A stretch of 64,000 bases of DNA, taken from contig NZ_CP022161.1 of NCBI RefSeq assembly GCF_002214185.1, positions 7,385,486 through 7,449,485 of the forward strand. The letters run 5' to 3'. The notes below the pieces were generated by a model. That model searched no databases. It was not told the origin of the DNA and saw nothing but the letters and a program-made list of their open reading frames with translations. How positions within the stretch are numbered: position 1 is the first letter of the stretch; the number at the start of each line of letters is the position of its first letter. A program made the translations under genes and the position numbers. The DNA comes from Streptomyces capitiformicae (lineage in GTDB: Bacteria; Actinomycetota; Actinomycetes; Streptomycetales; Streptomycetaceae). Of the stretch, positions 1 through 64,000 are shown piece after piece.

Positions 1-1828
1 GTGGGAGGTGCCCGCGATCCGGGCCGACCTCGCACTGGCCGGGCATGCCTACGACGAGGCCGCCGCGCATGCCCGGCAGGGGCTCGCCGCGTTCGAGGAG
101 CACCGCCGCAGGCTCGCCCGTGACGCCCTGCGCGCCTCGTCGGCCGACGACTTGATCATCGCCGGGCTCCAGCACGCCGCCGTGCTCGCCCTGCTGTCGT
201 CCGGCGGCCCCGACGCGGCAGCCGCCGCTTTCGACCAGGCCGAACGCGGCCGCGCCGGCTTCCTCGACGCCGTCCACGCCCTCGACACGGCCACCGCCGG
301 GCCGCCGACCGCCCGCGCGGCGGTACGCGACTGGCTTGCCGCCGAGGTCCGCTGGTCGGCCGCGTTCGAGGAACGGGCGGCCGAGATCCGCCGCCGGGCG
401 GACCCGGAACGTACGGACGCGCCGACGGTGACATGGGCGGCCGACCCGGAACAGGCACAGGCGCACATCGGCGAGGTGGAACAGGCCCTGGACGCCGCCG
501 AGTCGGAGGTACGGCGGCTCGCTCCCGCATCGCTGAGCGCCTCGCCCACCGCCTTGCATACTTCCGTGCACGCCGCCTCCCACGACTCCGCACTGCCGAA
601 CGCGGCGTCCGTGGCCGAGGCGCTGCCCGAGGACGCCCTTCTGCTCACCTATCACGTCTTCGACGACATCCTCGTCGGCTGGGCGATGACCCGTGAGGCG
701 CTGGTTCACGAGCGGTTCACCCGGCGGCCGCACACCACGGTGGCGGCGGCCCGGCGCTTCCGCGACTGGTGCGCGCTGGCGGACGCCCACGGGGACGACC
801 ACGGCGGTGCGGCGGCGGGGCGGGACCTGGCCGACGACCTGCTGCGGCCCTTCGCCGCAGCGCTGCGCGATCACCGGCGGGTGATCGTGGTGCCCCCGGC
901 CGCGTTGGCCCTGCTGCCGTTCCACGCGCTGCCCTGGAACGGTGACGTCCTCGGCGCCGGCCACGACGTGTCGTACCTTCCCGCGGCCTCCCTCCTCACC
1001 CGGCGCCACCGGCAGCCGCCGGAGCGGCCCTGGACCGAGCTGGACGCCCTACTGGTCGGCGCTCCCGCGAGCGATCCCCGCCATGGCCTGCGGGAGCTGC
1101 CGGGCACCGCCGCCGAAGTCGTCGAAGCCGCCCGGTTGTTGCCCCGGGGGCGGGCGCTCACGGGGGCCACCGCCACCCGCGACGAGGTGCTGAGGGCGGC
1201 GCGCGGATGCGGCGTGCTGCATCTCGCCACCCACGGGCTGGTCGACGAACTCGCCCCGAACCGCAGCCGGTTGCCCCTCGCCGGGGACGACGTCCTCGGC
1301 CTCGCCGACCTCCTGGCCGTCGCCCACGACCCCCAACTGCTGGTGCTGTCCGGCTGCGACACCGGACGGGGCACCGCCACCGCCGGCGGAGATGTACTGG
1401 GCCTGACCCGAGCCGCCCTGATCACCGGCGCCCGGCACGCGGTCGTCTCGCTCTGGCCGGTCGGCGACGCCACCGGCTGCCTCGTCCTGGCCCACACCTA
1501 CCGGCATCTGACCGCGGAACCCTTGCCCACCGCGCCCGTCGTGTCCCTCGGCGCGGCGCTGGCCAGGGCGCAGCGCGAGGTACGCGACATGTCCGGCGCC
1601 GAGCGGTACGAGGAGTTCCGCGAGCTCACGCGGAGGGCCGAGGTCCATCCGGGCCCGGCCTCGCGTGCCCGCAGCCGGGCCGGAAATCCTTGGGACTCCA
1701 GGGACTCCAGGGACTCCAGGGACTTCAGGGACTCCAGGGACTTCAGGGACTCCGCACCGCTCCGTCGCCGCGAGGCAGACCACCGGCACCCGTACCACTG
1801 GGCGCCCTTCATCCACGTAGGGGTGTGA
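1..1828 (+). CDS. TPR-CHAT caspase-like protease, 5' end outside window
   Basis: The frame is open to the window edge. The first internal start (GTG at 8) has no spaced ribosome binding site, so this is the C-terminal part of a longer protein. The visible part opens with TPR-like helices, followed by an AERGRA helix typical of the end of TPR arrays in CHAT proteins. The CHAT domain follows. Its likely dyad is His409 (in LHLATHG) and Cys450 (in LSGCDTG), numbered from codon 8. The conserved C-terminal HPYHWAPF motif is present, so the protease core looks intact. A DSR/DFR repeat sits just before that motif. The stop lies 1 nt before the caspase gene, so the two are probably co-transcribed. CHAT proteins act as peptidases in bacterial conflict and cell-death systems; the target here is unknown. 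Confidence 0.85.
1694..1753 (+). repeat. 9-bp in-frame tandem repeat in CHAT gene
   Basis: Six full copies and one partial copy of GACTCCAGG (two variants GACTTCAGG) encode Asp-Ser/Phe-Arg triplets. They form a charged insertion near the end of the CHAT domain. The period is a multiple of three, so copy-number change would keep the frame. Confidence 0.9.
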
Positions 1829-1829
1829 G

Positions 1830-3860
1830 ATGACGCTGCGAGCGGTGCTGATCGGCGCCGAGACCTACGGCCTGACCGGCGTCCACACCGATGTCGAGCT
1901 GATGGGCGAACTGCTCACCGGACACGGCTTCACCGACATCCGGACCCATACGGGCGACCGGGCGGGCTACGCGCGCATCAAGGGAGCGTTGAGCGCACTC
2001 CACGCGGATGCCCGCCCCGGTGACGGCCTCGTCGTCTACTACTCGGGGCACGGGGCGCTGCTGGGGGAGCTGCAGTGCCTGGTGCCTGTCGACATGGCCG
2101 ACAGTACGGACACGGACTTCCGCGGCTATCTGGCCGAGGAACTCACCGCCGCCGTCCGCGCGCTCACCGAGAAGACCTCCAACGTCACCGTCGTCCTCGA
2201 CGCCTGCCACTCCACCGGGGCCGTGCGGGAGGCGGCGTACGAGGCGGGCCGGTCGGCGCTGAGGTCGGTGGAGGTGGCGCTGGAACGAAGCGTGTGGGAC
2301 GCGGGGTTCGCCCGGCTGAAGAGCCTGTCCGGCTCCCGTGAGCCACTGGTCCCCGGCGTCGTACGGCTGACGGCGTGCCAGCAGCACGGTTCGGCGTACG
2401 AGGCCGAACTGCGGCCGGGGGCCGGTCGGCAGGGCGTGTTCACCGCCGCCCTCGCCGAGGTGCTCGGCACGCGGCAGGGCCGGGACCTGCCCTGGTCCGT
2501 CCTCATCACCCGGATCCGGGACCTGGTCAAACAGCGCCAGGTACAGCAGCGGCCCGACGCCGGCGGTCCTGCGGGGCGGCTGCCCTTCTCCCTGACGGAA
2601 CCACCCGCACCGGAACGGCTTCCGCTGCTGCGAAGGGAGGGGCGGTTCGTCGTACCGGGCGGTTCGGTGTTCGGCCTGGGGCGGGGGGACACGGTGTCGA
2701 TGTCGTTTCCTTCCGGGTCCGATCGGTCCGATCGGTCCGACGAGCCCGCCGGGTCCGACGAGCCCGCCGGGTCCGCCGGGTCCGCCGGGTCCGCCGGGTC
2801 CGACGAGCCCGCCGGGTCCGCCGTGCGGGAACTCACGGTGTCCGCGGTCGTGGACGCGATGTGGGCGGGGGACGCGGTTCTCCGGGTGGAGCCGCCGACC
2901 GGCGCCCTCTCCGCCGCCGCGCCGTCCGCCGCCGAACTGCTCACCTCGGCGCTGCCGCCCGGTGCGTACGCGCTCCCGGTGACGGTCCACGACCGCCGGC
3001 ATGTGTTCGTCGACGCCGACACCGACGGCCCCTTCGTCGACGCGCTGCGCAAGGAACTGGAGGGCTGCCCTCGGCTCGCCGAGACGAGTCGGGTCCAGGA
3101 CGCCTTCGCCACCGTGCGCGTGCGGCCGTACGGCGATGCGGAGGTGCTGGACCGCGAGGGACGCCCCTTCCGGGAGCCGCCGAGCGGTGTCCGGCCCGAC
3201 CCGGCCGGGCTTGCCGCGCTGCTGGACGAACTGGCCAGGGGCGAGCGGGTACGGCGGCTGGCCGATCCCGAGGGCGCGGCCCTGCTCGACGCCGTGCCGG
3301 AGGTCCGCTTCGAGATCGAGGACACGGCCCGCAGCGACAACTGGCGGCCGTGGAAGCGGACGGGCGTGCCCGTGTACGACGGCGACCGTTACCGGGTCAC
3401 CGTGGCCAACCGCTCCGACAAGCCCCTGTACTTCTGGGTGATCGGCGTGGGACTGAGCGGCCGTGTCGAACTGGTCACGAACGATCAGCCCAGCGGCTGT
3501 CGGGCCGAACCTCACGGAGCCCCGGCCCTCAGCACCCGTGTCACTCCTCCGGTGGAGATCTACTGGCCCCCCGACGTCCCCCGGCACGGACCGCGACCCG
3601 AGACGGTGCACGTCCTCGTGGGCGATCGACCGATGGACCTCGGCGGGCTGAGCTCGCCCGCCCGCCAGGGGGTCTCGCGCAAGGCCGACCCGGACCTGAA
3701 CACCCTGCTCCGGGAGCTCTGGGACGGCGTACGCGACCAACGGCCCCTCGGCGGCGAGGAGTTCCACTACCGGGTGTGGTCGGTGCATGCCGACGCCTTC
3801 CCCCACACGCGAAACCACGCGGAAAACCCCATGGGAAACCACACGGGACCCGGCCGCTGA
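1830..3860 (+). CDS. Caspase-family (peptidase C14) protein
   Basis: 676 aa. An N-terminal caspase p20-like domain (about residues 1-250) carries the dyad His74 (YYSGHG) and Cys126 (LDACHS), in the usual order for caspases and metacaspases. A linker of Gly-Ser-Ala, Ser-Asp-Arg and Asp-Glu-Pro repeats spans about residues 296-331. The C-terminal region (about 490-600) alternates strands in a way that resembles DUF4384-type domains seen after bacterial caspases; this is a weaker call. It starts with ATG 1 nt after the CHAT stop. The pairing suggests a proteolytic cascade in which one protease activates or processes the other, but that is inference. No transmembrane segment or signal peptide is evident. 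A strong hairpin overlaps the stop codon. Confidence 0.88.
2715..2822 (+). repeat. 9-bp in-frame tandem repeats in caspase linker
   Basis: A mosaic of TCCGATCGG units (Ser-Asp-Arg) and TCCGCCGGG units (Ser-Ala-Gly), interrupted by three GACGAGCCC (Asp-Glu-Pro) segments. It forms the flexible linker between the protease domain and the C-terminal region. Confidence 0.9.
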
Positions 3861-3877
3861 TGCCCGGCCGGGTCCCG
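3844..3877 (+). terminator. Hairpin terminator overlapping the caspase stop codon
   Basis: A perfect 13-bp inverted repeat (CGGGACCCGGCCG at 3844-3856, complement at 3865-3877) with an 8-nt loop that contains the TGA stop. There is no U-tract, as is usual for Streptomyces terminators. Confidence 0.7.
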
Positions 3878-4065
3878 CGTGTCCCCCTGTGGCACCCAGC
3901 ATGCGCGTCCCAGGGCCGCCCCTTCCGCGCAGCGGTGCGGAATTCGGCGGGCGGCTTCATGATGGGAGCGAACCGATGGGAATGACAGGTGCGGGGTGGC
4001 CGCACGGCACGTTCCTCGCGGAACTGTCCGGACGGCGAAGAACTTCTCCTCCGTCGCCTGGATCC

Positions 4066-4170
4066 GACCCGTGTCTGTGCCACGTGTGTCTGTGCCACCC
4101 GTGTTTGTGCTACCCGTGTCTGTGCTACCCGTGTCTGTGCTACCCGTGTCCGTGCCACCCGTGTCTGTGC
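4066..4170. repeat. 15-bp tandem repeat between convergent genes
   Basis: Seven copies of a 15-bp unit (consensus TACCCGTGTCTGTGC, 1-3 substitutions per copy) fill much of the 322-bp gap 3861-4182, between the caspase stop and the YbjN-like gene's stop. I see no gene in the rest of this gap. The array could be read as pentapeptide repeats on either strand, but no start with a ribosome binding site supports that. Confidence 0.9.
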
Positions 4171-4182
4171 CGAGCGCGTCGC

Positions 4183-4671
4183 TCACAGGTGACACTCCCG
4201 GTGGCACCAGGTGAACAGACTCCGGGCGTCCTTGAGCCACCGGTCGGCCATGGCGCGGAACGCGCTCCGGGTGATCCGGCAGGTCAGGGGCAGGGTGCTG
4301 AAGCCCATCAGGTACGGGGGCTGCTCCCCGGCGAGGTTGCAGATGGACATGACCGGGGCGAGCCGCTCGATGTTCCAGGCGTTCGCGGCGGCGGCCGCCA
4401 CCGCCAGCTGGTCCGGCTTCAGATACCGGTCGTCGGTGGCCATCACCAGCAGCATCTCGGTGTTGGTCGTGGTGAAGCCGAGCTGGATCCTCCGCTCGGC
4501 CTCGGGCAGCTCGAACTCCACGCCGACCGAGGACGCGTCCGCCTCGTACGGGCGGTGCTGACGCATCACCCAGTCATTGACCAACCGCCGCCAGTGGGCG
4601 GCCAGCTCGACCGCCTGCTCCGACGACGGAGGCGGAGACGGGGAATACGGGGTCGGGTCAGATCCTGGCAT
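4183..4671 (-). CDS. YbjN-like domain protein
   Basis: 162 aa, last of a three-gene minus-strand group. The stretch with NAWN, followed later by a strand rich in PLTCRIT and a closing helix, resembles the YbjN / type III secretion chaperone-like fold, a small protein-binding alpha/beta domain. This is a moderate-confidence match by eye. The N-terminus is a short Pro/Ser-rich tail. ATG 4671 has a GGGAGG ribosome binding site 9 nt upstream, and the first 14 bp overlap the end of the Hsp70 gene, so translation is probably coupled. A natural guess is an adaptor or cofactor of the Hsp70-like protein, but nothing in the sequence shows the partner. It is a cytoplasmic protein with no membrane segment. 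Confidence 0.6.
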   Translation of the reverse strand: MPGSDPTPYSPSPPPSSEQAVELAAHWRRLVNDWVMRQHRPYEADASSVGVEFELPEAERRIQLGFTTTNTEMLLVMATDDRYLKPDQLAVAAAAANAWNIERLAPVMSICNLAGEQPPYLMGFSTLPLTCRITRSAFRAMADRWLKDARSLFTWCHRECHL

Positions 4672-5932
4672 GGCGCGCGGCCTCCCTCACCATCTCGTCG
4701 GTCAGCCCGGCCGCCAGCAGCGCCTTGACCTTGACCGGTAGCGGCCGCGGCGGCACGGGTGGGGAGTCCTTCAGGGACAGGGGCGCGGTCGCCACCCGGG
4801 TCGGGCCGATGCCCCGGGCCAGCCAGGCAGCTCCGGTGGCCACCGCGAGTTCGGGTTCGGAGACGGTGAGGACCGTCCGGCCCGAGCGCTCGAAGAGCAG
4901 GTCGCCGACCATGGGGAGCCGGGAGCTGCCGCCCACGGGGACGATCAGGTCGAGGTCGTCCCACGCCAACCCATGGGCCCGGAGCACCCGTTCGCACTCC
5001 TCGACCGTCTCCGCCAGCAGGGGCCGTACGGCGTCCCGCAGATCGGCCCGGGTCAAGGTGACCTCGGTCGGCGGGTCCAGCATGGTCAGCAGGTCGGAGT
5101 GCTCGGAGGAGACGGACAGCTGCTGCTTGAAGGTCGTGCAGGCCTCGGCGAGCAGGATCGCCCGGCGCAGCGCCGCCGGATCGTCGGACTCCGCGGCGGC
5201 CTGCCGCAGCGCGTCCACCGCGTCCGGGCAGCGTTCCCGTACGAGGCCCAGCACGGCCTGGTCGATGGCGAGCCCGCCGACGTCCGACAGCCCGCCCGGG
5301 GAACCGAGGACCGCGAAGCCGTCCTTGTTCCCCTGGGCCACCGCGAGGTCGAACGTGCCGCCGCCGAGGTCGTAGACGAGGACCGTGCGCTCCCGGTCCA
5401 TGCCGTGGTCGTGCAGGGCGTAGACGGTGGCGGCCACGGGTTCGCTGTGCACCTCGACGATGTCCGGCGGCAGTCCCGCGGCCCCGGCGGCGGTGAGCAT
5501 CAGCTCGCGCCGGTGGCCCTCCCAGGTCGCCGGGACCGTGATCACCACCCGGGAAGGGGCCGCGTCGACCGCCGTCCGCGCCTGCTCGACCAGGAAGGCG
5601 AGCACCGCCGTGGTCAACTGCTCGGTGGTGAAACGGCGTTCGCCGAGCTGGTGCGGGGACGTCTCGCCGAACTCCCGCTTGAACTCGGCGCGGAACCGTT
5701 CCGGGCGCTGCAACCGCGAGTTCTGCGCGGCCTGGCCCACCACCAGCGATCCGTCCGGGAGCAGGCACACGGCACTGCGCACCGAGGTGGCGCCGTACGG
5801 GCTCACCGGGTCACGCACCGGCAGCGGTGGGTGGCCCGGCCGGAGTACGACCAGGGCGGACGTCCAGGTGCCGAAGTCGATCCCGTACACCGGGCCTGTC
5901 GCCTGGCGGTCGCCGCTCATGTCGCCGCTCAT
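4658..5932 (-). CDS. Hsp70-family ATPase, nucleotide-binding domain only
   Basis: 424 aa. It shows the actin/Hsp70 ATPase motifs in order: phosphate 1 (IDFGTWTS, near residue 20), VITVPATW, phosphate 2 (YDLGGGTFDLAV, about 195) and the adenosine motif (PVGGSSRLPMV, about 335). The frame ends about 70 residues later. There is no room for the roughly 200-residue substrate-binding domain and lid of DnaK, so it is not a housekeeping chaperone. The ATG overlaps the upstream stop (ATGA); a second ATG 12 nt downstream is also possible. DnaK-like ATPases without a substrate domain occur beside CHAT, caspase and NTPase genes in bacterial conflict loci, so a sensor or switch role is possible but unproven. 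Confidence 0.85.
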   Translation of the reverse strand: MSGDMSGDRQATGPVYGIDFGTWTSALVVLRPGHPPLPVRDPVSPYGATSVRSAVCLLPDGSLVVGQAAQNSRLQRPERFRAEFKREFGETSPHQLGERRFTTEQLTTAVLAFLVEQARTAVDAAPSRVVITVPATWEGHRRELMLTAAGAAGLPPDIVEVHSEPVAATVYALHDHGMDRERTVLVYDLGGGTFDLAVAQGNKDGFAVLGSPGGLSDVGGLAIDQAVLGLVRERCPDAVDALRQAAAESDDPAALRRAILLAEACTTFKQQLSVSSEHSDLLTMLDPPTEVTLTRADLRDAVRPLLAETVEECERVLRAHGLAWDDLDLIVPVGGSSRLPMVGDLLFERSGRTVLTVSEPELAVATGAAWLARGIGPTRVATAPLSLKDSPPVPPRPLPVKVKALLAAGLTDEMVREAARHARI

Positions 5933-6930
5933 GGGGTGTCGAACTGGTCGGGGTCGAAGGAGGAACCGAGGTCCGCGTCCGTGGTGGTGCCGAAGTCGTC
6001 GGCGGTGGCCGTCACGGGAGTGGCGGTGACGGGAACCGAGTCGGTCGGGGCGTCGACCGGCGTGGCGTCCGCGGCCGTGACATCGGGGCTGGGGCCAGGG
6101 CTGGGGCCGAGGCTGCTGAACGCCGCCCCCATGGCGACCTCCGCGCCGACGCCGAGGGCGATATCCTTCGCGGCCGACCCGGCCGACCCGGCCGACCCGG
6201 CCGACCCGGCCGACCCGGCCGACCCGGCCGACCCGGCCGACCCGGCCGACCCGGGGACGACCGTCAACGCCTGGTCCACCGCCTCTCGCACGGTGGGCGC
6301 CGTGAACGCCGCCGAGATCAGCGCCGCCGCCCACATTGCCCCGCAAACCCCGTTGCCGGTGTGCGACAGCACCGCGTCGCGGCGGGCCAGCGAGGCCGCG
6401 CGACGGGGCGCGCCCGGGCAGGTCCAGCCGTGGACGTCGGCCCGGATGAGGGCGCCGATCCACTCCTGGTAGGGGTTGTCGTACGTGGCGGTCAGCGGCG
6501 GCTTCAGACCGTTCACCAGGTTGCGGTAGGCCGCCCGTTCCGCCGTGAAGGTCTGCAGATACGGCAGCCGCAGCAGCCACAGGTCGCCGACCTGCTCGGT
6601 GCTGAAGCCGAAACCGTGCGTCTCCAGGAGGTGCAGGCCGAGGATCGCGTAGTCGACGTCGTCGTCGCGGCAGCTGCCGTGGATACGGCCGCGTACGCAC
6701 TGCCTCCACTCGGGGCGCATCGCGAGCGCGTCGCTCTCGTCGGCCGGCTCCGGGAGATAGTCGGTCAGGGGCAGGGCATCGGCCTGCCGCAGATAGCGGT
6801 CGATGCGCCCCCGCGTCCAGTGGTCGCCCTGCTCGACCGGCTTCCCGAGCATGTTGCCCGCGATCCGGCCCAGCCAGCCCCCGAGAACGCGGTCGGCGAG
6901 TTCGGTGCCCACAGGGGTCATGGGGGTCAT
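5929..6930 (-). CDS. ADP-ribosylglycohydrolase-like protein, C-terminal half missing
   Basis: About 333 aa. Residues 11-225 follow the ADP-ribosylglycohydrolase family: GGWLGRIAGNMLGKPVE at the start, a metal-binding acidic run RDDDVD at 88-93, and SHTGNGVCGAMWAAA near 190. At about residue 227 the homology ends in eight Gly-Ser-Ala triplets, followed by an 80-residue Ala/Thr/Pro/Asp-rich tail. Family members of this subtype that I remember run to about 450 aa and carry a G-G-x-D-T-D metal motif near the C-terminus; none is present here. The protein may be inactive, or kept for binding ADP-ribosylated targets. Start: ATG 6930 chosen, ATG 6921 equally possible. The stop overlaps the Hsp70 start by 3 bp (ATGA). 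Confidence 0.75.
   Translation of the reverse strand: MTPMTPVGTELADRVLGGWLGRIAGNMLGKPVEQGDHWTRGRIDRYLRQADALPLTDYLPEPADESDALAMRPEWRQCVRGRIHGSCRDDDVDYAILGLHLLETHGFGFSTEQVGDLWLLRLPYLQTFTAERAAYRNLVNGLKPPLTATYDNPYQEWIGALIRADVHGWTCPGAPRRAASLARRDAVLSHTGNGVCGAMWAAALISAAFTAPTVREAVDQALTVVPGSAGSAGSAGSAGSAGSAGSAGSAGSAAKDIALGVGAEVAMGAAFSSLGPSPGPSPDVTAADATPVDAPTDSVPVTATPVTATADDFGTTTDADLGSSFDPDQFDTP
6176..6252 (-). repeat. 9-bp in-frame tandem repeat in ADP-ribosylglycohydrolase-like gene
   Basis: Eight full copies plus a partial copy of GACCCGGCC on +. Read on the coding strand the unit is GGGTCGGCC, giving (Gly-Ser-Ala)8. It differs by one base from the GGGTCCGCC unit in the caspase gene, which lies on the opposite strand. 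Confidence 0.92.
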
Positions 6931-7102
6931 GGCTGAAGGTCTACCCGATTCCGGGCGGGGGCGCTCGGGTACGGCGCCGGCGTATTCCCGTGGTGTTCGG
7001 CGGGCGGCCCGCGGCATGGCGGACGGGGCCCGGGGCGGTTAGGGTCGCAGCGGCGCGACTGCCTTGACGTGCGCAAGGCCCGATGAGCGAGGGGAATGCA
7101 AG

Positions 7103-8272
7103 GTGGCGAACGCCGCTGTGGACGGGATCGACGCTGAGAGGGCAACTCCGCGGGTGCTGATCGCCGCGGACAAGTTCAAGGGCACGCTGACGGCCGTCCA
7201 GGTCGCCGAGCGGGTCACGGCGGGCCTGCGCCGGGTGCTGCCCACCCTGGAGGTCGAGGCGCTGCCGGTGGCCGACGGGGGCGACGGCACCGTGGCCGCG
7301 GCGATCGCGGCCGGATTCGAACGCCGCGAGGTACGGGTCGCCGGCCCGTTGGGCGAGCCCGTCACCGCCACGTACGCGCTGCGCGGCGACACCGCCGTGG
7401 TCGAGATGGCCGAGGCCAGCGGGTTGCAGCGGCTGCCCGCCGGGGTCTTCGCGCCGCTCACGGCGTCGACGTACGGGTCCGGGCAGCTGCTGCGTGCCGC
7501 GCTGGACGCCGGTTCCCGCACGATCGTGTTCGGTGTCGGCGGAAGCGCGACGACGGACGGCGGCGCGGGCATGCTCGCCGCGCTCGGGGCGCGTTTCCTG
7601 AACGCCGCCGGTGAGCCGGTCGGTCCCGGCGGCGGGGGCCTGCGTGACCTGGTGACGGCGGACCTGTCGGGCCTCGACGAGAGGTTCGCGTCGATCGACT
7701 TCGTCCTGGCGAGCGACGTCGACAACCCGCTGACGGGTCCGAAGGGCGCGCCCGCCGTGTACGGGCCGCAGAAGGGCGCGAGCCCCGAGGACGTCGCGAC
7801 GCTGGACGCGGCGCTGGCCCACTTTGCGACCGTCCTGGAGACGACGCTCGGCGGCCGTGCCGCCGAGCACGCCATCGCCCCCGGCGCGGGCGCCGCGGGC
7901 GGCATCGGCTACGGCGCCCTCATCCTCGGCGCCCGCTTCCGCCCCGGCATCGAGGTCATGCTGGACGTCCTGGGCTTCGCGGCGGCTCTGGAGAAGGCGA
8001 CCCTCGTCATCACCGGCGAGGGCTCCCTGGACGAACAGACCCTCCACGGCAAGGCCCCGGCGGGCGTCGCGGCGGCGGCCCGAGCCGCCGACAAGGAGGT
8101 CGTAGCGGTCTGCGGCCGCTTCGCCCTCCCTCCGGAGGCGCTGGGGCGCGCCGGCATTCGCCGCGCCTACCCGCTCACCGACGCCGAACCCGACATCCAG
8201 CGCTGCCTCGCAGACCCGGGCCCGATCCTGGAGAACGTGGCGGAACGGATCGCCCGGGACTTCCTGACCTGA
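7103..8272 (+). CDS. Glycerate kinase (type GlxK/GarK)
   Basis: 389 aa. It phosphorylates D-glycerate (GarK family, usually forming 2-phosphoglycerate), channelling glycerate from glyoxylate or photorespiration-like routes into glycolysis. Family landmarks are ADKFKGTLTA near the start, PVADGGDGT, and GVGGSATTDGGAGML in the middle; length matches the family. The start is GTG 7103, with GAGGGGA 7 nt upstream. Upstream in-frame codons back to 7064 are open but lie outside the conserved domain. It stands alone on +, facing pssA; the 345-bp gap holds dispersed repeats and hairpins. The EMC operon 7 kb away releases glyoxylate, which could be a source of its substrate, but a functional link is inference. 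Confidence 0.9.
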   Translation: MANAAVDGIDAERATPRVLIAADKFKGTLTAVQVAERVTAGLRRVLPTLEVEALPVADGGDGTVAAAIAAGFERREVRVAGPLGEPVTATYALRGDTAVVEMAEASGLQRLPAGVFAPLTASTYGSGQLLRAALDAGSRTIVFGVGGSATTDGGAGMLAALGARFLNAAGEPVGPGGGGLRDLVTADLSGLDERFASIDFVLASDVDNPLTGPKGAPAVYGPQKGASPEDVATLDAALAHFATVLETTLGGRAAEHAIAPGAGAAGGIGYGALILGARFRPGIEVMLDVLGFAAALEKATLVITGEGSLDEQTLHGKAPAGVAAAARAADKEVVAVCGRFALPPEALGRAGIRRAYPLTDAEPDIQRCLADPGPILENVAERIARDFLT

Positions 8273-8280
8273 CGAGGTTT

Positions 8281-8340
8281 CCTCGCCCCGCCGCCCCTAC
8301 CCGTCCCATCCCAGGGGCTGCCGCCCCTTCGACCCCGCTT
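8281..8340 (-). repeat. Dispersed repeat, family 2 (partial copy)
   Basis: Read on the minus strand, this block shares AGCGGGGTC and, after a divergent middle, the run GATGGGACGGGTAGGGGCGG with 57312-57364. It lies 8 bp after the glycerate kinase stop. Confidence 0.7.
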
Positions 8341-8409
8341 GGGCGCCTGAGAGCTCGGGGGGTCGGGTGTGTTGGCGGGTGCGGGTTGTGTGTGGTTGTT
8401 CGCGCAGTT

Positions 8410-8533
8410 CCCCGCGCCCCTGAAAGAACTGGGGGCACCCCCTGGCTTTTGAGGGGCGCGGGGCTGTGTCGATATGCGGCTCCGCCGCGTGGGCGCGACC
8501 AGCCCCGACCCACCCGCACTCGCCGAACGAACC
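8410..8533 (+). repeat. Dispersed hairpin repeat, family 1, copy 1
   Basis: Matches the reverse complement of 30111-30212: about 72 bp from AACTGGGGGC through GTGTCGATATGCGGC to GTGGGCGCGA, then a shared GCACTCGCCGAAC. A 12-bp perfect inverted repeat, 8410-8421 with 8452-8463, encloses smaller hairpins. The copy sits in the convergent gap between glycerate kinase and pssA, so it may terminate transcription in both directions. Confidence 0.85.
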
Positions 8534-8563
8534 GCTCCACCCCCTTCCTCATGCGCCCAAACA

Positions 8564-8599
8564 GTAGGGCCCCGAACCCACCCGGGTCCGGGGCCCTAC
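8564..8599 (-). terminator. Terminator of psd-pssA
   Basis: An 11-bp perfect stem (GTAGGGCCCCG, 8564-8574, with 8589-8599) lies 18 bp downstream of the pssA stop on the minus strand. Confidence 0.75.
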
Positions 8600-8617
8600 C
8601 CAGCACTCAGCGGAGCG

Positions 8618-9490
8618 TTACGGCTGTGCCGCCCTGGCCTCGCGCCTGTTGTCGCGGAAGTTGTTCACTCGGCGCGCCGTGGCGAACAGGGGGATCACCG
8701 CGCCCATGACGAGCTGCAGGGCGCAGCCGGTCTGGAGGAGGAGCTGGCCGCCGGGGGCGTCGAAGGCCCAGGCCGCCAGGAGGCCCATCGCGAGGACGAT
8801 CCAGGAGAGCATCGCGACCGCGAGGGGACCCCGCGGCTTCGGGTACTCGACGCGGCTCACCATCAGCCACGCGGTGCCGACGATGGCGAGGAGGGTCGCC
8901 ACGAAGGGCAGCTCAAGAAGGACGATCGAGACGACCGTCAGGGCCCCGAAGGGGGACGGCATGCCCTGGAACATGCCGTTCGTCGGCGTCACACAGGAGA
9001 ATCTCGCGAGCCTCAGCACCACGGCCAGCAGGACGACGATCGCCCCCACCGCCGCCACCCGCTGGTGCGCGTCGTCCGCGACCATGCCGTAGACGAGGAC
9101 GAAGTACGCCGGCGCCAGGCCGAAGCTGATCAGGTCGGAGAGGTTGTCCAGCTCCGCGCCCATCGGCGAGGAGCGCAGCTTGCGCGCGACCAGGCCGTCG
9201 AACAGGTCGAAGATCGCCGCGCACAGCATCAGGATCACGGCGGTGGCCGCGCTGTGGCGGGCCATGCCCGTCTCCTGGCTGCCGGTGAGGTGCGGGATCA
9301 GGATGCCGGTGGTGGTGAAGTACACCGCCATGAAGCCGCACGTGGCGTTGCCCAGGGTGAGCGTGTCCGCTATTGACAGGCGGAGCGACAGCGGCATTTC
9401 CTCCGCGTCGTCCACGTCCCCGCTGCGCTCTTCTGCCTCGGTCACCCAGCCGGTCTGGCCGGTCTGGGTCTCCGGATCAACCACGGTCAA
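8618..9490 (-). CDS. pssA: CDP-diacylglycerol-serine O-phosphatidyltransferase
   Basis: 290 aa membrane enzyme that joins CDP-diacylglycerol and L-serine to phosphatidylserine, the precursor of phosphatidylethanolamine. The CDP-alcohol phosphotransferase signature is visible as DGLVARK...GAELDNLSD at about residues 99-120, inside a run of seven to eight hydrophobic helices. An acidic N-terminal tail of about 40 residues precedes the first helix, and the C-terminus is basic. The start overlaps the end of psd by 14 bp, so the two are translationally coupled, and their products act consecutively. A perfect hairpin follows the stop. The same gene pair sits next to the EMC operon in Streptomyces genomes I recall. 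Confidence 0.93.
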   Translation of the reverse strand: MTVVDPETQTGQTGWVTEAEERSGDVDDAEEMPLSLRLSIADTLTLGNATCGFMAVYFTTTGILIPHLTGSQETGMARHSAATAVILMLCAAIFDLFDGLVARKLRSSPMGAELDNLSDLISFGLAPAYFVLVYGMVADDAHQRVAAVGAIVVLLAVVLRLARFSCVTPTNGMFQGMPSPFGALTVVSIVLLELPFVATLLAIVGTAWLMVSRVEYPKPRGPLAVAMLSWIVLAMGLLAAWAFDAPGGQLLLQTGCALQLVMGAVIPLFATARRVNNFRDNRREARAAQP

Positions 9491-10133
9491 TGCGAGTCAC
9501 CCCAGCCACGGTTTTCTGTCCCACCTCGACATCGACCTCGACACCCTCGGGCAGATAGATGTCGACGCGCGAACCGAAGCGGATCAACCCGATCCGGTCA
9601 CCCTGCTCGACCTTGGTGCCCTCGGGGATGTACGGGACGATACGGCGCGCGACGGCGCCGGCGATCTGGATCATCTCGATGTCACCGAGCTCGGTGTCGA
9701 AGTGCCAGACGACACGCTCGTTGTTCTCGCTCTCCTTGTTGAACGCCGGGACGAACCCGCCGGGGATGTGCTCCACCGACGTGACCGTGCCGGAGAGCGG
9801 CGCGCGGTTCACGTGGACGTTCAGCGGGCTCATGAAGATCGCGACGCGGGTGCGGCCGTCCTTCCACGGCATGATGCTCTGCACCACTCCGTCGGCGGGC
9901 GAGATGACCCGGCCCTGGGCGATCTCACGCTCGGGGTCGCGGAAGAACCACAGCATGCCCGCCGCGAGCGCGGTGGCGGGTACGGCCACGGCCCGGGCGA
10001 CGCCGGAGCGGCGGGAGCGGGCGAGACTGAGGGCTGCGGTGGCGACGGTCGGGAGAAGCCACGGCGATGCTCCGCGCGCGAGGCGTACGCCTACTCGGCT
10101 GTCGCGTGGTGCAGAGGTTTGGCTGTGGGGCAT
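9477..10133 (-). CDS. psd: Phosphatidylserine decarboxylase (short form)
   Basis: 218 aa. It decarboxylates phosphatidylserine to phosphatidylethanolamine. It is the short proenzyme type: one hydrophobic N-terminal segment (about residues 45-65), ISPADG, then SPLNVHVNR, and the self-cleavage site Gly-Ser in IRFGSR, where the Ser becomes the pyruvoyl group. ATG 10133 is the first start before the membrane segment. It is the first gene of psd-pssA; the upstream 125 bp to the hairpin at 10259 should hold the promoter, though no clear -10/-35 pair was identified. Confidence 0.92.
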   Translation of the reverse strand: MPHSQTSAPRDSRVGVRLARGASPWLLPTVATAALSLARSRRSGVARAVAVPATALAAGMLWFFRDPEREIAQGRVISPADGVVQSIMPWKDGRTRVAIFMSPLNVHVNRAPLSGTVTSVEHIPGGFVPAFNKESENNERVVWHFDTELGDIEMIQIAGAVARRIVPYIPEGTKVEQGDRIGLIRFGSRVDIYLPEGVEVDVEVGQKTVAGVTRIDRG

Positions 10134-10258
10134 GGATGACCTTCGTAGCGGACGATGCCGCGCGGTGACAGGGGACGGCGGCTTTTCTCAGGATCGTACC
10201 GGTCGCGGCCCGCAACTGGGTAAGGCAGGAAGACGAGTCGACGGCCGAAGAGTGCTGA

Positions 10259-10293
10259 CGGGGTGTGATCTTCTTCTCGAAGAAAACACCCCG
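10259..10293 (-). terminator. Terminator of the EMC operon
   Basis: A long hairpin with stem CGGGGTGT/ACACCCCG (10259-10266, 10286-10293) and an inner stem TTCTTC/GAAGAA (10271-10276, 10279-10284). It lies 21 bp beyond the stop of the last EMC gene and upstream of psd, so it should insulate the two operons. Confidence 0.75.
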
Positions 10294-10314
10294 AAACGAA
10301 CATATTTCCCGGCG

Positions 10315-11520
10315 TTAACCCTGGAATCGATACTCTTCGAGCAGCCTGCGGCCGATGATCATTTTCTGGATTTCGGCGGTACCTTCGCCGATCAGCAGCA
10401 TCGGTGCCTCGCGGTAGAGGCGCTCGATCTCGTACTCCTTGGAGAAGCCGTAACCGCCGTGGATCCGGAAGGCGTCCTCGACGACTTCTTTGCAGTATTC
10501 GCTGGCCAGGTACTTCGCCATTCCTGCTTCGAGGTCGTTTCGTTCCCCGGAGTCCTTTTTGCGTGCTGCGTTCACCATCATGGCATGGGCGGCCTCGACC
10601 TTGGTAGCCATCTCGGCCAGCTTGAACTGGATCGCCTGGTGCTGGGCGATCTGCTTGCCGAAAGTGTGCCGCTGCTGGGCGTACTGGACCCCGAGTTCGA
10701 ACGCGCGCTGCGCGACACCGCAGCCACGGGCCGCCACATTTACGCGCCCGACTTCCACGCCGTCCATCATTTGGTAAAACCCTCGGCCGGTGACGCCGCC
10801 GAGTACACGATTGGCCGGAATGTGTAGTCCGTCCATGATGAGTTCGGTGGTGTCGACGCCCTTGTAGCCCATCTTGTCGATCTTCCCGGGAATGGTGAGG
10901 CCGGGGCGGACCTCTCCGAAGCCGGGCTCCTTCTCGATCAGGAAGGTCGTCATCGACTTGTGGGGTGCCGTGCCCTCGGGGTGTCCTTCGTCACTTCGGA
11001 CGAGAACGGCGACCAACGTTGACGTCCCGCCGTTCGTCAGCCACATCTTCTGACCGTTCAGGACGTACTCGTCGCCGTCCTTGACCGCCTTCGATGTGAT
11101 CGCCGACACATCCGAGCCAAGGCCCGGCTCCGACATCGAGAAGGCGCCCCGGATCTCGCCGAGCGCCATCTTCGGCAGGAAGTACTCCTTCTGCTCCTCG
11201 GTGCCGTGCTGCTTGAGCATGTACGCCACGATGAAGTGCGTGTTGATGATCCCCGAGACGGACATCCAGCCCCGGGCGATCTCCTCCACGCACAGCGCGT
11301 ACGTGAGGAGGGACTCGCCCAGACCGCCGTACTCCTCGGGGATCATCAGACCGAAGAGGCCCAATTCCTTGAGGCCGTCGACGATCTGCTGCGGGTACTC
11401 GTCGCGGTGCTCCAGCTCCGTCGCGACCGGGATGATCTCCTTGTCCACGAAGTCCCGGACGGTGGACAGGATCTCCTGCTGGATGTCGGTCAGCCCGTGG
11501 GTCTGGGCGAGTCGTGCCAT
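10315..11520 (-). CDS. Acyl-CoA dehydrogenase, probable methylsuccinyl-CoA dehydrogenase of the EMC pathway
   Basis: 401 aa FAD enzyme. The family elements are FSMSEPGLGSDVS and MWLTNGG in the middle beta domain, GVGRGF-like loops, and the C-terminal IHGGYGFSKEYEIERLYRE ending in LIGEGTAEIQ, with the presumptive catalytic base nearby. As the last gene of the EMC operon it should oxidise (2S)-methylsuccinyl-CoA to mesaconyl-CoA. The proteobacterial Mcd I remember is about 550 aa with an N-terminal extension that is absent here, so the substrate is inferred from context. ATG 11520 lies 2 nt after the stop of the MaoC gene; codons upstream to 11703 are open but overlap that gene. Confidence 0.85.
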   Translation of the reverse strand: MARLAQTHGLTDIQQEILSTVRDFVDKEIIPVATELEHRDEYPQQIVDGLKELGLFGLMIPEEYGGLGESLLTYALCVEEIARGWMSVSGIINTHFIVAYMLKQHGTEEQKEYFLPKMALGEIRGAFSMSEPGLGSDVSAITSKAVKDGDEYVLNGQKMWLTNGGTSTLVAVLVRSDEGHPEGTAPHKSMTTFLIEKEPGFGEVRPGLTIPGKIDKMGYKGVDTTELIMDGLHIPANRVLGGVTGRGFYQMMDGVEVGRVNVAARGCGVAQRAFELGVQYAQQRHTFGKQIAQHQAIQFKLAEMATKVEAAHAMMVNAARKKDSGERNDLEAGMAKYLASEYCKEVVEDAFRIHGGYGFSKEYEIERLYREAPMLLIGEGTAEIQKMIIGRRLLEEYRFQG

Positions 11521-11522
11521 GG

Positions 11523-12035
11523 CTACTTCTCCTGTGCCTTCAGCTCCGGGCGGCCCGGCTGCTCGCCGCCGCGCTCCTTGATGTACGTCTCGGTCGGCAC
11601 CATGACCTTGCGGCGGAACACGCAGACCAGCGTGCCGTCCTGCTTGTAGCCCTTGGTCTCGACGTGGACGATGCCGCGGTCGTTCTTCGACTTCGACGGC
11701 CACTTGTCGAGCACGGTCGTCTCGCCGTAGATCGTGTCGCCGTGGAAGGTCGGCGCCACGTGCTTCAGCGACTCGATCTCCAGGTTGGCGATCGCCTTGC
11801 CGGAGACGTCCGGGACGGACATGCCGAGCAGCAGGGAGTAGATGTAGTTCCCCACGACGACGTTCTTGCCGAAGTCGGTCGTCTGCTCCGCGTAGTTGGC
11901 GTCCATGTGGAGCGGGTGGTGGTTCATGGTGAGGAGACAGAAGAGGTGGTCGTCGTACTCGGTGACGGTCTTCCCGGGCCAGTGCTTGTAGACGGCCCCG
12001 ACCTCGAACTCCTCGTAGGTGCGCCCGAACTGCAT
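11523..12035 (-). CDS. MaoC-like dehydratase, probable mesaconyl-CoA hydratase
   Basis: 170 aa hot-dog-fold protein. It should add water to mesaconyl-CoA to give beta-methylmalyl-CoA, the substrate of the lyase encoded just upstream. The hydratase-2 loop, normally D-x-N-P-x-H, reads N-H-H-P-L-H here, so the usual catalytic Asp position is Asn. I cannot tell whether that is normal for mesaconyl-CoA hydratases. ATG 12035 is 2 nt downstream of the lyase stop; the longer upstream frame overlaps the lyase gene and was rejected. Tight spacing on both sides shows it belongs to the EMC operon. Confidence 0.85.
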   Translation of the reverse strand: MQFGRTYEEFEVGAVYKHWPGKTVTEYDDHLFCLLTMNHHPLHMDANYAEQTTDFGKNVVVGNYIYSLLLGMSVPDVSGKAIANLEIESLKHVAPTFHGDTIYGETTVLDKWPSKSKNDRGIVHVETKGYKQDGTLVCVFRRKVMVPTETYIKERGGEQPGRPELKAQEK

Positions 12036-12037
12036 GC

Positions 12038-13051
12038 TTACGCCTCCGGAATCTCGAACTTGCTGGTGCGCTGCATGCCGGCCGCCCGCCCCTTGCCGGA
12101 GATGACCAGGGCCATCTTGCGGCTGGCCTCGTCGATCATCTCGTCGCCGAGCATCGCGGAGCCCTTCTTGCCGCCCGCCTCGGACGTGTAGTAGTCGTAC
12201 GCGTCCAGGATCAGCTCGGCGTGGTCGTAGTCTTCCTGGGAGGGCGAGAAGATCTCGTTGGAGGCCTCGACCTGGCCCGGGTGCAGCACCCACTTGCCGT
12301 CGAAGCCGAGGGCGGCGGCGCGCTGGGCGACCTCGCGGTAGCCGTCGATGTTGCGGATCTGGAGGTAGGGGCCGTCGATCGCCTGGAGGTTGTTGGCGCG
12401 GGCGGCCATCAGGATCTTCATCAGGATGTAGTGGTAGGCGTCCGCCGGATAGCCGGGCGGCTGCTCGCCCACGACCAGCGACTTCATGTTGATGGACGCC
12501 ATGAAGTCGGCCGGGCCGAAGATGATCGTCTCGACGCGCGGGGAGGCCTGCGCGATCTCGTTGACGTTGTTCAGGCCCTGCGCGTTCTCGATCTGCGCCT
12601 CGATGCCGATCTTGCCGACCTCGAAGCCCATCGTCTTCTCGATCTGGGTGAGGAGGAGGTCGAGGGCGACGATCTGCTGGGCGTCCTGGACCTTGGGCAG
12701 CATGATGCAGTCCAGGTTCTGCCCGGCGCCCTCGACCACCGTCACGACATCGCGGTACGTCCACTCCGTCGTCCAGTCGTTGACGCGCACGACCCGCGTC
12801 TTGCCGGTCCAGTCGCCCTCGTTGAGGAACTTCACGATGGTGTGCCGCGCCTCGGGCTTGGCGAGCGGGGCGCACGCGTCCTCGAGGTCGAGGAAGACCT
12901 GGTCCGCCGGCAGGCCCTGCGCCTTCTCCAGGAAGCGGGGGTTCGAGCCCGGTACCGCCAGGCAGGAACGCCGCGGGCGGAGACGATCAAAGGAGGGCGC
13001 GGCGAAGCCGCCCGTTGGAAGGGTGGTGGCGGGCGACGGGTGGGCGGTCAT
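12038..13051 (-). CDS. HpcH/HpaI-CitE family CoA-ester lyase (beta-methylmalyl-CoA/malyl-CoA lyase)
   Basis: 337 aa TIM-barrel enzyme. In the EMC pathway it cleaves beta-methylmalyl-CoA to glyoxylate and propionyl-CoA, and it may also condense acetyl-CoA with glyoxylate. Landmarks are SCLAVPGSNPRFLEKA, FLDLEDACAP, the acid ligand in IEAQIENAQGL, and FGPADFMASI near the second metal ligand. Length fits the CitE/Mcl family. The start overlaps the ecm stop by 4 bp and the stop is 2 nt from the MaoC gene. Glycerate kinase at 7103 could help use the glyoxylate produced. Confidence 0.88.
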   Translation of the reverse strand: MTAHPSPATTLPTGGFAAPSFDRLRPRRSCLAVPGSNPRFLEKAQGLPADQVFLDLEDACAPLAKPEARHTIVKFLNEGDWTGKTRVVRVNDWTTEWTYRDVVTVVEGAGQNLDCIMLPKVQDAQQIVALDLLLTQIEKTMGFEVGKIGIEAQIENAQGLNNVNEIAQASPRVETIIFGPADFMASINMKSLVVGEQPPGYPADAYHYILMKILMAARANNLQAIDGPYLQIRNIDGYREVAQRAAALGFDGKWVLHPGQVEASNEIFSPSQEDYDHAELILDAYDYYTSEAGGKKGSAMLGDEMIDEASRKMALVISGKGRAAGMQRTSKFEIPEA

Positions 13052-15138
13052 GCGGGGACCTCCAGGGGGTCGAGCTTGTTGGCCTTGCGGATCTCGTCGA
13101 CGATACGGCCGATGATCCCGGTGATGTCGAAGTCCTTCGGAGTGAAGACGGCGGCCACTCCAGCGGCCCTGAGCTGCTCGGCGTCGCCGTTCGGGATGAT
13201 CCCGCCGGCGATCACCGGGATGTCGGCGGCACCGGCGTCCCGCAGCCGGTCGAGGACGTCCGGCACGAGCTGCGCGTGCGAGCCGGAGAGGATGGACAGC
13301 CCGACCGCGTGCACGTCCTCGGCGAGGGCCGCGTCCACGATCTGCTCGGGGGTGAGCCGGATGCCCTGGTAGACCACCTCGAACCCGGCGTCACGGGCCC
13401 GCACGGCGATCTGCTCGGCCCCGTTGGAGTGCCCGTCCAGGCCCGGCTTGCCCACCAGGAAGCGCAGCTTGCCGACGCCCAGGTCCTTCGCCGTCAGCTC
13501 CACCTTGCGGCGGACCTCGGACATGGCCGAGCCCTCCTCGGCGGGGACGGCCACCGGCGCCGACGAGACCCCGGTCGGCGCCCGGAACTCCCCGAACACC
13601 TCACGCAGGGCCCCGGCCCACTCGCCGGTCGTGACCCCGGCCCGCGCGCAGTCCAGGGTGGCCTCCATGAGGTTGCCGGTGCCCTTCGCGACCTCCTTCA
13701 GCCGCTCCAGCGCCTTGCAGGGGCGGGGGTGGTTGAACGGCGGCTGGTACCTCGTGTCCCGCCAGTTCTGGAGCGACTTGATCACCCGGGCCTCGACGGC
13801 CGGGTCGACCGTCTGGATCGCCGCGTCCAGGTCGGCGGTGAGCGGGTTGGGCTCGGTCGACTCGAAGATGTTGACGCCGACGATCTTCTCGTCGCCGGAC
13901 TCGATCCGGGCCCGGCGCTCGGCGTGCGAGGCGACGAGCTGCGACTTGAGGTAGCCGGACTCGACGGCGGCCATCGCGCCGCCCATCTCCTGGATTCGCT
14001 CGATCTCGGCGAACGACTCCTCGACCAGCTGGCTCACCTTCGCCTCGATGACGTGCGAGCCCTCGAAGATGTCCTCGTACTCCAGCAGATCGCTCTCGTG
14101 GGCGAGGACCTGCTGGATCCGCAGCGACCACTGCTGGTCCCACGGCCGGGGGAGACCGAGGGCCTCGTTCCAGGCCGGCAGCTGTACGGCACGCGCGCGT
14201 GCGTCCTTGGACAGCGTCACCGCCAGCATCTCCAGCACGATCCGCTGGACGTTGTTCTCCGGCTGCGCCTCGGTCAGCCCCAGGGAGTTGACCTGGACGC
14301 CGTACCGGAAGCGACGCTGCTTGGGGTTCTCGATGCCGTACCGCTCGCGCGTGATGCGGTCCCAGATGCGGCCGAACGCCCGCATCTTGCACATCTCCTC
14401 GATGAAGCGGACGCCCGCGTTCACGAAGAAGGAGATACGGGCGACGACATCGCCCATGCGTTCCTGCGGCACCTGCCCCGAGTCACGGACGGCGTCCAGC
14501 ACCGCGATCGCCGTGGACATGGCGTACGCGATCTCCTGGACCGGCGTGGCCCCGGCCTCCTGCAGGTGGTAGCTGCAGATGTTGATCGGGTTCCACTTCG
14601 GCATGTGGGAGACCGTGTACGCGATCATGTCCGTCGTCAGCCGGAGGCTCGGCCCCGGCGGGAAGACATGGGTGCCCCGGGACAGGTACTCCTTGACGAT
14701 GTCGTTCTGGGTCGTGCCCTGGAGCTGGGCGATGGCCTCCGCGTCAAGACCTTGCTCCTCGGCGACGACCTGGTAGAGCGCCAGCAGCCACATCGCGGTG
14801 GCGTTGATGGTCATCGAGGTGTTCATCTGCTCCAGCGGGATGTCCTGGAACAGCCGGCGCATGTCACCGAGATGGGCCACCGGCACGCCGACCCGGCCGA
14901 CCTCGCCACGGGCGAGGATGTGGTCGGAGTCGTAGCCGGTCTGCGTCGGCAGATCGAACGCCACCGACAGGCCGGTCTGGCCCTTGGCGAGGTTGCGCCG
15001 GTACAGCTCGTTGGACGCCTCGGCCGTGGAGTGACCGGCGTACGTGCGCATGAGCCACGGCCGGTCCCTTTCCTTTTGCGCCTGCGGCTGAGGGCGCTTT
15101 GTGCCCTCAGCCGCAGGCGAGGTCTGACGCTCAGTCAT
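13048..15138 (-). CDS. ecm: Ethylmalonyl-CoA mutase (coenzyme B12)
   Basis: 696 aa. It isomerises (2R)-ethylmalonyl-CoA to (2S)-methylsuccinyl-CoA. The N-terminal mutase barrel begins at [13 protein letters not shown] (residue about 28) and contains [17 protein letters not shown]. The C-terminal B12 domain carries the cobalt ligand in GLDGHSNG, then a GLSILSGSH segment. Catalytic and B12 domains are in one chain, unlike the mutA/mutB pair at 31191-35167. Context (directly after ccr, before mcl) supports Ecm rather than methylmalonyl-CoA mutase; it is often annotated meaA. The first 27 codons are a variable tail containing a 17-bp perfect inverted repeat. Confidence 0.9.
15079..15119 (-). other. 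17-bp perfect inverted repeat inside the 5' end of ecm
   Basis: Arms at 15079-15095 and 15103-15119 are exact complements with a 7-nt loop. In mRNA the hairpin begins about 20 nt after the start codon. It encodes the low-complexity segment before the conserved mutase domain. Confidence 0.9.
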
Positions 15139-15156
15139 CTATGACCCCTGCTGTCC

Positions 15157-16494
15157 TCAGATGTTCCGGAAGCGATTGATGGCGTCGATGTGCTGGGCGC
15201 GCTTGTCGTGGTCGCGCACGCCCATGCCCTCCTCAGGAGCGAGGCAGAGCACACCGACCTTGCCCTGGTGGAGGTTGCGATGCACGTCGTACGCGGCCTG
15301 CCCGGTCTCCTCCAGGGAGTAGACCTTCGACAGCGTCGGGTGGATCTTGCCCTTGGCGATGAGGCGGTTGGCCTCCCAGGCCTCGCGGTAGTTGGCGAAG
15401 TGCGAGCCGATGATCCGCTTCAGGGACATCCACAGGTACCGGTTGTCGTACTCGTGGTTGTAGCCGGACGTCGAGGCGCAGGTGACGATGGTCCCGCCCT
15501 TGCGGGTGACGTAGACCGACGCGCCGAAGGTCTCGCGGCCCGGGTGCTCGAAGACGATGTCGACGTCCTCGCCGCCGGTGAGTTCACGGATGCGCTTGCC
15601 GAAGCGCTTCCACTCCTTCGGGTCCTGGGTGTGCTCGTCCTTCCAGAACTTGTAGTCCTCGGCGGTGCGGTCGATGATCGCCTCGGCGCCCATGGCCCGG
15701 CAGATGCCGGCCTTCTGCTCGCTGGAGACGACACAGATCGGGTTGGCGCCGCCCGCGAGCGCGAACTGCGTGGCGTATGAGCCGAGTCCGCCGCTCGCGC
15801 CCCAGATCAGCACGTTGTCGCCCTGCTTCATGCCGGCGCCGTTGCGGGAGACGAGCTGCCGGTACGCGGTGGAGTTCACCAGACCGGGAGCGGCGGCCTC
15901 CTCCCAGCTCAGGTGATCCGGCTTCGGCATCAGCTGGTTGGACTTGACGAGCGCGATCTCCGCCAGGCCACCGAAGTTGGTCTCGAAGCCCCAGATCCGC
16001 TGCTCGGGGTCGAGCATCGTGTCGTTGTGACCGTCGGAGGACTCCAGCTCGACGGACAGACAGTGCGCGACGACCTCGTCACCGGGCCTCCAGGCGTTGA
16101 CGCCGGGGCCGGTGCGCAGGACGACGCCCGCGAGGTCGGAGCCGATGATGTGGTACGGCAGGTCGTGGCGCTTGGTGAGCTCGCTGAGCTTGCCGTAGCG
16201 CTCCAGGAAACCGAAGGTCGGCAGCGGCTCGAAGATCGAGGTCCACACCGAGTTGTAGTTGACCGAGGAGGCCATGACGGCCACCAGGGCCTCGCCCGGG
16301 CCGAGCTCGGGCACCGGCACGTCGTCGAGGTGGATCGACTTGCGGGGGTCCTTGTCGCGGGTGGTGAGGCCCGCGAACATCTCCGTCTCGTCCTTGTGCA
16401 CGGTGATCGCGCGGTACGAGTCGGGGAGCGGCAGAGCGGCGAAGTCGGCGGACGAGGAGTCCGGCGACTGGATCGCGTCCAGGATTTCCTTCAC
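15157..16494 (-). CDS. ccr: Crotonyl-CoA carboxylase/reductase
   Basis: 445 aa medium-chain reductase. It carboxylates crotonyl-CoA with NADPH and CO2 to ethylmalonyl-CoA, the committing step of the EMC pathway and a source of C4 extender units for polyketides. It shows VMASSVNYNSVWTSIFEP near residue 75, the NADPH-binding GASGGLGSYATQFAL, and the C-terminal EDVDIVFEHPGRETFG. Length matches Streptomyces Ccr. It starts with GTG 16494, with GGAGG 7 nt upstream. It is the first gene of the five-gene operon ccr-ecm-mcl-mch-acd, 18 bp from ecm. Confidence 0.95.
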   Translation of the reverse strand: MKEILDAIQSPDSSSADFAALPLPDSYRAITVHKDETEMFAGLTTRDKDPRKSIHLDDVPVPELGPGEALVAVMASSVNYNSVWTSIFEPLPTFGFLERYGKLSELTKRHDLPYHIIGSDLAGVVLRTGPGVNAWRPGDEVVAHCLSVELESSDGHNDTMLDPEQRIWGFETNFGGLAEIALVKSNQLMPKPDHLSWEEAAAPGLVNSTAYRQLVSRNGAGMKQGDNVLIWGASGGLGSYATQFALAGGANPICVVSSEQKAGICRAMGAEAIIDRTAEDYKFWKDEHTQDPKEWKRFGKRIRELTGGEDVDIVFEHPGRETFGASVYVTRKGGTIVTCASTSGYNHEYDNRYLWMSLKRIIGSHFANYREAWEANRLIAKGKIHPTLSKVYSLEETGQAAYDVHRNLHQGKVGVLCLAPEEGMGVRDHDKRAQHIDAINRFRNI

Positions 16495-16856
16495 GGTGGT
16501 GCCTCCGGCGACGAGTGTCCTGGGGGAGGACGCTGCTGAGGGTTACGTCGGGTGCTGCTGGGCTGTCTGTCTGATGCCGTCGGTTCGGCGGAGGGTGGTG
16601 CTCTCGGCGGCGCTTTGTGGCGCGGAAGGGTGCCTGTGACGCAGGCGTCCGGGCGCGCAAGCACCTGGCTTGCGGGGACAGCCGGCATACGAAAGGTCGC
16701 TGCACGCCGGCCGCCCGGACTCCTTTCAACGTATGGCACGCCGTGTCACCCCGCAAGGCACGGAGTGTCAGAAAGTTCGCTCAGGTGAAATCTTTACGTA
16801 ACAGGTGAGCGATGATCGATCAGGTGCCGGTCGAAAAGGGGTCCTGACGTGCCAAA
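16495..16856 (-). promoter_or_regulatory. ccr upstream region (promoter region, not resolved)
   Basis: These 362 bp separate ccr from the tetR terminator and contain no supportable gene. The GGAGG ribosome binding site of ccr lies at its left end. It should hold the EMC operon promoter. I could not assign a convincing -10/-35 pair or operator. Confidence 0.4.
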
Positions 16857-16880
16857 ACGGCCACCCCGCAGGGTGGCCGT
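16857..16880 (-). terminator. Intrinsic terminator of the tetR gene
   Basis: A 10-bp perfect stem (ACGGCCACCC / GGGTGGCCGT) with a 4-nt loop, followed on the minus strand by TTTT. This is one of few U-tract terminators in the window. A small dyad TTACC-GATT-GGTAA lies at 16889-16902, between the terminator and the tetR stop. Confidence 0.85.
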
Positions 16881-16911
16881 CATCATAGTTACCGATTGGT
16901 AAAGGGCGGTC

Positions 16912-17721
16912 TCAGCGGTCCCTCAGTGCCTCTTCGATGGTCCGCATGACCTCGTCGAGGGGGGCGTCCGTCCGGGCGACCGTCACCAGGACCTCGCCGT
17001 GGGTGGAGGCCCTCGCGGCGGCCGGCTCGGGTGCCATGGTCCGACCCGCGCCGATGCCGGTGCCGAAGGTCTTGCGGACGATCGCGAAGGCACGGTCGAG
17101 CTGGCTCTCGACGTCTCCCTGGCCGCCGGACCTGAGCCACCGCCGCAGCACGTGGTTGTGCGCGGTGACCACCGCCGACGCGGCGACCTCGGCGAGCAGC
17201 GGGTCGTCGCCCACGTCGTCGTGGTGGGCGTGCTCGTCGAAGTGACCCAGCAGATAGCGGGTGAAGAGGCGCTCGTAGCGGGCCACGGAGGCGATCTCGG
17301 CCTCCCGGAGGGTGGGCACCTCGCGGGTCAGCTTGTAGCGGGCCACCGAGATCTCCGGCCGGGCCGCGTACATCTTCATGACTTCCTTGATGCCGCGGCA
17401 CACCGTGTCGAGCGGGTGCTCGTGCGCGGGGGCCGCGTTGAGCACCGCCTCGGCGCGGATCAGGGTGTCGTCGTGGTCCGGGAAGATCGCCTCTTCCTTG
17501 GAACGGAAGTGGCGGAAGAACGTGCGGCGGGCGACGCCGGCCGCAGCCGCGATCTCGTCGACGGTGGTCGCCTCGTACCCCTTGGTCGAGAACAGCTCCA
17601 TGGCCGCGGCCGCCAGTTCCCGGCGCATCTTGAGCCGTTGGGCGGCGGCGCGACTGCCCGCGGCACTCTCCGGCGCGTCGGGCGTAGCTGGTGTACGTGA
17701 GGACTTGGCGGGCTGGGACAT
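16912..17721 (-). CDS. TetR-family transcriptional regulator
   Basis: 269 aa. The N-terminal helix-turn-helix (about residues 35-85) reads TTVDEIAAAAGVARRTFFRHF, then KEEAIF. The rest is a helical ligand domain with a low-complexity C-terminal part. ATG 17721 gives a normal TetR N-terminus; upstream open codons to 18048 are not conserved-looking. It lies between ccr and the 3-hydroxyacyl-CoA dehydrogenase, all on the minus strand, so it is well placed to respond to an acyl-CoA and control the EMC genes. No shared operator was found to prove this. Confidence 0.88.
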   Translation of the reverse strand: MSQPAKSSRTPATPDAPESAAGSRAAAQRLKMRRELAAAAMELFSTKGYEATTVDEIAAAAGVARRTFFRHFRSKEEAIFPDHDDTLIRAEAVLNAAPAHEHPLDTVCRGIKEVMKMYAARPEISVARYKLTREVPTLREAEIASVARYERLFTRYLLGHFDEHAHHDDVGDDPLLAEVAASAVVTAHNHVLRRWLRSGGQGDVESQLDRAFAIVRKTFGTGIGAGRTMAPEPAAARASTHGEVLVTVARTDAPLDEVMRTIEEALRDR

Positions 17722-17902
17722 GCCCCGAACGTACTGCATCCGTGCAGGAGAGTGCGCACGTCCACCGGTTCCCCCGCCCTGCTCGGACGGGGGATCGGCA
17801 GGGCGGGCGGAGCGGATGGACGGGGGATGCCCGCCCGGGGCGAGGAGTCCGCCCCAGTGCCCGCCCGCCTGCCCGCCCGCCGCGAACCGGTCGCCCGGAC
17901 CC

Positions 17903-19702
17903 TCAGCGCTTGGCATATTCGCGGAAGCCACGGCCGGTCTTGCGGCCGAGGCAGCCCGCGGCCACCAGGTGCTCAAGGAGGGGCGCCGGGGCCAGCCCCG
18001 GGTCGCGGAACTCGCGGTGCAGCACCTTCTCGATGGCCAGCGAGACATCGAGCCCGACCACGTCCAGCAGTTCGAACGGCCCCATCGGGTAGCCGCCGCC
18101 CAGCTTCATGGCCGCGTCGATGTCGTCCAGCGAGGCGTAGTGCTCCTGGACCATCTTGATCGCGTTGTTCAGGTACGGGAACAGCAGCGCGTTCACGATG
18201 AAACCGGCCCGGTCGCCGCAGTCCACCGGATGCTTGCGGACCTTCGCGCACAGCTCGCGGACCGTCGCGTGGACGTCATCCGCGGTCAGGACCGTGCGGA
18301 CCACCTCGACGAGCTTCATCGCCGGGGCCGGATTGAAGAAGTGCATGCCGATCACGTCCTGCGGGCGCGAGGTGGCGCGGGCGCAGGCGACGACGGGCAG
18401 CGAGGACGTGGTGGTGGCGAGGATCGCGCCCGGCTTGCAGACCTTGTCGAAGGTCGCGAACAGCTGCCGCTTGACCTCGAGATCCTCGGCCACCGCCTCC
18501 AACGCCAGGTCGACGTCCGCGAACGCGTCGTACGAGCCCGCCGGGGTGATCCGGTCCAGGGCCTCGGCGGCGGACTCGACCGTCATCCGCCCCTTGTCGA
18601 CAGAGCGCGAAAGCGACTTGCCGATACGGGCCTTGGCGGCCTGCGCCTTCTCCTCGCTGCGCGCGGCCAGCACGACCTCGTACCCGGCCTTCGCGAACAC
18701 TTCGGCGATCCCCGACGCCATGGTCCCGGAGCCCGCGACACCCACCGAACGGACGGTGCGGCCGGCGACCGTGGCCACCCCCTCCAGCGGCGTCAGCGCG
18801 TCCCGCACGACGGTGGCGGAGCCGGGAGCCTCGTACGTGTAGAAGCCGCGCCCCGACTTACGGCCGGTCAGGCCCGCCCCGCTGAGTTGCTTGAGGATCG
18901 GCGCCGGCGCGTGCAGCCGGTCGCGCGAGGCCGCGTACATGGCCTCCAGGACCGTACGCGCGGTGTCGACGCCGATCAGGTCGAGCAGGGCCAGCGGGCC
19001 CATCGGCAGACCGCAGCCGAGCCGCATCGCCGCGTCGATGTCCTCGCGGGAGGCGTACTTGGCCTCGTACATCGCGGCGGCCTGGTTCAGGTAACCGAAC
19101 AGCAGCCCGTCTGCGACGAAACCGGGCCGGTCGCCGACCGCGACGGGCTCCTTGCCCAGATCGAGGGCGAGATCCGTGACGGCGGCCACGGCCTGCGGCG
19201 CCGTCAACACCGAGGAGACGACCTCGACCAGCTTCATCGCGGGCGCCGGATTGAAGAAGTGCAGCCCGAGGACGCGCTCGGGGCGTGCCGAGTCGGCGGC
19301 GAGACGCGTGACGGACAGGGCGTTCGTCCCGGTGGCCAGGACGGTCTCGGGGCGGACGATCGAGTCCAGTTCCCGGAAGATCTGCTGTTTGATCTCGTAC
19401 GACTCCGGGACGACCTCGATCACCAGGTCGGCGTCGGCGGCGGCGCGCAGATCGGTGAAGGTGCGGAAGCGGGCGAGGACGTCGCCGCGCTCCCGCTCCG
19501 TGAGCCGTCCGCGGCCCACGGCGCGCTCGGTCGCGGCCTCCAGCGCGACGACGGCACGACCGGCCGCCGCCTCGCTGATGTCGATGCCGATGACCTCGCG
19601 GCCGGCCCGGGTGAGCACCTCGGCGATACCGGTACCCATGGTGCCGAGGCCGACCACGGCAATGGTCTTCAGGGGAGAGACGGGGGACAGGGGAGTGGCC
19701 AT
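17903..19702 (-). CDS. Double-domain 3-hydroxyacyl-CoA dehydrogenase
   Basis: 599 aa made of two complete 3-hydroxyacyl-CoA dehydrogenase units in tandem. Each has a Rossmann GxGxxG (VVGLGTMGTGIAE at 17, VAGSGTMASGIAE at about 325), the HFFNPAPAMKLVEV segment, and a C-terminal GRGF(Y/R). Unit 1 covers about 1-300 and unit 2 about 315-599. The family interconverts acetoacetyl-CoA and 3-hydroxybutyryl-CoA with NAD(P)H, one step before crotonyl-CoA, so it could supply the EMC pathway. ATG 19702 directly precedes the first nucleotide-binding strand. The 181-bp gap to tetR (17722-17902) shows nothing I could assign. Confidence 0.92.
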   Translation of the reverse strand: MATPLSPVSPLKTIAVVGLGTMGTGIAEVLTRAGREVIGIDISEAAAGRAVVALEAATERAVGRGRLTERERGDVLARFRTFTDLRAAADADLVIEVVPESYEIKQQIFRELDSIVRPETVLATGTNALSVTRLAADSARPERVLGLHFFNPAPAMKLVEVVSSVLTAPQAVAAVTDLALDLGKEPVAVGDRPGFVADGLLFGYLNQAAAMYEAKYASREDIDAAMRLGCGLPMGPLALLDLIGVDTARTVLEAMYAASRDRLHAPAPILKQLSGAGLTGRKSGRGFYTYEAPGSATVVRDALTPLEGVATVAGRTVRSVGVAGSGTMASGIAEVFAKAGYEVVLAARSEEKAQAAKARIGKSLSRSVDKGRMTVESAAEALDRITPAGSYDAFADVDLALEAVAEDLEVKRQLFATFDKVCKPGAILATTTSSLPVVACARATSRPQDVIGMHFFNPAPAMKLVEVVRTVLTADDVHATVRELCAKVRKHPVDCGDRAGFIVNALLFPYLNNAIKMVQEHYASLDDIDAAMKLGGGYPMGPFELLDVVGLDVSLAIEKVLHREFRDPGLAPAPLLEHLVAAGCLGRKTGRGFREYAKR

Positions 19703-20006
19703 CGCGGAACTCCAGGAATGAGGGTGACGACTGAGGGAGGAGCGCGCCCTGGGGCGCGCACACGCCCAGGGGGAACGGCTGAACCGACCGGCCCTGTCCC
19801 GAGGCCGAGTCGTACTGGTACTCCAGGTACCGAATACTCAGGTACCGAACCGACTGCGCTCACGAAGGCCGCGTCACCAAACCGCCGTAAGCCAATACGA
19901 GTGGGTCACTCGCTCGTCTGAGCTTAACCGGTGGGTAACGAGCGCGCCAGCCCTCGGGTTTGTGATGTACGTCCCCGAAGGACGGCCGCGCCCGTACGCT
20001 CGGGGT
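19703..20006. promoter_or_regulatory. Divergent promoter region with an 11-bp direct repeat
   Basis: This 304-bp gap lies between the dehydrogenase (-) and the HEAT gene (+). CAGGTACCGAA occurs twice, at 19824-19834 and 19839-19849 (15-bp period), each containing the palindrome GGTACC; a third GGTAC lies at 19818. These are plausible regulator sites for the dehydrogenase. No promoter hexamers were assigned. Confidence 0.4.
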
Positions 20007-20582
20007 ATGGACGAAGAGTTGCGATCACTCACGGAACGTGTGCGGGGCGAGTCGGGGGGCGCCGCCGGGTACGAGCGGCTTGTCGTGACCGACAGCACGG
20101 ATGAGCTGGCGGCCGTCCTGACCGAGCCCGGACAGCCGCTGTGGGCGCGGGAGTTGGCCGCGTTCCGGTTGGGCGTCGCGGGGGACCGACGGGCCTTCGA
20201 GGCGCTCGTCCTGCTGCTCAATCACCGGGATCCGCCGCGATGCGCTTCCGCGGCGTACGCCCTGGCCCGACTCGCGGACCCGCGCACCGCCCGCGCGGCG
20301 GCCGCCCTCGCCACGAATGAGCTACGGGTCGCCTATGCCCTGCATCCGGTACGGCTGCTCGTCGAGCTTCGTGCGCCCGAGGCTGTGCCGGCGCTGATCA
20401 CCACGCTCCAGCGGAGGCTGCGGCCGCATGACCCGTACCGCCGGGTCGCTCTCGCGTGCGTGGAGGGGCTGGGGGCTCTGGGGGATGCCCGGGCCAGGCC
20501 CGTGTTGAACGAGGCGCTCGCTCATCCGAACCTCGCCGAGGCGGCGGTGCGCGCGTTGGCCCGGATTCCGAAACAGAGGTAG
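20007..20582 (+). CDS. HEAT-repeat protein
   Basis: 191 aa, almost entirely helical, with about four HEAT-like pairs. Examples are WARELAAFRLGVAGDRRAFEAL and CASAAYALARLADPRTARA, then ALACVEGLGALGDARARPVL. HEAT solenoids bind proteins; no catalytic motif is present and the partner is unknown. ATG 20007 is chosen because the conserved-looking helix starts there; an upstream in-frame ATG at 19962 lacks a good ribosome binding site. It faces the aminopeptidase gene across a strong shared terminator. Confidence 0.75.
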   Translation: MDEELRSLTERVRGESGGAAGYERLVVTDSTDELAAVLTEPGQPLWARELAAFRLGVAGDRRAFEALVLLLNHRDPPRCASAAYALARLADPRTARAAAALATNELRVAYALHPVRLLVELRAPEAVPALITTLQRRLRPHDPYRRVALACVEGLGALGDARARPVLNEALAHPNLAEAAVRALARIPKQR

Positions 20583-20584
20583 GG

Positions 20585-20624
20585 CCGTGGGAGTCCTGCC
20601 GGTGTGTCGGCGGGACTCCCACGG
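20585..20624. terminator. Bidirectional terminator between convergent genes
   Basis: A 17-bp stem with one G-T pair (20585-20601 with 20608-20624) and loop GTGTGT. It fits between the HEAT stop (20582) and the peptidase stop (20631). Confidence 0.8.
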
Positions 20625-20630
20625 GTGGGT

Positions 20631-22202
20631 TCAGCCGCGGAAGCCGAGCAGGCCGTGCAGCGTCGAACCCCGTGCGGAGGTGGGCGCGTCCTTGTCGCTC
20701 AGGGGCTTCGGGTCCGGCAGCTTCGCGCAGACCGCGTCGGCCTCGCCGCCGCCGCGGGGTACCGTGCCGTCGGACAGGTAGGCCGCCAGGTGTTTGTCCA
20801 GGCAGGTGTTGCCGCTGAGGGTGATGCCGTGGTTTCCGCCGCCCTCCTCGACCACCAGGCTGGAGCCGCGCAGGAGGTGGTGGGTGATGGCGCCGCCCTC
20901 GTACGGGGTGGCCGCATCGTCCGTGGCCTGGAAGATCAGCACCGGCGGCAGCGCGGTGTTGGAGATGTCCACGGCGGTGCGGGACTCGGTGGGCCAGAAG
21001 GCGCAGGGTGCGTTGTACCAGGCGTTGTTCCAGGTCATGAATGGCGCCTTCTCGTACACCTCCCAGTTGTCGTCGCGCCAGGTGCCCCAGTCGCGCGGCC
21101 AGTGCGCGTCACGGCACTGCACCGCGGCGTAGACGCTGTAGCCGTTGTCGCCCTCCCCGTCGACGGCACCGAAGTTCTCGTACGCCTCGACCAGTGGGTC
21201 GTCGTCCTTCTTGTTCACGTAGGCCGCGAACGCGTCGGCGAGGAAGGGCCAGTAGCCGTTGTAGTAGCCGCCCGGCATGAAGGTGTCCTCCAACTCGGAG
21301 GGGCCCACCTTGCCGTCCGCGGGCTTCTTGGCCAGCGCCGACCGCATCGCGTACCACTTGGCCTCGATCTTCTCCGGATCGGTGCCGAGCTTGTAGGTCT
21401 TGTCGTGCTTGGCGATCCAGGCCATCAGGGCCCGGTGGCGGTCGTTGAAGGCGTAGTCCTGCCGGAGGTTGTCCTCGTACCAGACCCCCGTGGCGTCGAC
21501 GACGGAGTCCAGCACCGCCCGCCGTACGCGGTTCGGGAAGAGCTTGCCGTACACGGCGCCGAGATAGGTGCCGTACGAGTACCCGAAGTAGTTGATCTGC
21601 CGGGCGCCGAGGGCCTCGCGGATGGCGTCCATGTCCTTGACCGCGCTGATCGTGTCGATGTACGGCAGCACGTCCGCGTACTTCGTGGCGCAGGCCTTGG
21701 CGAAGGACCGGGCGCGGTTCAGGTTGGCCTGCTCGGTCTTCGCTGTCGTCGGCAGGGAGTTGGGGCGCACCGTCGAGAAGTAGTCCGACTTGCAGTCGAG
21801 GGCGGGCTTGCTGGCGCCGACGCCACGCGGGTCGAAGCCGATGACGTCGTACTGCGCCGCCACCTTCTTCGGCAGCGTGGACGCGACGAATCCGGCGAGC
21901 GTGATCCCGCTGCCGCCGGGGCCGCCCGGGTTGACCAGCAGGGGCCCCTGGTACTTCTTCGCGGTGTGCGGGACACGGGAGAGTGCGATCGTGATGTTCC
22001 GGCCCCGCGGATTGTCGTGGTCCAGCGGCACCTTCAGGGACGCGCACTGGAGCGTGGGGTAGTCAGTGGTGGCGCACTTCTTCCAGGCGAGTTTCGCCAC
22101 CGGTGCGGCCGCTGAGCGGGCGTTCGCGTCGGCCGGGACGGACGTGACCATCCCGGCCAACACGGCGACGGCACCGCTCAGAGCGGCTGCGCGTTTCTTC
22201 AT
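20631..22202 (-). CDS. Secreted alpha/beta-hydrolase, tripeptidyl aminopeptidase-like
   Basis: 523 aa. It starts at ATG 22202 with GGGAGG 7 nt upstream. The first 30 or so residues form a Sec signal peptide (MKKR, then an Ala/Val-rich core and a likely cleavage after ADA/NAR), with no lipobox Cys. The alpha/beta-hydrolase shows NPGGPGGSG (oxyanion loop), the nucleophile in GYSYGT, the Asp in FQATDDAATPYEG, and His in GGGNHGIT. This matches the Tap/SlpD/SlpE family of Streptomyces secreted aminopeptidases, which remove short peptides from protein N-termini. Single gene on the minus strand. Confidence 0.88.
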   Translation of the reverse strand: MKKRAAALSGAVAVLAGMVTSVPADANARSAAAPVAKLAWKKCATTDYPTLQCASLKVPLDHDNPRGRNITIALSRVPHTAKKYQGPLLVNPGGPGGSGITLAGFVASTLPKKVAAQYDVIGFDPRGVGASKPALDCKSDYFSTVRPNSLPTTAKTEQANLNRARSFAKACATKYADVLPYIDTISAVKDMDAIREALGARQINYFGYSYGTYLGAVYGKLFPNRVRRAVLDSVVDATGVWYEDNLRQDYAFNDRHRALMAWIAKHDKTYKLGTDPEKIEAKWYAMRSALAKKPADGKVGPSELEDTFMPGGYYNGYWPFLADAFAAYVNKKDDDPLVEAYENFGAVDGEGDNGYSVYAAVQCRDAHWPRDWGTWRDDNWEVYEKAPFMTWNNAWYNAPCAFWPTESRTAVDISNTALPPVLIFQATDDAATPYEGGAITHHLLRGSSLVVEEGGGNHGITLSGNTCLDKHLAAYLSDGTVPRGGGEADAVCAKLPDPKPLSDKDAPTSARGSTLHGLLGFRG

Positions 22203-22348
22203 CGTCAGGCCTCCCAGGACGGAGGATTTCGAGCCGTGCACGCCACGGCCTTCGTCGCATCGTCCCGGAATGCGTGCCTGGAGGAACCCGTTCTGCCGAG
22301 ACTTGACCCCATCGGGGAGTTGGAAGCGTCCGGATGACCCCGGAAGCG

Positions 22349-23392
22349 TCAGAGAAGGGTCAGCTGGGTCGGTGCCGACTCCGCCGCCGGCTGCGGCGGT
22401 GCCGACTCGGGCAGCGGGATCCTTCTCGGCAGCTCAGAGGCCCTCGGCCCCATGCCGTACTCCCGCGCCAGTTCGTGGACCTGACGGGTGATCCGCCGCT
22501 GGTACCACTTCGGGGCGTACGCGCCCTCCGCGTACAGCCGCTCGTAACGGCGTACGAGATACGGGTGATGGCGCTCAAGCCACGCCATGTACCACTCGCG
22601 TGCGCCGGGCCGCAGATGCAGCACCAGCGGGGTCACGGAGGTGGCCCCGGAGGCGGCGATCGCCCGTACGGTGGCGCGCAGCCGGTCGGGGTGGTCGCTG
22701 AGGAAGGGGAGCACGGGGGCCATCAGCACTCCGCAGCCGATGCCGTGGTCGGCGAAGGTGCGCACGATGTCCAGCCGGCGCTCGGGCGCGGGCGTGCCCG
22801 GCTCGACGGTGCGCCACAGTTCCTGGTCGGTGAAGCCGACGGAGACGGATATCCCGACCTCGGTGACCTCCGCGGCCTGCCGGATGAGGTCGAGGTCGCG
22901 CAGGATCAGCGTGCCCTTGGTCAGGATCGAGAAGGGGTTCGCGTGGTCGCGCAGGGCGGCGATGATGCCCGGCATCAGGCGGTAGCGGCCCTCGGCGCGC
23001 TGGTAGCAGTCCACGTTGGTGCCCATGGCGATGTGCTCGCCGTGCCAGCGTGGTGAGGCCAGCTGGCGGCGCAGCAGCTCGGGCGCGTTGATCTTCACCA
23101 CGATCTGCGAGTCGAAGTCGAGGCCGGTGTCGAGGTCCAGGTAGCTGTGGGTCTTGCGGGCGAAGCAGTAGACGCACGCGTGCGTGCAGCCCCGATAAGG
23201 GTTCACCGTCCATTCGAACGGCATCCGGGAGGCTCCGGGCACCCGGTTCAGGATCGTCTTCGCCCGGACTTCGTGAAACGTCATGCCTCGGAACTCGGGG
23301 GTGTCGAAGGTGCGGCTCGTCACCGCCTCCGCGCCGAACAGCGCGGCGTCCCGGGCCGTGGCGGGGTTCTCGGCCAGATGGTTCCAGCGCAT
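22349..23392 (-). CDS. Radical SAM protein, Rv2578c family
   Basis: 347 aa. The 4Fe-4S ligand motif appears as C-T-H-A-C-V-Y-C, preceded by NPYRG, which is the typical radical SAM signature. Downstream come GTNVDCYQRAE and ILTKGTLILRDLDLI, which resemble spore photoproduct lyase-like and Rv2578c proteins. The reaction is unknown; relatives are annotated only as radical SAM. ATG 23392 has GAGGAGG 6 nt upstream, and longer frames begin outside the domain. Single gene; its promoter should lie in the 209-bp divergent gap 23393-23601. Confidence 0.88.
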   Translation of the reverse strand: MRWNHLAENPATARDAALFGAEAVTSRTFDTPEFRGMTFHEVRAKTILNRVPGASRMPFEWTVNPYRGCTHACVYCFARKTHSYLDLDTGLDFDSQIVVKINAPELLRRQLASPRWHGEHIAMGTNVDCYQRAEGRYRLMPGIIAALRDHANPFSILTKGTLILRDLDLIRQAAEVTEVGISVSVGFTDQELWRTVEPGTPAPERRLDIVRTFADHGIGCGVLMAPVLPFLSDHPDRLRATVRAIAASGATSVTPLVLHLRPGAREWYMAWLERHHPYLVRRYERLYAEGAYAPKWYQRRITRQVHELAREYGMGPRASELPRRIPLPESAPPQPAAESAPTQLTLL

Positions 23393-23601
23393 GGACGCCT
23401 CCTCGGTTGCTCTGCGCCCCAGAATAGAACAAGCGTTCCCTTGATCGTGCGAACTGGTTTTCGAGCATCGTGTGGAGGTCTCGCCGAGCCGTCCCCGAGC
23501 CCGCCGCTCCGGGCCGTTCGGGCACCCCGATTTGGGCCGTCCGGCCGGGTGGTGGTTGGCTTTCCGCACACCCCCGAGTTACCGAGTGCTGGAGGAACGC
23601 A

Positions 23602-24045
23602 ATGGCGCAGGTCGAGGCCACGACGGAGCGAATCGTCGCGGCGGACGCGGAGACGGTGTTCGACACCCTGGCCGACTACAGCGGCGAGCGGGGGAAGATG
23701 CTGCCCGAGCACTTCAGCGAGTACGAGGTGCGCGAGGGCGGCGACGGCGAGGGCACCCTCGTCCACTGGAAGCTCCAGGCCACCAGCAAGCGCGTCCGCG
23801 ACTGTCTCCTGGAAGTCACCGAGCCCTCCGACGGTGAGCTCGTCGAGAAGGACCGCAACTCCTCCATGGTCACCGTCTGGCGGGTCACCCCGGCCGGCGA
23901 GGGCAAGTCCCGTGTCGTCGTGACCACCACCTGGCAGGGCGCCGGCGGCATCGGCGGCTTCTTCGAGAAGACCTTCGCCCCCAAGGGCCTCGGCCGCATC
24001 TACGACGCCCTCCTCGCCAACCTCGCCGCCGAGGTCGAGAAGTAG
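23602..24045 (+). CDS. SRPBCC-family (polyketide cyclase/START-like) protein
   Basis: 147 aa. It has an SRPBCC fold pattern: an N-terminal strand (VEATTERIVAADAETVFDTLADY), central strands with TLVHWKLQA, VTVWRVTPA and RVVVTTTW, and a long C-terminal helix. These domains make a hydrophobic pocket for lipids or small aromatics. No catalytic residues can be assigned and no substrate is suggested by neighbours. ATG 23602 is preceded by GGAGG 6 nt upstream. Confidence 0.78.
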   Translation: MAQVEATTERIVAADAETVFDTLADYSGERGKMLPEHFSEYEVREGGDGEGTLVHWKLQATSKRVRDCLLEVTEPSDGELVEKDRNSSMVTVWRVTPAGEGKSRVVVTTTWQGAGGIGGFFEKTFAPKGLGRIYDALLANLAAEVEK

Positions 24046-24136
24046 GTCCGCTCAACGGGCAACAGAGCCGGGCGTGTTGCCGCCCTCACCAGTTCGAGTG
24101 GATCTGTGTGGCGCTCCCCGGAATGCCGTAACTCGC

Positions 24137-24186
24137 CGCACTTGCCGACAGTTGCCGCTTAACGCGGCAATTGTGCGGTAAGTGCG
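24137..24186 (+). promoter_or_regulatory. Nested inverted repeats upstream of the MFS gene (candidate operator)
   Basis: Inner dyad TTGCCGC-TTAAC-GCGGCAA (24152-24170), flanked by an outer arm pair CGCACTTGCCG (24137-24147) and CGGTAAGTGCG (24176-24186, one mismatch) with nearly the same centre. It ends 18 bp before the MFS start codon, just where a repressor would block transcription. No regulator gene is adjacent. Confidence 0.55.
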
Positions 24187-24204
24187 ACGAGGAGAGCGGT
24201 ACGC

Positions 24205-26496
24205 ATGAGCGCGATCACACTGGTGAAGGACGAACCGGCCACCACCCCCGCACCACCACCGGCCGTCGATCCTCCCCGACTCGAGCCGCGCCGCGTGCGG
24301 TTGGTCTTCTTCGCCCTCATGCTCGCGCTGCTCCTCGCCGCGCTGGAGCAGATGATCGTGGCCACCGCCCTCCCGGGAATCGTCGGCGAGCTGCACGGCG
24401 CGGACCGGATGTCCTGGGCGATCACCGCATACCTGCTCACCGCCACCGTCGGACTGCCCATCCACGGCAGGCTCAGCGAACGCCGTGGCCGCAAGGGCGT
24501 CTTCCAGTTCGCGATCCTGGTCTTCGTGATCGGCTCCGCGCTCGCCGGCTCCGCACAGACGATGGACCAGCTCATCGCCTTCCGGGCGCTCCAGGGCGTC
24601 GGCGCGGGCGGTCTCATGATCGGCGTCCAGGCGATCATCGCCGAGATCGTGCCGCCCGCTGCACGCGGCCGCTTCATGGGCCTGGTCGGCGCCGCGTTCG
24701 CACTCGCCTCCCTCACCGGCCCGCTCCTCGGGGGCTACTTCACGGACCACCTCTCCTGGCGGTGGTGCTTCTACGTCAACGTGCCCTTCGGTCTCATCAC
24801 TCTGGCCGTCGTCACCCTCGCGCTGAAACTGCCGAAAACCACCGCCCCCAGAGGGCGTTTCGACGTGGTCGGCGCGCTGCTGCTGACCGTCGCCTCCACC
24901 TGCCTGGTACTGTCGGCCGGTTGGGGCGGCGACGCGTACGCGTGGGACTCGCGGGTCGTCCTCGGACTCGGCGCCGGGGCGGTGGCGGCGACCGTCCTGT
25001 TCCTCGTCGTCGAACGGTTCGCGGCCGAACCCCTCATGCCCCTGCGGTTGTTCAGGGACCGGGCCTTCGTCGTGACCGGGCTCGTGGGACCGGCCATCGG
25101 CGGCGCGCTCTTCGCGGCCGTCAGCTACCTGCCGGCCTATCTGCAGACCGTGGAGGGGACGTCCGCGACCGAGTCCGGGCTGCTCATGCTGCCGATGCTG
25201 GCCGGCATCGTCGGCGCGTCCGTCGTCTCCGGCCAACTCATCAGCCACACCGGGCACTACAAGACGTACCCGGTCCTCGGCAGCGCCCTCGCCGCCGTCG
25301 GCACGTGGCTGCTGTCCCGCCTGGAGACCGACACCCCCCGGCTGCACTTCGGCCTCTGGTCGGCCGTCCTCGGCACCGGCATCGGCATGGTGATGCCGGT
25401 CCTGATCCTCGCCGTGCAGAGCTCCGTGCGCCCCTCCGACACCGGCAGTGCCACCAACGCCAACAACTACTTCCGGCAGCTGGGCGGGATCGTGGGCGTG
25501 GCCGTCCTCGGCACGCTCCTGACGAACCGGCTCGCCTCGGTGCGCGACGCACCCGCCGAGGCCTACGCCGACGCCGTGCCCCGGATGTTCCTGTACCTCG
25601 TGCCGGTGCTCGTCCTCGGGCTGCTCATCGCCTTCTTCCTCAAGGAGGAACCACTGGTGTCCCACGACGAGGTTCCCGCAGAGCCCCTGCCGCCCGATCG
25701 CATCCCGCAGGCGCGATCCCCGTACGCCACCGGGGTCCCCGTCCGCGGCACGGTCCGGCACCCCGACGGCACCGTCGTGCCCCGGGCCGCGCTCACCCTC
25801 ATCGACTCCACCGGCGGACAGACCGGGCGCGGCGGCAGCGGCGAGGACGGGCGGTACACGCTGCCCACGCCCGGGCCCGGGGCGTATGTGCTGATCGCGG
25901 CCGCGTGCGGCCACCAGCCGCAGGCGGTGAGCGTGACCGTCGGCGAGCATCCCGTCGAGGTCGACATCGTGCTCGACGGCGCGGGGCGGCTGATCGGTGT
26001 GGTGCACACGGCCGACGGCAGGCCGGTGCCCGACGCCACGGTCACGCTCACGGACGTCCACGGTGACGTCGTCGTGACCACGCGCAGCGGCGAGGAGGGC
26101 GAGTACCGCATCACCGACCTGGTCGCCGGCGAGTACACCCTCGCCGCCGGCACCCACTCCTACCGCCCGGCCGCGCTGCCCGTCACCGTCCGGGCCGCCG
26201 GCGAGACCCGCCAGGACATCGAACTCGCCGGGGGCGCCGTCCTGAAGGGCACCGTCCGCGCCGGCGGCGGCCGTCCCGTCGAGGACGCCCGTGTCACCCT
26301 CCTCGACGCCGCCGGAAACGTTGTCGACACCCTCACCACCGGCCTCGACGGAACCTTCCGGTTCGTCGACCTCTCCTCCGGCGAGTACACGGTGATCGCC
26401 ACCGGATACCCACCGGTCGCGACGGTGCTCCAGATCGCCGGTGGCGGCAGCACGGAGCGGGATCTGCAACTGGGGTACCCGGGGTACACGGACTGA
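24205..26496 (+). CDS. DHA2-type MFS multidrug exporter with C-terminal CnaB/carboxypeptidase-regulatory-like domains
   Basis: 763 aa. Residues about 30-485 form a 14-helix drug:H+ antiporter of the EmrB/QacA type: motif A-like GRLSERRGRKG after helix 2 and GPLLGGYF (motif C region) in helix 5. After the last helix (KEEPLVSHDE) comes an unusual 275-residue extension with three repeats of a beta-sandwich pattern. Each contains G-x-V-x(3)-G-x-P-V-x-D-A-x-V-T-L and G-E-Y, as in carboxypeptidase regulatory-like/CnaB domains. A 14-helix exporter would put this tail in the cytoplasm, while such domains are usually outside cells. ATG 24205 follows GAGGAGAG. Substrate unknown. Confidence 0.85.
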   Translation: MSAITLVKDEPATTPAPPPAVDPPRLEPRRVRLVFFALMLALLLAALEQMIVATALPGIVGELHGADRMSWAITAYLLTATVGLPIHGRLSERRGRKGVFQFAILVFVIGSALAGSAQTMDQLIAFRALQGVGAGGLMIGVQAIIAEIVPPAARGRFMGLVGAAFALASLTGPLLGGYFTDHLSWRWCFYVNVPFGLITLAVVTLALKLPKTTAPRGRFDVVGALLLTVASTCLVLSAGWGGDAYAWDSRVVLGLGAGAVAATVLFLVVERFAAEPLMPLRLFRDRAFVVTGLVGPAIGGALFAAVSYLPAYLQTVEGTSATESGLLMLPMLAGIVGASVVSGQLISHTGHYKTYPVLGSALAAVGTWLLSRLETDTPRLHFGLWSAVLGTGIGMVMPVLILAVQSSVRPSDTGSATNANNYFRQLGGIVGVAVLGTLLTNRLASVRDAPAEAYADAVPRMFLYLVPVLVLGLLIAFFLKEEPLVSHDEVPAEPLPPDRIPQARSPYATGVPVRGTVRHPDGTVVPRAALTLIDSTGGQTGRGGSGEDGRYTLPTPGPGAYVLIAAACGHQPQAVSVTVGEHPVEVDIVLDGAGRLIGVVHTADGRPVPDATVTLTDVHGDVVVTTRSGEEGEYRITDLVAGEYTLAAGTHSYRPAALPVTVRAAGETRQDIELAGGAVLKGTVRAGGGRPVEDARVTLLDAAGNVVDTLTTGLDGTFRFVDLSSGEYTVIATGYPPVATVLQIAGGGSTERDLQLGYPGYTD

Positions 26497-26676
26497 GCGT
26501 TGGCCGGCCAAGTGACCAGGGGGGCGCACGAGTGAATCGTGCGCCTCGTGTGCGACCGGCGGTGCGCGGGAGGCTCCTCCTGTGCAATTCGCGTATTGGC
26601 ACACATCGCGACGCTACGCCGCCGTACGGTAGTGGGGGCGCGGCAGATCTTGCCGTGGGGAGAAAGGGCCTTGGCC

Positions 26677-29157
26677 ATGGACCGTGGCACCGACACGGGC
26701 GCGACAACCGGCGCCGGAGCCGGTGACGGCACGGCGGAGCACGCCGCGGTCGGCCGCATCCCCCTTGCCGTGGTCGTCGTCGACCGCGGTGGACTCGTGT
26801 CGCACTGGAGCAGCGGCGCCCGGCGGCTCTTCGGCGCCACGAAGGACGACGCGGTGGGCCGCCCCGTCCTGGACCTGCTGCCCGTCTCCGGCGCCCTCCC
26901 CGAGGAGGACGAGACCCCGCGGTTCGGGGCGTACGGCCCGTACGACGGACCCGGCCACGACCTGGAGAGCTCCCTCGACGGACAGCTCTCCTACCCGGCG
27001 GCCGGCCGGGCCCGGATCACCGTGCCCGGGCGTGAGCGCGTGGACGTCCTGTGGTGGGGCTATCCGCTCGTCGTCCCCGGCCCGGAGCGCCTGCTCGTGC
27101 TGGCCGCCGACGCCGAGGCGCTGCGCCGGGGAGACGACGAGGCGGACGTCGCCATGGAGCGCATCGCGCCCGGCTTCGCCCTGCACACCGACTTCCCCGG
27201 CGCCGAGGAACTCGCCCGCCGCCTGCCCGAGATCCTGCCCAGCATGAGCGTCGGCGAGAGCACTCGCATCGTCGCGCAGGTACTCGAACTGGGCTATCCG
27301 GTACTGGAGTTCAGCCAGAACGACCGGGTGCCCGTCACCCCCGACTGGGGCGTGGCCCGGCGCACCGAGCGGCAGGCGCGCCGGGAGCGCGCGGCGCGCG
27401 CCGTCGCCGAAGGGCTGCCGGTACCGGAGGACCTGGAGGACGAGCGCCAGGACCTCGAACACGCCGCCGTACGTGAGCGCCTGGAGTTCCTCAACGAGGT
27501 GAGCGGACGCATCGGCACCTCCCTCGACCTCTCCCGGACCATCATCGAGGTCAGCAAGGCGGTCGTGCCCCGCTTCACGGACGTGGCCGGCACCTATCTG
27601 CGCGAGCAGGTCGTCGCCGGTGAGGGCTTCCCCGACGGGGTCCCGGACACCACCACCATGTGGCACCGGGTCGCCGTCGAGCACACGGACGAGCCCGGCC
27701 GCTGGGACGACGTCGTCCCGGTCGGCGAGGCCATGCCCTTCCCGGCACACACCCCGTTCTTCCAGTGCATGACCACCGGCGAGCCCGTGCTCGTGCCGCG
27801 CATCAGCGAGCAGATGGGGCACGCGATCGCCGCGCAGTTCGAGAAGCGCGACATCCGGCCGCTGATCACGGGCCGCTCCATGCTGGTCGTGCCGCTCAAG
27901 GCCCGCCACGTGGTGCTCGGCTTCATGATCCTGCTGCGCCACCCGGAGCGCGAGGTCTTCAACGACATGGACCGCGTCACCGGCGCCGAACTCGCCGCCC
28001 GCGCGGGCCTCGTCCTCGACAACGCGCGCATGTACACCTACCAGGAGAACGTCGCCGAGACGCTCCAGGACAGCATGCTGCCCACCATCGCGGACCGGAT
28101 GACGGGCTGCGACATCGCCACCCGCTACCTCCCGGGCACCCTGCTCGGACGCGTCGGAGGCGACTGGTTCGACTCGGTGAAGCTGCCGGGCGCCCGGACC
28201 GCCCTCGTCGTCGGCGACGTCATGGGGCACGGCCTCAACTCGGCCGCGATGATGGGCCAGTTGCGCACCGCCGTGCAGACCATGGCCGCCCTCGACCTGC
28301 CGCCCGCTCAACTCCTGCGCAACCTCGACGACCTCGCCCAACGCCTCGGCGAGCACTACCTGGCGACCTGCCTGTACGCCGTCTACGACCCCATAGCGAG
28401 CGAGCTGCACATCGCCAACGCCGGCCACATACCACCCGTGCTGGTCCGCGCGGAGGACGGCCGCAGCGAGCTGCTCGACCTGCCCACGGGCGCGCCCATC
28501 GGCGTCGGCGGGGTGCCCTTCGAGGCGGTACGCGTGCGGGTGGAACCCGGCGACCGGCTGGTGATGTGCACCGACGGTCTCGTGGAGGTGCGCGGCGAGG
28601 ACATCGGGATGGGCCTCGCGGCCCTCTGCGAGTCGGCCGCCCATCCCGCGGCCTCCATGGACGACGCCTGCGACACCGTGATCCGCGCCCTCGCCGCGAC
28701 CTTTTCCACAGCGGGCCGCGGGGATCGCAAGGACGATGTGGCCCTGCTCATGGCCCGTCTCAACGGCATCGAGCCGGAGGACGTCGCCGAGTGGCGGCTC
28801 TCCCCCGACCCGATCGAGGTCGGCCGGGCCCGTGCCGTCGTCCGCGAACAGCTCTGCGTCTGGGGGCTTCAGTCGCTCACGGACACCACCGAACTGCTGG
28901 TCGGTGAGCTCGTCACCAACGCCGTACGCCATGCGCGTGGCCACCGCGTCGAACTGCGGCTCGTGCGCGGCGACACGCTGCTGTGCGAGGTCTACGACGA
29001 GGACCACACCCTGCCGACGCTGCTCAGCGCGGGCCCCACCGACGAGTTCGGGCGAGGGCTGCGGGTGCTGAGCACGCTGGCGCGGGAGTGGGGCACCAGC
29101 CGGACGGGCGGCGGCAAGACCGTGTGGTTCGAGCTGACGCTGCCGCGACGCCGCTGA
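26677..29157 (+). CDS. PP2C (SpoIIE) phosphatase with PAS, GAF and HATPase domains
   Basis: About 826 aa. Domains in order: PAS-like sensor (about 25-150), GAF (about 265-445), SpoIIE/PP2C serine phosphatase (about 460-665; GRVGGDWFDS and VGDVMGHG metal motifs, later CTDGLVEVRG and DRKDDVALL), and a C-terminal anti-sigma-factor-type HATPase (about 690-826; LLVGELVTNAVRHA, then GRGLRVL). Such proteins act on anti-anti-sigma factors and carry their own kinase-like domain, linking a signal to alternative sigma factors. No sigma or antagonist gene is adjacent. Start: ATG 26677 chosen; TTG 26671 is possible. It is probably cytoplasmic. Confidence 0.87.
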   Translation: MDRGTDTGATTGAGAGDGTAEHAAVGRIPLAVVVVDRGGLVSHWSSGARRLFGATKDDAVGRPVLDLLPVSGALPEEDETPRFGAYGPYDGPGHDLESSLDGQLSYPAAGRARITVPGRERVDVLWWGYPLVVPGPERLLVLAADAEALRRGDDEADVAMERIAPGFALHTDFPGAEELARRLPEILPSMSVGESTRIVAQVLELGYPVLEFSQNDRVPVTPDWGVARRTERQARRERAARAVAEGLPVPEDLEDERQDLEHAAVRERLEFLNEVSGRIGTSLDLSRTIIEVSKAVVPRFTDVAGTYLREQVVAGEGFPDGVPDTTTMWHRVAVEHTDEPGRWDDVVPVGEAMPFPAHTPFFQCMTTGEPVLVPRISEQMGHAIAAQFEKRDIRPLITGRSMLVVPLKARHVVLGFMILLRHPEREVFNDMDRVTGAELAARAGLVLDNARMYTYQENVAETLQDSMLPTIADRMTGCDIATRYLPGTLLGRVGGDWFDSVKLPGARTALVVGDVMGHGLNSAAMMGQLRTAVQTMAALDLPPAQLLRNLDDLAQRLGEHYLATCLYAVYDPIASELHIANAGHIPPVLVRAEDGRSELLDLPTGAPIGVGGVPFEAVRVRVEPGDRLVMCTDGLVEVRGEDIGMGLAALCESAAHPAASMDDACDTVIRALAATFSTAGRGDRKDDVALLMARLNGIEPEDVAEWRLSPDPIEVGRARAVVREQLCVWGLQSLTDTTELLVGELVTNAVRHARGHRVELRLVRGDTLLCEVYDEDHTLPTLLSAGPTDEFGRGLRVLSTLAREWGTSRTGGGKTVWFELTLPRRR

Positions 29158-29319
29158 GCTGCCGGTTTCTCAGGATGCGTGAGGGGCGTGCGAGGGCGCG
29201 CGTATTCGGAACGAGAGGTGAAGGTACGCGCGTGGTGCTTGTCGCCGTGCGCCGGGCGCGGTAGACCGATCTCGGCCACCGCGACGGGCGGGTCGGCGTC
29301 GTACCCAGGGGAGTCGGGC

Positions 29320-30045
29320 ATGAGCGTGACGAGTCGGTACAAGGAGGCCTGGGAAGGGTTCTGGCGGGAGGCGCCCCAGGAAGCGGGTGCCGTCTTCTGG
29401 GACGCCGAGCCCGAGCGGACCGTGGGCGTCCATCTCGCCCTGTTCGAACCGTACTTGACGGCCCCCGGGCTGCCGCTGGTGGACCTGGGCTGCGGCAACG
29501 GCACCCAGACCCGGTTCCTGGCGGACCGTTTCGCCCGGGTGATCGGCGCCGATCTGTCGGTCGCCGCCCTCGACCACGCCCGGCGCGCCGACGTCGACCA
29601 CCGGGCGGAGTACCGGCTCCTTGACGCGGCGGAGAAGACCGAGACCGAGGCACTGCACACGGAACTCGGCGACACCAACGTCTATCTGCGGGGCGTCCTG
29701 CACCAGTGCGAGCCCGACGACCGGCAGCGCCTCGTCGACACCGTCGCCACGCTGGTGGGGGAGCGCGGCCGGGCCTGCCTGGTCGAACTCGCCGAGGCCG
29801 CGAAGCCCGTGCTCATGGGCCTGGCGCAGAGTCCCTCCGGCCCACCGGCCAAGCTCGCCCCCATCTTCCGCCACGGCATCGCCCCCGGCGAGGTCACCGA
29901 CGAAGCGATCCCGCAGTACCTGCGTGCGGCCGGGCTCACCGTCCTCAGCGGCGGTGAACTGCCGCTGATCACCACCGAGTACACGCCCGAGGGCACCCGG
30001 ATCGAGCTGCCGTCGAAGTGGTACGTGGCGGGGCGTACGGCCTGA
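29320..30045 (+). CDS. Class I SAM-dependent methyltransferase
   Basis: 241 aa. SAM-binding motif I is LVDLGCGNGTQTRF at about residues 54-67, followed by the acidic motif II (VIGADLS). The rest is a Rossmann-like core with a C-terminal strand pair. ATG 29320 follows AGGGGAG by 6 nt; longer upstream frames lack homology-like sequence. Substrate cannot be read from sequence or context. It faces meaB across a dispersed hairpin repeat. Confidence 0.82.
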   Translation: MSVTSRYKEAWEGFWREAPQEAGAVFWDAEPERTVGVHLALFEPYLTAPGLPLVDLGCGNGTQTRFLADRFARVIGADLSVAALDHARRADVDHRAEYRLLDAAEKTETEALHTELGDTNVYLRGVLHQCEPDDRQRLVDTVATLVGERGRACLVELAEAAKPVLMGLAQSPSGPPAKLAPIFRHGIAPGEVTDEAIPQYLRAAGLTVLSGGELPLITTEYTPEGTRIELPSKWYVAGRTA

Positions 30046-30110
30046 CCTCGGAGGTGCCCGGGCCCTCTTCGGTGTGCGCCACACGCCCAAGAGCTCGGGA
30101 GAGGGAGCTG

Positions 30111-30212
30111 GTTCGGCGAGTGCCCGTTGTCTGTTCTTGCTCGCGCCCACGCGGCGGAGCCGCATATCGACACAGCCCCGCGCCCCTCAACAGCCAGGGG
30201 CGCCCCCAGTTC
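30111..30212 (-). repeat. Dispersed hairpin repeat, family 1, copy 2
   Basis: Reverse-complement copy of 8427-8533, including GTGTCGATATGCGGC. It fills the convergent gap between the methyltransferase and meaB, and its edge coincides with the meaB stop codon (30211-30213). An inner hairpin CGCCCCT/AGGGGCG lies at 30181-30202, so it probably also terminates transcription. Confidence 0.85.
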
Positions 30213-31190
30213 AGTGCGCCGCGTCGCCGAACGCCTCCAGGATGCGTTCGGCGGCCAGTGTCGCCGTCAACTCCCCGTCCCTGACCTGCTGTTCCAGGCC
30301 CGGCGCGAGGGCTCGTACGGCCGGGTCGGCGTGCAGGCGGCCCAGGAGTTCGTCGCGGACCATGGTCCAGGTCCAGTCGATCTGCTGCTCGCGGCGCTTG
30401 GCGGTGAGGCGGCCGGTGGAGTCCAGGAGGGCGCGGTGTTGTTCGAGGCGGTCCCAGACGGTGTCGAGGCCGGTGGACTCGCGGGCGCTGCAGTGCAGGA
30501 CGGGCGGGGTCCAGGCGGCGTCCTTGCCGTGCATCAGCCGCAGGGCGCCGGAGAGTTCGCGGGCGGCGGCACGGGCGTCGCGCTCGTGCGGGCCGTCCGC
30601 CTTGTTGACGGCGATGACGTCGGCCAGTTCCAGGACGCCCTTCTTGATGCCCTGGAGCTGGTCGCCGGTGCGGGCGAGGGTGAGGAGGAGGAAGGAGTCG
30701 ACCATGTTCGCGACCGCCGTCTCGGACTGGCCGACGCCGACCGTCTCGACGAGGATCACGTCGTAGCCGGCCGCCTCCATCACCACGATCGACTCGCGTG
30801 TCGCCTTCGCGACCCCGCCCAGGGTGCCCGCGGTGGGGGAGGGCCGGATGAACGCGGCCGGATCGACGGCCAGGCGTTCCATGCGCGTCTTGTCGCCCAG
30901 GATCGACCCGCCCGTCCGGCTGGAGGACGGGTCGACGGCGAGCACCGCCACCCGGTGCCCGAGCGAGGTGAGCATCGTGCCGAACGCGTCGATGAACGTC
31001 GACTTGCCCACGCCGGGCACCCCGCTGACACCGATCCGCCGCGCCCGGCCGCTGTGCGGAAGCAGCTCGGTCAGCAACTCCTGGGCCAGCGACCGGTGCC
31101 CGGGCCGGGTGGACTCGACGAGCGTGATGGCGCGCGCGACGATCGCCCGTTTCCCGTCGAGTACACCCTTCACATACGCGTCGAGGTCCA

Positions 31191-31191
<1 letters not shown>
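30211..31191 (-). CDS. meaB: Methylmalonyl-CoA mutase-associated GTPase MeaB
   Basis: 326 aa G3E-family GTPase that protects and reloads B12 in methylmalonyl-CoA mutase. It has Walker A GVPGVGKSTF (about residue 56), AVDPSSSRTGGSILGDKTRM (switch region), ETVGVGQSE, and the NKAD base-recognition motif. ATG 31191 shares its last base with the first base of the mutB stop, so the genes are coupled. A frame open as far as 32445 exists upstream, but it lies inside mutB in another phase and is not an IcmF-type fusion. It could in principle also serve Ecm. Confidence 0.93.
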
Positions 31192-33364
<2,173 letters not shown>

Positions 33365-33365
<1 letters not shown>

Positions 33366-35167
33366 CAGGACACTCCCATACGGTCGAGGGTGGCGGACAG
33401 TACGGCGACGGCGTCGCAGCCGGCGAAGACATAGCCGTCGACACCGGTGTAGTCGGCGGGGCGGCCGGCGAGGAACACATGCCCCGCGCCCGCCGCCTTC
33501 AACGTCGCGGCGACGGCTTCCGCCTGCTCCTCGTACAGCGCGTCGCTGGAGCACAGGCAGACCTCAACGGCACCGCTGTCCTCGAAGGTGCCCCCGGTGA
33601 CGGGTTCGATGCCGCCGGCCTGGAAGAGGTTCGAGGCGAACGTGAGGCGGGCGGTGTGCGCGGCGGCGGGGCCGAGGGCGGCGAGGAAGATCCGCGGGCG
33701 CAAGCCGGTCGCCGCGAGATGGGCGTCGGAGCGGGCCCGCAGTGCCTCGTACGCGTCGTCGCGCCGCACGCGGGGCAGACCGCCGGAGGGCCGTGCGGGG
33801 GCCGGCGCGCGTTCCACCGGCTTCTCGGCGAGATGGGGGAACTCGCTGACACCGGTGATGGGTTCACGGCGCTTGGCGAGTTTCGTGCCGCGCGCCTCCC
33901 AGGTGTCGGCCAGGTCCTGGCCCAGACGGCCCGAGCGCAAGCCCTCCGCCTGGCCGCCGGCGCCCTCGATCTTCTGGAAGAACTCCCAGGCGGCGTGGGC
34001 GAGTTCGTCGGTGAGGCGTTCCACGTACCAGGAGCCGCCCGCCGGGTCGATGACCCGGGAGAGATGGGACTCCTCGACGAGGATCGTGGAGGTGTTGCGG
34101 GCGATACGGCGGGCGAAGGCGTCCGGCAGGCCCAGCGCGTGGTCGAAGGGCAGCACGGTGACGGAGTCGGCGCCGCCCGCCCCGGCGGCCAGCGTGGCGA
34201 CGGTCGTGCGCAGCATGTTCACCCAGGGGTCGCGGCGCGTCATCATCACCGGCGAGGTCACCACGTGCTGCACCTGCCCGGCCGGGGCGCCGCAGACTTC
34301 GGTGACCCGGGCCCACAGTCGGCGCGCCGCCCGCAGCTTGGCGATGGTCAGGAACTGGTCGGCGGTCGCCGCGTACCGGAACTCCAGCTGGGCCGAGGCC
34401 TGTTCGACCGACAGCCCGGCATCGGTCAGCTCCCGCAGATAGGCCACCCCGGTCGCCAGCGAACAGCCCAGCTCCTGCGCGGCCGAGCCGCCCGCCTCGT
34501 GGTACGGCAGCGCGTCCACGGTCAGCCCGCGCACCCCGGCGTACTCGTCGGCGCACAGCCGCGCGAGGCCGGTCACGGGCGCGAAGTCCAACCGCTCGCC
34601 GGTGCGGGCCTCATGGCCCAGTGGGTCAGCGCCCAGGTTGCCGCGCGCCGCCGACTTCGGGACGCCGCGCTCCTCGTACAGCCGCAGCAGTTCCCTTGCG
34701 GCGGGCTCGACCTCGCGGCCGGCGTCGAGGACGACGGGGGCCAGGTCGAGAAGGACGCCGTCGAGGGCCCGGCCGAGCGACGACACCGGGATGCCGCCCT
34801 CGCCGAGCACCAGCCACAGCGAGGTGACGCCGTTCTCCAGGTCCGCCAGTACGGCGTCCCCGTCGACGGCGGAGTGCTGCTGCCGGATGTCCCAGCCGAC
34901 GGGGGTGTTCCCCTCGGGCCGGCTGCCGCGTACGAACGGGGCGAAGCCGGGGACACCCGGGTCGGGCACGAGGTCGAGCGCGTTGTAGAGGGGGCGGACG
35001 TGCAGTCCGTCTTCCAGTGCGGTGGTGAGGGCCTCTCCCGCCGCCGTGTCCGAGACGTCCTTGCCCGCCTTGCGCAGCACACCCGCCACAAGGCGCTGCC
35101 ACTGCTCAAGGGTCGCGTCCGGGAACTCGGCGGCCAGGGAAAGCCCGTCGTCAGGCAGGACCGTCAT
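33365..35167 (-). CDS. mutA: Methylmalonyl-CoA mutase, small subunit
   Basis: 600 aa, homologous to MutB but without the DxHxxG cobalt ligand, as expected for the non-catalytic partner subunit. It shows the barrel-derived GWDIRQQHS and [12 protein letters not shown] segments and a C-terminal flavodoxin-like domain ([16 protein letters not shown]). It starts at ATG 35167 and is the first gene of mutA-mutB-meaB. Confidence 0.93.
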
Positions 35168-35470
35168 GTTCGGATGTTAGCCGTCGTTAGCAAAGGAGCA
35201 GGAGAGGGTCCGGCTGTGACCTATCCCTCTTGGGGTGATCACCACACTTCGGCGGAAGGGCCTTGCTCCCGGCCGCCATCGATGCCCGCGGGCCGTGCGC
35301 CTGATGTCAGAGCCCGGGCGGCCGGCCAGGCCGCGACGCGTTCGGACAGGCCTCCCGCGTCGGCGCGTAACGTGAAGTGGCATGAAGATCCCCGGCACCG
35401 CCGCATGCTGTCGGAAGCCGCTGTCACCGGACGGACGACGGGTCTCTGACCCGCGAGAGGACGGTCCTGC
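35168..35470. promoter_or_regulatory. Divergent promoter region of mutA and the M55 peptidase gene
   Basis: 303 bp without a supportable gene. GTTAGC occurs twice with a 10-bp period at 35176-35181 and 35186-35191, 8 bp from the mutA start codon; such phasing suits a regulator or the promoter itself. Nothing else stands out apart from the M55 ribosome binding site (GAGAGGA). Confidence 0.35.
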
Positions 35471-36304
35471 ATGAAGATCCTCATCAGCGCGGACATGGAG
35501 GGCGCGACCGGCGTCACCTGGCCGGCCGATGTGCTGCCGGGTACGCCGCAGTGGGAGCGGTGCCGCTCGATGTTCACCTCGGACGTGAACGCCGCCGTGC
35601 TCGGGTTCCTCGACGGCGGCGCGGACGAGGTACTGATCAACGAGGCGCACTGGACGATGCGCAATCTGCTGCTGGAGCGGTTGGACGAGCGTGCGCAGAT
35701 GCTCACCGGGCGGCACAAGGCGCTGTCCATGGTCGAGGGGGTCCAGCACGGGGACGTGGACGGGATCGCGTTCGTCGGGTATCACGCGGGCGCCGGCATG
35801 GAGGGCGTCCTTGCCCACACCTATCTCGCGAACTCCGTCACCGGGGTGTGGGTCAACGACGAGCGGGCGAGCGAGGGGCTGCTGAACGCGCATGTCGTCG
35901 CCGAGTTCGGGGTACCGGTGGTGCTGGTCACCGGTGACGACGTGGCCTGCGTAGACGCGTTGGGGTACGCGCCCGAGGCGCTGAAGGTGGCGGTCAAGGA
36001 CCATGTGTCGAGGTACGCGGCGGTGTGCCGCACCCCCGCGCGCACGGCCGCCGACATCCGCGCGGCGGCGAAGGAGGCCGCGTCGCTCGCGGTGCGTCAC
36101 GAACCAGTCAGCGGAGGGCCGTTCACAGTGGCGCTGGAGTTCGACGCCGAGCATCTGGCGATGGCCGCGACCGTCGTTCCCGGCGTCGCCCGTATCGGGG
36201 AACGCAAGGTCGCGTACACCAGCCCGACCATGTACGAGGGAATCCGTACCTTCAAGGCGGTCACCACGATCGTCTCGGCCGCGGTGGAGGAGCAGTATGG
36301 GTGA
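35471..36304 (+). CDS. M55-family D-aminopeptidase (DppA-like)
   Basis: 277 aa. It matches zinc D-aminopeptidases that release D-amino acids such as D-Ala from peptides. Metal-ligand regions are visible as ISADMEGATG at the N-terminus, NEAHWTMRN near 57, and GYHAGAG near 101. Family length is about 270 aa. ATG 35471 follows GAGAGGA. The last 8 bp overlap the M20 gene, so the two are coupled. Together with the S66 enzyme downstream this suggests processing of peptidoglycan-type peptides. Confidence 0.87.
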   Translation: MKILISADMEGATGVTWPADVLPGTPQWERCRSMFTSDVNAAVLGFLDGGADEVLINEAHWTMRNLLLERLDERAQMLTGRHKALSMVEGVQHGDVDGIAFVGYHAGAGMEGVLAHTYLANSVTGVWVNDERASEGLLNAHVVAEFGVPVVLVTGDDVACVDALGYAPEALKVAVKDHVSRYAAVCRTPARTAADIRAAAKEAASLAVRHEPVSGGPFTVALEFDAEHLAMAATVVPGVARIGERKVAYTSPTMYEGIRTFKAVTTIVSAAVEEQYG

Positions 36305-37640
36305 CAGCACGCGAGAGCAGGTCGACGAGCAGGCGCTGGACGAGGTGGTCCGTTTCACCTCCGACCTCATCCGCATCGACACCACCAACCGCGGCGGCGG
36401 CGACTGCCGGGAGCGGCCGGCCGCCGAGTACGCCGCCGCCCTGCTGGCCGAGGCCGGGCTGGAGCCCACCCTGCTGGAGCGCACCGAGGGCCGTACGAAC
36501 GTCGTCGCGCGTGTCGAGGGCACCGACCCGTCCGCCGACGCGCTGCTCCTCCACGGTCACCTGGACGTCGTGCCCGCGCGGGCGGAGGACTGGAGCGTGC
36601 ACCCCTTCTCCGGGGAGATCCGCGACGACGTGGTCTGGGGCCGTGGCGCGGTCGACATGAAGAACATGGACGCGATGATCCTCGCGGTCGTACGGCACTG
36701 GGCGCGCGAGGGCGTACGGCCCCGCAGGGACATCGTGATCGCGTTCACCGCCGACGAGGAGGCGAGCGCCGAGGACGGCTCCGGATTCCTCGCCGACGAA
36801 CACCCTGGCCTCTTCGAGGGCTGCACCGAGGGCGTCAGCGAGTCGGGGGCGTTCACCTTCCACGACGGCAGCGGCAAGCAGATCTACCCGATCGCCGCCG
36901 GGGAGCGCGGCACCGGCTGGCTGAGACTCACCGCGCGCGGCCGGGCGGGCCACGGCTCCCAGGTGAACCGGGACAACGCGGTGACCCGCCTGGCGGCGGC
37001 GGTCGCCCGCATCGGCGCGCACGAGTGGCCCGTCCGGCTCACCCCGACCGTGCGCGCCGCCCTCACCGAACTGGCCGCGTTGTACGGCATCGGCACCGAC
37101 CTCGAAGACCTCCAAGGCCTCCAAGATGTCGACCGCCTGCTCGACAAGCTCGGCCCGGCCGCCGCCCTGGTCGAGCCGACCGTGCGCAACAGCACCAACC
37201 CGACCATGATGGATGCCGGTTACAAGATCAATGTGATCCCGGGGGAGGCCGTCGCGTACGTGGACGGCCGGTATCTGCCCGGCTGGGAGGACGAGTTCCG
37301 GGAGACCCTCGACCTGCTCACCGGGCCCGATGTGGAGTGGGAGTACCACCACCGCGAGGTGGCCCTCCAGTCGCCGGTGGACTCGGTGACATACGCGCGG
37401 ATGCGGGCCGCGGTGGAGGAGTTCGCGCCCGAGGGACACGTCGTGCCGTTCTGCATGCCCGGCGGCACCGACGCCAAGCAGTTCTCACGCCTCGGCATCA
37501 CCGGCTACGGCTTCACCCCGCTGAGGCTCCCCGAGGGCTTCGACTACGGCGCCATGTTCCACGGCGTCGACGAACGCGTCCCCGTCGAGGCCCTCCACTT
37601 CGGCGTTCGCGTTCTCGACCGTTTCCTGCGGGCCGCCTAG
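36297..37640 (+). CDS. M20-family zinc peptidase/amidohydrolase
   Basis: 447 aa. M20 metal motifs in order: LLHGHLDVVPA (His/Asp), WGRGAVDMKN (bridging Asp), TADEEAS (general base Glu and ligand), EGVSESG, and a C-terminal His in AMFHGVDE. A dimerisation insert separates the halves. Substrates of this family are dipeptides or N-acyl amino acids; the exact one is unknown. ATG 36297 overlaps the end of the M55 gene; the open frame from 36003 lies inside that gene. A 9-bp near-repeat encodes the LEDLQGLQD stretch at about 270. Confidence 0.88.
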   Translation: MGDSTREQVDEQALDEVVRFTSDLIRIDTTNRGGGDCRERPAAEYAAALLAEAGLEPTLLERTEGRTNVVARVEGTDPSADALLLHGHLDVVPARAEDWSVHPFSGEIRDDVVWGRGAVDMKNMDAMILAVVRHWAREGVRPRRDIVIAFTADEEASAEDGSGFLADEHPGLFEGCTEGVSESGAFTFHDGSGKQIYPIAAGERGTGWLRLTARGRAGHGSQVNRDNAVTRLAAAVARIGAHEWPVRLTPTVRAALTELAALYGIGTDLEDLQGLQDVDRLLDKLGPAAALVEPTVRNSTNPTMMDAGYKINVIPGEAVAYVDGRYLPGWEDEFRETLDLLTGPDVEWEYHHREVALQSPVDSVTYARMRAAVEEFAPEGHVVPFCMPGGTDAKQFSRLGITGYGFTPLRLPEGFDYGAMFHGVDERVPVEALHFGVRVLDRFLRAA

Positions 37641-37700
37641 GGACATGGAACACGGGGACGAAACACGGGGACGGAAAGAAGCAGGGAAGTGGGGAACAGC

Positions 37701-39668
37701 GTGCAGACCCTGGCGTACGGTTCGTGGCCCTCGCCGATCGACGCGGCGCTCGCCGCCGCGCACGACGGACATCCCGAGTTCGTGGGCTTCATCGGCGACG
37801 AGGCGTGGTGGACCGAGCCCCGGCCCACCGAGGGCGGCCGGCGTACCCTCGTCCGGCGCACCGCCGACGGCGCGGAGGAGCCGGTGCTTCCGGCGCCGTG
37901 GAACGTGCGCAGCCGGGTCATCGAGTACGGGGGACAGCCCTGGGCGGGCGTCATGCGGGACGACGGCCCCCTCGTGGTGTTCGTGAACTTCGCCGACCAG
38001 CGCCTCTACCGGTACGAGCCCGGCGGCGAGCCCCGCCCGCTCACCCCCGTGTCCGCGGTGGGCGGCGGACTGCGCTGGGTCGAGCCCCGGCCGCACCCGG
38101 AGCGGGGCGAGGTGTGGTGCGTGCTGGAGGAGTTCACCGGGGAGGGGCCCACCGACGTACGCCGGGTCGTCGCCGCGGTACCGCTGGACGGCTCGGCCGC
38201 CGAGGACCGGACCGCCGTACGCGAACTCACCGACGACAGCCGCCGGTTCGTCACCGGGCCGCGGCTGTCGCCCGACGGCCGACGGGCGGCATGGCTCGCC
38301 TGGGACCATCCACGCATGCCCTGGGACGGCACCGAACTCGTGGTCGCCGAGGTGGCCGACGACGGCACCCTGCGCGGCGCCCGGACCGTCGAGGGCGGCC
38401 CGGACGAGTCGATCGCCCAGGTCGAGTGGGCCGCCGACGGGACCCTCGTGTACTCCAGCGACCGCACCGGCTACTGGAACCTGTACCGCCGCGACGACGA
38501 CGGCCGCAGTACCGCTCTCTGCGCCCGCGAGGAGGAGTTCGGCGGGCCGCTGTGGAGGATCGGCCGGCGCTGGTTCGCCCTGCTGGACGACGGGCAGATC
38601 GCCGTGGTGCACGGCCGGGGCGCCACGGCGCTCGGCATCCTCGACCCGGAGACCGGCCAGGTCGTGGACGCGGCCGGCCCCTGGACCGAGTTCACCCCGA
38701 CCCTCGCCACGCACGGCAGCCGCGTCCTCGGCGTCGGCGCCAGCCCGCGCAGCGCGTACGAGGTGGTCGAACTCGACGCCGCCACCGGCGACGCCCGGGT
38801 GATCGGGGCCGCACATGACGACCCGGTGGACCCCGCCTACTACCCGGAACCCCAGATCCGTACCTTCCTCGGCCCCGCCGGACGCGAGATCCACGCCCAC
38901 ATCTACCCGCCCCACCACCCCGACCACGTCGCCCCCGGCACCGAACTGCCCCCGTACGTGATCTGGGCGCACGGCGGACCCACCAGCCGCGCGCCGCTGG
39001 TCCTCGACCTGGCGATCGCCTACTTCACCTCGCGGGGCATCGGCGTCGCCGAGGTCAACTACGGAGGGTCCACGGGATACGGGCGGGAGTACCGCAACCG
39101 GCTGCGCGAACAGTGGGGAGTCGTCGACGTCGAGGACTGCGCGGCGGTCGCCCTCGCCCTCGCCGACGAGGGCACCGCCGACCGGACCAGACTCGCCGTC
39201 CGGGGCGGCAGCGCCGGCGGCTGGACCACGGCCGCGTCCCTCACCACCACCGACGTCTATGCCTGCGGAACCATCCTCTATCCGATCCTCGACCTCACGA
39301 ACTGGGGATCGGGGGAGACCCACGACTTCGAGTCCCAGTATTTGGAGAGCCTGGTCGGGCCGTTGGCCGAGGAGCCGATGCGCTACACGGAACGGTCGCC
39401 CGCCGAGCACGCCGACCGGATCACCGCGCCCTTCCTGCTGCTCCAGGGCCTCGACGACGTCATCTGCCCACCGACGCAGTGCGAGCGGTTCCTGGCCCGG
39501 ATGGAGGGGCGGCGGCTGCCGCACGCGTACATCGCCTTCGAGGGGGAGGGGCACGGGTTCCGGCGGGCGGAGACGATGGTGCGGGTACTGGAGGCCGAAC
39601 TCTCGCTGTACGCGCAGGTCTTCGGGTTGAATCCCCCCGGAATCCCTACTCTGGAGCTCGCCAAGTGA
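37701..39668 (+). CDS. S9-family prolyl oligopeptidase-like serine peptidase
   Basis: About 655 aa. An N-terminal beta-propeller (about 1-380) with WD-like strands such as GPRLSPDGRRAAWLAWDH is followed by an alpha/beta-hydrolase domain. The catalytic triad is visible as Ser in RGGSAGGWTT, Asp in LQGLDDVICP and His in GEGHGF. This is the dipeptidyl peptidase/acylaminoacyl peptidase type, cytoplasmic (no signal peptide). GTG 37701 is chosen for its GGGGA 5 nt upstream; GTG 37689 is an alternative four codons earlier. It overlaps the S66 gene by 3 bp. Confidence 0.88.
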   Translation: MQTLAYGSWPSPIDAALAAAHDGHPEFVGFIGDEAWWTEPRPTEGGRRTLVRRTADGAEEPVLPAPWNVRSRVIEYGGQPWAGVMRDDGPLVVFVNFADQRLYRYEPGGEPRPLTPVSAVGGGLRWVEPRPHPERGEVWCVLEEFTGEGPTDVRRVVAAVPLDGSAAEDRTAVRELTDDSRRFVTGPRLSPDGRRAAWLAWDHPRMPWDGTELVVAEVADDGTLRGARTVEGGPDESIAQVEWAADGTLVYSSDRTGYWNLYRRDDDGRSTALCAREEEFGGPLWRIGRRWFALLDDGQIAVVHGRGATALGILDPETGQVVDAAGPWTEFTPTLATHGSRVLGVGASPRSAYEVVELDAATGDARVIGAAHDDPVDPAYYPEPQIRTFLGPAGREIHAHIYPPHHPDHVAPGTELPPYVIWAHGGPTSRAPLVLDLAIAYFTSRGIGVAEVNYGGSTGYGREYRNRLREQWGVVDVEDCAAVALALADEGTADRTRLAVRGGSAGGWTTAASLTTTDVYACGTILYPILDLTNWGSGETHDFESQYLESLVGPLAEEPMRYTERSPAEHADRITAPFLLLQGLDDVICPPTQCERFLARMEGRRLPHAYIAFEGEGHGFRRAETMVRVLEAELSLYAQVFGLNPPGIPTLELAK

Positions 39669-40639
39669 CACTGCCTTCGCCGACCCGCCCCGCCACCTCG
39701 GCCCGCGCCGTCTCCCCTCTGACCCGGCCCACCCGCCTCGCCCCGGGCGCCCGCGTGGCCGTCGTCGCCCCGAGCGGGCCGGTGCCCGATGAGCGGCTCA
39801 GCGCCGGCCTGGACATCCTGCGCGGCTGGGACCTCGACCCCGTCGTCGCACCCCACACGCTCGACCGGCACCCCGGGTTCGACTACCTCGCGGGCACGGA
39901 CGCGGACCGCGCCGCCGACTTCCAGGCCGCCTGGTGCGACCCGTCGGTGTCCGCCGTGCTGTGCGCCCGCGGCGGCTACGGGGTGCAGCGGATGGTCGAC
40001 CTGCTCGACTGGGACGCGATACGGGCGGCGGGCCCGAAGGTGTTCGTCGGCTTCAGCGACATCACCGCACTCCACGAGGCGTTCGCCAGCCGGGCGGGGC
40101 TGGTCACCCTGCACGGCCCGATGGCCGCGGGCGTCGACTTCATCAAGAACACCCGTGCGCAGGAGCATCTGCGGGCCACGCTCTTCGCCCCCGAGTCGGT
40201 CCGCACGATCACGGCCGCCGAGGGCAGCACCGCGCTCGTACCAGGCCGGGCCCGAGGCGTCGTACTCGGTGGCTGCCTGTGCCTGCTCGCCGCCGAGCTC
40301 GGCCACCCGCACGCCCGACCCTCCGCCCGAGGCGCCCTCCTCTGCCTGGAGGACGTAGGCGAGGAGACCTACCGCCTCGACCGCTACCTCACCCAACTCC
40401 TGCGCGCCGGCTGGCTCGACGGCGTCGCCGGGATCCTCCTCGGCTCCTGGGCGCAGTGCGAGTCGTACGAGAGCGTCCGCGCGCTCCTCGTCGACCGGCT
40501 GGGCGGACTCGGGGTGCCGATGGTGGAGGAGTTCGGCTTCGGCCACGAGGAAGGGGCGTTGACGATCCCGTTCGGGGTGACGGCCGAACTGGACGCGGAG
40601 GCGGGGACGTTGACGCTGGACGAGCCGGCGCTCGTCTAG
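39665..40639 (+). CDS. S66-family LD-carboxypeptidase
   Basis: 324 aa. It cleaves the L,D-bond of murein tetrapeptides (or related peptides), a step in cell-wall recycling. Likely catalytic residues are Ser in VGFSDITA, Glu in LCLEDVGEE and His in FGFGHEEGAL. The RGGYGVQRMVDLLDW segment is also typical. GTG 39665 overlaps the S9 stop (GTGA); earlier in-frame codons lie within the S9 gene. Last gene of a four-hydrolase run on +, ended by a hairpin. Confidence 0.9.
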   Translation: MTLPSPTRPATSARAVSPLTRPTRLAPGARVAVVAPSGPVPDERLSAGLDILRGWDLDPVVAPHTLDRHPGFDYLAGTDADRAADFQAAWCDPSVSAVLCARGGYGVQRMVDLLDWDAIRAAGPKVFVGFSDITALHEAFASRAGLVTLHGPMAAGVDFIKNTRAQEHLRATLFAPESVRTITAAEGSTALVPGRARGVVLGGCLCLLAAELGHPHARPSARGALLCLEDVGEETYRLDRYLTQLLRAGWLDGVAGILLGSWAQCESYESVRALLVDRLGGLGVPMVEEFGFGHEEGALTIPFGVTAELDAEAGTLTLDEPALV

Positions 40640-40674
40640 GGGGTGCTGTGCGGGACTTTCACAACACCCCCTAG
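40636..40674. terminator. Hairpin terminator between convergent genes
   Basis: A perfect 10-bp repeat CTAGGGGGTG (40636-40645) with its complement at 40665-40674; TGTG/CACA extend it after a bulge. The left arm includes the S66 stop codon. Confidence 0.7.
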
Positions 40675-40699
40675 GTGTTCACCCGCTGGACCGATCCGG

Positions 40700-41275
40700 T
40701 CACCGTCTCGGCCCCGCGACGGCGTAGGCCGCGGTGCCCGCGACCGTGAGGACCAGGGCCGTCCAGGTGCCCGCCGCCGTGCCGGGCGGCAGCAGCATCC
40801 AGGTCGCCACCTGCGTCGGCGTATTCGTCGAGGGCGGGGCGAAGAGCGAGAACGACAGCCAGGAGATCGGCAGCGTCCACGCGTACTGCGCCCCGAACAC
40901 CGTCGCCCCGACGGCGACCAGCCCCATCAGCCCCGCGCTGTCGCGGACGACGAACGCGGTGGTGGCCAGGTCCTCGCCCATCGTCTGCACCGCCAGCAGC
41001 ACCGCCCCGACGACCGTCCCGATGAGCAGCACATGCGCCGCCCTGCGGGGCACCCAGCGGATCGCAGCCGTCCGCTCCAGCGCGACGTCCTGCCCGCCGA
41101 GCCCGATCGAGGCCGCCGTCACCCCCGCGGCGAGGACGAGCGCGGACAGCCGCGGATCACCGGGCCCCCCGCCGCCGTCCCGGGCAAGCGCCCACACCGC
41201 CACCGCGCTGATCACCACCGCGGCGAACGAGGCGGGCACCTGCCGCGAGCGCGCGTACAGCGTCAGCCACCTCAC
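40700..41275 (-). CDS. Membrane protein of an ABC transporter operon
   Basis: 191 aa with about five hydrophobic helices and no catalytic motif. The 4-bp overlap with the ABC-2 permease gene and its position as last gene of a sigma/anti-sigma/ABC operon suggest it is a second permease-like or accessory subunit. I do not recognise a specific family. Confidence 0.7.
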   Translation of the reverse strand: MRWLTLYARSRQVPASFAAVVISAVAVWALARDGGGGPGDPRLSALVLAAGVTAASIGLGGQDVALERTAAIRWVPRRAAHVLLIGTVVGAVLLAVQTMGEDLATTAFVVRDSAGLMGLVAVGATVFGAQYAWTLPISWLSFSLFAPPSTNTPTQVATWMLLPPGTAAGTWTALVLTVAGTAAYAVAGPRR

Positions 41276-42663
41276 CGGGACTCACCGCCGGCCAGCACGT
41301 CGAGCGGGTCGCCCTTGCAGGAGACCGCGGCGGCGTGCATGGCCCTGATCCGCGAGAGCTGTTCGGACCGCGGCAGCGCCTTGAGTTCCTTCCACACCGG
41401 GCGGGCCAGGTCGAGTTGGTCGCGCAAGGAGTGGACGGTGCCGCCAAGCGGCTTGAGGTCTCCGAGGACCCAGCCCGCCGCGACGCTCTGCCCGGCGAGT
41501 TCCCCGGACGTGCCACTTTCGTTGTCGCTGCGGGCGAAGCACACCGGCGCCATGCCCTGGGCGACCAGGGCCCGGGTCAGCTCCTCGCCCTTCGCGGTGG
41601 CGATCACCCCGTCGTCGAAGTCGAAGAGCACGGCGTCACGGGGCCGTTCCGGCGCGTCGCTGAGCGACCGCAGGGCGGTGCTCTCCCGGATCGCGACCGG
41701 CGCCTGGCCGCCCAAGGCGTCGTGCAGCAGGCGCAGCGCTTTCCTGCCGGGGCCCGCGAGGTCGTCGAGGCGTGTCTGGTGCGCCTTCGTCACGCACACC
41801 GGGCCGTCGCACACCATCGCCGCGGCGGCCTCGTCGACGACGTACGTCCGGCGGGGGTCGGAGGGAAGGACCAGCAGGGCGAGCGCCGCGCCCGCCAGGA
41901 GGGGTGTCAGGGCGAGCAGACGGGCGCGGGGGGTCGCGGCGGCCAGCAGGGCGAAGCCCGTCGCGATCATGCCGAGCAGCCAGAGCGTCTGCCCGACATG
42001 TACGGAGGGCGAGAGGGTGAGGAGCACCTCGCGCACCCCTGCCACCGGCGGTGACAGCAGCGAGATCCGGTTGGGCACCATGGCCGTCGGCACCGCCGAC
42101 TCCAGCGAGTCCGGCACCTGCCGCAGGAAGTTGGTGAACAGGAAGGCGCACACGGCCAGCACCGGCGGGGTGAGCGGGGACGGCAGCGCCCGTGCGACCC
42201 CCATGCCGAGCACGGCCCCCGCGACCAGCGAGAGTGCCCCCACCAGCGAGATCGGCAGCCATCCGAGGTGTGTGTACTCGGTGACGGCCGGTACGTGGAC
42301 CGCGCCCTGGAGGACGAGGAGCCCGAAGGCCGAGGCCAGCGTGATCGCCGTCGCGCCCGCAAGGGTGGCCGCGCGGTGCCAGGCGGGCCGTGGTGTGCTC
42401 GTCAGCAGCTCGGAGACGTTCGAGCGGTGGTCGCGCAGCCCCTGGAGTGCCCCGAGACCTACGGCGAGCGGCCACAGGAAGATCAGCAGAGAGCGGGTCC
42501 ACAGGGCCATGGACGTCCACTGGGCCGTCCACAGCGCGGTGCCGTTCCACCAGGGGCCGCTCAGCAGGTACAGGAACGCCAGCGCGGTCGTGAGGACCAC
42601 GGCGCCGGCCCACAGGGCGACGGAGCGCCTCAGCTCGATGCGCAGGACACGGACGTTCACCAA
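41272..42663 (-). CDS. ABC-2 type permease
   Basis: 463 aa. A short basic N-terminus (RVLRIELRRS) is followed by six or so transmembrane helices in the first 270 residues. A soluble C-terminal region of about 190 residues with two paired Cys (AMVCDGPVC) is atypical for simple permeases and could lie outside the membrane. The start overlaps the end of the ATPase gene by 7 bp, so it is the transmembrane partner of that ATPase. Transported substrate unknown. Confidence 0.8.
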   Translation of the reverse strand: MVNVRVLRIELRRSVALWAGAVVLTTALAFLYLLSGPWWNGTALWTAQWTSMALWTRSLLIFLWPLAVGLGALQGLRDHRSNVSELLTSTPRPAWHRAATLAGATAITLASAFGLLVLQGAVHVPAVTEYTHLGWLPISLVGALSLVAGAVLGMGVARALPSPLTPPVLAVCAFLFTNFLRQVPDSLESAVPTAMVPNRISLLSPPVAGVREVLLTLSPSVHVGQTLWLLGMIATGFALLAAATPRARLLALTPLLAGAALALLVLPSDPRRTYVVDEAAAAMVCDGPVCVTKAHQTRLDDLAGPGRKALRLLHDALGGQAPVAIRESTALRSLSDAPERPRDAVLFDFDDGVIATAKGEELTRALVAQGMAPVCFARSDNESGTSGELAGQSVAAGWVLGDLKPLGGTVHSLRDQLDLARPVWKELKALPRSEQLSRIRAMHAAAVSCKGDPLDVLAGGESR

Positions 42664-43466
42664 GTTCCCCTTCCCTGCTCGGGGTTGAGCAGCATGGCCG
42701 AATAGCCGCGCTCCAGCGGGCTGTCACCCTCGTGTTCCGGGCCGCCCACCGAGGCCAGCTCGTCCGGAGGGCCCTGGAAGACCAGCCGTCCCTCGGCAAA
42801 GAGCACCACGTCGGTGCAGGCGGCGGCGACGTCCTCCACCAGATGGGTGGAGACCACCACACAGGTGTCCGTGCCGAGCTGCTGAAGCAGCTCGCGGAAG
42901 CGCAGTCGCTGCGCCGGGTCCAGGCCCACCGTCGGCTCGTCCAGCAGCAGGATCGACGGGTCGTTGACTATGGCCTGGGCGATGCCCACCCGCCGCACCA
43001 TGCCCCCGGACAGGGCCTTCATCCGCTGGTCGGCGCGGTCGGCCAGGCCCACCCGCTCCACGGCACGCTGCACCGCCGCGGGGATGTCCGCCTTGGGCAC
43101 CTCCTTCAGCCACGCCATGTACTCGACGAACTCGCGCACCGTGAAGCGCTTGTAGTAGCCGAACTCCTGCGGCAGATAGCCGATCCGGCGGCGCAGCGCA
43201 CGGTGCTCGCCCCTGCCGCCCGCGGACTCGCCGAGCAGCTCCAGGGTGCCCTCGGTGGGGCGCAGCACGGTGGCCAGCGTCCGGATGAGGGTGGTCTTGC
43301 CCGCCCCGTTGGGGCCGAGCAGGCCGTGTACGCCACGGCCGAGCGACAGGTCGAGCCCGTCGACGGCCATGTGGTTCCTGCCGACCCTGACCTTCAGTCC
43401 GGTGGCCCGGATCTCCCAGGCGTAGGGCGTAGGCGCGATATCAGCCGCGCTCACCGCGGGCATCAT
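42657..43466 (-). CDS. ABC transporter ATP-binding protein
   Basis: 269 aa. Walker A GPNGAGKTT (about residue 50), Q-loop YLPQEFGYY, signature LSGGMVRRVGIAQA, Walker B ILLLDEPTVGLDP, and H-loop STHLVED. ATG 43466 has AAAGGA about 7 nt upstream and a second ATG directly follows. The long frame running to 44732 overlaps the anti-sigma and sigma genes and was rejected as a fusion. It is probably an exporter ATPase acting with the two membrane proteins downstream, under control of the sigma factor upstream. Confidence 0.92.
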   Translation of the reverse strand: MMPAVSAADIAPTPYAWEIRATGLKVRVGRNHMAVDGLDLSLGRGVHGLLGPNGAGKTTLIRTLATVLRPTEGTLELLGESAGGRGEHRALRRRIGYLPQEFGYYKRFTVREFVEYMAWLKEVPKADIPAAVQRAVERVGLADRADQRMKALSGGMVRRVGIAQAIVNDPSILLLDEPTVGLDPAQRLRFRELLQQLGTDTCVVVSTHLVEDVAAACTDVVLFAEGRLVFQGPPDELASVGGPEHEGDSPLERGYSAMLLNPEQGRGTW

Positions 43467-43495
43467 GTGGTGTTCCTTTCGCGATGGTCCGATGG

Positions 43496-44314
43496 TCATC
43501 GATGGGCTCCCAGCACGGCGTACGCGCCCCTGCGGGCGATCAGGACACCGATGCCGAGCGCGAGGATCAGCCCCCACGCGGGCAGGCCGCCGGTGTGCAG
43601 GGCGAAGGTCGTACGGCTCGTGGCGAGGGTCGGTGCCACGACCACGGCGGCCCACACGGCCACCAGCGAGGCGGCGGCGCGGGTCACGCCGACGACACCG
43701 CCGAGCGCCAGGGTCGCGGAGGTGAAGGCCAGACAGGGCAGCAGCCACTGAGCGACCATCACTCCCGTCACCCATCCGCCCACCAGGAGCGCGGGGACGA
43801 CCACGGCGAGCACGGACGCGGTGCGCCGCAGCACCAGATGGAGCCCGGCCCTGGGCACCGAGGCCGTCAGCTCGTACGCCGGGTCCAGACCGCGCGACCA
43901 CGATGCCGCGACGCCGAGCACGGGCAGCACCGGGGCGAGCAGCAGCACCAGTGACACCTCTCCGGAGCCGGGGCCGACCAGGTCCAGCAGGAGCGCGAGC
44001 AGCGTCACGCCCATGGCCATGGCCAGCCACGGCACCATCGCCGGCGTCATCCACCCCGACAGCCGCGACGACCAGCGCCGCCGGCGCGGCATCGTGACGG
44101 CCGTGGCCAACTGGGGTTCGAGGCCGGACCACACGGTGTCGACCAACGCCGCCACGGCGGGGACCTCGGCCCCGACGGCGGCCGACAGCCGGTCGCGGCA
44201 CACCCCGCAAGCCTCCAGGTGGGCTTCCAGGGCCCACACCTCGTCGGCGGCGATGTCCGTGTCGCCGCGCGCGTAACCGTCGATGATCCGCATCGACGCG
44301 TGTTCCACGCTCAT
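43496..44314 (-). CDS. Membrane anti-sigma factor with zinc-finger motif
   Basis: 272 aa. The N-terminal cytoplasmic part has the HC2/ZAS zinc ligand pattern H-x3-C-x2-C (HLEACGVC at about residue 32), typical of anti-sigma factors that hold ECF sigma factors. About six hydrophobic helices follow, more than the single helix of most anti-sigma factors, so it may sense the membrane state directly. It overlaps the sigma gene by 4 bp and lies 29 bp upstream of the ABC ATPase. Confidence 0.85.
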   Translation of the reverse strand: MSVEHASMRIIDGYARGDTDIAADEVWALEAHLEACGVCRDRLSAAVGAEVPAVAALVDTVWSGLEPQLATAVTMPRRRRWSSRLSGWMTPAMVPWLAMAMGVTLLALLLDLVGPGSGEVSLVLLLAPVLPVLGVAASWSRGLDPAYELTASVPRAGLHLVLRRTASVLAVVVPALLVGGWVTGVMVAQWLLPCLAFTSATLALGGVVGVTRAAASLVAVWAAVVVAPTLATSRTTFALHTGGLPAWGLILALGIGVLIARRGAYAVLGAHR

Positions 44315-44874
44315 GCCAGCGCCTCCCGCATCGCGATCCGGGCCCGGCGGGCACGGGTCTTGACCGTGCCCTCGGGCAGCCCGAGCAGGACCGCGGTCTC
44401 CCGGACGGACAGCCCGTCGAGCACCATGGCCTGCAGTACCTGTCTGAGCTCCGGCGCGAGGCGCCGAAGCGCGTCGCCGACGTCACCGCCGACGGTCGCC
44501 GCGAGCGCCTCCTCCTCGGCGGCGGGCGCCATGGGCTGCGGGGCGGCCGCGGGCGGCGGCTCCGCGTGGTGGGCCCTGCGCCGGAACGCGTCGACGAGCC
44601 GGCGCGCCGCGATCGTCCACAGCCAGCCGACGGCGGTTCCCCCGGCCGCGGTCCCGACGAAGGCACCCGCCGCGCGCCACACCGCCAGATACGTCTCCTG
44701 CATGACCTCGGCGACGATCTCCTCGTCCGCACAGCGGCGGCGCAGCCGCACCGCCATCCACGGCGAGGTACGCCGGTACAACTCCTCGAACGCCGCGCGG
44801 TCGCCTCTGGCCACCAGTCGGACGAGACGCTCCTCGTCCAGCTCGCCCGGTGCCTTCCTGACTGATCTCACACC
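44311..44874 (-). CDS. ECF-type RNA polymerase sigma factor
   Basis: About 187 aa. Region 2 (AFEELYRRTSPWMAVRLRR, then VMQETYLAVW) and region 4 (LSVRETAVLLGLPEGTVKTR, a helix-turn-helix) are clear. An Ala/Pro-rich linker joins them. The start is uncertain: GTG 44874 is chosen because conserved sequence begins shortly after, but GTG 44967 is in the same frame; neither has a strong ribosome binding site. Coupled to its anti-sigma factor, it probably autoregulates the ABC operon in response to envelope stress or an antimicrobial. Confidence 0.87.
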   Translation of the reverse strand, partial: GVRSVRKAPGELDEERLVRLVARGDRAAFEELYRRTSPWMAVRLRRRCADEEIVAEVMQETYLAVWRAAGAFVGTAAGGTAVGWLWTIAARRLVDAFRRRAHHAEPPPAAAPQPMAPAAEEEALAATVGGDVGDALRRLAPELRQVLQAMVLDGLSVRETAVLLGLPEGTVKTRARRARIAMREALA

Positions 44875-45007
44875 GGCTAGACGCCCGAGCCGGGCCGCGG
44901 GTTTTCCCTTCGATGTGATCCGCGCCACATGCGGGTGGGCAACTTGGAGTCCAGCTGCGGGAGCCACCTACCGGGCGCATCCGGCTCGCGCGCGTCATCC
45001 TGGAGGT

Positions 45008-45256
45008 ATGAGCCCGAAGACATCGGACCGTGTCCGGACGCGCGGGCACCGGCAGTGGGGTGATCTGCTGACGCCCGGCAGGGTGATCGTGGGACTGCTC
45101 ATGGTGCTGGCTCTGGTGTTCATCTTCGAGAACACCCGGAGCACCGAGATCCGGCTGCTGATCCCCGAGGTCACCATGCCGCTGTGGCTGGCGCTGCTGG
45201 GGACGGGAGTGATCGGGGCGCTCTGCGGGGCCTATTTCATGAAGCGGCGCGGGTGA
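45008..45256 (+). CDS. Small LapA/DUF1049-like membrane protein
   Basis: 82 aa with two transmembrane helices (about 25-42 and 57-75), a basic N-terminus, and the central ENTRSTEIRLL motif common in LapA-domain proteins. It begins with ATG 45008 after TGGAGGT. Function unknown; relatives shape outer layers or lipopolysaccharide assembly in other bacteria, which does not transfer to a Gram-positive. It is followed after 26 bp by the acetyltransferase gene. Confidence 0.75.
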   Translation: MSPKTSDRVRTRGHRQWGDLLTPGRVIVGLLMVLALVFIFENTRSTEIRLLIPEVTMPLWLALLGTGVIGALCGAYFMKRRG

Positions 45257-45282
45257 CGCCTGGGGCGGCTTACCGTGGCGGT

Positions 45283-45843
45283 GTGTACGAGAACGCTCGC
45301 TACCTCGCCGCAGGGGCCCGCGTGGGGATACGGCACTTCACGCTCGACGACGGTCCCGAGTTCACCGCGCGGGCGCGGGAGAGCAAGAGCCTGCATCAAC
45401 CGTGGCTGTTCCCGCCGACGACACCTGCCGCGTACGCCGCCTACGCGGGGCGGCTCGTCGAGGATCCGACGAAGGCGGGGTTCCTGGTGTGCGAGCGGGA
45501 GGGTGGCGGGATCGCCGGGTTCATCAACATCAACAACATCGTCGGGGGCGGTTTCGCGTGCGGGGCGCTGGGATACGGGGCCTTCGCGCACGCCGCCGGG
45601 CGGGGGCTGATGAGGGAGGGGCTCGGGCTGGTCGTCGAGTACGCGTTCGGAGTCCTGGGCCTGCACCGGTTGGAGATCAATGTGCAGCCCGGGAACGCCG
45701 CCTCCGTCGCCCTGGCCCGGCGGTGCGGGTTCCGGCTGGAGGGGTTCTCGCCGGACTTCCTGTTCATCGACGGGGCGTGGCGGGACCACGAGCGCTGGGC
45801 CCTCACCACCGAGATGCGCCGCCGGGGCCGACCGGGGAGATGA
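45283..45843 (+). CDS. GNAT acetyltransferase, RimJ/RimL-like
   Basis: 186 aa. The fold runs from RHFTLDDGPEF at the N-terminus to the acetyl-CoA binding area around ALGYGAFAHAAGRGLMREGL, then the RimJ-type block HRLEINVQPGNAASVALARRCGF. Such enzymes acetylate protein N-termini or small amines. GTG 45283 is the start that gives the normal N-terminus; the frame is open upstream to 45184. Substrate unknown. Confidence 0.82.
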   Translation: MYENARYLAAGARVGIRHFTLDDGPEFTARARESKSLHQPWLFPPTTPAAYAAYAGRLVEDPTKAGFLVCEREGGGIAGFININNIVGGGFACGALGYGAFAHAAGRGLMREGLGLVVEYAFGVLGLHRLEINVQPGNAASVALARRCGFRLEGFSPDFLFIDGAWRDHERWALTTEMRRRGRPGR

Positions 45844-45889
45844 CGGTTTCCCGCCCCCCTGCGGCCTGCCGTCCCGCAGGATGAGTCCC

Positions 45890-46806
45890 ATGCCGAAGAA
45901 CATCGTCGTCCTGGACGCCCCCTCCAACCTAACCTCGGTCTCAAGCCGCCCGCCCCGGGCACCGTGCCCGGCTGTTACAAGCTCGCCGGCGCCCTGCGGG
46001 AGCAGGGGATCGTGCGGCGGCTCGGCGCGCTGGACGGCGGAGTGGTCGTACCGCCGCGCTACGACCGGGGGGACTGGCGGCTCGGCGACGGCGTCTTCAA
46101 CGCGGCCGCGATCGCCTCGTACACTCGCAAGCTCGCCGACCGGATCGAGCGGCATCTGCGCGCCGGTGAGCTGCCCGTCGTCCTCGGCGGTGACTGTTCG
46201 ATCCAGCTCGGCGCCTCGCTCGCCATGCGCCGGATGGGGCGGTACGGGCTGGTCGCGATCGACGCGTCCGCCGACTTCCGGCATCCGGGGAACTCCGACC
46301 TCATCGGGGCCGCCGGCGGCGAGGAGCTGGCGCTCGCCACCGGGCGCGGCCAGGACGACCTGACCGATCTGGAGGGACTGAAGCCGTATCTGCGGGACGA
46401 GGACGTACGACTCTTCGGCATCCGGGACGAGTTCGAGGACGACCGGACCGAGCTGGCCGCCCTGAAGATCCCCGTCGTCACCGTCGGCGACCTGCGGACC
46501 TGGGGCCCCGACGATCTCGCCCGCGTCACCGCGCAGAGCTTCGGGACACCGGAGCTCGAGGGCTTCTGGGTGCACCTCGACGCCGACGTGCTCGATCCCT
46601 CCGTCATGCCCGCTGTCGACAGCCCCGACCCTGACGGACTGCTCCCCGACGAGCTCACCGCACTGCTCGGCCCGCTGCTCACCTCACCGCACTGCGTCGG
46701 CCTCAACATCACCATCTACGACCCCGACCTGGATCCGGACGGCACGGCGGGCGCGCTGCTCACCGACATCGTGGTGACCGCCTTCACCCCTCGCGCCGGG
46801 GACTGA
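45890..46806 (+). pseudogene. Arginase-family (ureohydrolase) gene frameshifted by a 5-bp duplication
   Basis: ATG 45890 opens a frame with the family's first strand (KNIVVLDAPSNL). AACCT is then duplicated at 45926-45930/45931-45935, which moves the rest of the gene to another frame. Removing one copy restores a continuous protein of about 304 aa. The downstream frame (46806 end; first GTG at 45964) contains the family blocks but with changes: GGDCS for GGDHS, DASAD for DAHAD, and an intact-looking LDADVLDP. Two metal-ligand His are thus replaced. Translation restart at 45964 would lose the first strand of the fold. Function is doubtful; a sequencing error cannot be excluded. Confidence 0.8.
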
Positions 46807-46867
46807 TCCGCCGGCTGCGGGGCACCCGACCTGCTCGAACGACTGAACGCGGGAAGGAGGCGGACCC

Positions 46868-47272
46868 ATGAGCACGAGGCCGCACGATCCCGGGGCCGAC
46901 CCCGAGGACGAGGGCATGCCCGATCTGCAGGACGGGACGCCGGAGCAGCAGCGGTCGAGCGATCCGCAGCAGCTGCCCGTGGCCGGAGACGAGCCGACGA
47001 TCGCCGAGGAACGCGACACCACCGTCGACGAGGTCCTCGAACGCGAGTCCCTGGACGAGCGGTTGGCGGACGAGGAGCCGGAGATCGACCCCGGTGTCGA
47101 GCCCGGCGAGCCCGAGGCCCCGGCCGGACTGCTGTACGACGAGCCCGACCCCGATCTCCCCCGCGACCAGGACGTCTACTCCCAGGAGGGCTCGACGAGC
47201 GGGCTGTCCGCCGAGGAGTCCGCGGTGCGGATCAGGGACGAAGAGGACTTCGGGGACGACGAGTTGATGTAG
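46868..47272 (+). CDS. DUF5709-like acidic protein
   Basis: 134 aa, very acidic (Asp/Glu about 35%), no hydrophobic core of note. The pattern GLLYDEPDPDLPRDQDVYSQEG and the ending EESAVRIRDEEDFG resemble the Streptomyces DUF5709 family of unknown function. ATG 46868 follows GGAAGGAGG. It faces the VOC gene with only 10 bp between the stops. Confidence 0.8.
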   Translation: MSTRPHDPGADPEDEGMPDLQDGTPEQQRSSDPQQLPVAGDEPTIAEERDTTVDEVLERESLDERLADEEPEIDPGVEPGEPEAPAGLLYDEPDPDLPRDQDVYSQEGSTSGLSAEESAVRIRDEEDFGDDELM

Positions 47273-47282
47273 GCGACCTGCG

Positions 47283-47636
47283 CTACCCGGCCGCGCGGCG
47301 GTCCGCGTACTCGTACACCGAGCCGTCCGGGTGCACCGCGATCAGATTGCGGCCGACGGGGGTCGGCACCGGGCCCGCCAGGACGCGGGCGCCCGAGTCG
47401 GTGAGAACCTGATGGGCCTCGTCGACGTCCTCGACCGCGATGGTGGCGGTGACCTTCCGCAACACCTCCAGCTCGGACTCGGGCCCGCTCATCAGCAGAA
47501 AACAGCCGACGGCGGCGACCTGGACACCACCGCGCTCGAAGCGCATCGCCGGTCCGCCCGAGAGTCTCTCGTAGAAGGGGACGGCGGCTTCCAGGTCGTC
47601 GACACAGATACGGAGCGTGGTACCGAGAATCTCCAT
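47283..47636 (-). CDS. VOC-family (glyoxalase/bleomycin-resistance fold) protein
   Basis: 117 aa. It has a two-module beta-alpha-beta-beta-beta pattern: LRICVDDLEAAVPFYERL in the first module and VEDVDEAHQVLTDSGARVL...HPDGSVYEYA in the second. ATG 47636 begins exactly at the domain. Members bind metals and small molecules; no reaction can be assigned. Confidence 0.8.
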   Translation of the reverse strand: MEILGTTLRICVDDLEAAVPFYERLSGGPAMRFERGGVQVAAVGCFLLMSGPESELEVLRKVTATIAVEDVDEAHQVLTDSGARVLAGPVPTPVGRNLIAVHPDGSVYEYADRRAAG

Positions 47637-47751
47637 GCGTACGAGCCTAGTTGGGGCCGACCGGGGACGAGATCGTTTCGGCCGGTTCGAACCGGCCGGC
47701 TCTCCCTGGGGGGCGGCGTTACGCGGGCGTGCGCCCGGGTACTCGGGCGCC

Positions 47752-48267
47752 ATGGACCGCTTGGATCATCTGGAACATCTGGACAAGGCCCTGGTCGACG
47801 AGCTGGCGCTGGTGGCCCGTGAGACCGTACGCGACGAGCTGCGGCAGCAGACCCGCAAGCAGCGCCGCAGGGCTGCCCTGTACGCCGCGTCCGGCGCCGT
47901 CGCCCTGTACGCGGGTGCCGCCCTGGCGCTCGCCCTCGGTCTGGCGCTCGCGCTGGGTCTCCCCGACTGGGCCGCCGCGCTGATCACGGCCGTCGTCCTG
48001 GGAGCGGTGGCCTACGTGCTGCGGAGCGCCGCCCGGCCCTCGGCGTCCCGGCCGACGGCCGAGCGTGCGGCGGAGCTCGCGGCGGGGCGTGACCAGGCCG
48101 GTGGTGGTGGCGGTGTGGGTGGCTTCACGGCGCCGGGGGCACCCCCGGGCGGGGCCGGGCCGGCCGGCTATCCGCCGGTGCCGCCCGTCGCGCCCGGCGG
48201 TACGGCCGCCGGGGGTCTGCCGCCGACCGGTACCGATCCCGAGGCGCCGCATCACCGGGCCCGGTGA
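47752..48267 (+). CDS. Phage-holin-like membrane protein
   Basis: 171 aa. A charged N-terminal helix (about 1-40) is followed by two transmembrane helices (about 45-90) and a disordered Gly/Pro-rich tail of 70 residues. This layout resembles the actinobacterial 'phage holin family' (superfamily III-like) proteins of unknown role. ATG 47752 chosen; no strong ribosome binding site. It ends directly at the SDR start, so the two are probably co-transcribed. Confidence 0.65.
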   Translation: MDRLDHLEHLDKALVDELALVARETVRDELRQQTRKQRRRAALYAASGAVALYAGAALALALGLALALGLPDWAAALITAVVLGAVAYVLRSAARPSASRPTAERAAELAAGRDQAGGGGGVGGFTAPGAPPGGAGPAGYPPVPPVAPGGTAAGGLPPTGTDPEAPHHRAR

Positions 48268-49350
48268 GTGGTGCGTACCCCATCCAGTACGTCATCCCTG
48301 CCGCGGCGCCGCAGAGCCGTCGTGGTGACGGGGGCGAGCGGTGGCGTCGGCCGGGCCACCGCTGTGGCCTTCGCCGCCCGGGGTGATCGGGTGGCGTTGC
48401 TCGCCCGGGGACGCGAGGGGCTCGCGGCCGCCGCCGACGACGTGGAGCGGGCCGGGGGCGAAGCGCTCGTCGTCAGCGTCGACATGGCCGACGCCAATGC
48501 GGTCGAGGACGCGGCCCAGCAGGTCGTCGACGCCTTCGGGCGCATCGACGTGTGGGTCAACAACGCCTTCGCCGGGGTCTTCGCGCCGTTCCTGGACATC
48601 ACGCCCGACGAGTACCGGCGGGTCACCGAAGTGACCTACCTGGGCTATGTGTTCGGTACGCGGGCCGCGCTCCGGCACATGCTGCCGCGCGACCACGGCA
48701 CGATCGTCCAGGTCGGCTCCGCGCTCGCCTACCGGGGGATTCCGCTGCAGTCCGCGTACTGCGGGGCCAAGCACGCGATCCAGGGCTTCAACGAGGCGCT
48801 GCGGTGCGAGTTGCGGCACGGCGGGACGCGGGTGCGTACGACCATGGTGCAGCTGCCCGCCGTCAACACCCCCCAGTTCGACTGGGTGTTGAGCCGAGTG
48901 CCGGGGCGAGCGCGCCCCGTGGCGCCGATCTACCAGCCGGAGGTCGCCGCGCGCGCCGTCGTCCACGCGGCGGCCCATGGGCGGCGGCGGGAGTACTGGG
49001 TGGGCGGATCCACGGTGGCGACGCTGGTCGCGAACGCGGTGGCCCCGGGCCTGCTCGACCGGTATCTCGCTCGTACGGGATTCGACGCCCAGCAGGACGA
49101 GCAGGACGAGCAGGGTGAGCAGGGTGAGGCGGATTCCGGTGGGTACGGGAACCTGTGGAGCCCCGCCGACGGGCCGCACGGGGAGGACTTCGGGGCGCAC
49201 GGGCGCTTCGACGACGAGGCGCGGCCGAAGAGCGCGCAGGAGTGGGTTTCACGCAACCGGAACCGCGCGTGTGCGGCATTGGTGGTGTGCGGTCTGAGTG
49301 CCGCGACCACCGCTGGTCTCCGCCGTCTGCGCTCGGCGGCCAACGGATGA
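48268..49350 (+). CDS. Short-chain dehydrogenase/reductase
   Basis: 360 aa. Cofactor motif TGASGGVG near residue 21, NNAF, and the catalytic YxxxK (Y-C-G-A-K) near residue 167 with a preceding Ser in VGSALAY. About 110 extra residues follow the SDR core: a Gln/Asp/Glu repeat (49090-49131), an acidic linker and a hydrophobic C-terminal stretch that might anchor it to the membrane. Tandem GTG codons at 48268 and 48271 could both start it, 0-3 nt after the holin stop. Substrate unknown. Confidence 0.83.
   Translation: MVRTPSSTSSLPRRRRAVVVTGASGGVGRATAVAFAARGDRVALLARGREGLAAAADDVERAGGEALVVSVDMADANAVEDAAQQVVDAFGRIDVWVNNAFAGVFAPFLDITPDEYRRVTEVTYLGYVFGTRAALRHMLPRDHGTIVQVGSALAYRGIPLQSAYCGAKHAIQGFNEALRCELRHGGTRVRTTMVQLPAVNTPQFDWVLSRVPGRARPVAPIYQPEVAARAVVHAAAHGRRREYWVGGSTVATLVANAVAPGLLDRYLARTGFDAQQDEQDEQGEQGEADSGGYGNLWSPADGPHGEDFGAHGRFDDEARPKSAQEWVSRNRNRACAALVVCGLSAATTAGLRRLRSAANG
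49090..49131 (+). repeat. 9-bp in-frame tandem repeat in the SDR gene
   Basis: About four imperfect copies of GACGAGCAG/GGTGAGCAG, encoding Asp-Glu-Gln and Gly-Glu-Gln triplets in the C-terminal extension. Confidence 0.75.
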
Positions 49351-49388
49351 TGGCCCGGCCCGGATGATGGCTCGGCCCAGATGATGGG
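49345..49388 (+). repeat. 17-bp tandem repeat across the SDR stop codon
   Basis: Two full copies of GGATGATGGC(C/T)CGGCCC plus a partial third (ATGATGG). The stop codon TGA of the SDR gene lies in the first copy. Confidence 0.75.
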
Positions 49389-49442
49389 GAGAGGAAGCAC
49401 CATCTGGACCGAGGACTGGGGGAGTCGGGACTCGGGGGCCTG

Positions 49443-50408
49443 TCAGCGGTTTCCCTGCTGGAGTTGTGGGAGCACCTTCGTGCGGTAGAAGTCGAAGAAG
49501 CCGCGTTGGGCGGGGCCGATCTGGCTCACGTAGACGCGGTCGAAGCCGGCGTCGGCGAAGGAGGTCAGTTCGGCGACGTGTTCGTCGACGTCCTCGCCGC
49601 AGACCGTGTTCTCGGCGACCATCTGCTCGGTGACCAGGGGCTCCAGCTGCTCGAAGTGGCGGGGAGAGGGGAGGATCTGGCCCATCTCGCCGGGCAGGAG
49701 CTGGTTGGACCAGAGGCGGTGGACCGTACGGACGGCGGCGTCGCGGTCCTGGCCCCAGCACAGCTTCGTACCGCCGCTGACGAGGTTGCCGCCCCCGCCG
49801 CCCTTGCGGTACTGCGCCACGAGCTCCTCGTTGGGCCCCATGGTGATGAAGCCGTCGGCGACGCGGGCGGCGAGCCCGGCGGCGTTCGGGCCGAAGGCGG
49901 AGACGTCGATCGGGACGGGCTCGTCGGGCACCGTGTAGAGGCGGGCGTTCTCCACGGTGTAGTGGACGCCGTGGTGCGTGACCTCCTCGCCGGTGAACAG
50001 ACGCCGCATGATCTGGATCGACTCCTCCAGCATCTCCAGACGGACGTTCGCCGGCGGCCAGTGCGTGCCGAGGATGTGCTCGTTGAGGGCCTCACCCGAG
50101 CCGAGGCCGAGACGGAACCGGCCGCCGGTCATCACCGCGCTGGTCGCCGCGGCCTGCGCCACGACCGCCGGGTGGATCCGGACCGTCGGACACGTCACCG
50201 CCGTCTCGATCGGCAGCGACACGGCCTCCGAGAGGGCGCCGATCACCGACCACACGAACGGGCTGTGCCCCTGCGTGTCGTTCCACGGGTGATAGTGGTC
50301 CGAGATCCACAGGCACTCGAATCCGGCCTGCTCGGCCATCCTCGCCTGCTCGATCAGGTCGGCGGGACCGAACTCCTCGGTCGCCAGGAAGTAGCCGAAC
50401 TCGGGCAT
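49443..50408 (-). CDS. LLM-class F420-dependent oxidoreductase
   Basis: 321 aa bacterial luciferase-like TIM barrel. SDHYHPW near residue 36, GSGEALNEH near 107, and the overall length match the F420-dependent glucose-6-phosphate dehydrogenase-like family. Deazaflavin F420 is the expected cofactor; the substrate is unknown. ATG 50408 follows GGAGG by 7 nt. It is divergent from the NADH dehydrogenase gene across 199 bp. Confidence 0.88.
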   Translation of the reverse strand: MPEFGYFLATEEFGPADLIEQARMAEQAGFECLWISDHYHPWNDTQGHSPFVWSVIGALSEAVSLPIETAVTCPTVRIHPAVVAQAAATSAVMTGGRFRLGLGSGEALNEHILGTHWPPANVRLEMLEESIQIMRRLFTGEEVTHHGVHYTVENARLYTVPDEPVPIDVSAFGPNAAGLAARVADGFITMGPNEELVAQYRKGGGGGNLVSGGTKLCWGQDRDAAVRTVHRLWSNQLLPGEMGQILPSPRHFEQLEPLVTEQMVAENTVCGEDVDEHVAELTSFADAGFDRVYVSQIGPAQRGFFDFYRTKVLPQLQQGNR

Positions 50409-50607
50409 GGGGGGTACCTCCGCGAACCGTGCGAGCCGGGTCGCGGTCCGAGTACCCGGGAGTCACCGTGGAAACCCACGGACGTTCGGGCGCCCCGATG
50501 GTTCCTCGCCGGTTTGGGGCCCCTTGACCAGGGGGACGCGGAAGGCCCGTACGTCACAGGACCCGTATGTCCGAGGGCTCCTACGGGCGACCCCGCCGGA
50601 GGCGAAC

Positions 50608-52263
50608 GTGAGTCGACCCCGCATCGTGATCGTCGGTGCCGGCTTCGCCGGCTACCGGACGGCCCGCACCCTGTCGCGGCTGACCCGGAACCGTGCCGAC
50701 ATCACCCTGCTCAACCCGACCGACTACTTTCTGTACCTGCCCCTGCTGCCCCAGGTCGCCGCAGGCATCCTGGAGCCGCGTCGGGTCACCGTCTCCCTCA
50801 CCGGCACCCTGCGCCACGTACGTCTGGTGCTCGGCGAGGCCGACGACATCGACCTCGACGCCCGTACCGTGCACTACTCGGACCCCGAGGGCGGCATCGG
50901 CACCCTCACCTACGACCGGCTCGTGCTCGCGGCCGGCAGCGTCAACAAGCTGCTGCCCATCCCGGGCGTCGCCGAGCACGCCCACGGCTTCCGCGGACTG
51001 CCGGAGGCGCTGTACCTCAGGGACCACGTGACCCGGCAGGTGGAGCTGGCCGCCGGTGCCGAGGATCCCAAGAGCTGCCGGTCGCGCTGCACCTTCGTGG
51101 TGGTCGGCGCCGGGTACACGGGGACCGAGGTCGCGGCCCAGGGGCAGCTGTTCACCGACGAACTGGTACGCAAGCAGCCGCTGTGGCAGGGTGTGCGGCC
51201 CCGCTGGCTGCTGCTCGACATCGCCGAGCGGGTCATGCCGGAGATGGACGAGAAGCTGTCGCGGACCGCCGACCGGGTCCTGCGGCAGCGGGGCGTCGAC
51301 GTACGTATGGGGACCTCCGTGAAGGAGGCCACGCACACCGGAGTGCTGCTGACCGACGGGGAGTTCGTCGACACCCGCACCCTGGTGTGGTGCGTGGGTG
51401 TACGGCCCGATCCGCTCGCCGCGTCGCTCGGACTGCCGATGGAGCGCGGCCGGCTGCTCGTCGAGCCCACGCTGCACGTGCCGGGCCGACCCGAGGTGTT
51501 CGCCTGCGGGGACGCGGCCGCCGTGCCCGATCTGACCAAGCCGGGCGAGTACACGCCGATGACGGCCCAGCATGCCTGGCGGCAGGGCAAGGTCGCCGGC
51601 CACAACGTCGCCGCCTCGCTCGGCATCGGCGAACCCAAGCCCTACCGCCACAGCGACCTGGGCTTCGTCGTCGACCTCGGCGGGATCAAGGCCGCCGCCA
51701 ACCCTCCCCCACCCTTCGGGCGGGGGGACCCCCATCTCGCTTCGCTCGGCGTACCGCTGTCCGGCGCCGTCGCCGGAGCGGTCACCCGCGGCTACCACCT
51801 CGCCGCGATGCCCGGCAACCGCGTCCGCGTCGCCGCCGACTGGCTCCTCGACGCCGTACTTCCGCGCCAGGGCGTCCAGTTGGGCCTCGTACGGTCCTGG
51901 TCGGTGCCCCTCGACACGGCGTCACCGGAGCTGGCGCGGGTGCCGGGCGGGCAGAAGAAAGCAGGGCCGGACAAGACCGGGGCCGAGTCGCCGGCGGCGT
52001 CCGGTGGCCGGGGCGGCGCACAATGGCAGGAAACCCCTGACAAGCCGGGCCCCGTGGCGGTGCCGGGGGCCGCCGGGAAACCGCACGCCTCACCGGTACC
52101 CGGGGCATCGGAGCGGTCCGGGCCCGCCCGGCAGCAGGACGGTCCCGCGAAGCCGGGGCCGACCGCGGTGCCGGGTGCCCCCGAGAGTCCCCGGCGACAG
52201 CCCCGGACGTCGGCGCCCGACGCCGCGCAGGAGCCCGCCAAGGGTTCGGAAGGAGACACATGA
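50608..52263 (+). CDS. Type II NADH dehydrogenase with repeat insert and long disordered tail
   Basis: 551 aa flavoprotein. It has the FAD motif VIVGAGFAGYRTA at the N-terminus, the NADH motif FVVVGAGYTGTEVA at about residue 162, and FACGDAAAVPD near 297 that contacts FAD. It would pass electrons from NADH to quinone at the membrane. Two oddities. In the conserved KAAAN...LGVPLSG stretch, about 14 residues encoded by a hairpin repeat (51703-51747) interrupt the family sequence. After about residue 440 there is a Pro/Ala/Gly-rich tail with PGPVAVPGA-type repeats. GTG 50608 has GGAGG 6 nt upstream. The stop overlaps the transketolase start (ATGA). Confidence 0.87.
   Translation: MSRPRIVIVGAGFAGYRTARTLSRLTRNRADITLLNPTDYFLYLPLLPQVAAGILEPRRVTVSLTGTLRHVRLVLGEADDIDLDARTVHYSDPEGGIGTLTYDRLVLAAGSVNKLLPIPGVAEHAHGFRGLPEALYLRDHVTRQVELAAGAEDPKSCRSRCTFVVVGAGYTGTEVAAQGQLFTDELVRKQPLWQGVRPRWLLLDIAERVMPEMDEKLSRTADRVLRQRGVDVRMGTSVKEATHTGVLLTDGEFVDTRTLVWCVGVRPDPLAASLGLPMERGRLLVEPTLHVPGRPEVFACGDAAAVPDLTKPGEYTPMTAQHAWRQGKVAGHNVAASLGIGEPKPYRHSDLGFVVDLGGIKAAANPPPPFGRGDPHLASLGVPLSGAVAGAVTRGYHLAAMPGNRVRVAADWLLDAVLPRQGVQLGLVRSWSVPLDTASPELARVPGGQKKAGPDKTGAESPAASGGRGGAQWQETPDKPGPVAVPGAAGKPHASPVPGASERSGPARQQDGPAKPGPTAVPGAPESPRRQPRTSAPDAAQEPAKGSEGDT
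51703..51747 (+). repeat. Hairpin repeat inserted in-frame in the NADH dehydrogenase gene
   Basis: CCCTCCCCCACCCTTCGGG and the following CGGGGGGACC fold into a C/G hairpin with a short TTC loop, followed by CCATCTCGCTTCGCTCGG. The look is that of a common Streptomyces dispersed repeat. Removing about 42 bp restores the family reading KAAANP-LGVPLSG. Confidence 0.6.
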
Positions 52264-54107
52264 ACACCCGTCAACTGACCGAGCTGGCCCAGCAGTTGCG
52301 GGTCGACAGCATTCGTGCCTCGACCGCCGCCGGTTCCGGGCACCCCACGTCGTCCATGTCGGCGGCCGAGCTGATGGCGGTGCTCCTCGCCCGGCACCTG
52401 CGCTACGACTTCGACCGCCCCCAGCACCCGGGCAACGACCGCTTCGTGCTGTCCAAGGGCCACGCCTCGCCGCTGCTGTACTCCGCGTACAAGGCGGCCG
52501 GCGCGATCAGCGAGACCGAGCTGATGACCTACCGCAAGCACGGCAGCCGCCTCGAAGGACACCCCACGCCACGGCGTCTGCCCTGGGTGGAGACGGCCAC
52601 CGGCTCGCTCGGCCAGGGGCTGCCCGTCGGCGTCGGCATCGCGCTGGCCGAGAAGCGGCTGGACCGTACCGGATACCGGGTGTGGGTGCTGTGCGGGGAC
52701 AGCGAACTCGCCGAGGGCTCGGTGTGGGAGGCCGCCGAGCACGCTTCGTACGAGCATCTGGACAACCTTGTCGCGATCGTCGACGTCAACCGGCTCGGCC
52801 AGCGCGGGCCCACCCGGCACGGGCACGACCTGGACGCCTACGCCCGCCGCTTCGCCGCCTTCGGCTGGCACACCATCGAGATCGACGGGCACGACGTGGA
52901 CGCCGTCGACCGCGCGTACGGCGAAGCCGAGTCCACCAGGGCCCAGCCGACCGTGATCCTCGCCCGCACCCTCAAGGGCAAGGGCGTCGAGTCCGTCCAG
53001 GACCGCGAGGGACTGCACGGCAAACCGCTCAAGGACCCGGACGAGGGGATCGCCGAACTCGGCGGCGTACGCGACATCCGCGTCGAGGTCCCCGGGCCGC
53101 CCGCCGCACGCATGCTGCACGCCGTACGGACCGGGCATCTGGAGCTGCCGCGTTACGAGATAGGCGAGGAGGTCGCCACCCGCAATGCCTACGGGCAGGC
53201 CCTCGCCGCGCTCGGCACCGCGCGCGGCGACATCGTCGCCCTGGACGGCGAGGTCAGCGACTCCACACGCGCGGAGTTCTTCGCCAAGGAACACCCCGAG
53301 CGGTTCTTCGAGTGCTACATCGCCGAACAGCAGATGGTGGCCGCCGCGGTGGGGATCGCGGCGCGCGGATGGCTGCCGTACGCCTCCACGTTCGCGGCGT
53401 TCCTCACCCGGGCCCATGACTTCATCCGCATGGCCTCGGTCAGCGGGTCCGGCATCAACCTCGTCGGCTCGCACGCGGGCGTCGCCATCGGACAGGACGG
53501 GCCCTCTCAGATGGGCCTGGAGGACCTGGCGACCCTGCGCGCGGTGCACGGCTCGACCGTGCTGTACCCGTGCGACGCCAACCAGACCGCCAAACTGGTG
53601 GGAGCCATGGCCGGGCTCGACGGCATCCGCTATCTGCGGACGTCCAGGGGAGAGACCCCCGTCATCTACAGCCCCACCGAGGAGTTCGAGATCGGCGGCA
53701 GCAAGGTGCTGCGCGCCTCGGACAGCGACCGGCTCACCGTCGTCGCGGCCGGCGTCACCGTCCACGAGGCCCTGAAGGCCGCCGAGGCGCTGGACGGCGA
53801 GGGCATCCAGGTCCGGGTGATCGACCTCTACTCGGTCAAGCCCGTCGACCACCGCACCCTGCGCGAGGCCGCCGAACGCACCGGCTGCCTGCTCACCGTC
53901 GAGGACCACCACGAGGAGGGCGGCCTCGGCGACGCGGTCCTCGGCGCCTTCCTCGACGGCCGCCCGGTGCCCCGCCTGGTACGCCTGGCCGTCCGCACCA
54001 TGCCGGGCTCGGCCACCCCCGAGGAGCAGCTCCACGGGGCGGGCATCGACGCGGAGTCGATCGCGGCGGCGGGACGGCTGCTGGTGGAACACGCCATCGT
54101 GCGCTGA
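52260..54107 (+). CDS. Transketolase (short type)
   Basis: 615 aa in one chain, shorter than the usual 660-700 aa bacterial enzyme and closer to the short transketolase type. The thiamine diphosphate domain has AGSGHPTSSMSAAEL, SKGHASPLLYSA and the metal site GDSELAEGSVWEA (about residue 142). The pyrimidine domain has FFECYIAEQQM (catalytic Glu) near 356. It transfers two-carbon units between sugar phosphates. ATG 52260 overlaps the NADH dehydrogenase stop by 4 bp. The housekeeping pentose-phosphate enzyme is probably elsewhere; this one travels with ndh and a LigD polymerase. Confidence 0.9.
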   Translation: MNTRQLTELAQQLRVDSIRASTAAGSGHPTSSMSAAELMAVLLARHLRYDFDRPQHPGNDRFVLSKGHASPLLYSAYKAAGAISETELMTYRKHGSRLEGHPTPRRLPWVETATGSLGQGLPVGVGIALAEKRLDRTGYRVWVLCGDSELAEGSVWEAAEHASYEHLDNLVAIVDVNRLGQRGPTRHGHDLDAYARRFAAFGWHTIEIDGHDVDAVDRAYGEAESTRAQPTVILARTLKGKGVESVQDREGLHGKPLKDPDEGIAELGGVRDIRVEVPGPPAARMLHAVRTGHLELPRYEIGEEVATRNAYGQALAALGTARGDIVALDGEVSDSTRAEFFAKEHPERFFECYIAEQQMVAAAVGIAARGWLPYASTFAAFLTRAHDFIRMASVSGSGINLVGSHAGVAIGQDGPSQMGLEDLATLRAVHGSTVLYPCDANQTAKLVGAMAGLDGIRYLRTSRGETPVIYSPTEEFEIGGSKVLRASDSDRLTVVAAGVTVHEALKAAEALDGEGIQVRVIDLYSVKPVDHRTLREAAERTGCLLTVEDHHEEGGLGDAVLGAFLDGRPVPRLVRLAVRTMPGSATPEEQLHGAGIDAESIAAAGRLLVEHAIVR

Positions 54108-54136
54108 ACGGACTTCCACAGGAGGGGAGTCGGAGA

Positions 54137-55066
54137 ATGGGCGACGACGACACCGCGAGCACGCTGCGGGTCGGCCGCCGGGCGGTCGAGATCCACCGCC
54201 CGGAGAAGGTGCTGTTCCCTGCAATTGGCGAGGGCAAGGAATACACCAAGGGCGATCTCGTCGCGTACTACCGCGCCGTCGCCCCCTTCATGCTGCCCCA
54301 TCTGCGGGGGCGCCCGCTGATGCTGGAACGGCACCCCGACGGCCTCGACGGGCCCATGTTCATGGAGAAGAACACCCCCGAGCACTACCCGGACTGGATC
54401 GAGCGGGTCGAGGTGCCCAAGGAGGACGGCACGGTCGTGCACACCGTGTGCGACGACACCGCCACCCTGATCCTCCTCGCCGACCAGGCCTGCCTGACCC
54501 TGCACCGCTGGCTCTCCCGGGTCGGCCGCCTCGACCGGCCCGACCGGATGGTGTTCGACCTCGACCCGGCCGCGGACGACTTCGAACAGGTACGTGAAGC
54601 GGCAAGGGACGTACGGGAGTTGCTGGACGAGCTCGAGTTGCCGTCCGCGCCGATGACCACCGGCTCCAAGGGCGTGCACGTCGTGGTCCCCCTCAAAGGG
54701 CACGACGACTTCGACAGCGTGCGCGACTTCGCCAGGGACATCGCCGAGGAACTCGTACGGGCCCAGCCCGAGCGGTTCACGACCGCCGCCCGCAAGAAGG
54801 ACCGCGGCGAGCGGCTCTACCTCGACGTACAGCGCAACGCCTACGCCCAGACCGCCGTCGCCCCCTTCACCGTACGGGCCAGGCCCGGTGCGCCCGTCGC
54901 CACACCGATCGCCTGGGAGCAACTCGACGACCCTGCCGTCCACGCCCGCCGCTGGACCCTGGCCGACGCCGTCGAACAGGCCCACACCAACCCCTGGTCG
55001 GGGCTGATGAGCAGGGCCCGCGCCCTCGGCCCGGCCCGCCGACGGCTCGCCGAGCGGCGGGCCTGA
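54137..55066 (+). CDS. LigD-type primase-polymerase domain protein
   Basis: 309 aa archaeo-eukaryotic primase fold, as in the polymerase domain of LigD used in Ku-dependent end joining. The metal site is MVFDLDPA (about residue 137); TTGSKGVHVVVPL near 176 binds nucleotide; LYLDVQRNAYAQTAVAPFTVRA is the family block. It is a stand-alone polymerase: no ligase or nuclease domain and no ku gene in the window. ATG 54137 follows AGGAGGGGAG. It is 29 bp downstream of transketolase, in the same + operon. Confidence 0.9.
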   Translation: MGDDDTASTLRVGRRAVEIHRPEKVLFPAIGEGKEYTKGDLVAYYRAVAPFMLPHLRGRPLMLERHPDGLDGPMFMEKNTPEHYPDWIERVEVPKEDGTVVHTVCDDTATLILLADQACLTLHRWLSRVGRLDRPDRMVFDLDPAADDFEQVREAARDVRELLDELELPSAPMTTGSKGVHVVVPLKGHDDFDSVRDFARDIAEELVRAQPERFTTAARKKDRGERLYLDVQRNAYAQTAVAPFTVRARPGAPVATPIAWEQLDDPAVHARRWTLADAVEQAHTNPWSGLMSRARALGPARRRLAERRA

Positions 55067-55118
55067 CACCGAAAGGTTTGGCCAACGGCCGTGGGGCCAC
55101 TCGGTGTTCGAGGTGGCC

Positions 55119-55445
55119 ATGTCGAACACATCCAGCACATCCAACACATCCGACTCGCCGAAGCCGGACGACGACCGGCCCGGCCCCATGCAGGTGCTGC
55201 GCCACGCGCGGGCCCAGCTCGCGGAGCTGACCGGCATGGCGCCCGAGTCCGTGTCGTCCTTCGAACAGACCGAGAACGGCTGGACGTTGGAGGTCGAGGT
55301 CCTGGAAGTCGCCCGGGTCCCCGACACGATGAGCCTGCTCGCGAGCTATCAGGTGGAGCTCGACCCCGAGGGCGAGCTCACCGGCTATCGGCGCGTTCGC
55401 CGTTACGAACGCGGGAGGGCCGACCCACATCCGCGCCGCGGCTAG
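55119..55445 (+). CDS. gvpO: Gas vesicle protein GvpO
   Basis: 108 aa, first gene of the gas-vesicle cluster. The core from MQVLRHARAQLAELTGM to VARVPDTMSLLASYQVELDPEGELTGYRRVRRYERG is typical of GvpO, needed for vesicle formation in other organisms. The first 22 residues include Asn-Thr-Ser repeats from 9-bp DNA repeats (about 55126-55154). ATG 55119 chosen; GTG 55104 is possible. Confidence 0.88.
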   Translation: MSNTSSTSNTSDSPKPDDDRPGPMQVLRHARAQLAELTGMAPESVSSFEQTENGWTLEVEVLEVARVPDTMSLLASYQVELDPEGELTGYRRVRRYERGRADPHPRRG

Positions 55446-55506
55446 GCCGCCCTCTCGCTCCCCCATCCACAGACAAGCCATCCACAGACAAGGAGGACCG
55501 GCCGGC

Positions 55507-55926
55507 ATGACCGTAGTCCCGGCACAGCAGTCCGGCGGCGGTGGCACCAGCGGCCTCTACGACGTCCTGGAACTCATTCTCGACCGAGGAATCGTCATCG
55601 ACGCCTTCATCCGCGTATCCCTCGTCGGGATCGAGATCCTGAAGATCGACGTGCGTGTCGTCATCGCCAGCGTCGACACCTATCTGCGTTTCGCCGAAGC
55701 GTGCAACCGACTCGACCTGGAGGCCGGGCCGCGGAAGGAACCCGGCCTGCCGGACCTCGTCGGTGAGATCACCGAGTCCGGCGCGCGCGGCAAGTCCAAG
55801 GGGGCGCTGTCCGGTGCCGCCGAGAAGGTCTCCGAGGCCTTCCGGCAGGCCCGTGAGGAGGGCCATTCCGAACCGCGGCCGGCGCGCAGGACCACGAGCT
55901 CGCGCAAGAAGGAGGAACAGGAGTGA
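55507..55926 (+). CDS. gvpA: Gas vesicle structural protein GvpA
   Basis: 139 aa. The GvpA core (LYDVLELILDRGIVIDAFIRVSLVGIEILKIDVRVVIASVDTYL, given here only as its ends LYDVLEL and VDTYL) spans residues 17-60: two hydrophobic strands and helices that form the ribbed gas-permeable shell. A C-terminal tail of about 70 residues, rich in Lys/Arg/Glu, is longer than in classical GvpA. ATG follows AAGGAGG. The last 4 bp overlap gvpF. Confidence 0.9.
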   Translation: MTVVPAQQSGGGGTSGLYDVLELILDRGIVIDAFIRVSLVGIEILKIDVRVVIASVDTYLRFAEACNRLDLEAGPRKEPGLPDLVGEITESGARGKSKGALSGAAEKVSEAFRQAREEGHSEPRPARRTTSSRKKEEQE

Positions 55927-56672
55927 GCACGTACGTGTACGGGATCACCGCGCGCTCACATCCCGCACTCCCCGAGGGCATGGGCGGCGTGGGCGACCCC
56001 GCGCTCCCCGTGCGCGTCCTGGAGGAGGGCGAGCTGGCGGCGATCGTCAGCGACGCCCCCGAGGGGCTGCGCCCCAAGCGCCGGGATCTGCTCGCTCACC
56101 AGAACGTCCTGAACGAGGCGGGAGCGGGCGGCCCCGTGCTGCCGATGCGGTTCGGCAGCGTCGCCCCGGACGACCCGGCCGTCACAGGTGTGCTCGCCGA
56201 ACGCGGTGAGCACTACCTGGAACGACTGGGCGCCCTGGACGGCAAGGTCGAGTACAACGTCAAGGCCAGCCATGACGAAGAGGCCGTGCTGCACCTCGTG
56301 ATGGGGGAGAACCCCGAGCTGCGCGCCCTCACCGAGGCCAACCGGCAGGCGGGCGGCGGTACTTACGAGGACCGGCTGCGGCTCGGGGAGATGGTGGCCG
56401 CCGCCGTGCAGACCCGGGAGGCCGAGGACGCGGTGGAGATCCAGCGCGTGCTCGAACCGGCCGCCTCAGCCGTCAAGGTGGGCCCCGACTCCACCGGCTG
56501 GCTGGCCAATGTGTCGTTCCTCGTCGACCGGCGCTCGGCCGAGGTGTTCCTCGCCGCGGTGGACGAGGTCCGCAAGAGCCACCCGCACATCGAACTGCGC
56601 GTGAACGGCCCGCTGCCGCCGTACAGCTTCGTGGAACCGGGCCCGTCGCAGCCGGCGGAGACGACGCACTGA
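55923..56672 (+). CDS. gvpF: Gas vesicle protein GvpF
   Basis: 249 aa of the GvpF/GvpL family, accessory proteins that act in shell nucleation. It shows YVYGITARSHP at the start, the LAHQNVLNEAG and VLPMRFGSVAPDD block, and the C-terminal NVSFLVDRR...ELRVNGPLPPYSFVE. GTG 55923 overlaps the gvpA stop (GTGA). Confidence 0.9.
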   Translation: MSTYVYGITARSHPALPEGMGGVGDPALPVRVLEEGELAAIVSDAPEGLRPKRRDLLAHQNVLNEAGAGGPVLPMRFGSVAPDDPAVTGVLAERGEHYLERLGALDGKVEYNVKASHDEEAVLHLVMGENPELRALTEANRQAGGGTYEDRLRLGEMVAAAVQTREAEDAVEIQRVLEPAASAVKVGPDSTGWLANVSFLVDRRSAEVFLAAVDEVRKSHPHIELRVNGPLPPYSFVEPGPSQPAETTH

Positions 56673-56694
56673 CGGTGCCGAGGGAGACGAGCAC

Positions 56695-56982
56695 ATGGGA
56701 CTGATCACCGAGGTCCTGCTGCTGCCGTTCGCGCCCGTCCGCGGCAGCTTCTGGGCGATCGGACAAGTGGTCGCCGAGGCCGAGCGCCAGTACTACGACC
56801 CGGCGGCCGTGCGCGCCGATCTCGCCCGCCTCGAGCAGCGGCTCGAGGCGGGCGAGATCGATGAGGAGGAGTTCGACCGCCTGGAGGACGAGCTCCTGGA
56901 CCGGCTGGAGATCAGCCTGGCCAGGAGCACCGGAACACGAAGGGGCACCGGAACACGAAGGGCCAACGGGACGACAGGATGA
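56695..56982 (+). CDS. gvpG: Gas vesicle protein GvpG
   Basis: 95 aa. The GvpG block LLLPFAPVRGSFWAIGQV is followed by a charged coiled-coil (VRADLARLEQRLEAGEIDEEEF). The C-terminal GTRRGTGTRRANG comes from an 18-bp tandem duplication (56927-56943 and 56945-56961). It overlaps the next gene by 4 bp (ATGA). Confidence 0.88.
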   Translation: MGLITEVLLLPFAPVRGSFWAIGQVVAEAERQYYDPAAVRADLARLEQRLEAGEIDEEEFDRLEDELLDRLEISLARSTGTRRGTGTRRANGTTG

Positions 56983-57770
56983 ACCGACTGGGACTGGGCC
57001 TCGCCATCGGGGCCGGCTACGTCCTCGGACGTACGAAGAAGATGAAGCTCGCGTTCGGCGTCGGCACCATCGTCGCCGGCGAGCGCCCGCACCTGAGCCC
57101 ACGGGCGCTCGCGGACCTGGTGTCACACCAATTGCGGAACAACCCGCAGTTCAAGGAGATGGGTGACCAGCTCCGTGAGGACCTGCGAGGCACGGGCAAG
57201 GCAGCCACCGGAGCCCTACTGGAAGACCGCCTGGAAGCCCTGGCCGACCACCTGCACGCCCGCACGGCCCGGGTACGAGACCAGCAGGATCCAGCCCCTC
57301 CGGCGTTTGAGGAGCGGGGTCTGGGGCGGAGCCCCGGGGATGGGACGGGTAGGGGCGGCGGGGACGCCCAGGCCCAGCGCCTGCCGACCACCCTCGGCCG
57401 CAAACTCGGCGAGACAGCCGTCAAGGTCAACGACATCGCCAAGGGCAAGGGCAACGTACTCGGCACCCTCAAGCCCACGGTGATCATCGAGTCCGTCGAC
57501 GTCGGCGTACCCGTACGCACGGCGTACGACCAGTGGACCCGCTTCCAGAGCACCACACACACCATCGAACAGGTGTCCGGCGGCCGCATCGCCTGGACAT
57601 CGCAGGGCGCGAACGGCACCCGGGGCCGCCGGGCCCGCCTCGACCTGAAGAACTTCGTCCGCTTCAGCGCACTGCGGGGCATCGGGGAGGACTTCGAGGA
57701 GGACATCGACGAGGAACCGTACGAGGATGAGGACGTGGAACGGGCCACCGTGGGCGGGAGCCGACGATGA
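56979..57770 (+). CDS. Fused and internally deleted GvpY-GvpZ-like protein
   Basis: 263 aa in the place where Streptomyces clusters carry gvpY and gvpZ. Residues 1-102 match the GvpY N-terminus as I remember it (GLAIGAGYVLGRTKKMKLAF, ALADLVSHQL, QLREDLRGTGKAATGALLE). Residues about 103-130 come from a dispersed repeat. From LGRKLGETAVKVNDIA on, the sequence follows the GvpZ SRPBCC protein, but two stretches normally present are absent: after YDQWTRFQ (about 57550) and after GANGT (about 57620). The end LDLKNFVRF and acidic tail remain. It is open and in frame but probably non-functional as an SRPBCC pocket. Confidence 0.7.
   Translation: MNRLGLGLAIGAGYVLGRTKKMKLAFGVGTIVAGERPHLSPRALADLVSHQLRNNPQFKEMGDQLREDLRGTGKAATGALLEDRLEALADHLHARTARVRDQQDPAPPAFEERGLGRSPGDGTGRGGGDAQAQRLPTTLGRKLGETAVKVNDIAKGKGNVLGTLKPTVIIESVDVGVPVRTAYDQWTRFQSTTHTIEQVSGGRIAWTSQGANGTRGRRARLDLKNFVRFSALRGIGEDFEEDIDEEPYEDEDVERATVGGSRR
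57288..57364 (+). repeat. Dispersed repeat, family 2, inside the gvpY-gvpZ fusion
   Basis: CCAGCCCCTCCGGCGTTTGA is followed by GAGCGGGGTCTGGGGCGGAG, CCCCGGGGATGGGACGGGT and AGGGGCGGCGGGG. The second half matches 8281-8340 reversed. In the gene it encodes DPAPPAFEERGLGRSPGDGT and a Gly run, unrelated to any Gvp sequence. Confidence 0.75.
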
Positions 57771-58132
57771 CATTCCCGAGCCGAGTCCCGGAGCCGTACG
57801 GCCAGAACGGCAGCGCCAACCTGGCCGACATCCTGGAGCGCGTGCTCGACAAGGGGCTGGTGATCGCGGGCGACATCCGCATCAACCTGCTCGACATCGA
57901 GCTGCTCACGATCAAGCTGCGCCTCATCGTCGCCTCCGTCGACAAGGCGAAGGAGATGGGCATCGACTGGTGGGAGACCGACCCGTCCCTGTCGTCCCAC
58001 GCCCGCCGCGACGAACTCTCCCGTGAGAACGCCGAGTTGCGTGCCCGGCTCGCCGAGCTGGACGAGAGCGGGCCCCGGCGGGAGCCGGAGCCGGCCATCG
58101 AACGCGGCCGCGCCAGAGAGGAGCCCTCATGA
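57767..58132 (+). CDS. gvpJ: Gas vesicle protein GvpJ (GvpA family)
   Basis: 121 aa. A GvpA-type core (LADILERVLDKGLVIAGDIRI and IKLRLIVASVDKA) at residues about 18-62 is followed by GIDWWETDP and a charged tail. Minor shell or nucleation component. Overlaps both neighbours by 4 bp. Confidence 0.88.
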   Translation: MTFPSRVPEPYGQNGSANLADILERVLDKGLVIAGDIRINLLDIELLTIKLRLIVASVDKAKEMGIDWWETDPSLSSHARRDELSRENAELRARLAELDESGPRREPEPAIERGRAREEPS

Positions 58133-58935
58133 CCGGACTGCGGTATGTGTACGCCGTCTGCCGCCCCTTCGGCGCGGCTCTCCAACGCCAGCTCACCGGG
58201 GTCGGCGGGGCGCCTCCCCGGCTGCTGCGCCACCACGACCTGGTCGCCGTCGTCAGCGAGGTGCCGGAGCGCGACTTCGCCGAGCGGCCGCTCCGCGCCC
58301 ATCTGGAGGACCTGGACTGGCTGACCGAGACCGCCCACGCCCACCAGAACGTGATCGACGCGCTCACCGCCGTCACCACACCCCTGCCGCTGCGGCTCGG
58401 CACCGTCTTCCACGACGACAGCGGTGTACGGGTCATGCTGGAGGCCCGAGAGGAGGGCTTCCGGCGGACTCTGGACCGGCTGGCCGGGCGGGTGGAGTGG
58501 GGAGTGAAGGTGTACGCGGAGCCCGAGGCCCAGCAGGAGCCCCGGGAGCCGGCGAAGGCCGCCAGCGGGCGTGACTACCTGCGGCAGCGGCGCCTGAGCC
58601 ACCGGGCCGACGAGGAGCTGTGGGAGCGGGCGGACAGGTTCGCCCGCCGCCTGCACGAGACGCTCGCGGAACGCGCCGAGGACACCCGTTTGCACGCGCC
58701 CCAGAATTCCGCGCTTTCCGGCGTGCCCGGCCGCAATGTGCTCAACGCGGCCTATTTGGTCTCGCGCGCGCATTCCGAGGAGTTCGTGGAACTGGTGGAC
58801 CGCACGAAAAGCGAGGAACCGGGGCTGCGCGTGGAACTAACGGGGCCCTGGGCGGCATATTCCTTCAGTGGGGAAGAACCGGACGGAGAGGAAATGAACG
58901 GGGATGAGACGAACGGTGACGGGGTGGGCGCATGA
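58129..58935 (+). CDS. gvpL: Gas vesicle protein GvpL (GvpF/L family)
   Basis: 268 aa. It has YVYAVCRPFG at the start, TAHAHQNVIDAL and PLPLRLGTVF, and a C-terminal NAAYLVSRAHSEEF...VELTGPWAAYSF block, the same architecture as GvpF. The C-terminal 20 residues are an acidic Glu/Asn/Gly tail with repeats. It overlaps gvpS by 4 bp. Confidence 0.88.
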   Translation: MTGLRYVYAVCRPFGAALQRQLTGVGGAPPRLLRHHDLVAVVSEVPERDFAERPLRAHLEDLDWLTETAHAHQNVIDALTAVTTPLPLRLGTVFHDDSGVRVMLEAREEGFRRTLDRLAGRVEWGVKVYAEPEAQQEPREPAKAASGRDYLRQRRLSHRADEELWERADRFARRLHETLAERAEDTRLHAPQNSALSGVPGRNVLNAAYLVSRAHSEEFVELVDRTKSEEPGLRVELTGPWAAYSFSGEEPDGEEMNGDETNGDGVGA

Positions 58936-59120
58936 CGGTCATAGAACGCCGTGAGGTCGCCCTCGTCGATCTCCTGGACCGGCTTCTCGCGGGCGGGGTG
59001 GTCATCACCGGAGACCTCACACTCCGGATCGCGGACGTCGACCTCGTCCGTATCGACCTCAACGCGCTCATCAGCTCGGTGAACGCACAAGTCCCGGCGC
59101 CCTGGGGAGGGTTGGAGTGA
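58932..59120 (+). CDS. gvpS: Gas vesicle protein GvpS (GvpA family)
   Basis: 62 aa, a minimal GvpA-like core: LVDLLDRLLAGGVVITGDLT and VRIDLNALISSV. It overlaps gvpL and gvpK by 4 bp each. Confidence 0.85.
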   Translation: MTVIERREVALVDLLDRLLAGGVVITGDLTLRIADVDLVRIDLNALISSVNAQVPAPWGGLE

Positions 59121-59416
59121 CCGGCCCCGACCGTCTGGAAGGCCGTAACCGGCTCGAACTGGAACCGGACACGGTGGAACGCGACCTGGTCAAGCTGGTG
59201 CTGACCGTCGTCGAACTCCTCCGTCAGCTCATGGAGCGCCAAGCCGTGCGCCGCTTCGACACCGGCGAGCTCACGGAGGAGCAGGAGGAGCGCATCGGCC
59301 TCACCCTGATGCTCCTCGACGACCGCATGACGGAACTGCGCGAGCGCTACGACCTGCGGCCCGAGGACCTGAATCTGGACCTCGGGCCGCTCGGGCCATT
59401 GCTCCCCAGGAAGTGA
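59117..59416 (+). CDS. gvpK: Gas vesicle protein GvpK
   Basis: 99 aa, last gene of the cluster. The pattern LELEPDTVERDLVKLVLTVV, LLRQLMERQAVRRFD and LTLMLLDDRMTELRE is typical of GvpK. Its stop codon lies at the start of a 16-bp direct repeat. Confidence 0.88.
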   Translation: MTGPDRLEGRNRLELEPDTVERDLVKLVLTVVELLRQLMERQAVRRFDTGELTEEQEERIGLTLMLLDDRMTELRERYDLRPEDLNLDLGPLGPLLPRK

Positions 59417-59453
59417 ATTCACCACCTGTATGGGAGCGAATTCACCACCTGTA
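59415..59453. repeat. 16-bp direct repeat at the gvpK / small-protein junction
   Basis: GAATTCACCACCTGTA occurs at 59415-59430 and 59438-59453. The second copy encodes the last residues and stop of the minus-strand small protein; the first overlaps the gvpK stop. Confidence 0.85.
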
Positions 59454-59612
59454 CCACCGGCCCCTGCCCCCGGTGGCGGATGTGCCGCGCACCAGGAAAC
59501 CGAGCAGCCACAGGACAAGAACGGCCAGTGCCAGATACCAGAGAACTTCCACCGCAAATCCGGCGCCGAAAAGAATCAGCACCAGAAGCAGTACCAGCAG
59601 GATGGGAACCAT
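59442..59612 (-). CDS. Small hydrophobic membrane protein (56 aa)
   Basis: 56 aa, found by reading the minus strand: ATG 59612 with a perfect AGGAGG 7 nt upstream, stop TGA at 59442-59444. Residues 3-41 are almost all Leu/Val/Ile/Ala/Phe/Trp, broken by GAGFAVEVLW, giving two short membrane helices; the end is basic and aromatic (GGRGRWYRW). It resembles a common Streptomyces small 'hydrophobic protein' family of unknown role. It is convergent with gvpK, 26 bp from its stop. Confidence 0.85.
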   Translation of the reverse strand: MVPILLVLLLVLILFGAGFAVEVLWYLALAVLVLWLLGFLVRGTSATGGRGRWYRW

Positions 59613-59664
59613 TTCCGAACCTCCTGACGGCTCGGGTTTCCAGAATACGCCCGAATACGCCTGA

Positions 59665-60486
59665 TCAGGCCGTTCTACGGCAGAGAATCTCTCCGTGCAG
59701 CACGGCGAACCAGCCGTCCTCCTGCCGCCCCCACTCCCGCCAGGCCGCCGCGATCGCCCGCAGTTGCTCGGTCGTCGCGTGACCGCCCTCCGTGGCCCGT
59801 TCGGCGTAGGCGGAGGCGACCGTCCGGTCCGCCCACAGTCCGCTCCACCAGGCCCGCTCCTCCGCCGTCGCGTACGTCCAGGTGGCGGAGGTGGCCGTGA
59901 TCTCGGTGAACCCGGCCCACAGCGCCCAGGACTTCAGCCGGCGCCCGGCGTCCGGCTCCCCGCCATTGGCGCGGGCCACGCGCCGGTAGAGGTCCAGCCA
60001 GTCGTCCATGCCCGGGGACTCGGGGAACCAGGTCATCGCCGCGTAGTCGGAGTCCCGGACAGCGACGATGCCGCCCGGTTTCGTGACCCGGCGCATCTCG
60101 CGCAGCGCCTGCACCGGGTCGCCGACGTGCTGGAGCACCTGGTGCGCGTGGACCACGTCGAAGGTGGCGTCCGCGTGGTCCAGCGCGTGGACGTCCGCGA
60201 CCGCGAAGTCGACGTTGCCCAGGCCGCGTTCGGCCGCCGTGGCCCGGGCTTGCTCCAGGATGCCGGGGGCGTGGTCGACGCCGGTGACGCGCCCGTCCGG
60301 GACCAGGGCGGCCAGGTCCGCGGTGATGGTTCCCGGGCCGCAGCCGATGTCCAGGATCCTCATGTGCGGCCTCAGCGAACCGAGGAGATACGCCGCCGAG
60401 TTGGCGGCGGTCCGCCAGGTGTGCGAGCGCAGCACCGACTCGTGATGTCCGTGCGTGTAGACGGCGGTCTCCCGTGCCTTCGACAT
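59665..60486 (-). CDS. UbiE-type SAM-dependent methyltransferase
   Basis: 273 aa. Motif I is ILDIGCGPGTITADL (about residue 44), motif II VTGVDHAP, and post-motif HAHQVLQHVGDPVQALREMRRVTKPGG, all typical of class I methyltransferases of the UbiE/COQ5 sort. The C-terminal part has several Trp residues, perhaps for a hydrophobic substrate. Substrate unknown. ATG 60486 follows GGAAGGGG. Confidence 0.87.
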   Translation of the reverse strand: MSKARETAVYTHGHHESVLRSHTWRTAANSAAYLLGSLRPHMRILDIGCGPGTITADLAALVPDGRVTGVDHAPGILEQARATAAERGLGNVDFAVADVHALDHADATFDVVHAHQVLQHVGDPVQALREMRRVTKPGGIVAVRDSDYAAMTWFPESPGMDDWLDLYRRVARANGGEPDAGRRLKSWALWAGFTEITATSATWTYATAEERAWWSGLWADRTVASAYAERATEGGHATTEQLRAIAAAWREWGRQEDGWFAVLHGEILCRRTA

Positions 60487-60594
60487 GACCGTTCCCCTTC
60501 CGCGAGGTCCGCGAGGTCGTACTCGAACCGTACGCGCTCATGTCGAATATTGAGACCGCCGTCTTGAATGTTGGACGGATGGTGACGGTTGTCG

Positions 60595-62088
60595 TCAGTG
60601 GAGGCGCAGGGGGCGGTAGACCGTGAGCGCCTCCGGCAGCTTCCGGAGTGTCAGATCCCCTTCCGCCACGGCGACTTCTCCGTCGTACGCGAGGGGCGTG
60701 CCCGGCGCGATGCCCTCGACCCGGAGCTGTCGTACGCGCACGGCCGCGTGCGCCGGGGAACGGGTCAGCGGGCCCGCGATCGCCGCCGCCAGCAGGCGCA
60801 GGGCCGGGCGGCGGCCGCCGTGCACGATCCGGACGTCGAGCAGACCGTCGGCCAGGTCGTAGCGGCGGGCCGGGGTCAGGCCCATCCGGTGGTACGTGCC
60901 GTTGCCGGCGAAGAGCAGCCACAACGGGTGCGGGCGGCCCCGGAGGGTGGCCTGGAGCGGACGGCGGTCGGAGCGCAGGACGCGCAGCGCCGCGATCACC
61001 CCGGCCGGCCAGCCGCCGATCAGCCGCTCCCAACGCTCGCGTTCCCCCACCAGCTCCGGATAGACGCCCAGGCTGAACGTGTTGAGGAAGTGCCCTTGCG
61101 TCTCACCGGACGCGAAGTGCCCGAGGTCCACGCGGACGGCCTCGCCCCGGCTCAGCGCGCGGCTCAGATCACGGGCGTCCTCGACGCCGAGGTCGTACGC
61201 GAAGTGGTTGAGCTTGCCACCAGGGAGTACGGCGAGGGGGAGGCCGTGGCGCAGGGCCACCTCGGCGGCGGCGTTCACCGTGCCGTCGCCGCCGCACACG
61301 CCGAGCACCCGGGCGTGCGCGGCCGCCTTCTCCAACTCGGCCTTCACATCCTCCGGTTCGCACTCCACGGTCTCGGCGGCGGGGAGCGCGTCCCGCAGGG
61401 CGTGTACGCGGTCGGCGGTCGCCGCGGCCCTGTTGGCGACGACGACCAGGCCGTCCCCGTCGGGCAGCGCGGGCGCGTCCACGTGCGGGCGACCGGGCGC
61501 CGGGAGCTGGTCGCGGGTCGGCACGAGACCCCGTACGGCGTAGGCGGCGCCCACGCCCAGGGCGGCGCCGACCAGGACGTCGCTCGGGAAGTGCACACCC
61601 GTGTACACGCGGGACAGCGCGACCGCGGCCGCCACTGGGGCGACGGCCGCGCCCCAGCCGCGGGACTCCAGGGCGACGCCCGTCGCGAAGGCGGCGGCCG
61701 ACGCGGAGTGCCCCGACGGGAAGGACGTGGTGATCGGCTGGCGCTTCAGCTGGCGCATCAGCGGGACGTTGTCCAGGGCCGGGCGGGGGCGGCGTACCGA
61801 GCGCTTGCCGAGGGTGTTGATGGTCGCGGAGGCGAGGGCGAGCGAGGCCACGCCCCTCGCTGCCGCCCTGCGGGCCCTCGGGCTGCGGGTCGCCGCGAGG
61901 GCCGCCGCCGTGGCGAACCACAGCACGCCGTGGTTCGCTGCGCGGCTCAGCCTCGGCAGCATGGGATGGGCGCCGGGCCAGTGGCGGGTCGCCACCGCGT
62001 TGAACAGGCGACTGTCCGCGGCCAGGAAACGGTCGCGGAGGATGTGGTGGCCGGGCGGGCGTACGGTGAGGTCGACGTCTGCGGTCAT
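60595..62088 (-). CDS. PAP2 phosphatase fused to diacylglycerol kinase-like domain
   Basis: 497 aa. The N-terminal PAP2 domain (about 10-190) has the phosphatase triad region: KRSVRRPRP, then SFPSGHSASAAAF and SRVYTGVHFPSDVL. The C-terminal lipid-kinase domain (about 215-497) has VVVANRAA, VCGGDGTVNAAAEVAL (GGDG nucleotide loop) and LAVLPGGKLNHFAYDLG. Together the two could interconvert phosphatidate and diacylglycerol at the membrane. This fusion is widespread in actinobacteria. The PAP2 part has about five membrane helices. Confidence 0.9.
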   Translation of the reverse strand: MTADVDLTVRPPGHHILRDRFLAADSRLFNAVATRHWPGAHPMLPRLSRAANHGVLWFATAAALAATRSPRARRAAARGVASLALASATINTLGKRSVRRPRPALDNVPLMRQLKRQPITTSFPSGHSASAAAFATGVALESRGWGAAVAPVAAAVALSRVYTGVHFPSDVLVGAALGVGAAYAVRGLVPTRDQLPAPGRPHVDAPALPDGDGLVVVANRAAATADRVHALRDALPAAETVECEPEDVKAELEKAAAHARVLGVCGGDGTVNAAAEVALRHGLPLAVLPGGKLNHFAYDLGVEDARDLSRALSRGEAVRVDLGHFASGETQGHFLNTFSLGVYPELVGERERWERLIGGWPAGVIAALRVLRSDRRPLQATLRGRPHPLWLLFAGNGTYHRMGLTPARRYDLADGLLDVRIVHGGRRPALRLLAAAIAGPLTRSPAHAAVRVRQLRVEGIAPGTPLAYDGEVAVAEGDLTLRKLPEALTVYRPLRLH

Positions 62089-62227
62089 GGGTCCACGGGT
62101 ACCCCATGGCCGTGGATCTGTGTCGGGCGGGGTCCACGTAGGCCCCGTGGCTGCGGCTGGGCGCAGCGGCCCGCAGTTGGGACGGCGTCGGAAATCGATT
62201 TGCCCGGCGTGTCAGGAGCCCCGGACA

Positions 62228-63856
62228 ATGCGCCCCATGGGACACCTCGAAGCCGCTCACCTGGAGTACTACCTACCTGACGGGCGGGCGTTGCTCGGTG
62301 ATGTCTCGTTTCGGGTGGGGGAGGGGGCCGTGGTGGCCCTGGTCGGGCCGAACGGGGCCGGGAAGACCACTCTGCTGCGGTTGATCTCGGGGGAGCTGAA
62401 GCCGCACGGGGGGTCGGTCACCGTCACCGGTGGCCTCGGGGTGATGCGGCAGTTCGTGGGGTCCGTGCGGGACGAGACGACCGTGCGGGACCTGCTCGTG
62501 TCGGTGGCGCAGCCGGGGATCCGGGAGGCGGCCAGGGCGGTCGACGCCGCCGAGCACGCGATCATGACCGTGGACGACGAGGCCGCCCAGCTGAAGTACG
62601 CGCAGGCCCTCTCCGACTGGGCCGAGGTGCGCGGCTACGAGGCCGAGACGCTGTGGGACATCTGCACCATGGCCGCCCTCGGCGTGCCGTACGAGAAAGC
62701 GCAGTGGCGGCAGGTGCGGACGCTCTCCGGTGGTGAGCAGAAGCGGCTCGTACTGGAGGCGCTGCTGCGCGGCACCGACCAGGTGCTCCTCCTCGACGAG
62801 CCCGACAACTACCTCGACGTACCCGGCAAGCGCTGGCTGGAGGAGCGGCTCAAGGAGACCCGCAAGACCGTCCTCTTCGTCTCGCACGACCGCGAACTCC
62901 TCGCCCGCGCCGCCGAGAAGATCGTCAGCGTGGAGCCGGGCCCCGCGGGCGCCGACGCCTGGGTGCACGGCGGCGGCTTCGACACGTATCACGAGGCGCG
63001 GCGGCAGCGGTTCGAGCGGTTCGAGGAACTGCGGCGCCGCTGGGACGAGAAGCACGCCCAACTGAAGAAGCTCGTGCTGAACCTCCGTCAAGCAGCCGCC
63101 GTCAGCCATGAGATGGCCTCGCGCTACGCCGCCGCCCAGACCCGGCTGCGCAAGTTCGAGGAGGCCGGGCCGCCGCCGGAGCCGCCGCGCGAGCAGGACA
63201 TCACCATGCGGCTCAAGGGCGGCCGTACCGGCGTAAGGGCCGTCACCTGTGCGGGACTTGAGCTGACCGGCCTGATGAAACCCTTCGACCTGGAGGTCTT
63301 CTACGGCGAACGCGTCGCCGTCCTCGGCTCCAACGGCTCCGGCAAGTCCCACTTCCTGCGCCTGCTCGCCGGCGACGACGTGGCGCACACGGGGGAGTGG
63401 AAGCTCGGTGCCCGGGTCGTACCCGGGCACTTCGCGCAGACGCACGCGCATCCCGAGCTGGAGGGCCGGACGCTGCTCGACATCCTGTGGAAGGAGCACG
63501 CCCAGGACCGCGGTGCCGCCATGTCCCGGCTGCGCCGCTACGAGCTGACCAAGCAGGCCGAGCAACCCTTCGACCGGCTCTCCGGCGGCCAGCAGGCGCG
63601 TTTTCAGATCCTGCTCCTTGAGCTCCAGGGCGTGACCGCCCTGCTGCTCGACGAGCCGACCGACAACCTCGACCTGGAGTCGGCGGAGGCTCTCCAGGAG
63701 GGCCTGGAGGCCTTCGACGGTACGGTCCTCGCGGTCACACACGACCGCTGGTTCGCTCGTTCGTTCGACCGCTATCTCGTCTTCGGCTCCGACGGCCGGG
63801 TGCGGGAGACCCCGGAGCCGGTATGGGACGAGCGGCGGGTCGAGCGGGCCCGCTAG
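62228..63856 (+). CDS. ABC-F family ATPase
   Basis: 542 aa with two ABC domains and no membrane segment. Domain 1: Walker A GPNGAGKTTL, signature LSGGEQKRLVLEAL, Walker B VLLLDEPDNYLD. Domain 2: GSNGSGKSHFL, LSGGQQARFQIL, LLLDEPTDNLD. A charged linker of about 85 residues joins them. ABC-F proteins act on ribosomes, as translation factors or antibiotic-resistance factors; no resistance specificity can be read here. ATG 62228 is chosen for AGGAG 9 nt upstream; ATG 62237 is three codons later. A hairpin overlaps the stop. Confidence 0.9.
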   Translation: MRPMGHLEAAHLEYYLPDGRALLGDVSFRVGEGAVVALVGPNGAGKTTLLRLISGELKPHGGSVTVTGGLGVMRQFVGSVRDETTVRDLLVSVAQPGIREAARAVDAAEHAIMTVDDEAAQLKYAQALSDWAEVRGYEAETLWDICTMAALGVPYEKAQWRQVRTLSGGEQKRLVLEALLRGTDQVLLLDEPDNYLDVPGKRWLEERLKETRKTVLFVSHDRELLARAAEKIVSVEPGPAGADAWVHGGGFDTYHEARRQRFERFEELRRRWDEKHAQLKKLVLNLRQAAAVSHEMASRYAAAQTRLRKFEEAGPPPEPPREQDITMRLKGGRTGVRAVTCAGLELTGLMKPFDLEVFYGERVAVLGSNGSGKSHFLRLLAGDDVAHTGEWKLGARVVPGHFAQTHAHPELEGRTLLDILWKEHAQDRGAAMSRLRRYELTKQAEQPFDRLSGGQQARFQILLLELQGVTALLLDEPTDNLDLESAEALQEGLEAFDGTVLAVTHDRWFARSFDRYLVFGSDGRVRETPEPVWDERRVERAR

Positions 63857-63873
63857 CCCGCCAGGCGGGCTTT
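63855..63873 (+). terminator. Terminator of the ABC-F gene
   Basis: AGCCCGCC and GGCGGGCT (63855-63862, 63864-63871) form a hairpin followed by TTC, beginning within the TAG stop codon. Confidence 0.75.
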
Positions 63874-63901
63874 CAAAGCACCCCCCAGGGCCTGGGCGCG
63901 G

Positions 63902-64000
63902 CTACGTCCAGCGCAGCAGCGCGCCCAGGCCGCCGACCGGCACTTCACGCTCCGTCGCCCCCGTGGCCGCCGTCACCGAGATCGCCGGGGCGTTCGTGGT
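63902..64000 (-). CDS. C-terminal end of a gene running out of the window
   Basis: On the minus strand a frame open to the window edge ends at TAG 63902-63904. The 32 visible residues (ending VGGLGALLRWT) carry no recognisable motif, so the product is unknown. Codon use is normal for the window and the position, convergent with the ABC-F terminator, supports a real gene. Confidence 0.5.
   Translation of the reverse strand, partial: TTNAPAISVTAATGATEREVPVGGLGALLRWT

What the first reader, a model, noticed from the sequence alone, without database searches (positions are those of the whole stretch)
1..6930. CHAT + caspase + Hsp70-ATPase + ADP-ribosylglycohydrolase-like + YbjN-like locus
Two different cysteine protease-like genes with intact His/Cys dyads are adjacent (1-nt gap) and converge on a three-gene coupled group: a glycohydrolase-like protein, an Hsp70 nucleotide-binding domain without a substrate domain, and a YbjN-like small protein. 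Caspase, CHAT and stand-alone Hsp70-like ATPases recur in predicted bacterial conflict/programmed-death systems, but I do not recall this set as a named system. A model: the Hsp70-like protein, with the YbjN-like adaptor, senses a signal and releases the CHAT protease, which activates the caspase.
Basis: partly seen in the sequence, partly recalled or inferred. Interest (0 to 1): 0.8.

Follow-up and report, generated by a model that had tools for sequence, protein, structure and literature searches.

The report
Dynamin-and-Hsp70-switched CHAT–caspase protease island
This Streptomyces-type locus carries a CHAT protease and a caspase directly behind a dynamin-like GTPase, an Hsp70-like ATPase and a conserved third protein, a set predicted to act as a self-destruct or defence switch, while the opposite-strand "glycohydrolase" gene is a fusion of a truncated housekeeping gene with the tail of a gene from a second, scattered cassette.

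Summary
The CHAT/caspase pair (1-nt gap, intact dyads) and the coupled minus-strand group are there, but the five-gene reading is wrong in composition. Upstream, one plus-strand series reads: dynamin-like GTPase, SrfB/Hsp70-like ATPase, protein X, CHAT, caspase. GTPase–SrfB–X recurs in this order in 17 of 17 actinobacterial loci examined (three by linkage only). The minus-strand Hsp70 and small genes end a second cassette, in S. caniscabiei dynamin–C39-like–GrpE–unknown–dynamin–Hsp70–small protein. CHAT–caspase occurs with cassette I (L014, L015), cassette II (L048, L050) or both (own genome, S. caniscabiei and, divergently, S.PB5). Here cassette II lies in three chromosomal places; the "glycohydrolase" ORF is an N-terminal ADP-ribosylglycohydrolase piece, a (Gly-Ser-Ala)n array and the last 81 residues of dynamin 2, and its orthologues sit beside glycerate kinase in 7 of 8 relatives. 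A 1.96-kb deletion removed a Crp-like regulator and another gene. Closest published kind: NTPase-switched conflict systems (Kaur et al. 2020), where terms for this core do not occur. Defence or death function is inferred; most triad loci lack a recognised caspase. Assembly chimerism cannot be excluded.

The parts
1..1828 (+). 3' part of the CHAT protease gene. The gene starts at about window -2233 (L009:9253). Upstream on the same strand lie X (about L009:7844-9157), the SrfB/Hsp70-like ATPase (L009:4281-7838) and the dynamin-like GTPase (about L009:1572-4256)
   Evidence: window position = L009 position minus 11486
1830..3860 (+). caspase (C14) gene, 676 aa, His74/Cys126 dyad; predicted caspase fold plus a C-terminal region
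   Evidence: Foldseek best: metacaspase 4 and MALT1 paracaspase, E about 2e-10
3995..4081 (.). deletion scar: 36 bp of the start of a Crp-like regulator gene (3995-4030, 94% identity) and 48 bp of the end of a 443-aa gene (4034-4081, 85%), which are about 1.96 kb apart in S. caniscabiei
4067..4171 (.). 15-bp tandem array, 7 copies, mostly an insertion (4082-4176) relative to S. caniscabiei
4183..4671 (-). small protein, 162 aa, last gene of cassette II; only weakly YbjN-like
4658..5932 (-). Hsp70 nucleotide-binding-domain-only ATPase, 424 aa, with ATP motifs DFGT, DLGGGT and GGSSR
5929..6930 (-). chimeric ORF: ADP-ribosylglycohydrolase N-terminus (about 6256-6930), (Gly-Ser-Ala)n array, and the last 81 codons of dynamin-like protein 2 (about 5932-6174)
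6171..6254 (.). 9-bp tandem array (9.3 perfect copies), the fusion point; bases 6171-6253 recur at 100% identity at G000:C1:10882627-10882709, where the rest of dynamin 2 lies
7064..8272 (+). glycerate kinase, the ordinary chromosomal neighbour of the glycohydrolase; marks the end of the island

Best explanation
The locus is a composite island in which a dynamin-like GTPase, an SrfB/Hsp70-like ATPase and a conserved protein X are encoded directly upstream of a CHAT protease and a caspase, and it likely works as an NTP-driven switch that would unleash a CHAT-to-caspase protease relay and kill or arrest the infected or stressed compartment. Shown: gene order, dyads and NTP-binding motifs in this genome's proteins, conservation of GTPase–SrfB–X in order, and recurrence of CHAT–caspase next to this triad, next to a second cassette (dynamin 1, C39-like, unknown, dynamin 2, Hsp70, small protein, with GrpE in two genomes), or both. 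Inferred: the dynamins and actin/Hsp70-fold ATPases form a nucleotide-dependent assembly, perhaps at the membrane, that senses a trigger and sets a threshold; the CHAT protein is released or activated; it processes the caspase; the caspase cleaves cell proteins. In this genome only cassette I is intact next to the proteases. Cassette II is split over three chromosomal places, and its Hsp70 and small protein are left behind a chimeric glycohydrolase ORF.
For: Domains: Dynamin_N E 2e-8; HSP70 8e-6 and SrfB 9e-4 (below SrfB's cut-off); CHAT 1.4e-48; caspase 1.8e-17. SrfB-like proteins keep D212, G214, T215, D542, G544 and G546 invariant in 13 aligned sequences (own, L011 and 11 of the 19 proteins). 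Triad order in 17 of 17 actinobacterial loci with enough flank: 14 by direct tblastn with this genome's proteins, 3 (L022, L028, L029) only by single-linkage clustering. A gammaproteobacterial locus has the order GTPase (Dynamin_N 1.5e-4, below cut-off) – SrfB-like – 447-aa protein. CHAT plus caspase near the triad in 4 of the 17 loci (L012, L013/L042, L014, L015) and in the own genome; L017 shows a caspase at its edge. CHAT–caspase next to cassette II in both caspase-positive genomes among 90 other same-genus genomes. Hsp70 and caspase orthologues share contig length and strain name in 6 of 20 Hsp70 clusters P0020-P0039. GrpE in cassette II of S. caniscabiei (PF01025 1e-6; PDB GrpE 4ani 0.009) and, at 1.53 Mb, in the own genome. 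Dynamin 2 matches the anti-phage dynamin models LeoA (1.5e-19) and LeoBC (3.5e-16). Neighbours in several loci include kinase-like, PP2C, vWA, tubulin, DO-GTPase2-like and CHAT-WD40 genes, the vocabulary of Kaur et al. 2020 (PMC7159879; sections 27 and 29 and term passages read).
Against: No functional data exist. In 12 of the 17 triad loci no caspase was recognised within the fetched flank (L018 ends at a contig edge; L020, L021 and L023 have a CHAT-WD40 gene instead), so the triad may have another main job. Caspases beside the triad in L013, L014 and L017 are only about 30-34% identical to the window's. With the motif patterns used, the caspase His motif but no Cys motif was found in L014, L042 and both L052 caspases, the CHAT Cys motif was not found in L014, and neither CHAT motif was found in the L020, L021 and L023 CHAT-WD40 pieces; the L022 GTPase shows no P-loop and the L048 Hsp70 no second phosphate motif. 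GrpE was not called in L042, L048 or L050. CHAT-activates-caspase has no direct support. No mobile context: no SrfB match in 72,556 plasmid records or in the viral contigs. Protein X has no recognisable family.
Confidence: 0.53

Rival explanations
1. The dynamin–SrfB–X triad is a membrane- or cytoskeleton-remodelling machine with a housekeeping or developmental role, and CHAT–caspase is an independent cargo that sometimes lands beside it.
For: No caspase was recognised in 12 of 17 triad loci; tubulin, vWA and kinase genes accompany it in Actinoplanes L022 (Pfam) and, by gene family, in L028 and L029; GTPase–SrfB occurs in a gammaproteobacterium. Makarova and Koonin 2010 (PMC2875224, passages seen) proposed membrane remodelling for tubulin–vWA–kinase–GTPase operons.
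Against: CHAT–caspase follows the triad directly on the same strand in two genomes (own, L012) and a few genes further in L015, and also sits with the separate dynamin–Hsp70 cassette; dynamin 2 resembles anti-phage LeoA.
Confidence: 0.27
2. One reading: Hsp70 NBD plus YbjN-like adaptor (with a glycohydrolase) directly control CHAT and caspase as a five-gene unit.
For: Hsp70 and the small protein sit near CHAT–caspase here and in L041, L048, L050 and, divergently, L042.
Against: The glycohydrolase ORF is a truncated housekeeping gene fused to a dynamin tail; in all four of these relatives Hsp70 comes with two dynamins, a C39-like and an unknown gene; CHAT–caspase occurs in genomes without a close Hsp70 orthologue.
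Confidence: 0.06
3. Chance accumulation of unrelated genes in a rearranged region of a scrambled or mis-assembled chromosome.
For: Cassette II pieces lie at 1.53, 7.39 and 10.88 Mb, with in-frame chimeric ORFs.
Against: The plus-strand series keeps the gene order of S. caniscabiei, including the FAD/NAD-binding oxidoreductase-like gene before it, and CHAT–caspase recurs with either cassette in several genomes.
Confidence: 0.1

Closest known systems
GTPase-centric (DO-GTPase/GAP1-N2) conflict systems, Kaur et al. 2020 (PMC7159879)
   Same: NTPase switch plus accessory HSP70 with GrpE, an HSP70 lacking the peptide-binding domain, tubulin, kinase/PP2C/vWA sets; peptidase domains in related systems; actinobacteria (sections 27 and 29 read)
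   Different: Core here is a dynamin-like GTPase, an SrfB-like ATPase and X; no DO-GTPase or GAP1 hit among the island's proteins. 'SrfB', 'dynamin', 'YbjN' and 'ADP-ribosylglycohydrolase' have 0 occurrences in that paper's main text
EACC1–caspase two-gene system, Kaur et al. 2020
   Same: Caspase-domain protein in actinobacteria; NCBIfam caspase_w_EACC1 matches at 5.7e-15
   Different: 55.4 bits against a cut-off of 140; the 5' neighbour is CHAT
LeoA/LeoBC dynamin pair (anti-phage system Eleos; the name Eleos is recalled)
   Same: Cassette II has two dynamin-like proteins; dynamin 2 matches LeoA 1.5e-19 and LeoBC 3.5e-16
   Different: The two dynamins are separated by other genes and sit with Hsp70, GrpE (two genomes) and proteases
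srfABC operon (SrfB, PF07520)
   Same: SrfB-like ATPase next to a large GTPase and a third protein (that SrfC is a GTPase is recalled)
   Different: SrfB hit is below cut-off; the GTPase has no PF10139 hit at E <= 0.1; I recall no CHAT or caspase in srfABC (PMC6950479 seen only as a listing and a term search without passages)
TPR-CHAT / Csx29 (Craspase)
   Same: CHAT protease with a large N-terminal region; weak NCBIfam hit 0.0024
   Different: No CRISPR protein was recognised among the neighbours scanned

Membership tests
DO-GTPase/GAP1 conflict system | DO-GTPase plus GAP1 gene | tested here: not met
   None of the island's proteins hits DO-GTPase or GAP1 models in Pfam at E <= 0.1; a DO-GTPase2-like gene (1.4e-5, below cut-off) was found in L020
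DO-GTPase/GAP1 conflict system | HSP70 with GrpE, sometimes an NBD-only HSP70 (one of its themes, about 14% of GAP1-N2 neighbourhoods) | tested here: met
   GrpE (PF01025) and NBD-only Hsp70 in cassette II of S. caniscabiei; in this genome GrpE lies at 1.53 Mb; GrpE not called in L042, L048, L050
EACC1–caspase | Caspase over the NCBIfam cut-off | tested here: not met
   55.4 against 140 bits
Caspase (C14) | Caspase domain with His/Cys dyad | tested here: met
   64.3 bits against cut-off 21.4; H74 and C126 invariant in 38 aligned rows; fold match to metacaspase/MALT1
CHAT protease | CHAT domain with His/Cys dyad | tested here: met
   166.3 bits against cut-off 24; HLATHG and LSGCDTG in this genome's protein
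SrfB (PF07520) | Match over the family cut-off | tested here: not met
   17.8 bits against 27.1 in the own protein; some relatives carry a precomputed PF07520 label
YbjN (PF10722) | Match over the family cut-off | tested here: not met
   No hit for the window protein even at E <= 10; best family member E 0.0015; hhalign probability 0.2%
ADP-ribosylglycohydrolase (PF03747) | Full domain including its C-terminal third | tested here: not met
   Profile 1-194 of 287, then array and dynamin tail; intact orthologue L055 covers 1-287
LeoA/LeoBC anti-phage pair | Two dynamins, one LeoA-like and one LeoBC-like | tested here: inconclusive
   Dynamin 2 matches both models; dynamin 1 only a short stretch of LeoA (7e-7); no activity tested

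The most novel reading that the evidence does not exclude
An unnamed family of bacterial conflict systems in which interchangeable mechanoenzyme–chaperone cassettes (dynamin–SrfB–X, or dynamin–dynamin–Hsp70 with GrpE) act as triggers for one CHAT-to-caspase protease relay: a bacterial death pathway whose switch is a dynamin/Hsp70 assembly instead of a STAND or MoxR–vWA ATPase.
Probability: 0.4. Interest if true: 0.78.

Novelty: new variant of a known kind. Interest (0 to 1): 0.58.

Why it matters
It would tie dynamin-like GTPases and Hsp70-fold ATPases, protein machines of membranes and proteostasis, to a two-protease death module in multicellular bacteria. It gives SrfB-like proteins a repeatable genomic setting (GTPase–SrfB–X) in actinobacteria. 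It also shows how a tandem-repeat fusion can make a housekeeping gene look like a system component.

Tried and rejected
ADP-ribosylglycohydrolase as a component: rejected (truncated, chimeric, orthologue next to glycerate kinase in 7 of 8 relatives).

YbjN identity: not supported beyond weak E-values.

X as homologue of the third gene of the gammaproteobacterial locus: hhalign 0.2%, not shown.

Plasmid or virus origin: no SrfB match in plasmids or viral contigs; caspase matches in plasmid records: 7, all below 60% identity.

Literature: ten searches showed in their capped listings no paper describing this set; most hits were unrelated, and subscription journals and bioRxiv are not held, so this is no proof of absence. 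PMC7159879: outline, sections 27 and 29 and term passages. PMC8195603 and PMC2875224: term passages only. PMC6950479: listing and a term search that returned no passage.

Repeat enrichment as a mark of the system: not specific. L020, L021, L023 and L026 have 2-4 arrays in 19-23 kb and L017 three.
Full report
Observation. Window 2-1828(+) is the 3' part of a CHAT gene and 1830-3860(+) a caspase gene, one base apart. Both dyads are present in these two proteins. Caspase H74 and C126 are invariant in 38 aligned rows, the window plus 37 of the 75 proteins. The predicted caspase structure (mean pLDDT 80.6) matches metacaspase 4 and MALT1 at E about 2e-10. On the minus strand three ORFs overlap by 4 and 14 nt: 6930-5929, 5932-4658 and 4671-4183. 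The middle one is an Hsp70 nucleotide-binding domain without a substrate domain.

Upstream of the window. The window lies at G000:C1:7385486-7449485 of a 10.99-Mb single-contig genome; no call names it, but its nearest named homologues are Streptomyces. L009 shows, on the same strand and before CHAT, a dynamin-like GTPase (about L009:1572-4256), an ATPase of about 1185 aa with HSP70 (8e-6) and sub-threshold SrfB (9e-4) matches, and a protein X without any family. CHAT begins at about L009:9253, behind a plausible ribosome-binding site.

Cassette I is widespread in actinobacteria but not common. An SrfB-like gene was found in 1 of 30 other genomes around the window's. A scan of the GTDB genome collection with an SrfB alignment gave 19 loci. 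Of these, L016 is a 3.3-kb contig and L030 is gammaproteobacterial; in the remaining 17 the order GTPase–SrfB–X holds on one strand, 14 by direct tblastn of this genome's proteins and 3 (L022, L028, L029) only through single-linkage blastp families. A further relative, L011, shows parts of GTPase and X around SrfB on a short contig. L030 has a GTPase (Dynamin_N 1.5e-4, below cut-off), an SrfB-like protein and a 447-aa third gene in that order; the third is not detectably homologous to X.

Output module. CHAT plus caspase lie near cassette I in the own genome, L012, L014, L015 (a few genes further on) and, on the other side and divergent (caspase 31% identity), in S. sp. S.PB5 L013/L042; L017 shows a caspase at the locus edge. 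In the other 12 of 17 loci no caspase was recognised within the fetched flank; Pfam was run on selected proteins only. L020 carries CHAT-WD40, M48 peptidase, kinase-like, PP2C, vWA and DO-GTPase2-like genes, partly shown by Pfam and partly by gene family, and L021 and L023 carry the same gene families. L022 carries tubulin, vWA and kinase genes, and L028 and L029 the same families. With the motif patterns, the caspase Cys motif was not found in L014, L042 or L052, the CHAT Cys motif not in L014, and neither CHAT motif in the L020, L021 and L023 CHAT-WD40 pieces or in L042_12; these were not examined further.

Cassette II. Among 12 chosen genomes (own and 11 with a triad), the Hsp70 orthologue occurs in 3: own, S. 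caniscabiei (79%) and S. sp. S.PB5 (84%); the others have only Hsp70-family matches of 31-36%. In S. caniscabiei the genes read dynamin 1, C39-like, GrpE, unknown (195 aa), dynamin 2, Hsp70, small protein, convergent to cassette I–CHAT–caspase–Crp-like–443-aa gene (the Crp-like assignment comes from the 79% orthologue in L049). Among 90 other genomes of the window's genus, 2 hold a caspase match at E <= 1e-40, and in both it sits with CHAT next to cassette II, with no cassette I gene in the stretches fetched; in L048 a kinase-like, a PP2C and a weakly vWA-like gene lie between. GrpE was not called in L042, L048 or L050. Nonomuraea L052 has a divergent caspase, an Hsp70-like gene and two dynamins in one run, with another caspase and CHAT-like and DO-GTPase-like genes nearby. 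In protein-database listings, 6 of 20 Hsp70 clusters (P0020-P0039) share strain and contig length with a caspase cluster. Dynamin 2 matches the anti-phage models LeoA and LeoBC.

What happened in the window. The last 81 residues of the "glycohydrolase" align to the tail of dynamin 2 (51% identity, E 7e-20). The N-terminal part is orthologous (79-89%) to a gene present in 8 of the 12 other genomes, next to glycerate kinase in 7 of those 8, exactly the window's own next gene. The rest of dynamin 2, with the 195-aa gene, is at 10.88 Mb, fused in frame through the identical 9-bp array to polyketide synthase domains. Dynamin 1, C39-like and GrpE are at 1.53 Mb, where the GrpE ORF runs into a 12-bp array before the gene order is lost. 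The glycohydrolase C-terminus is at 8.126 Mb, fused to a sensor-kinase ORF. Between caspase and the small gene, bases 3995-4030 and 4034-4081 match sequences about 1.96 kb apart in S. caniscabiei, so most of the Crp-like and 443-aa genes was deleted, and no other good copy was found in this genome (best matches elsewhere span 36-105 bases); a 15-bp array was expanded next to the scar. Six arrays of 4 or more copies (unit 6-30 bp) lie in the 16.9-kb island and none in the other 57 kb of the window. L012, L013, L042, L015, L048 and L050 have none in the stretches tested, L041 and L014 one each, L017 three, and L020, L021, L023 and L026 two to four in 19-23 kb. Whether the dispersal is biological or an assembly fault cannot be settled here.

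Mechanism. NTP-binding motifs (with the exceptions L022 GTPase and L048 Hsp70) and the recurrent pairing of a switch cassette with CHAT–caspase suggest, by analogy with Kaur et al. 2020 (PMC7159879, sections 27 and 29 and passages read), a thresholding assembly that releases a protease effector. Trigger, order of proteolysis and outcome are inference. Protein X was modelled from a relative (L014 sequence, pLDDT 83.5) without a convincing fold match; it may be the constant third component, analogous to GAP1 or VMAP by position only.

Verdict.

Noticed in passing
window 1692-1753, 2713-2823, 4067-4171, 6171-6254; L009:1676-1719, 10130-10179: Six 9- or 15-bp tandem arrays of 4 or more copies crowd this island and none lies in the other 57 kb of the window; one is a fusion point and one lies beside a deletion scar.
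   Followed up: partly
L072 (G000:C1:10874000-10891000), 7282-10593 minus strand: Dynamin 2 (residues 1 to about 616) fused in frame through (Gly-Ser-Ala)n to polyketide synthase KR and carrier domains; the next ORF fuses PKS domains to DUF3987.
   Followed up: partly
L070:8557-10998 (G000:C1 about 8.126 Mb): Sensor-kinase ORF fused to the C-terminal end of the glycohydrolase, upstream of the gene that follows it in relatives.
   Followed up: partly
L073:8436-8540 (G000:C1 about 10.502 Mb): Third fragment of the glycohydrolase (residues 192-226, 91% identity), ending where the window's copy enters the repeat.
   Followed up: partly
L020, L021, L023: Triad loci with kinase-like, PP2C, vWA, M48 peptidase, DO-GTPase2-like and CHAT-WD40 gene families: a possible second effector set (Pfam run on some L020 and L015 members only).
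   Followed up: partly
L022, L028, L029: Actinoplanes and Micromonospora triads with tubulin-like, vWA and kinase gene families (Pfam run on L022); the L022 GTPase lacks a recognisable P-loop by the pattern used.
   Followed up: partly
L052 (Nonomuraea gerenzanensis): Two caspases, an Hsp70-like gene, two dynamins, a CHAT-like and a DO-GTPase-like gene in 32 kb, in a record filed as a plasmid of 11.85 Mb, probably the chromosome.
   Followed up: partly
L015:14542-15456: Fourth gene of several triad loci is an APH/kinase-like protein that matches PADLOC model STK_OB at 1.1e-48.
   Followed up: no
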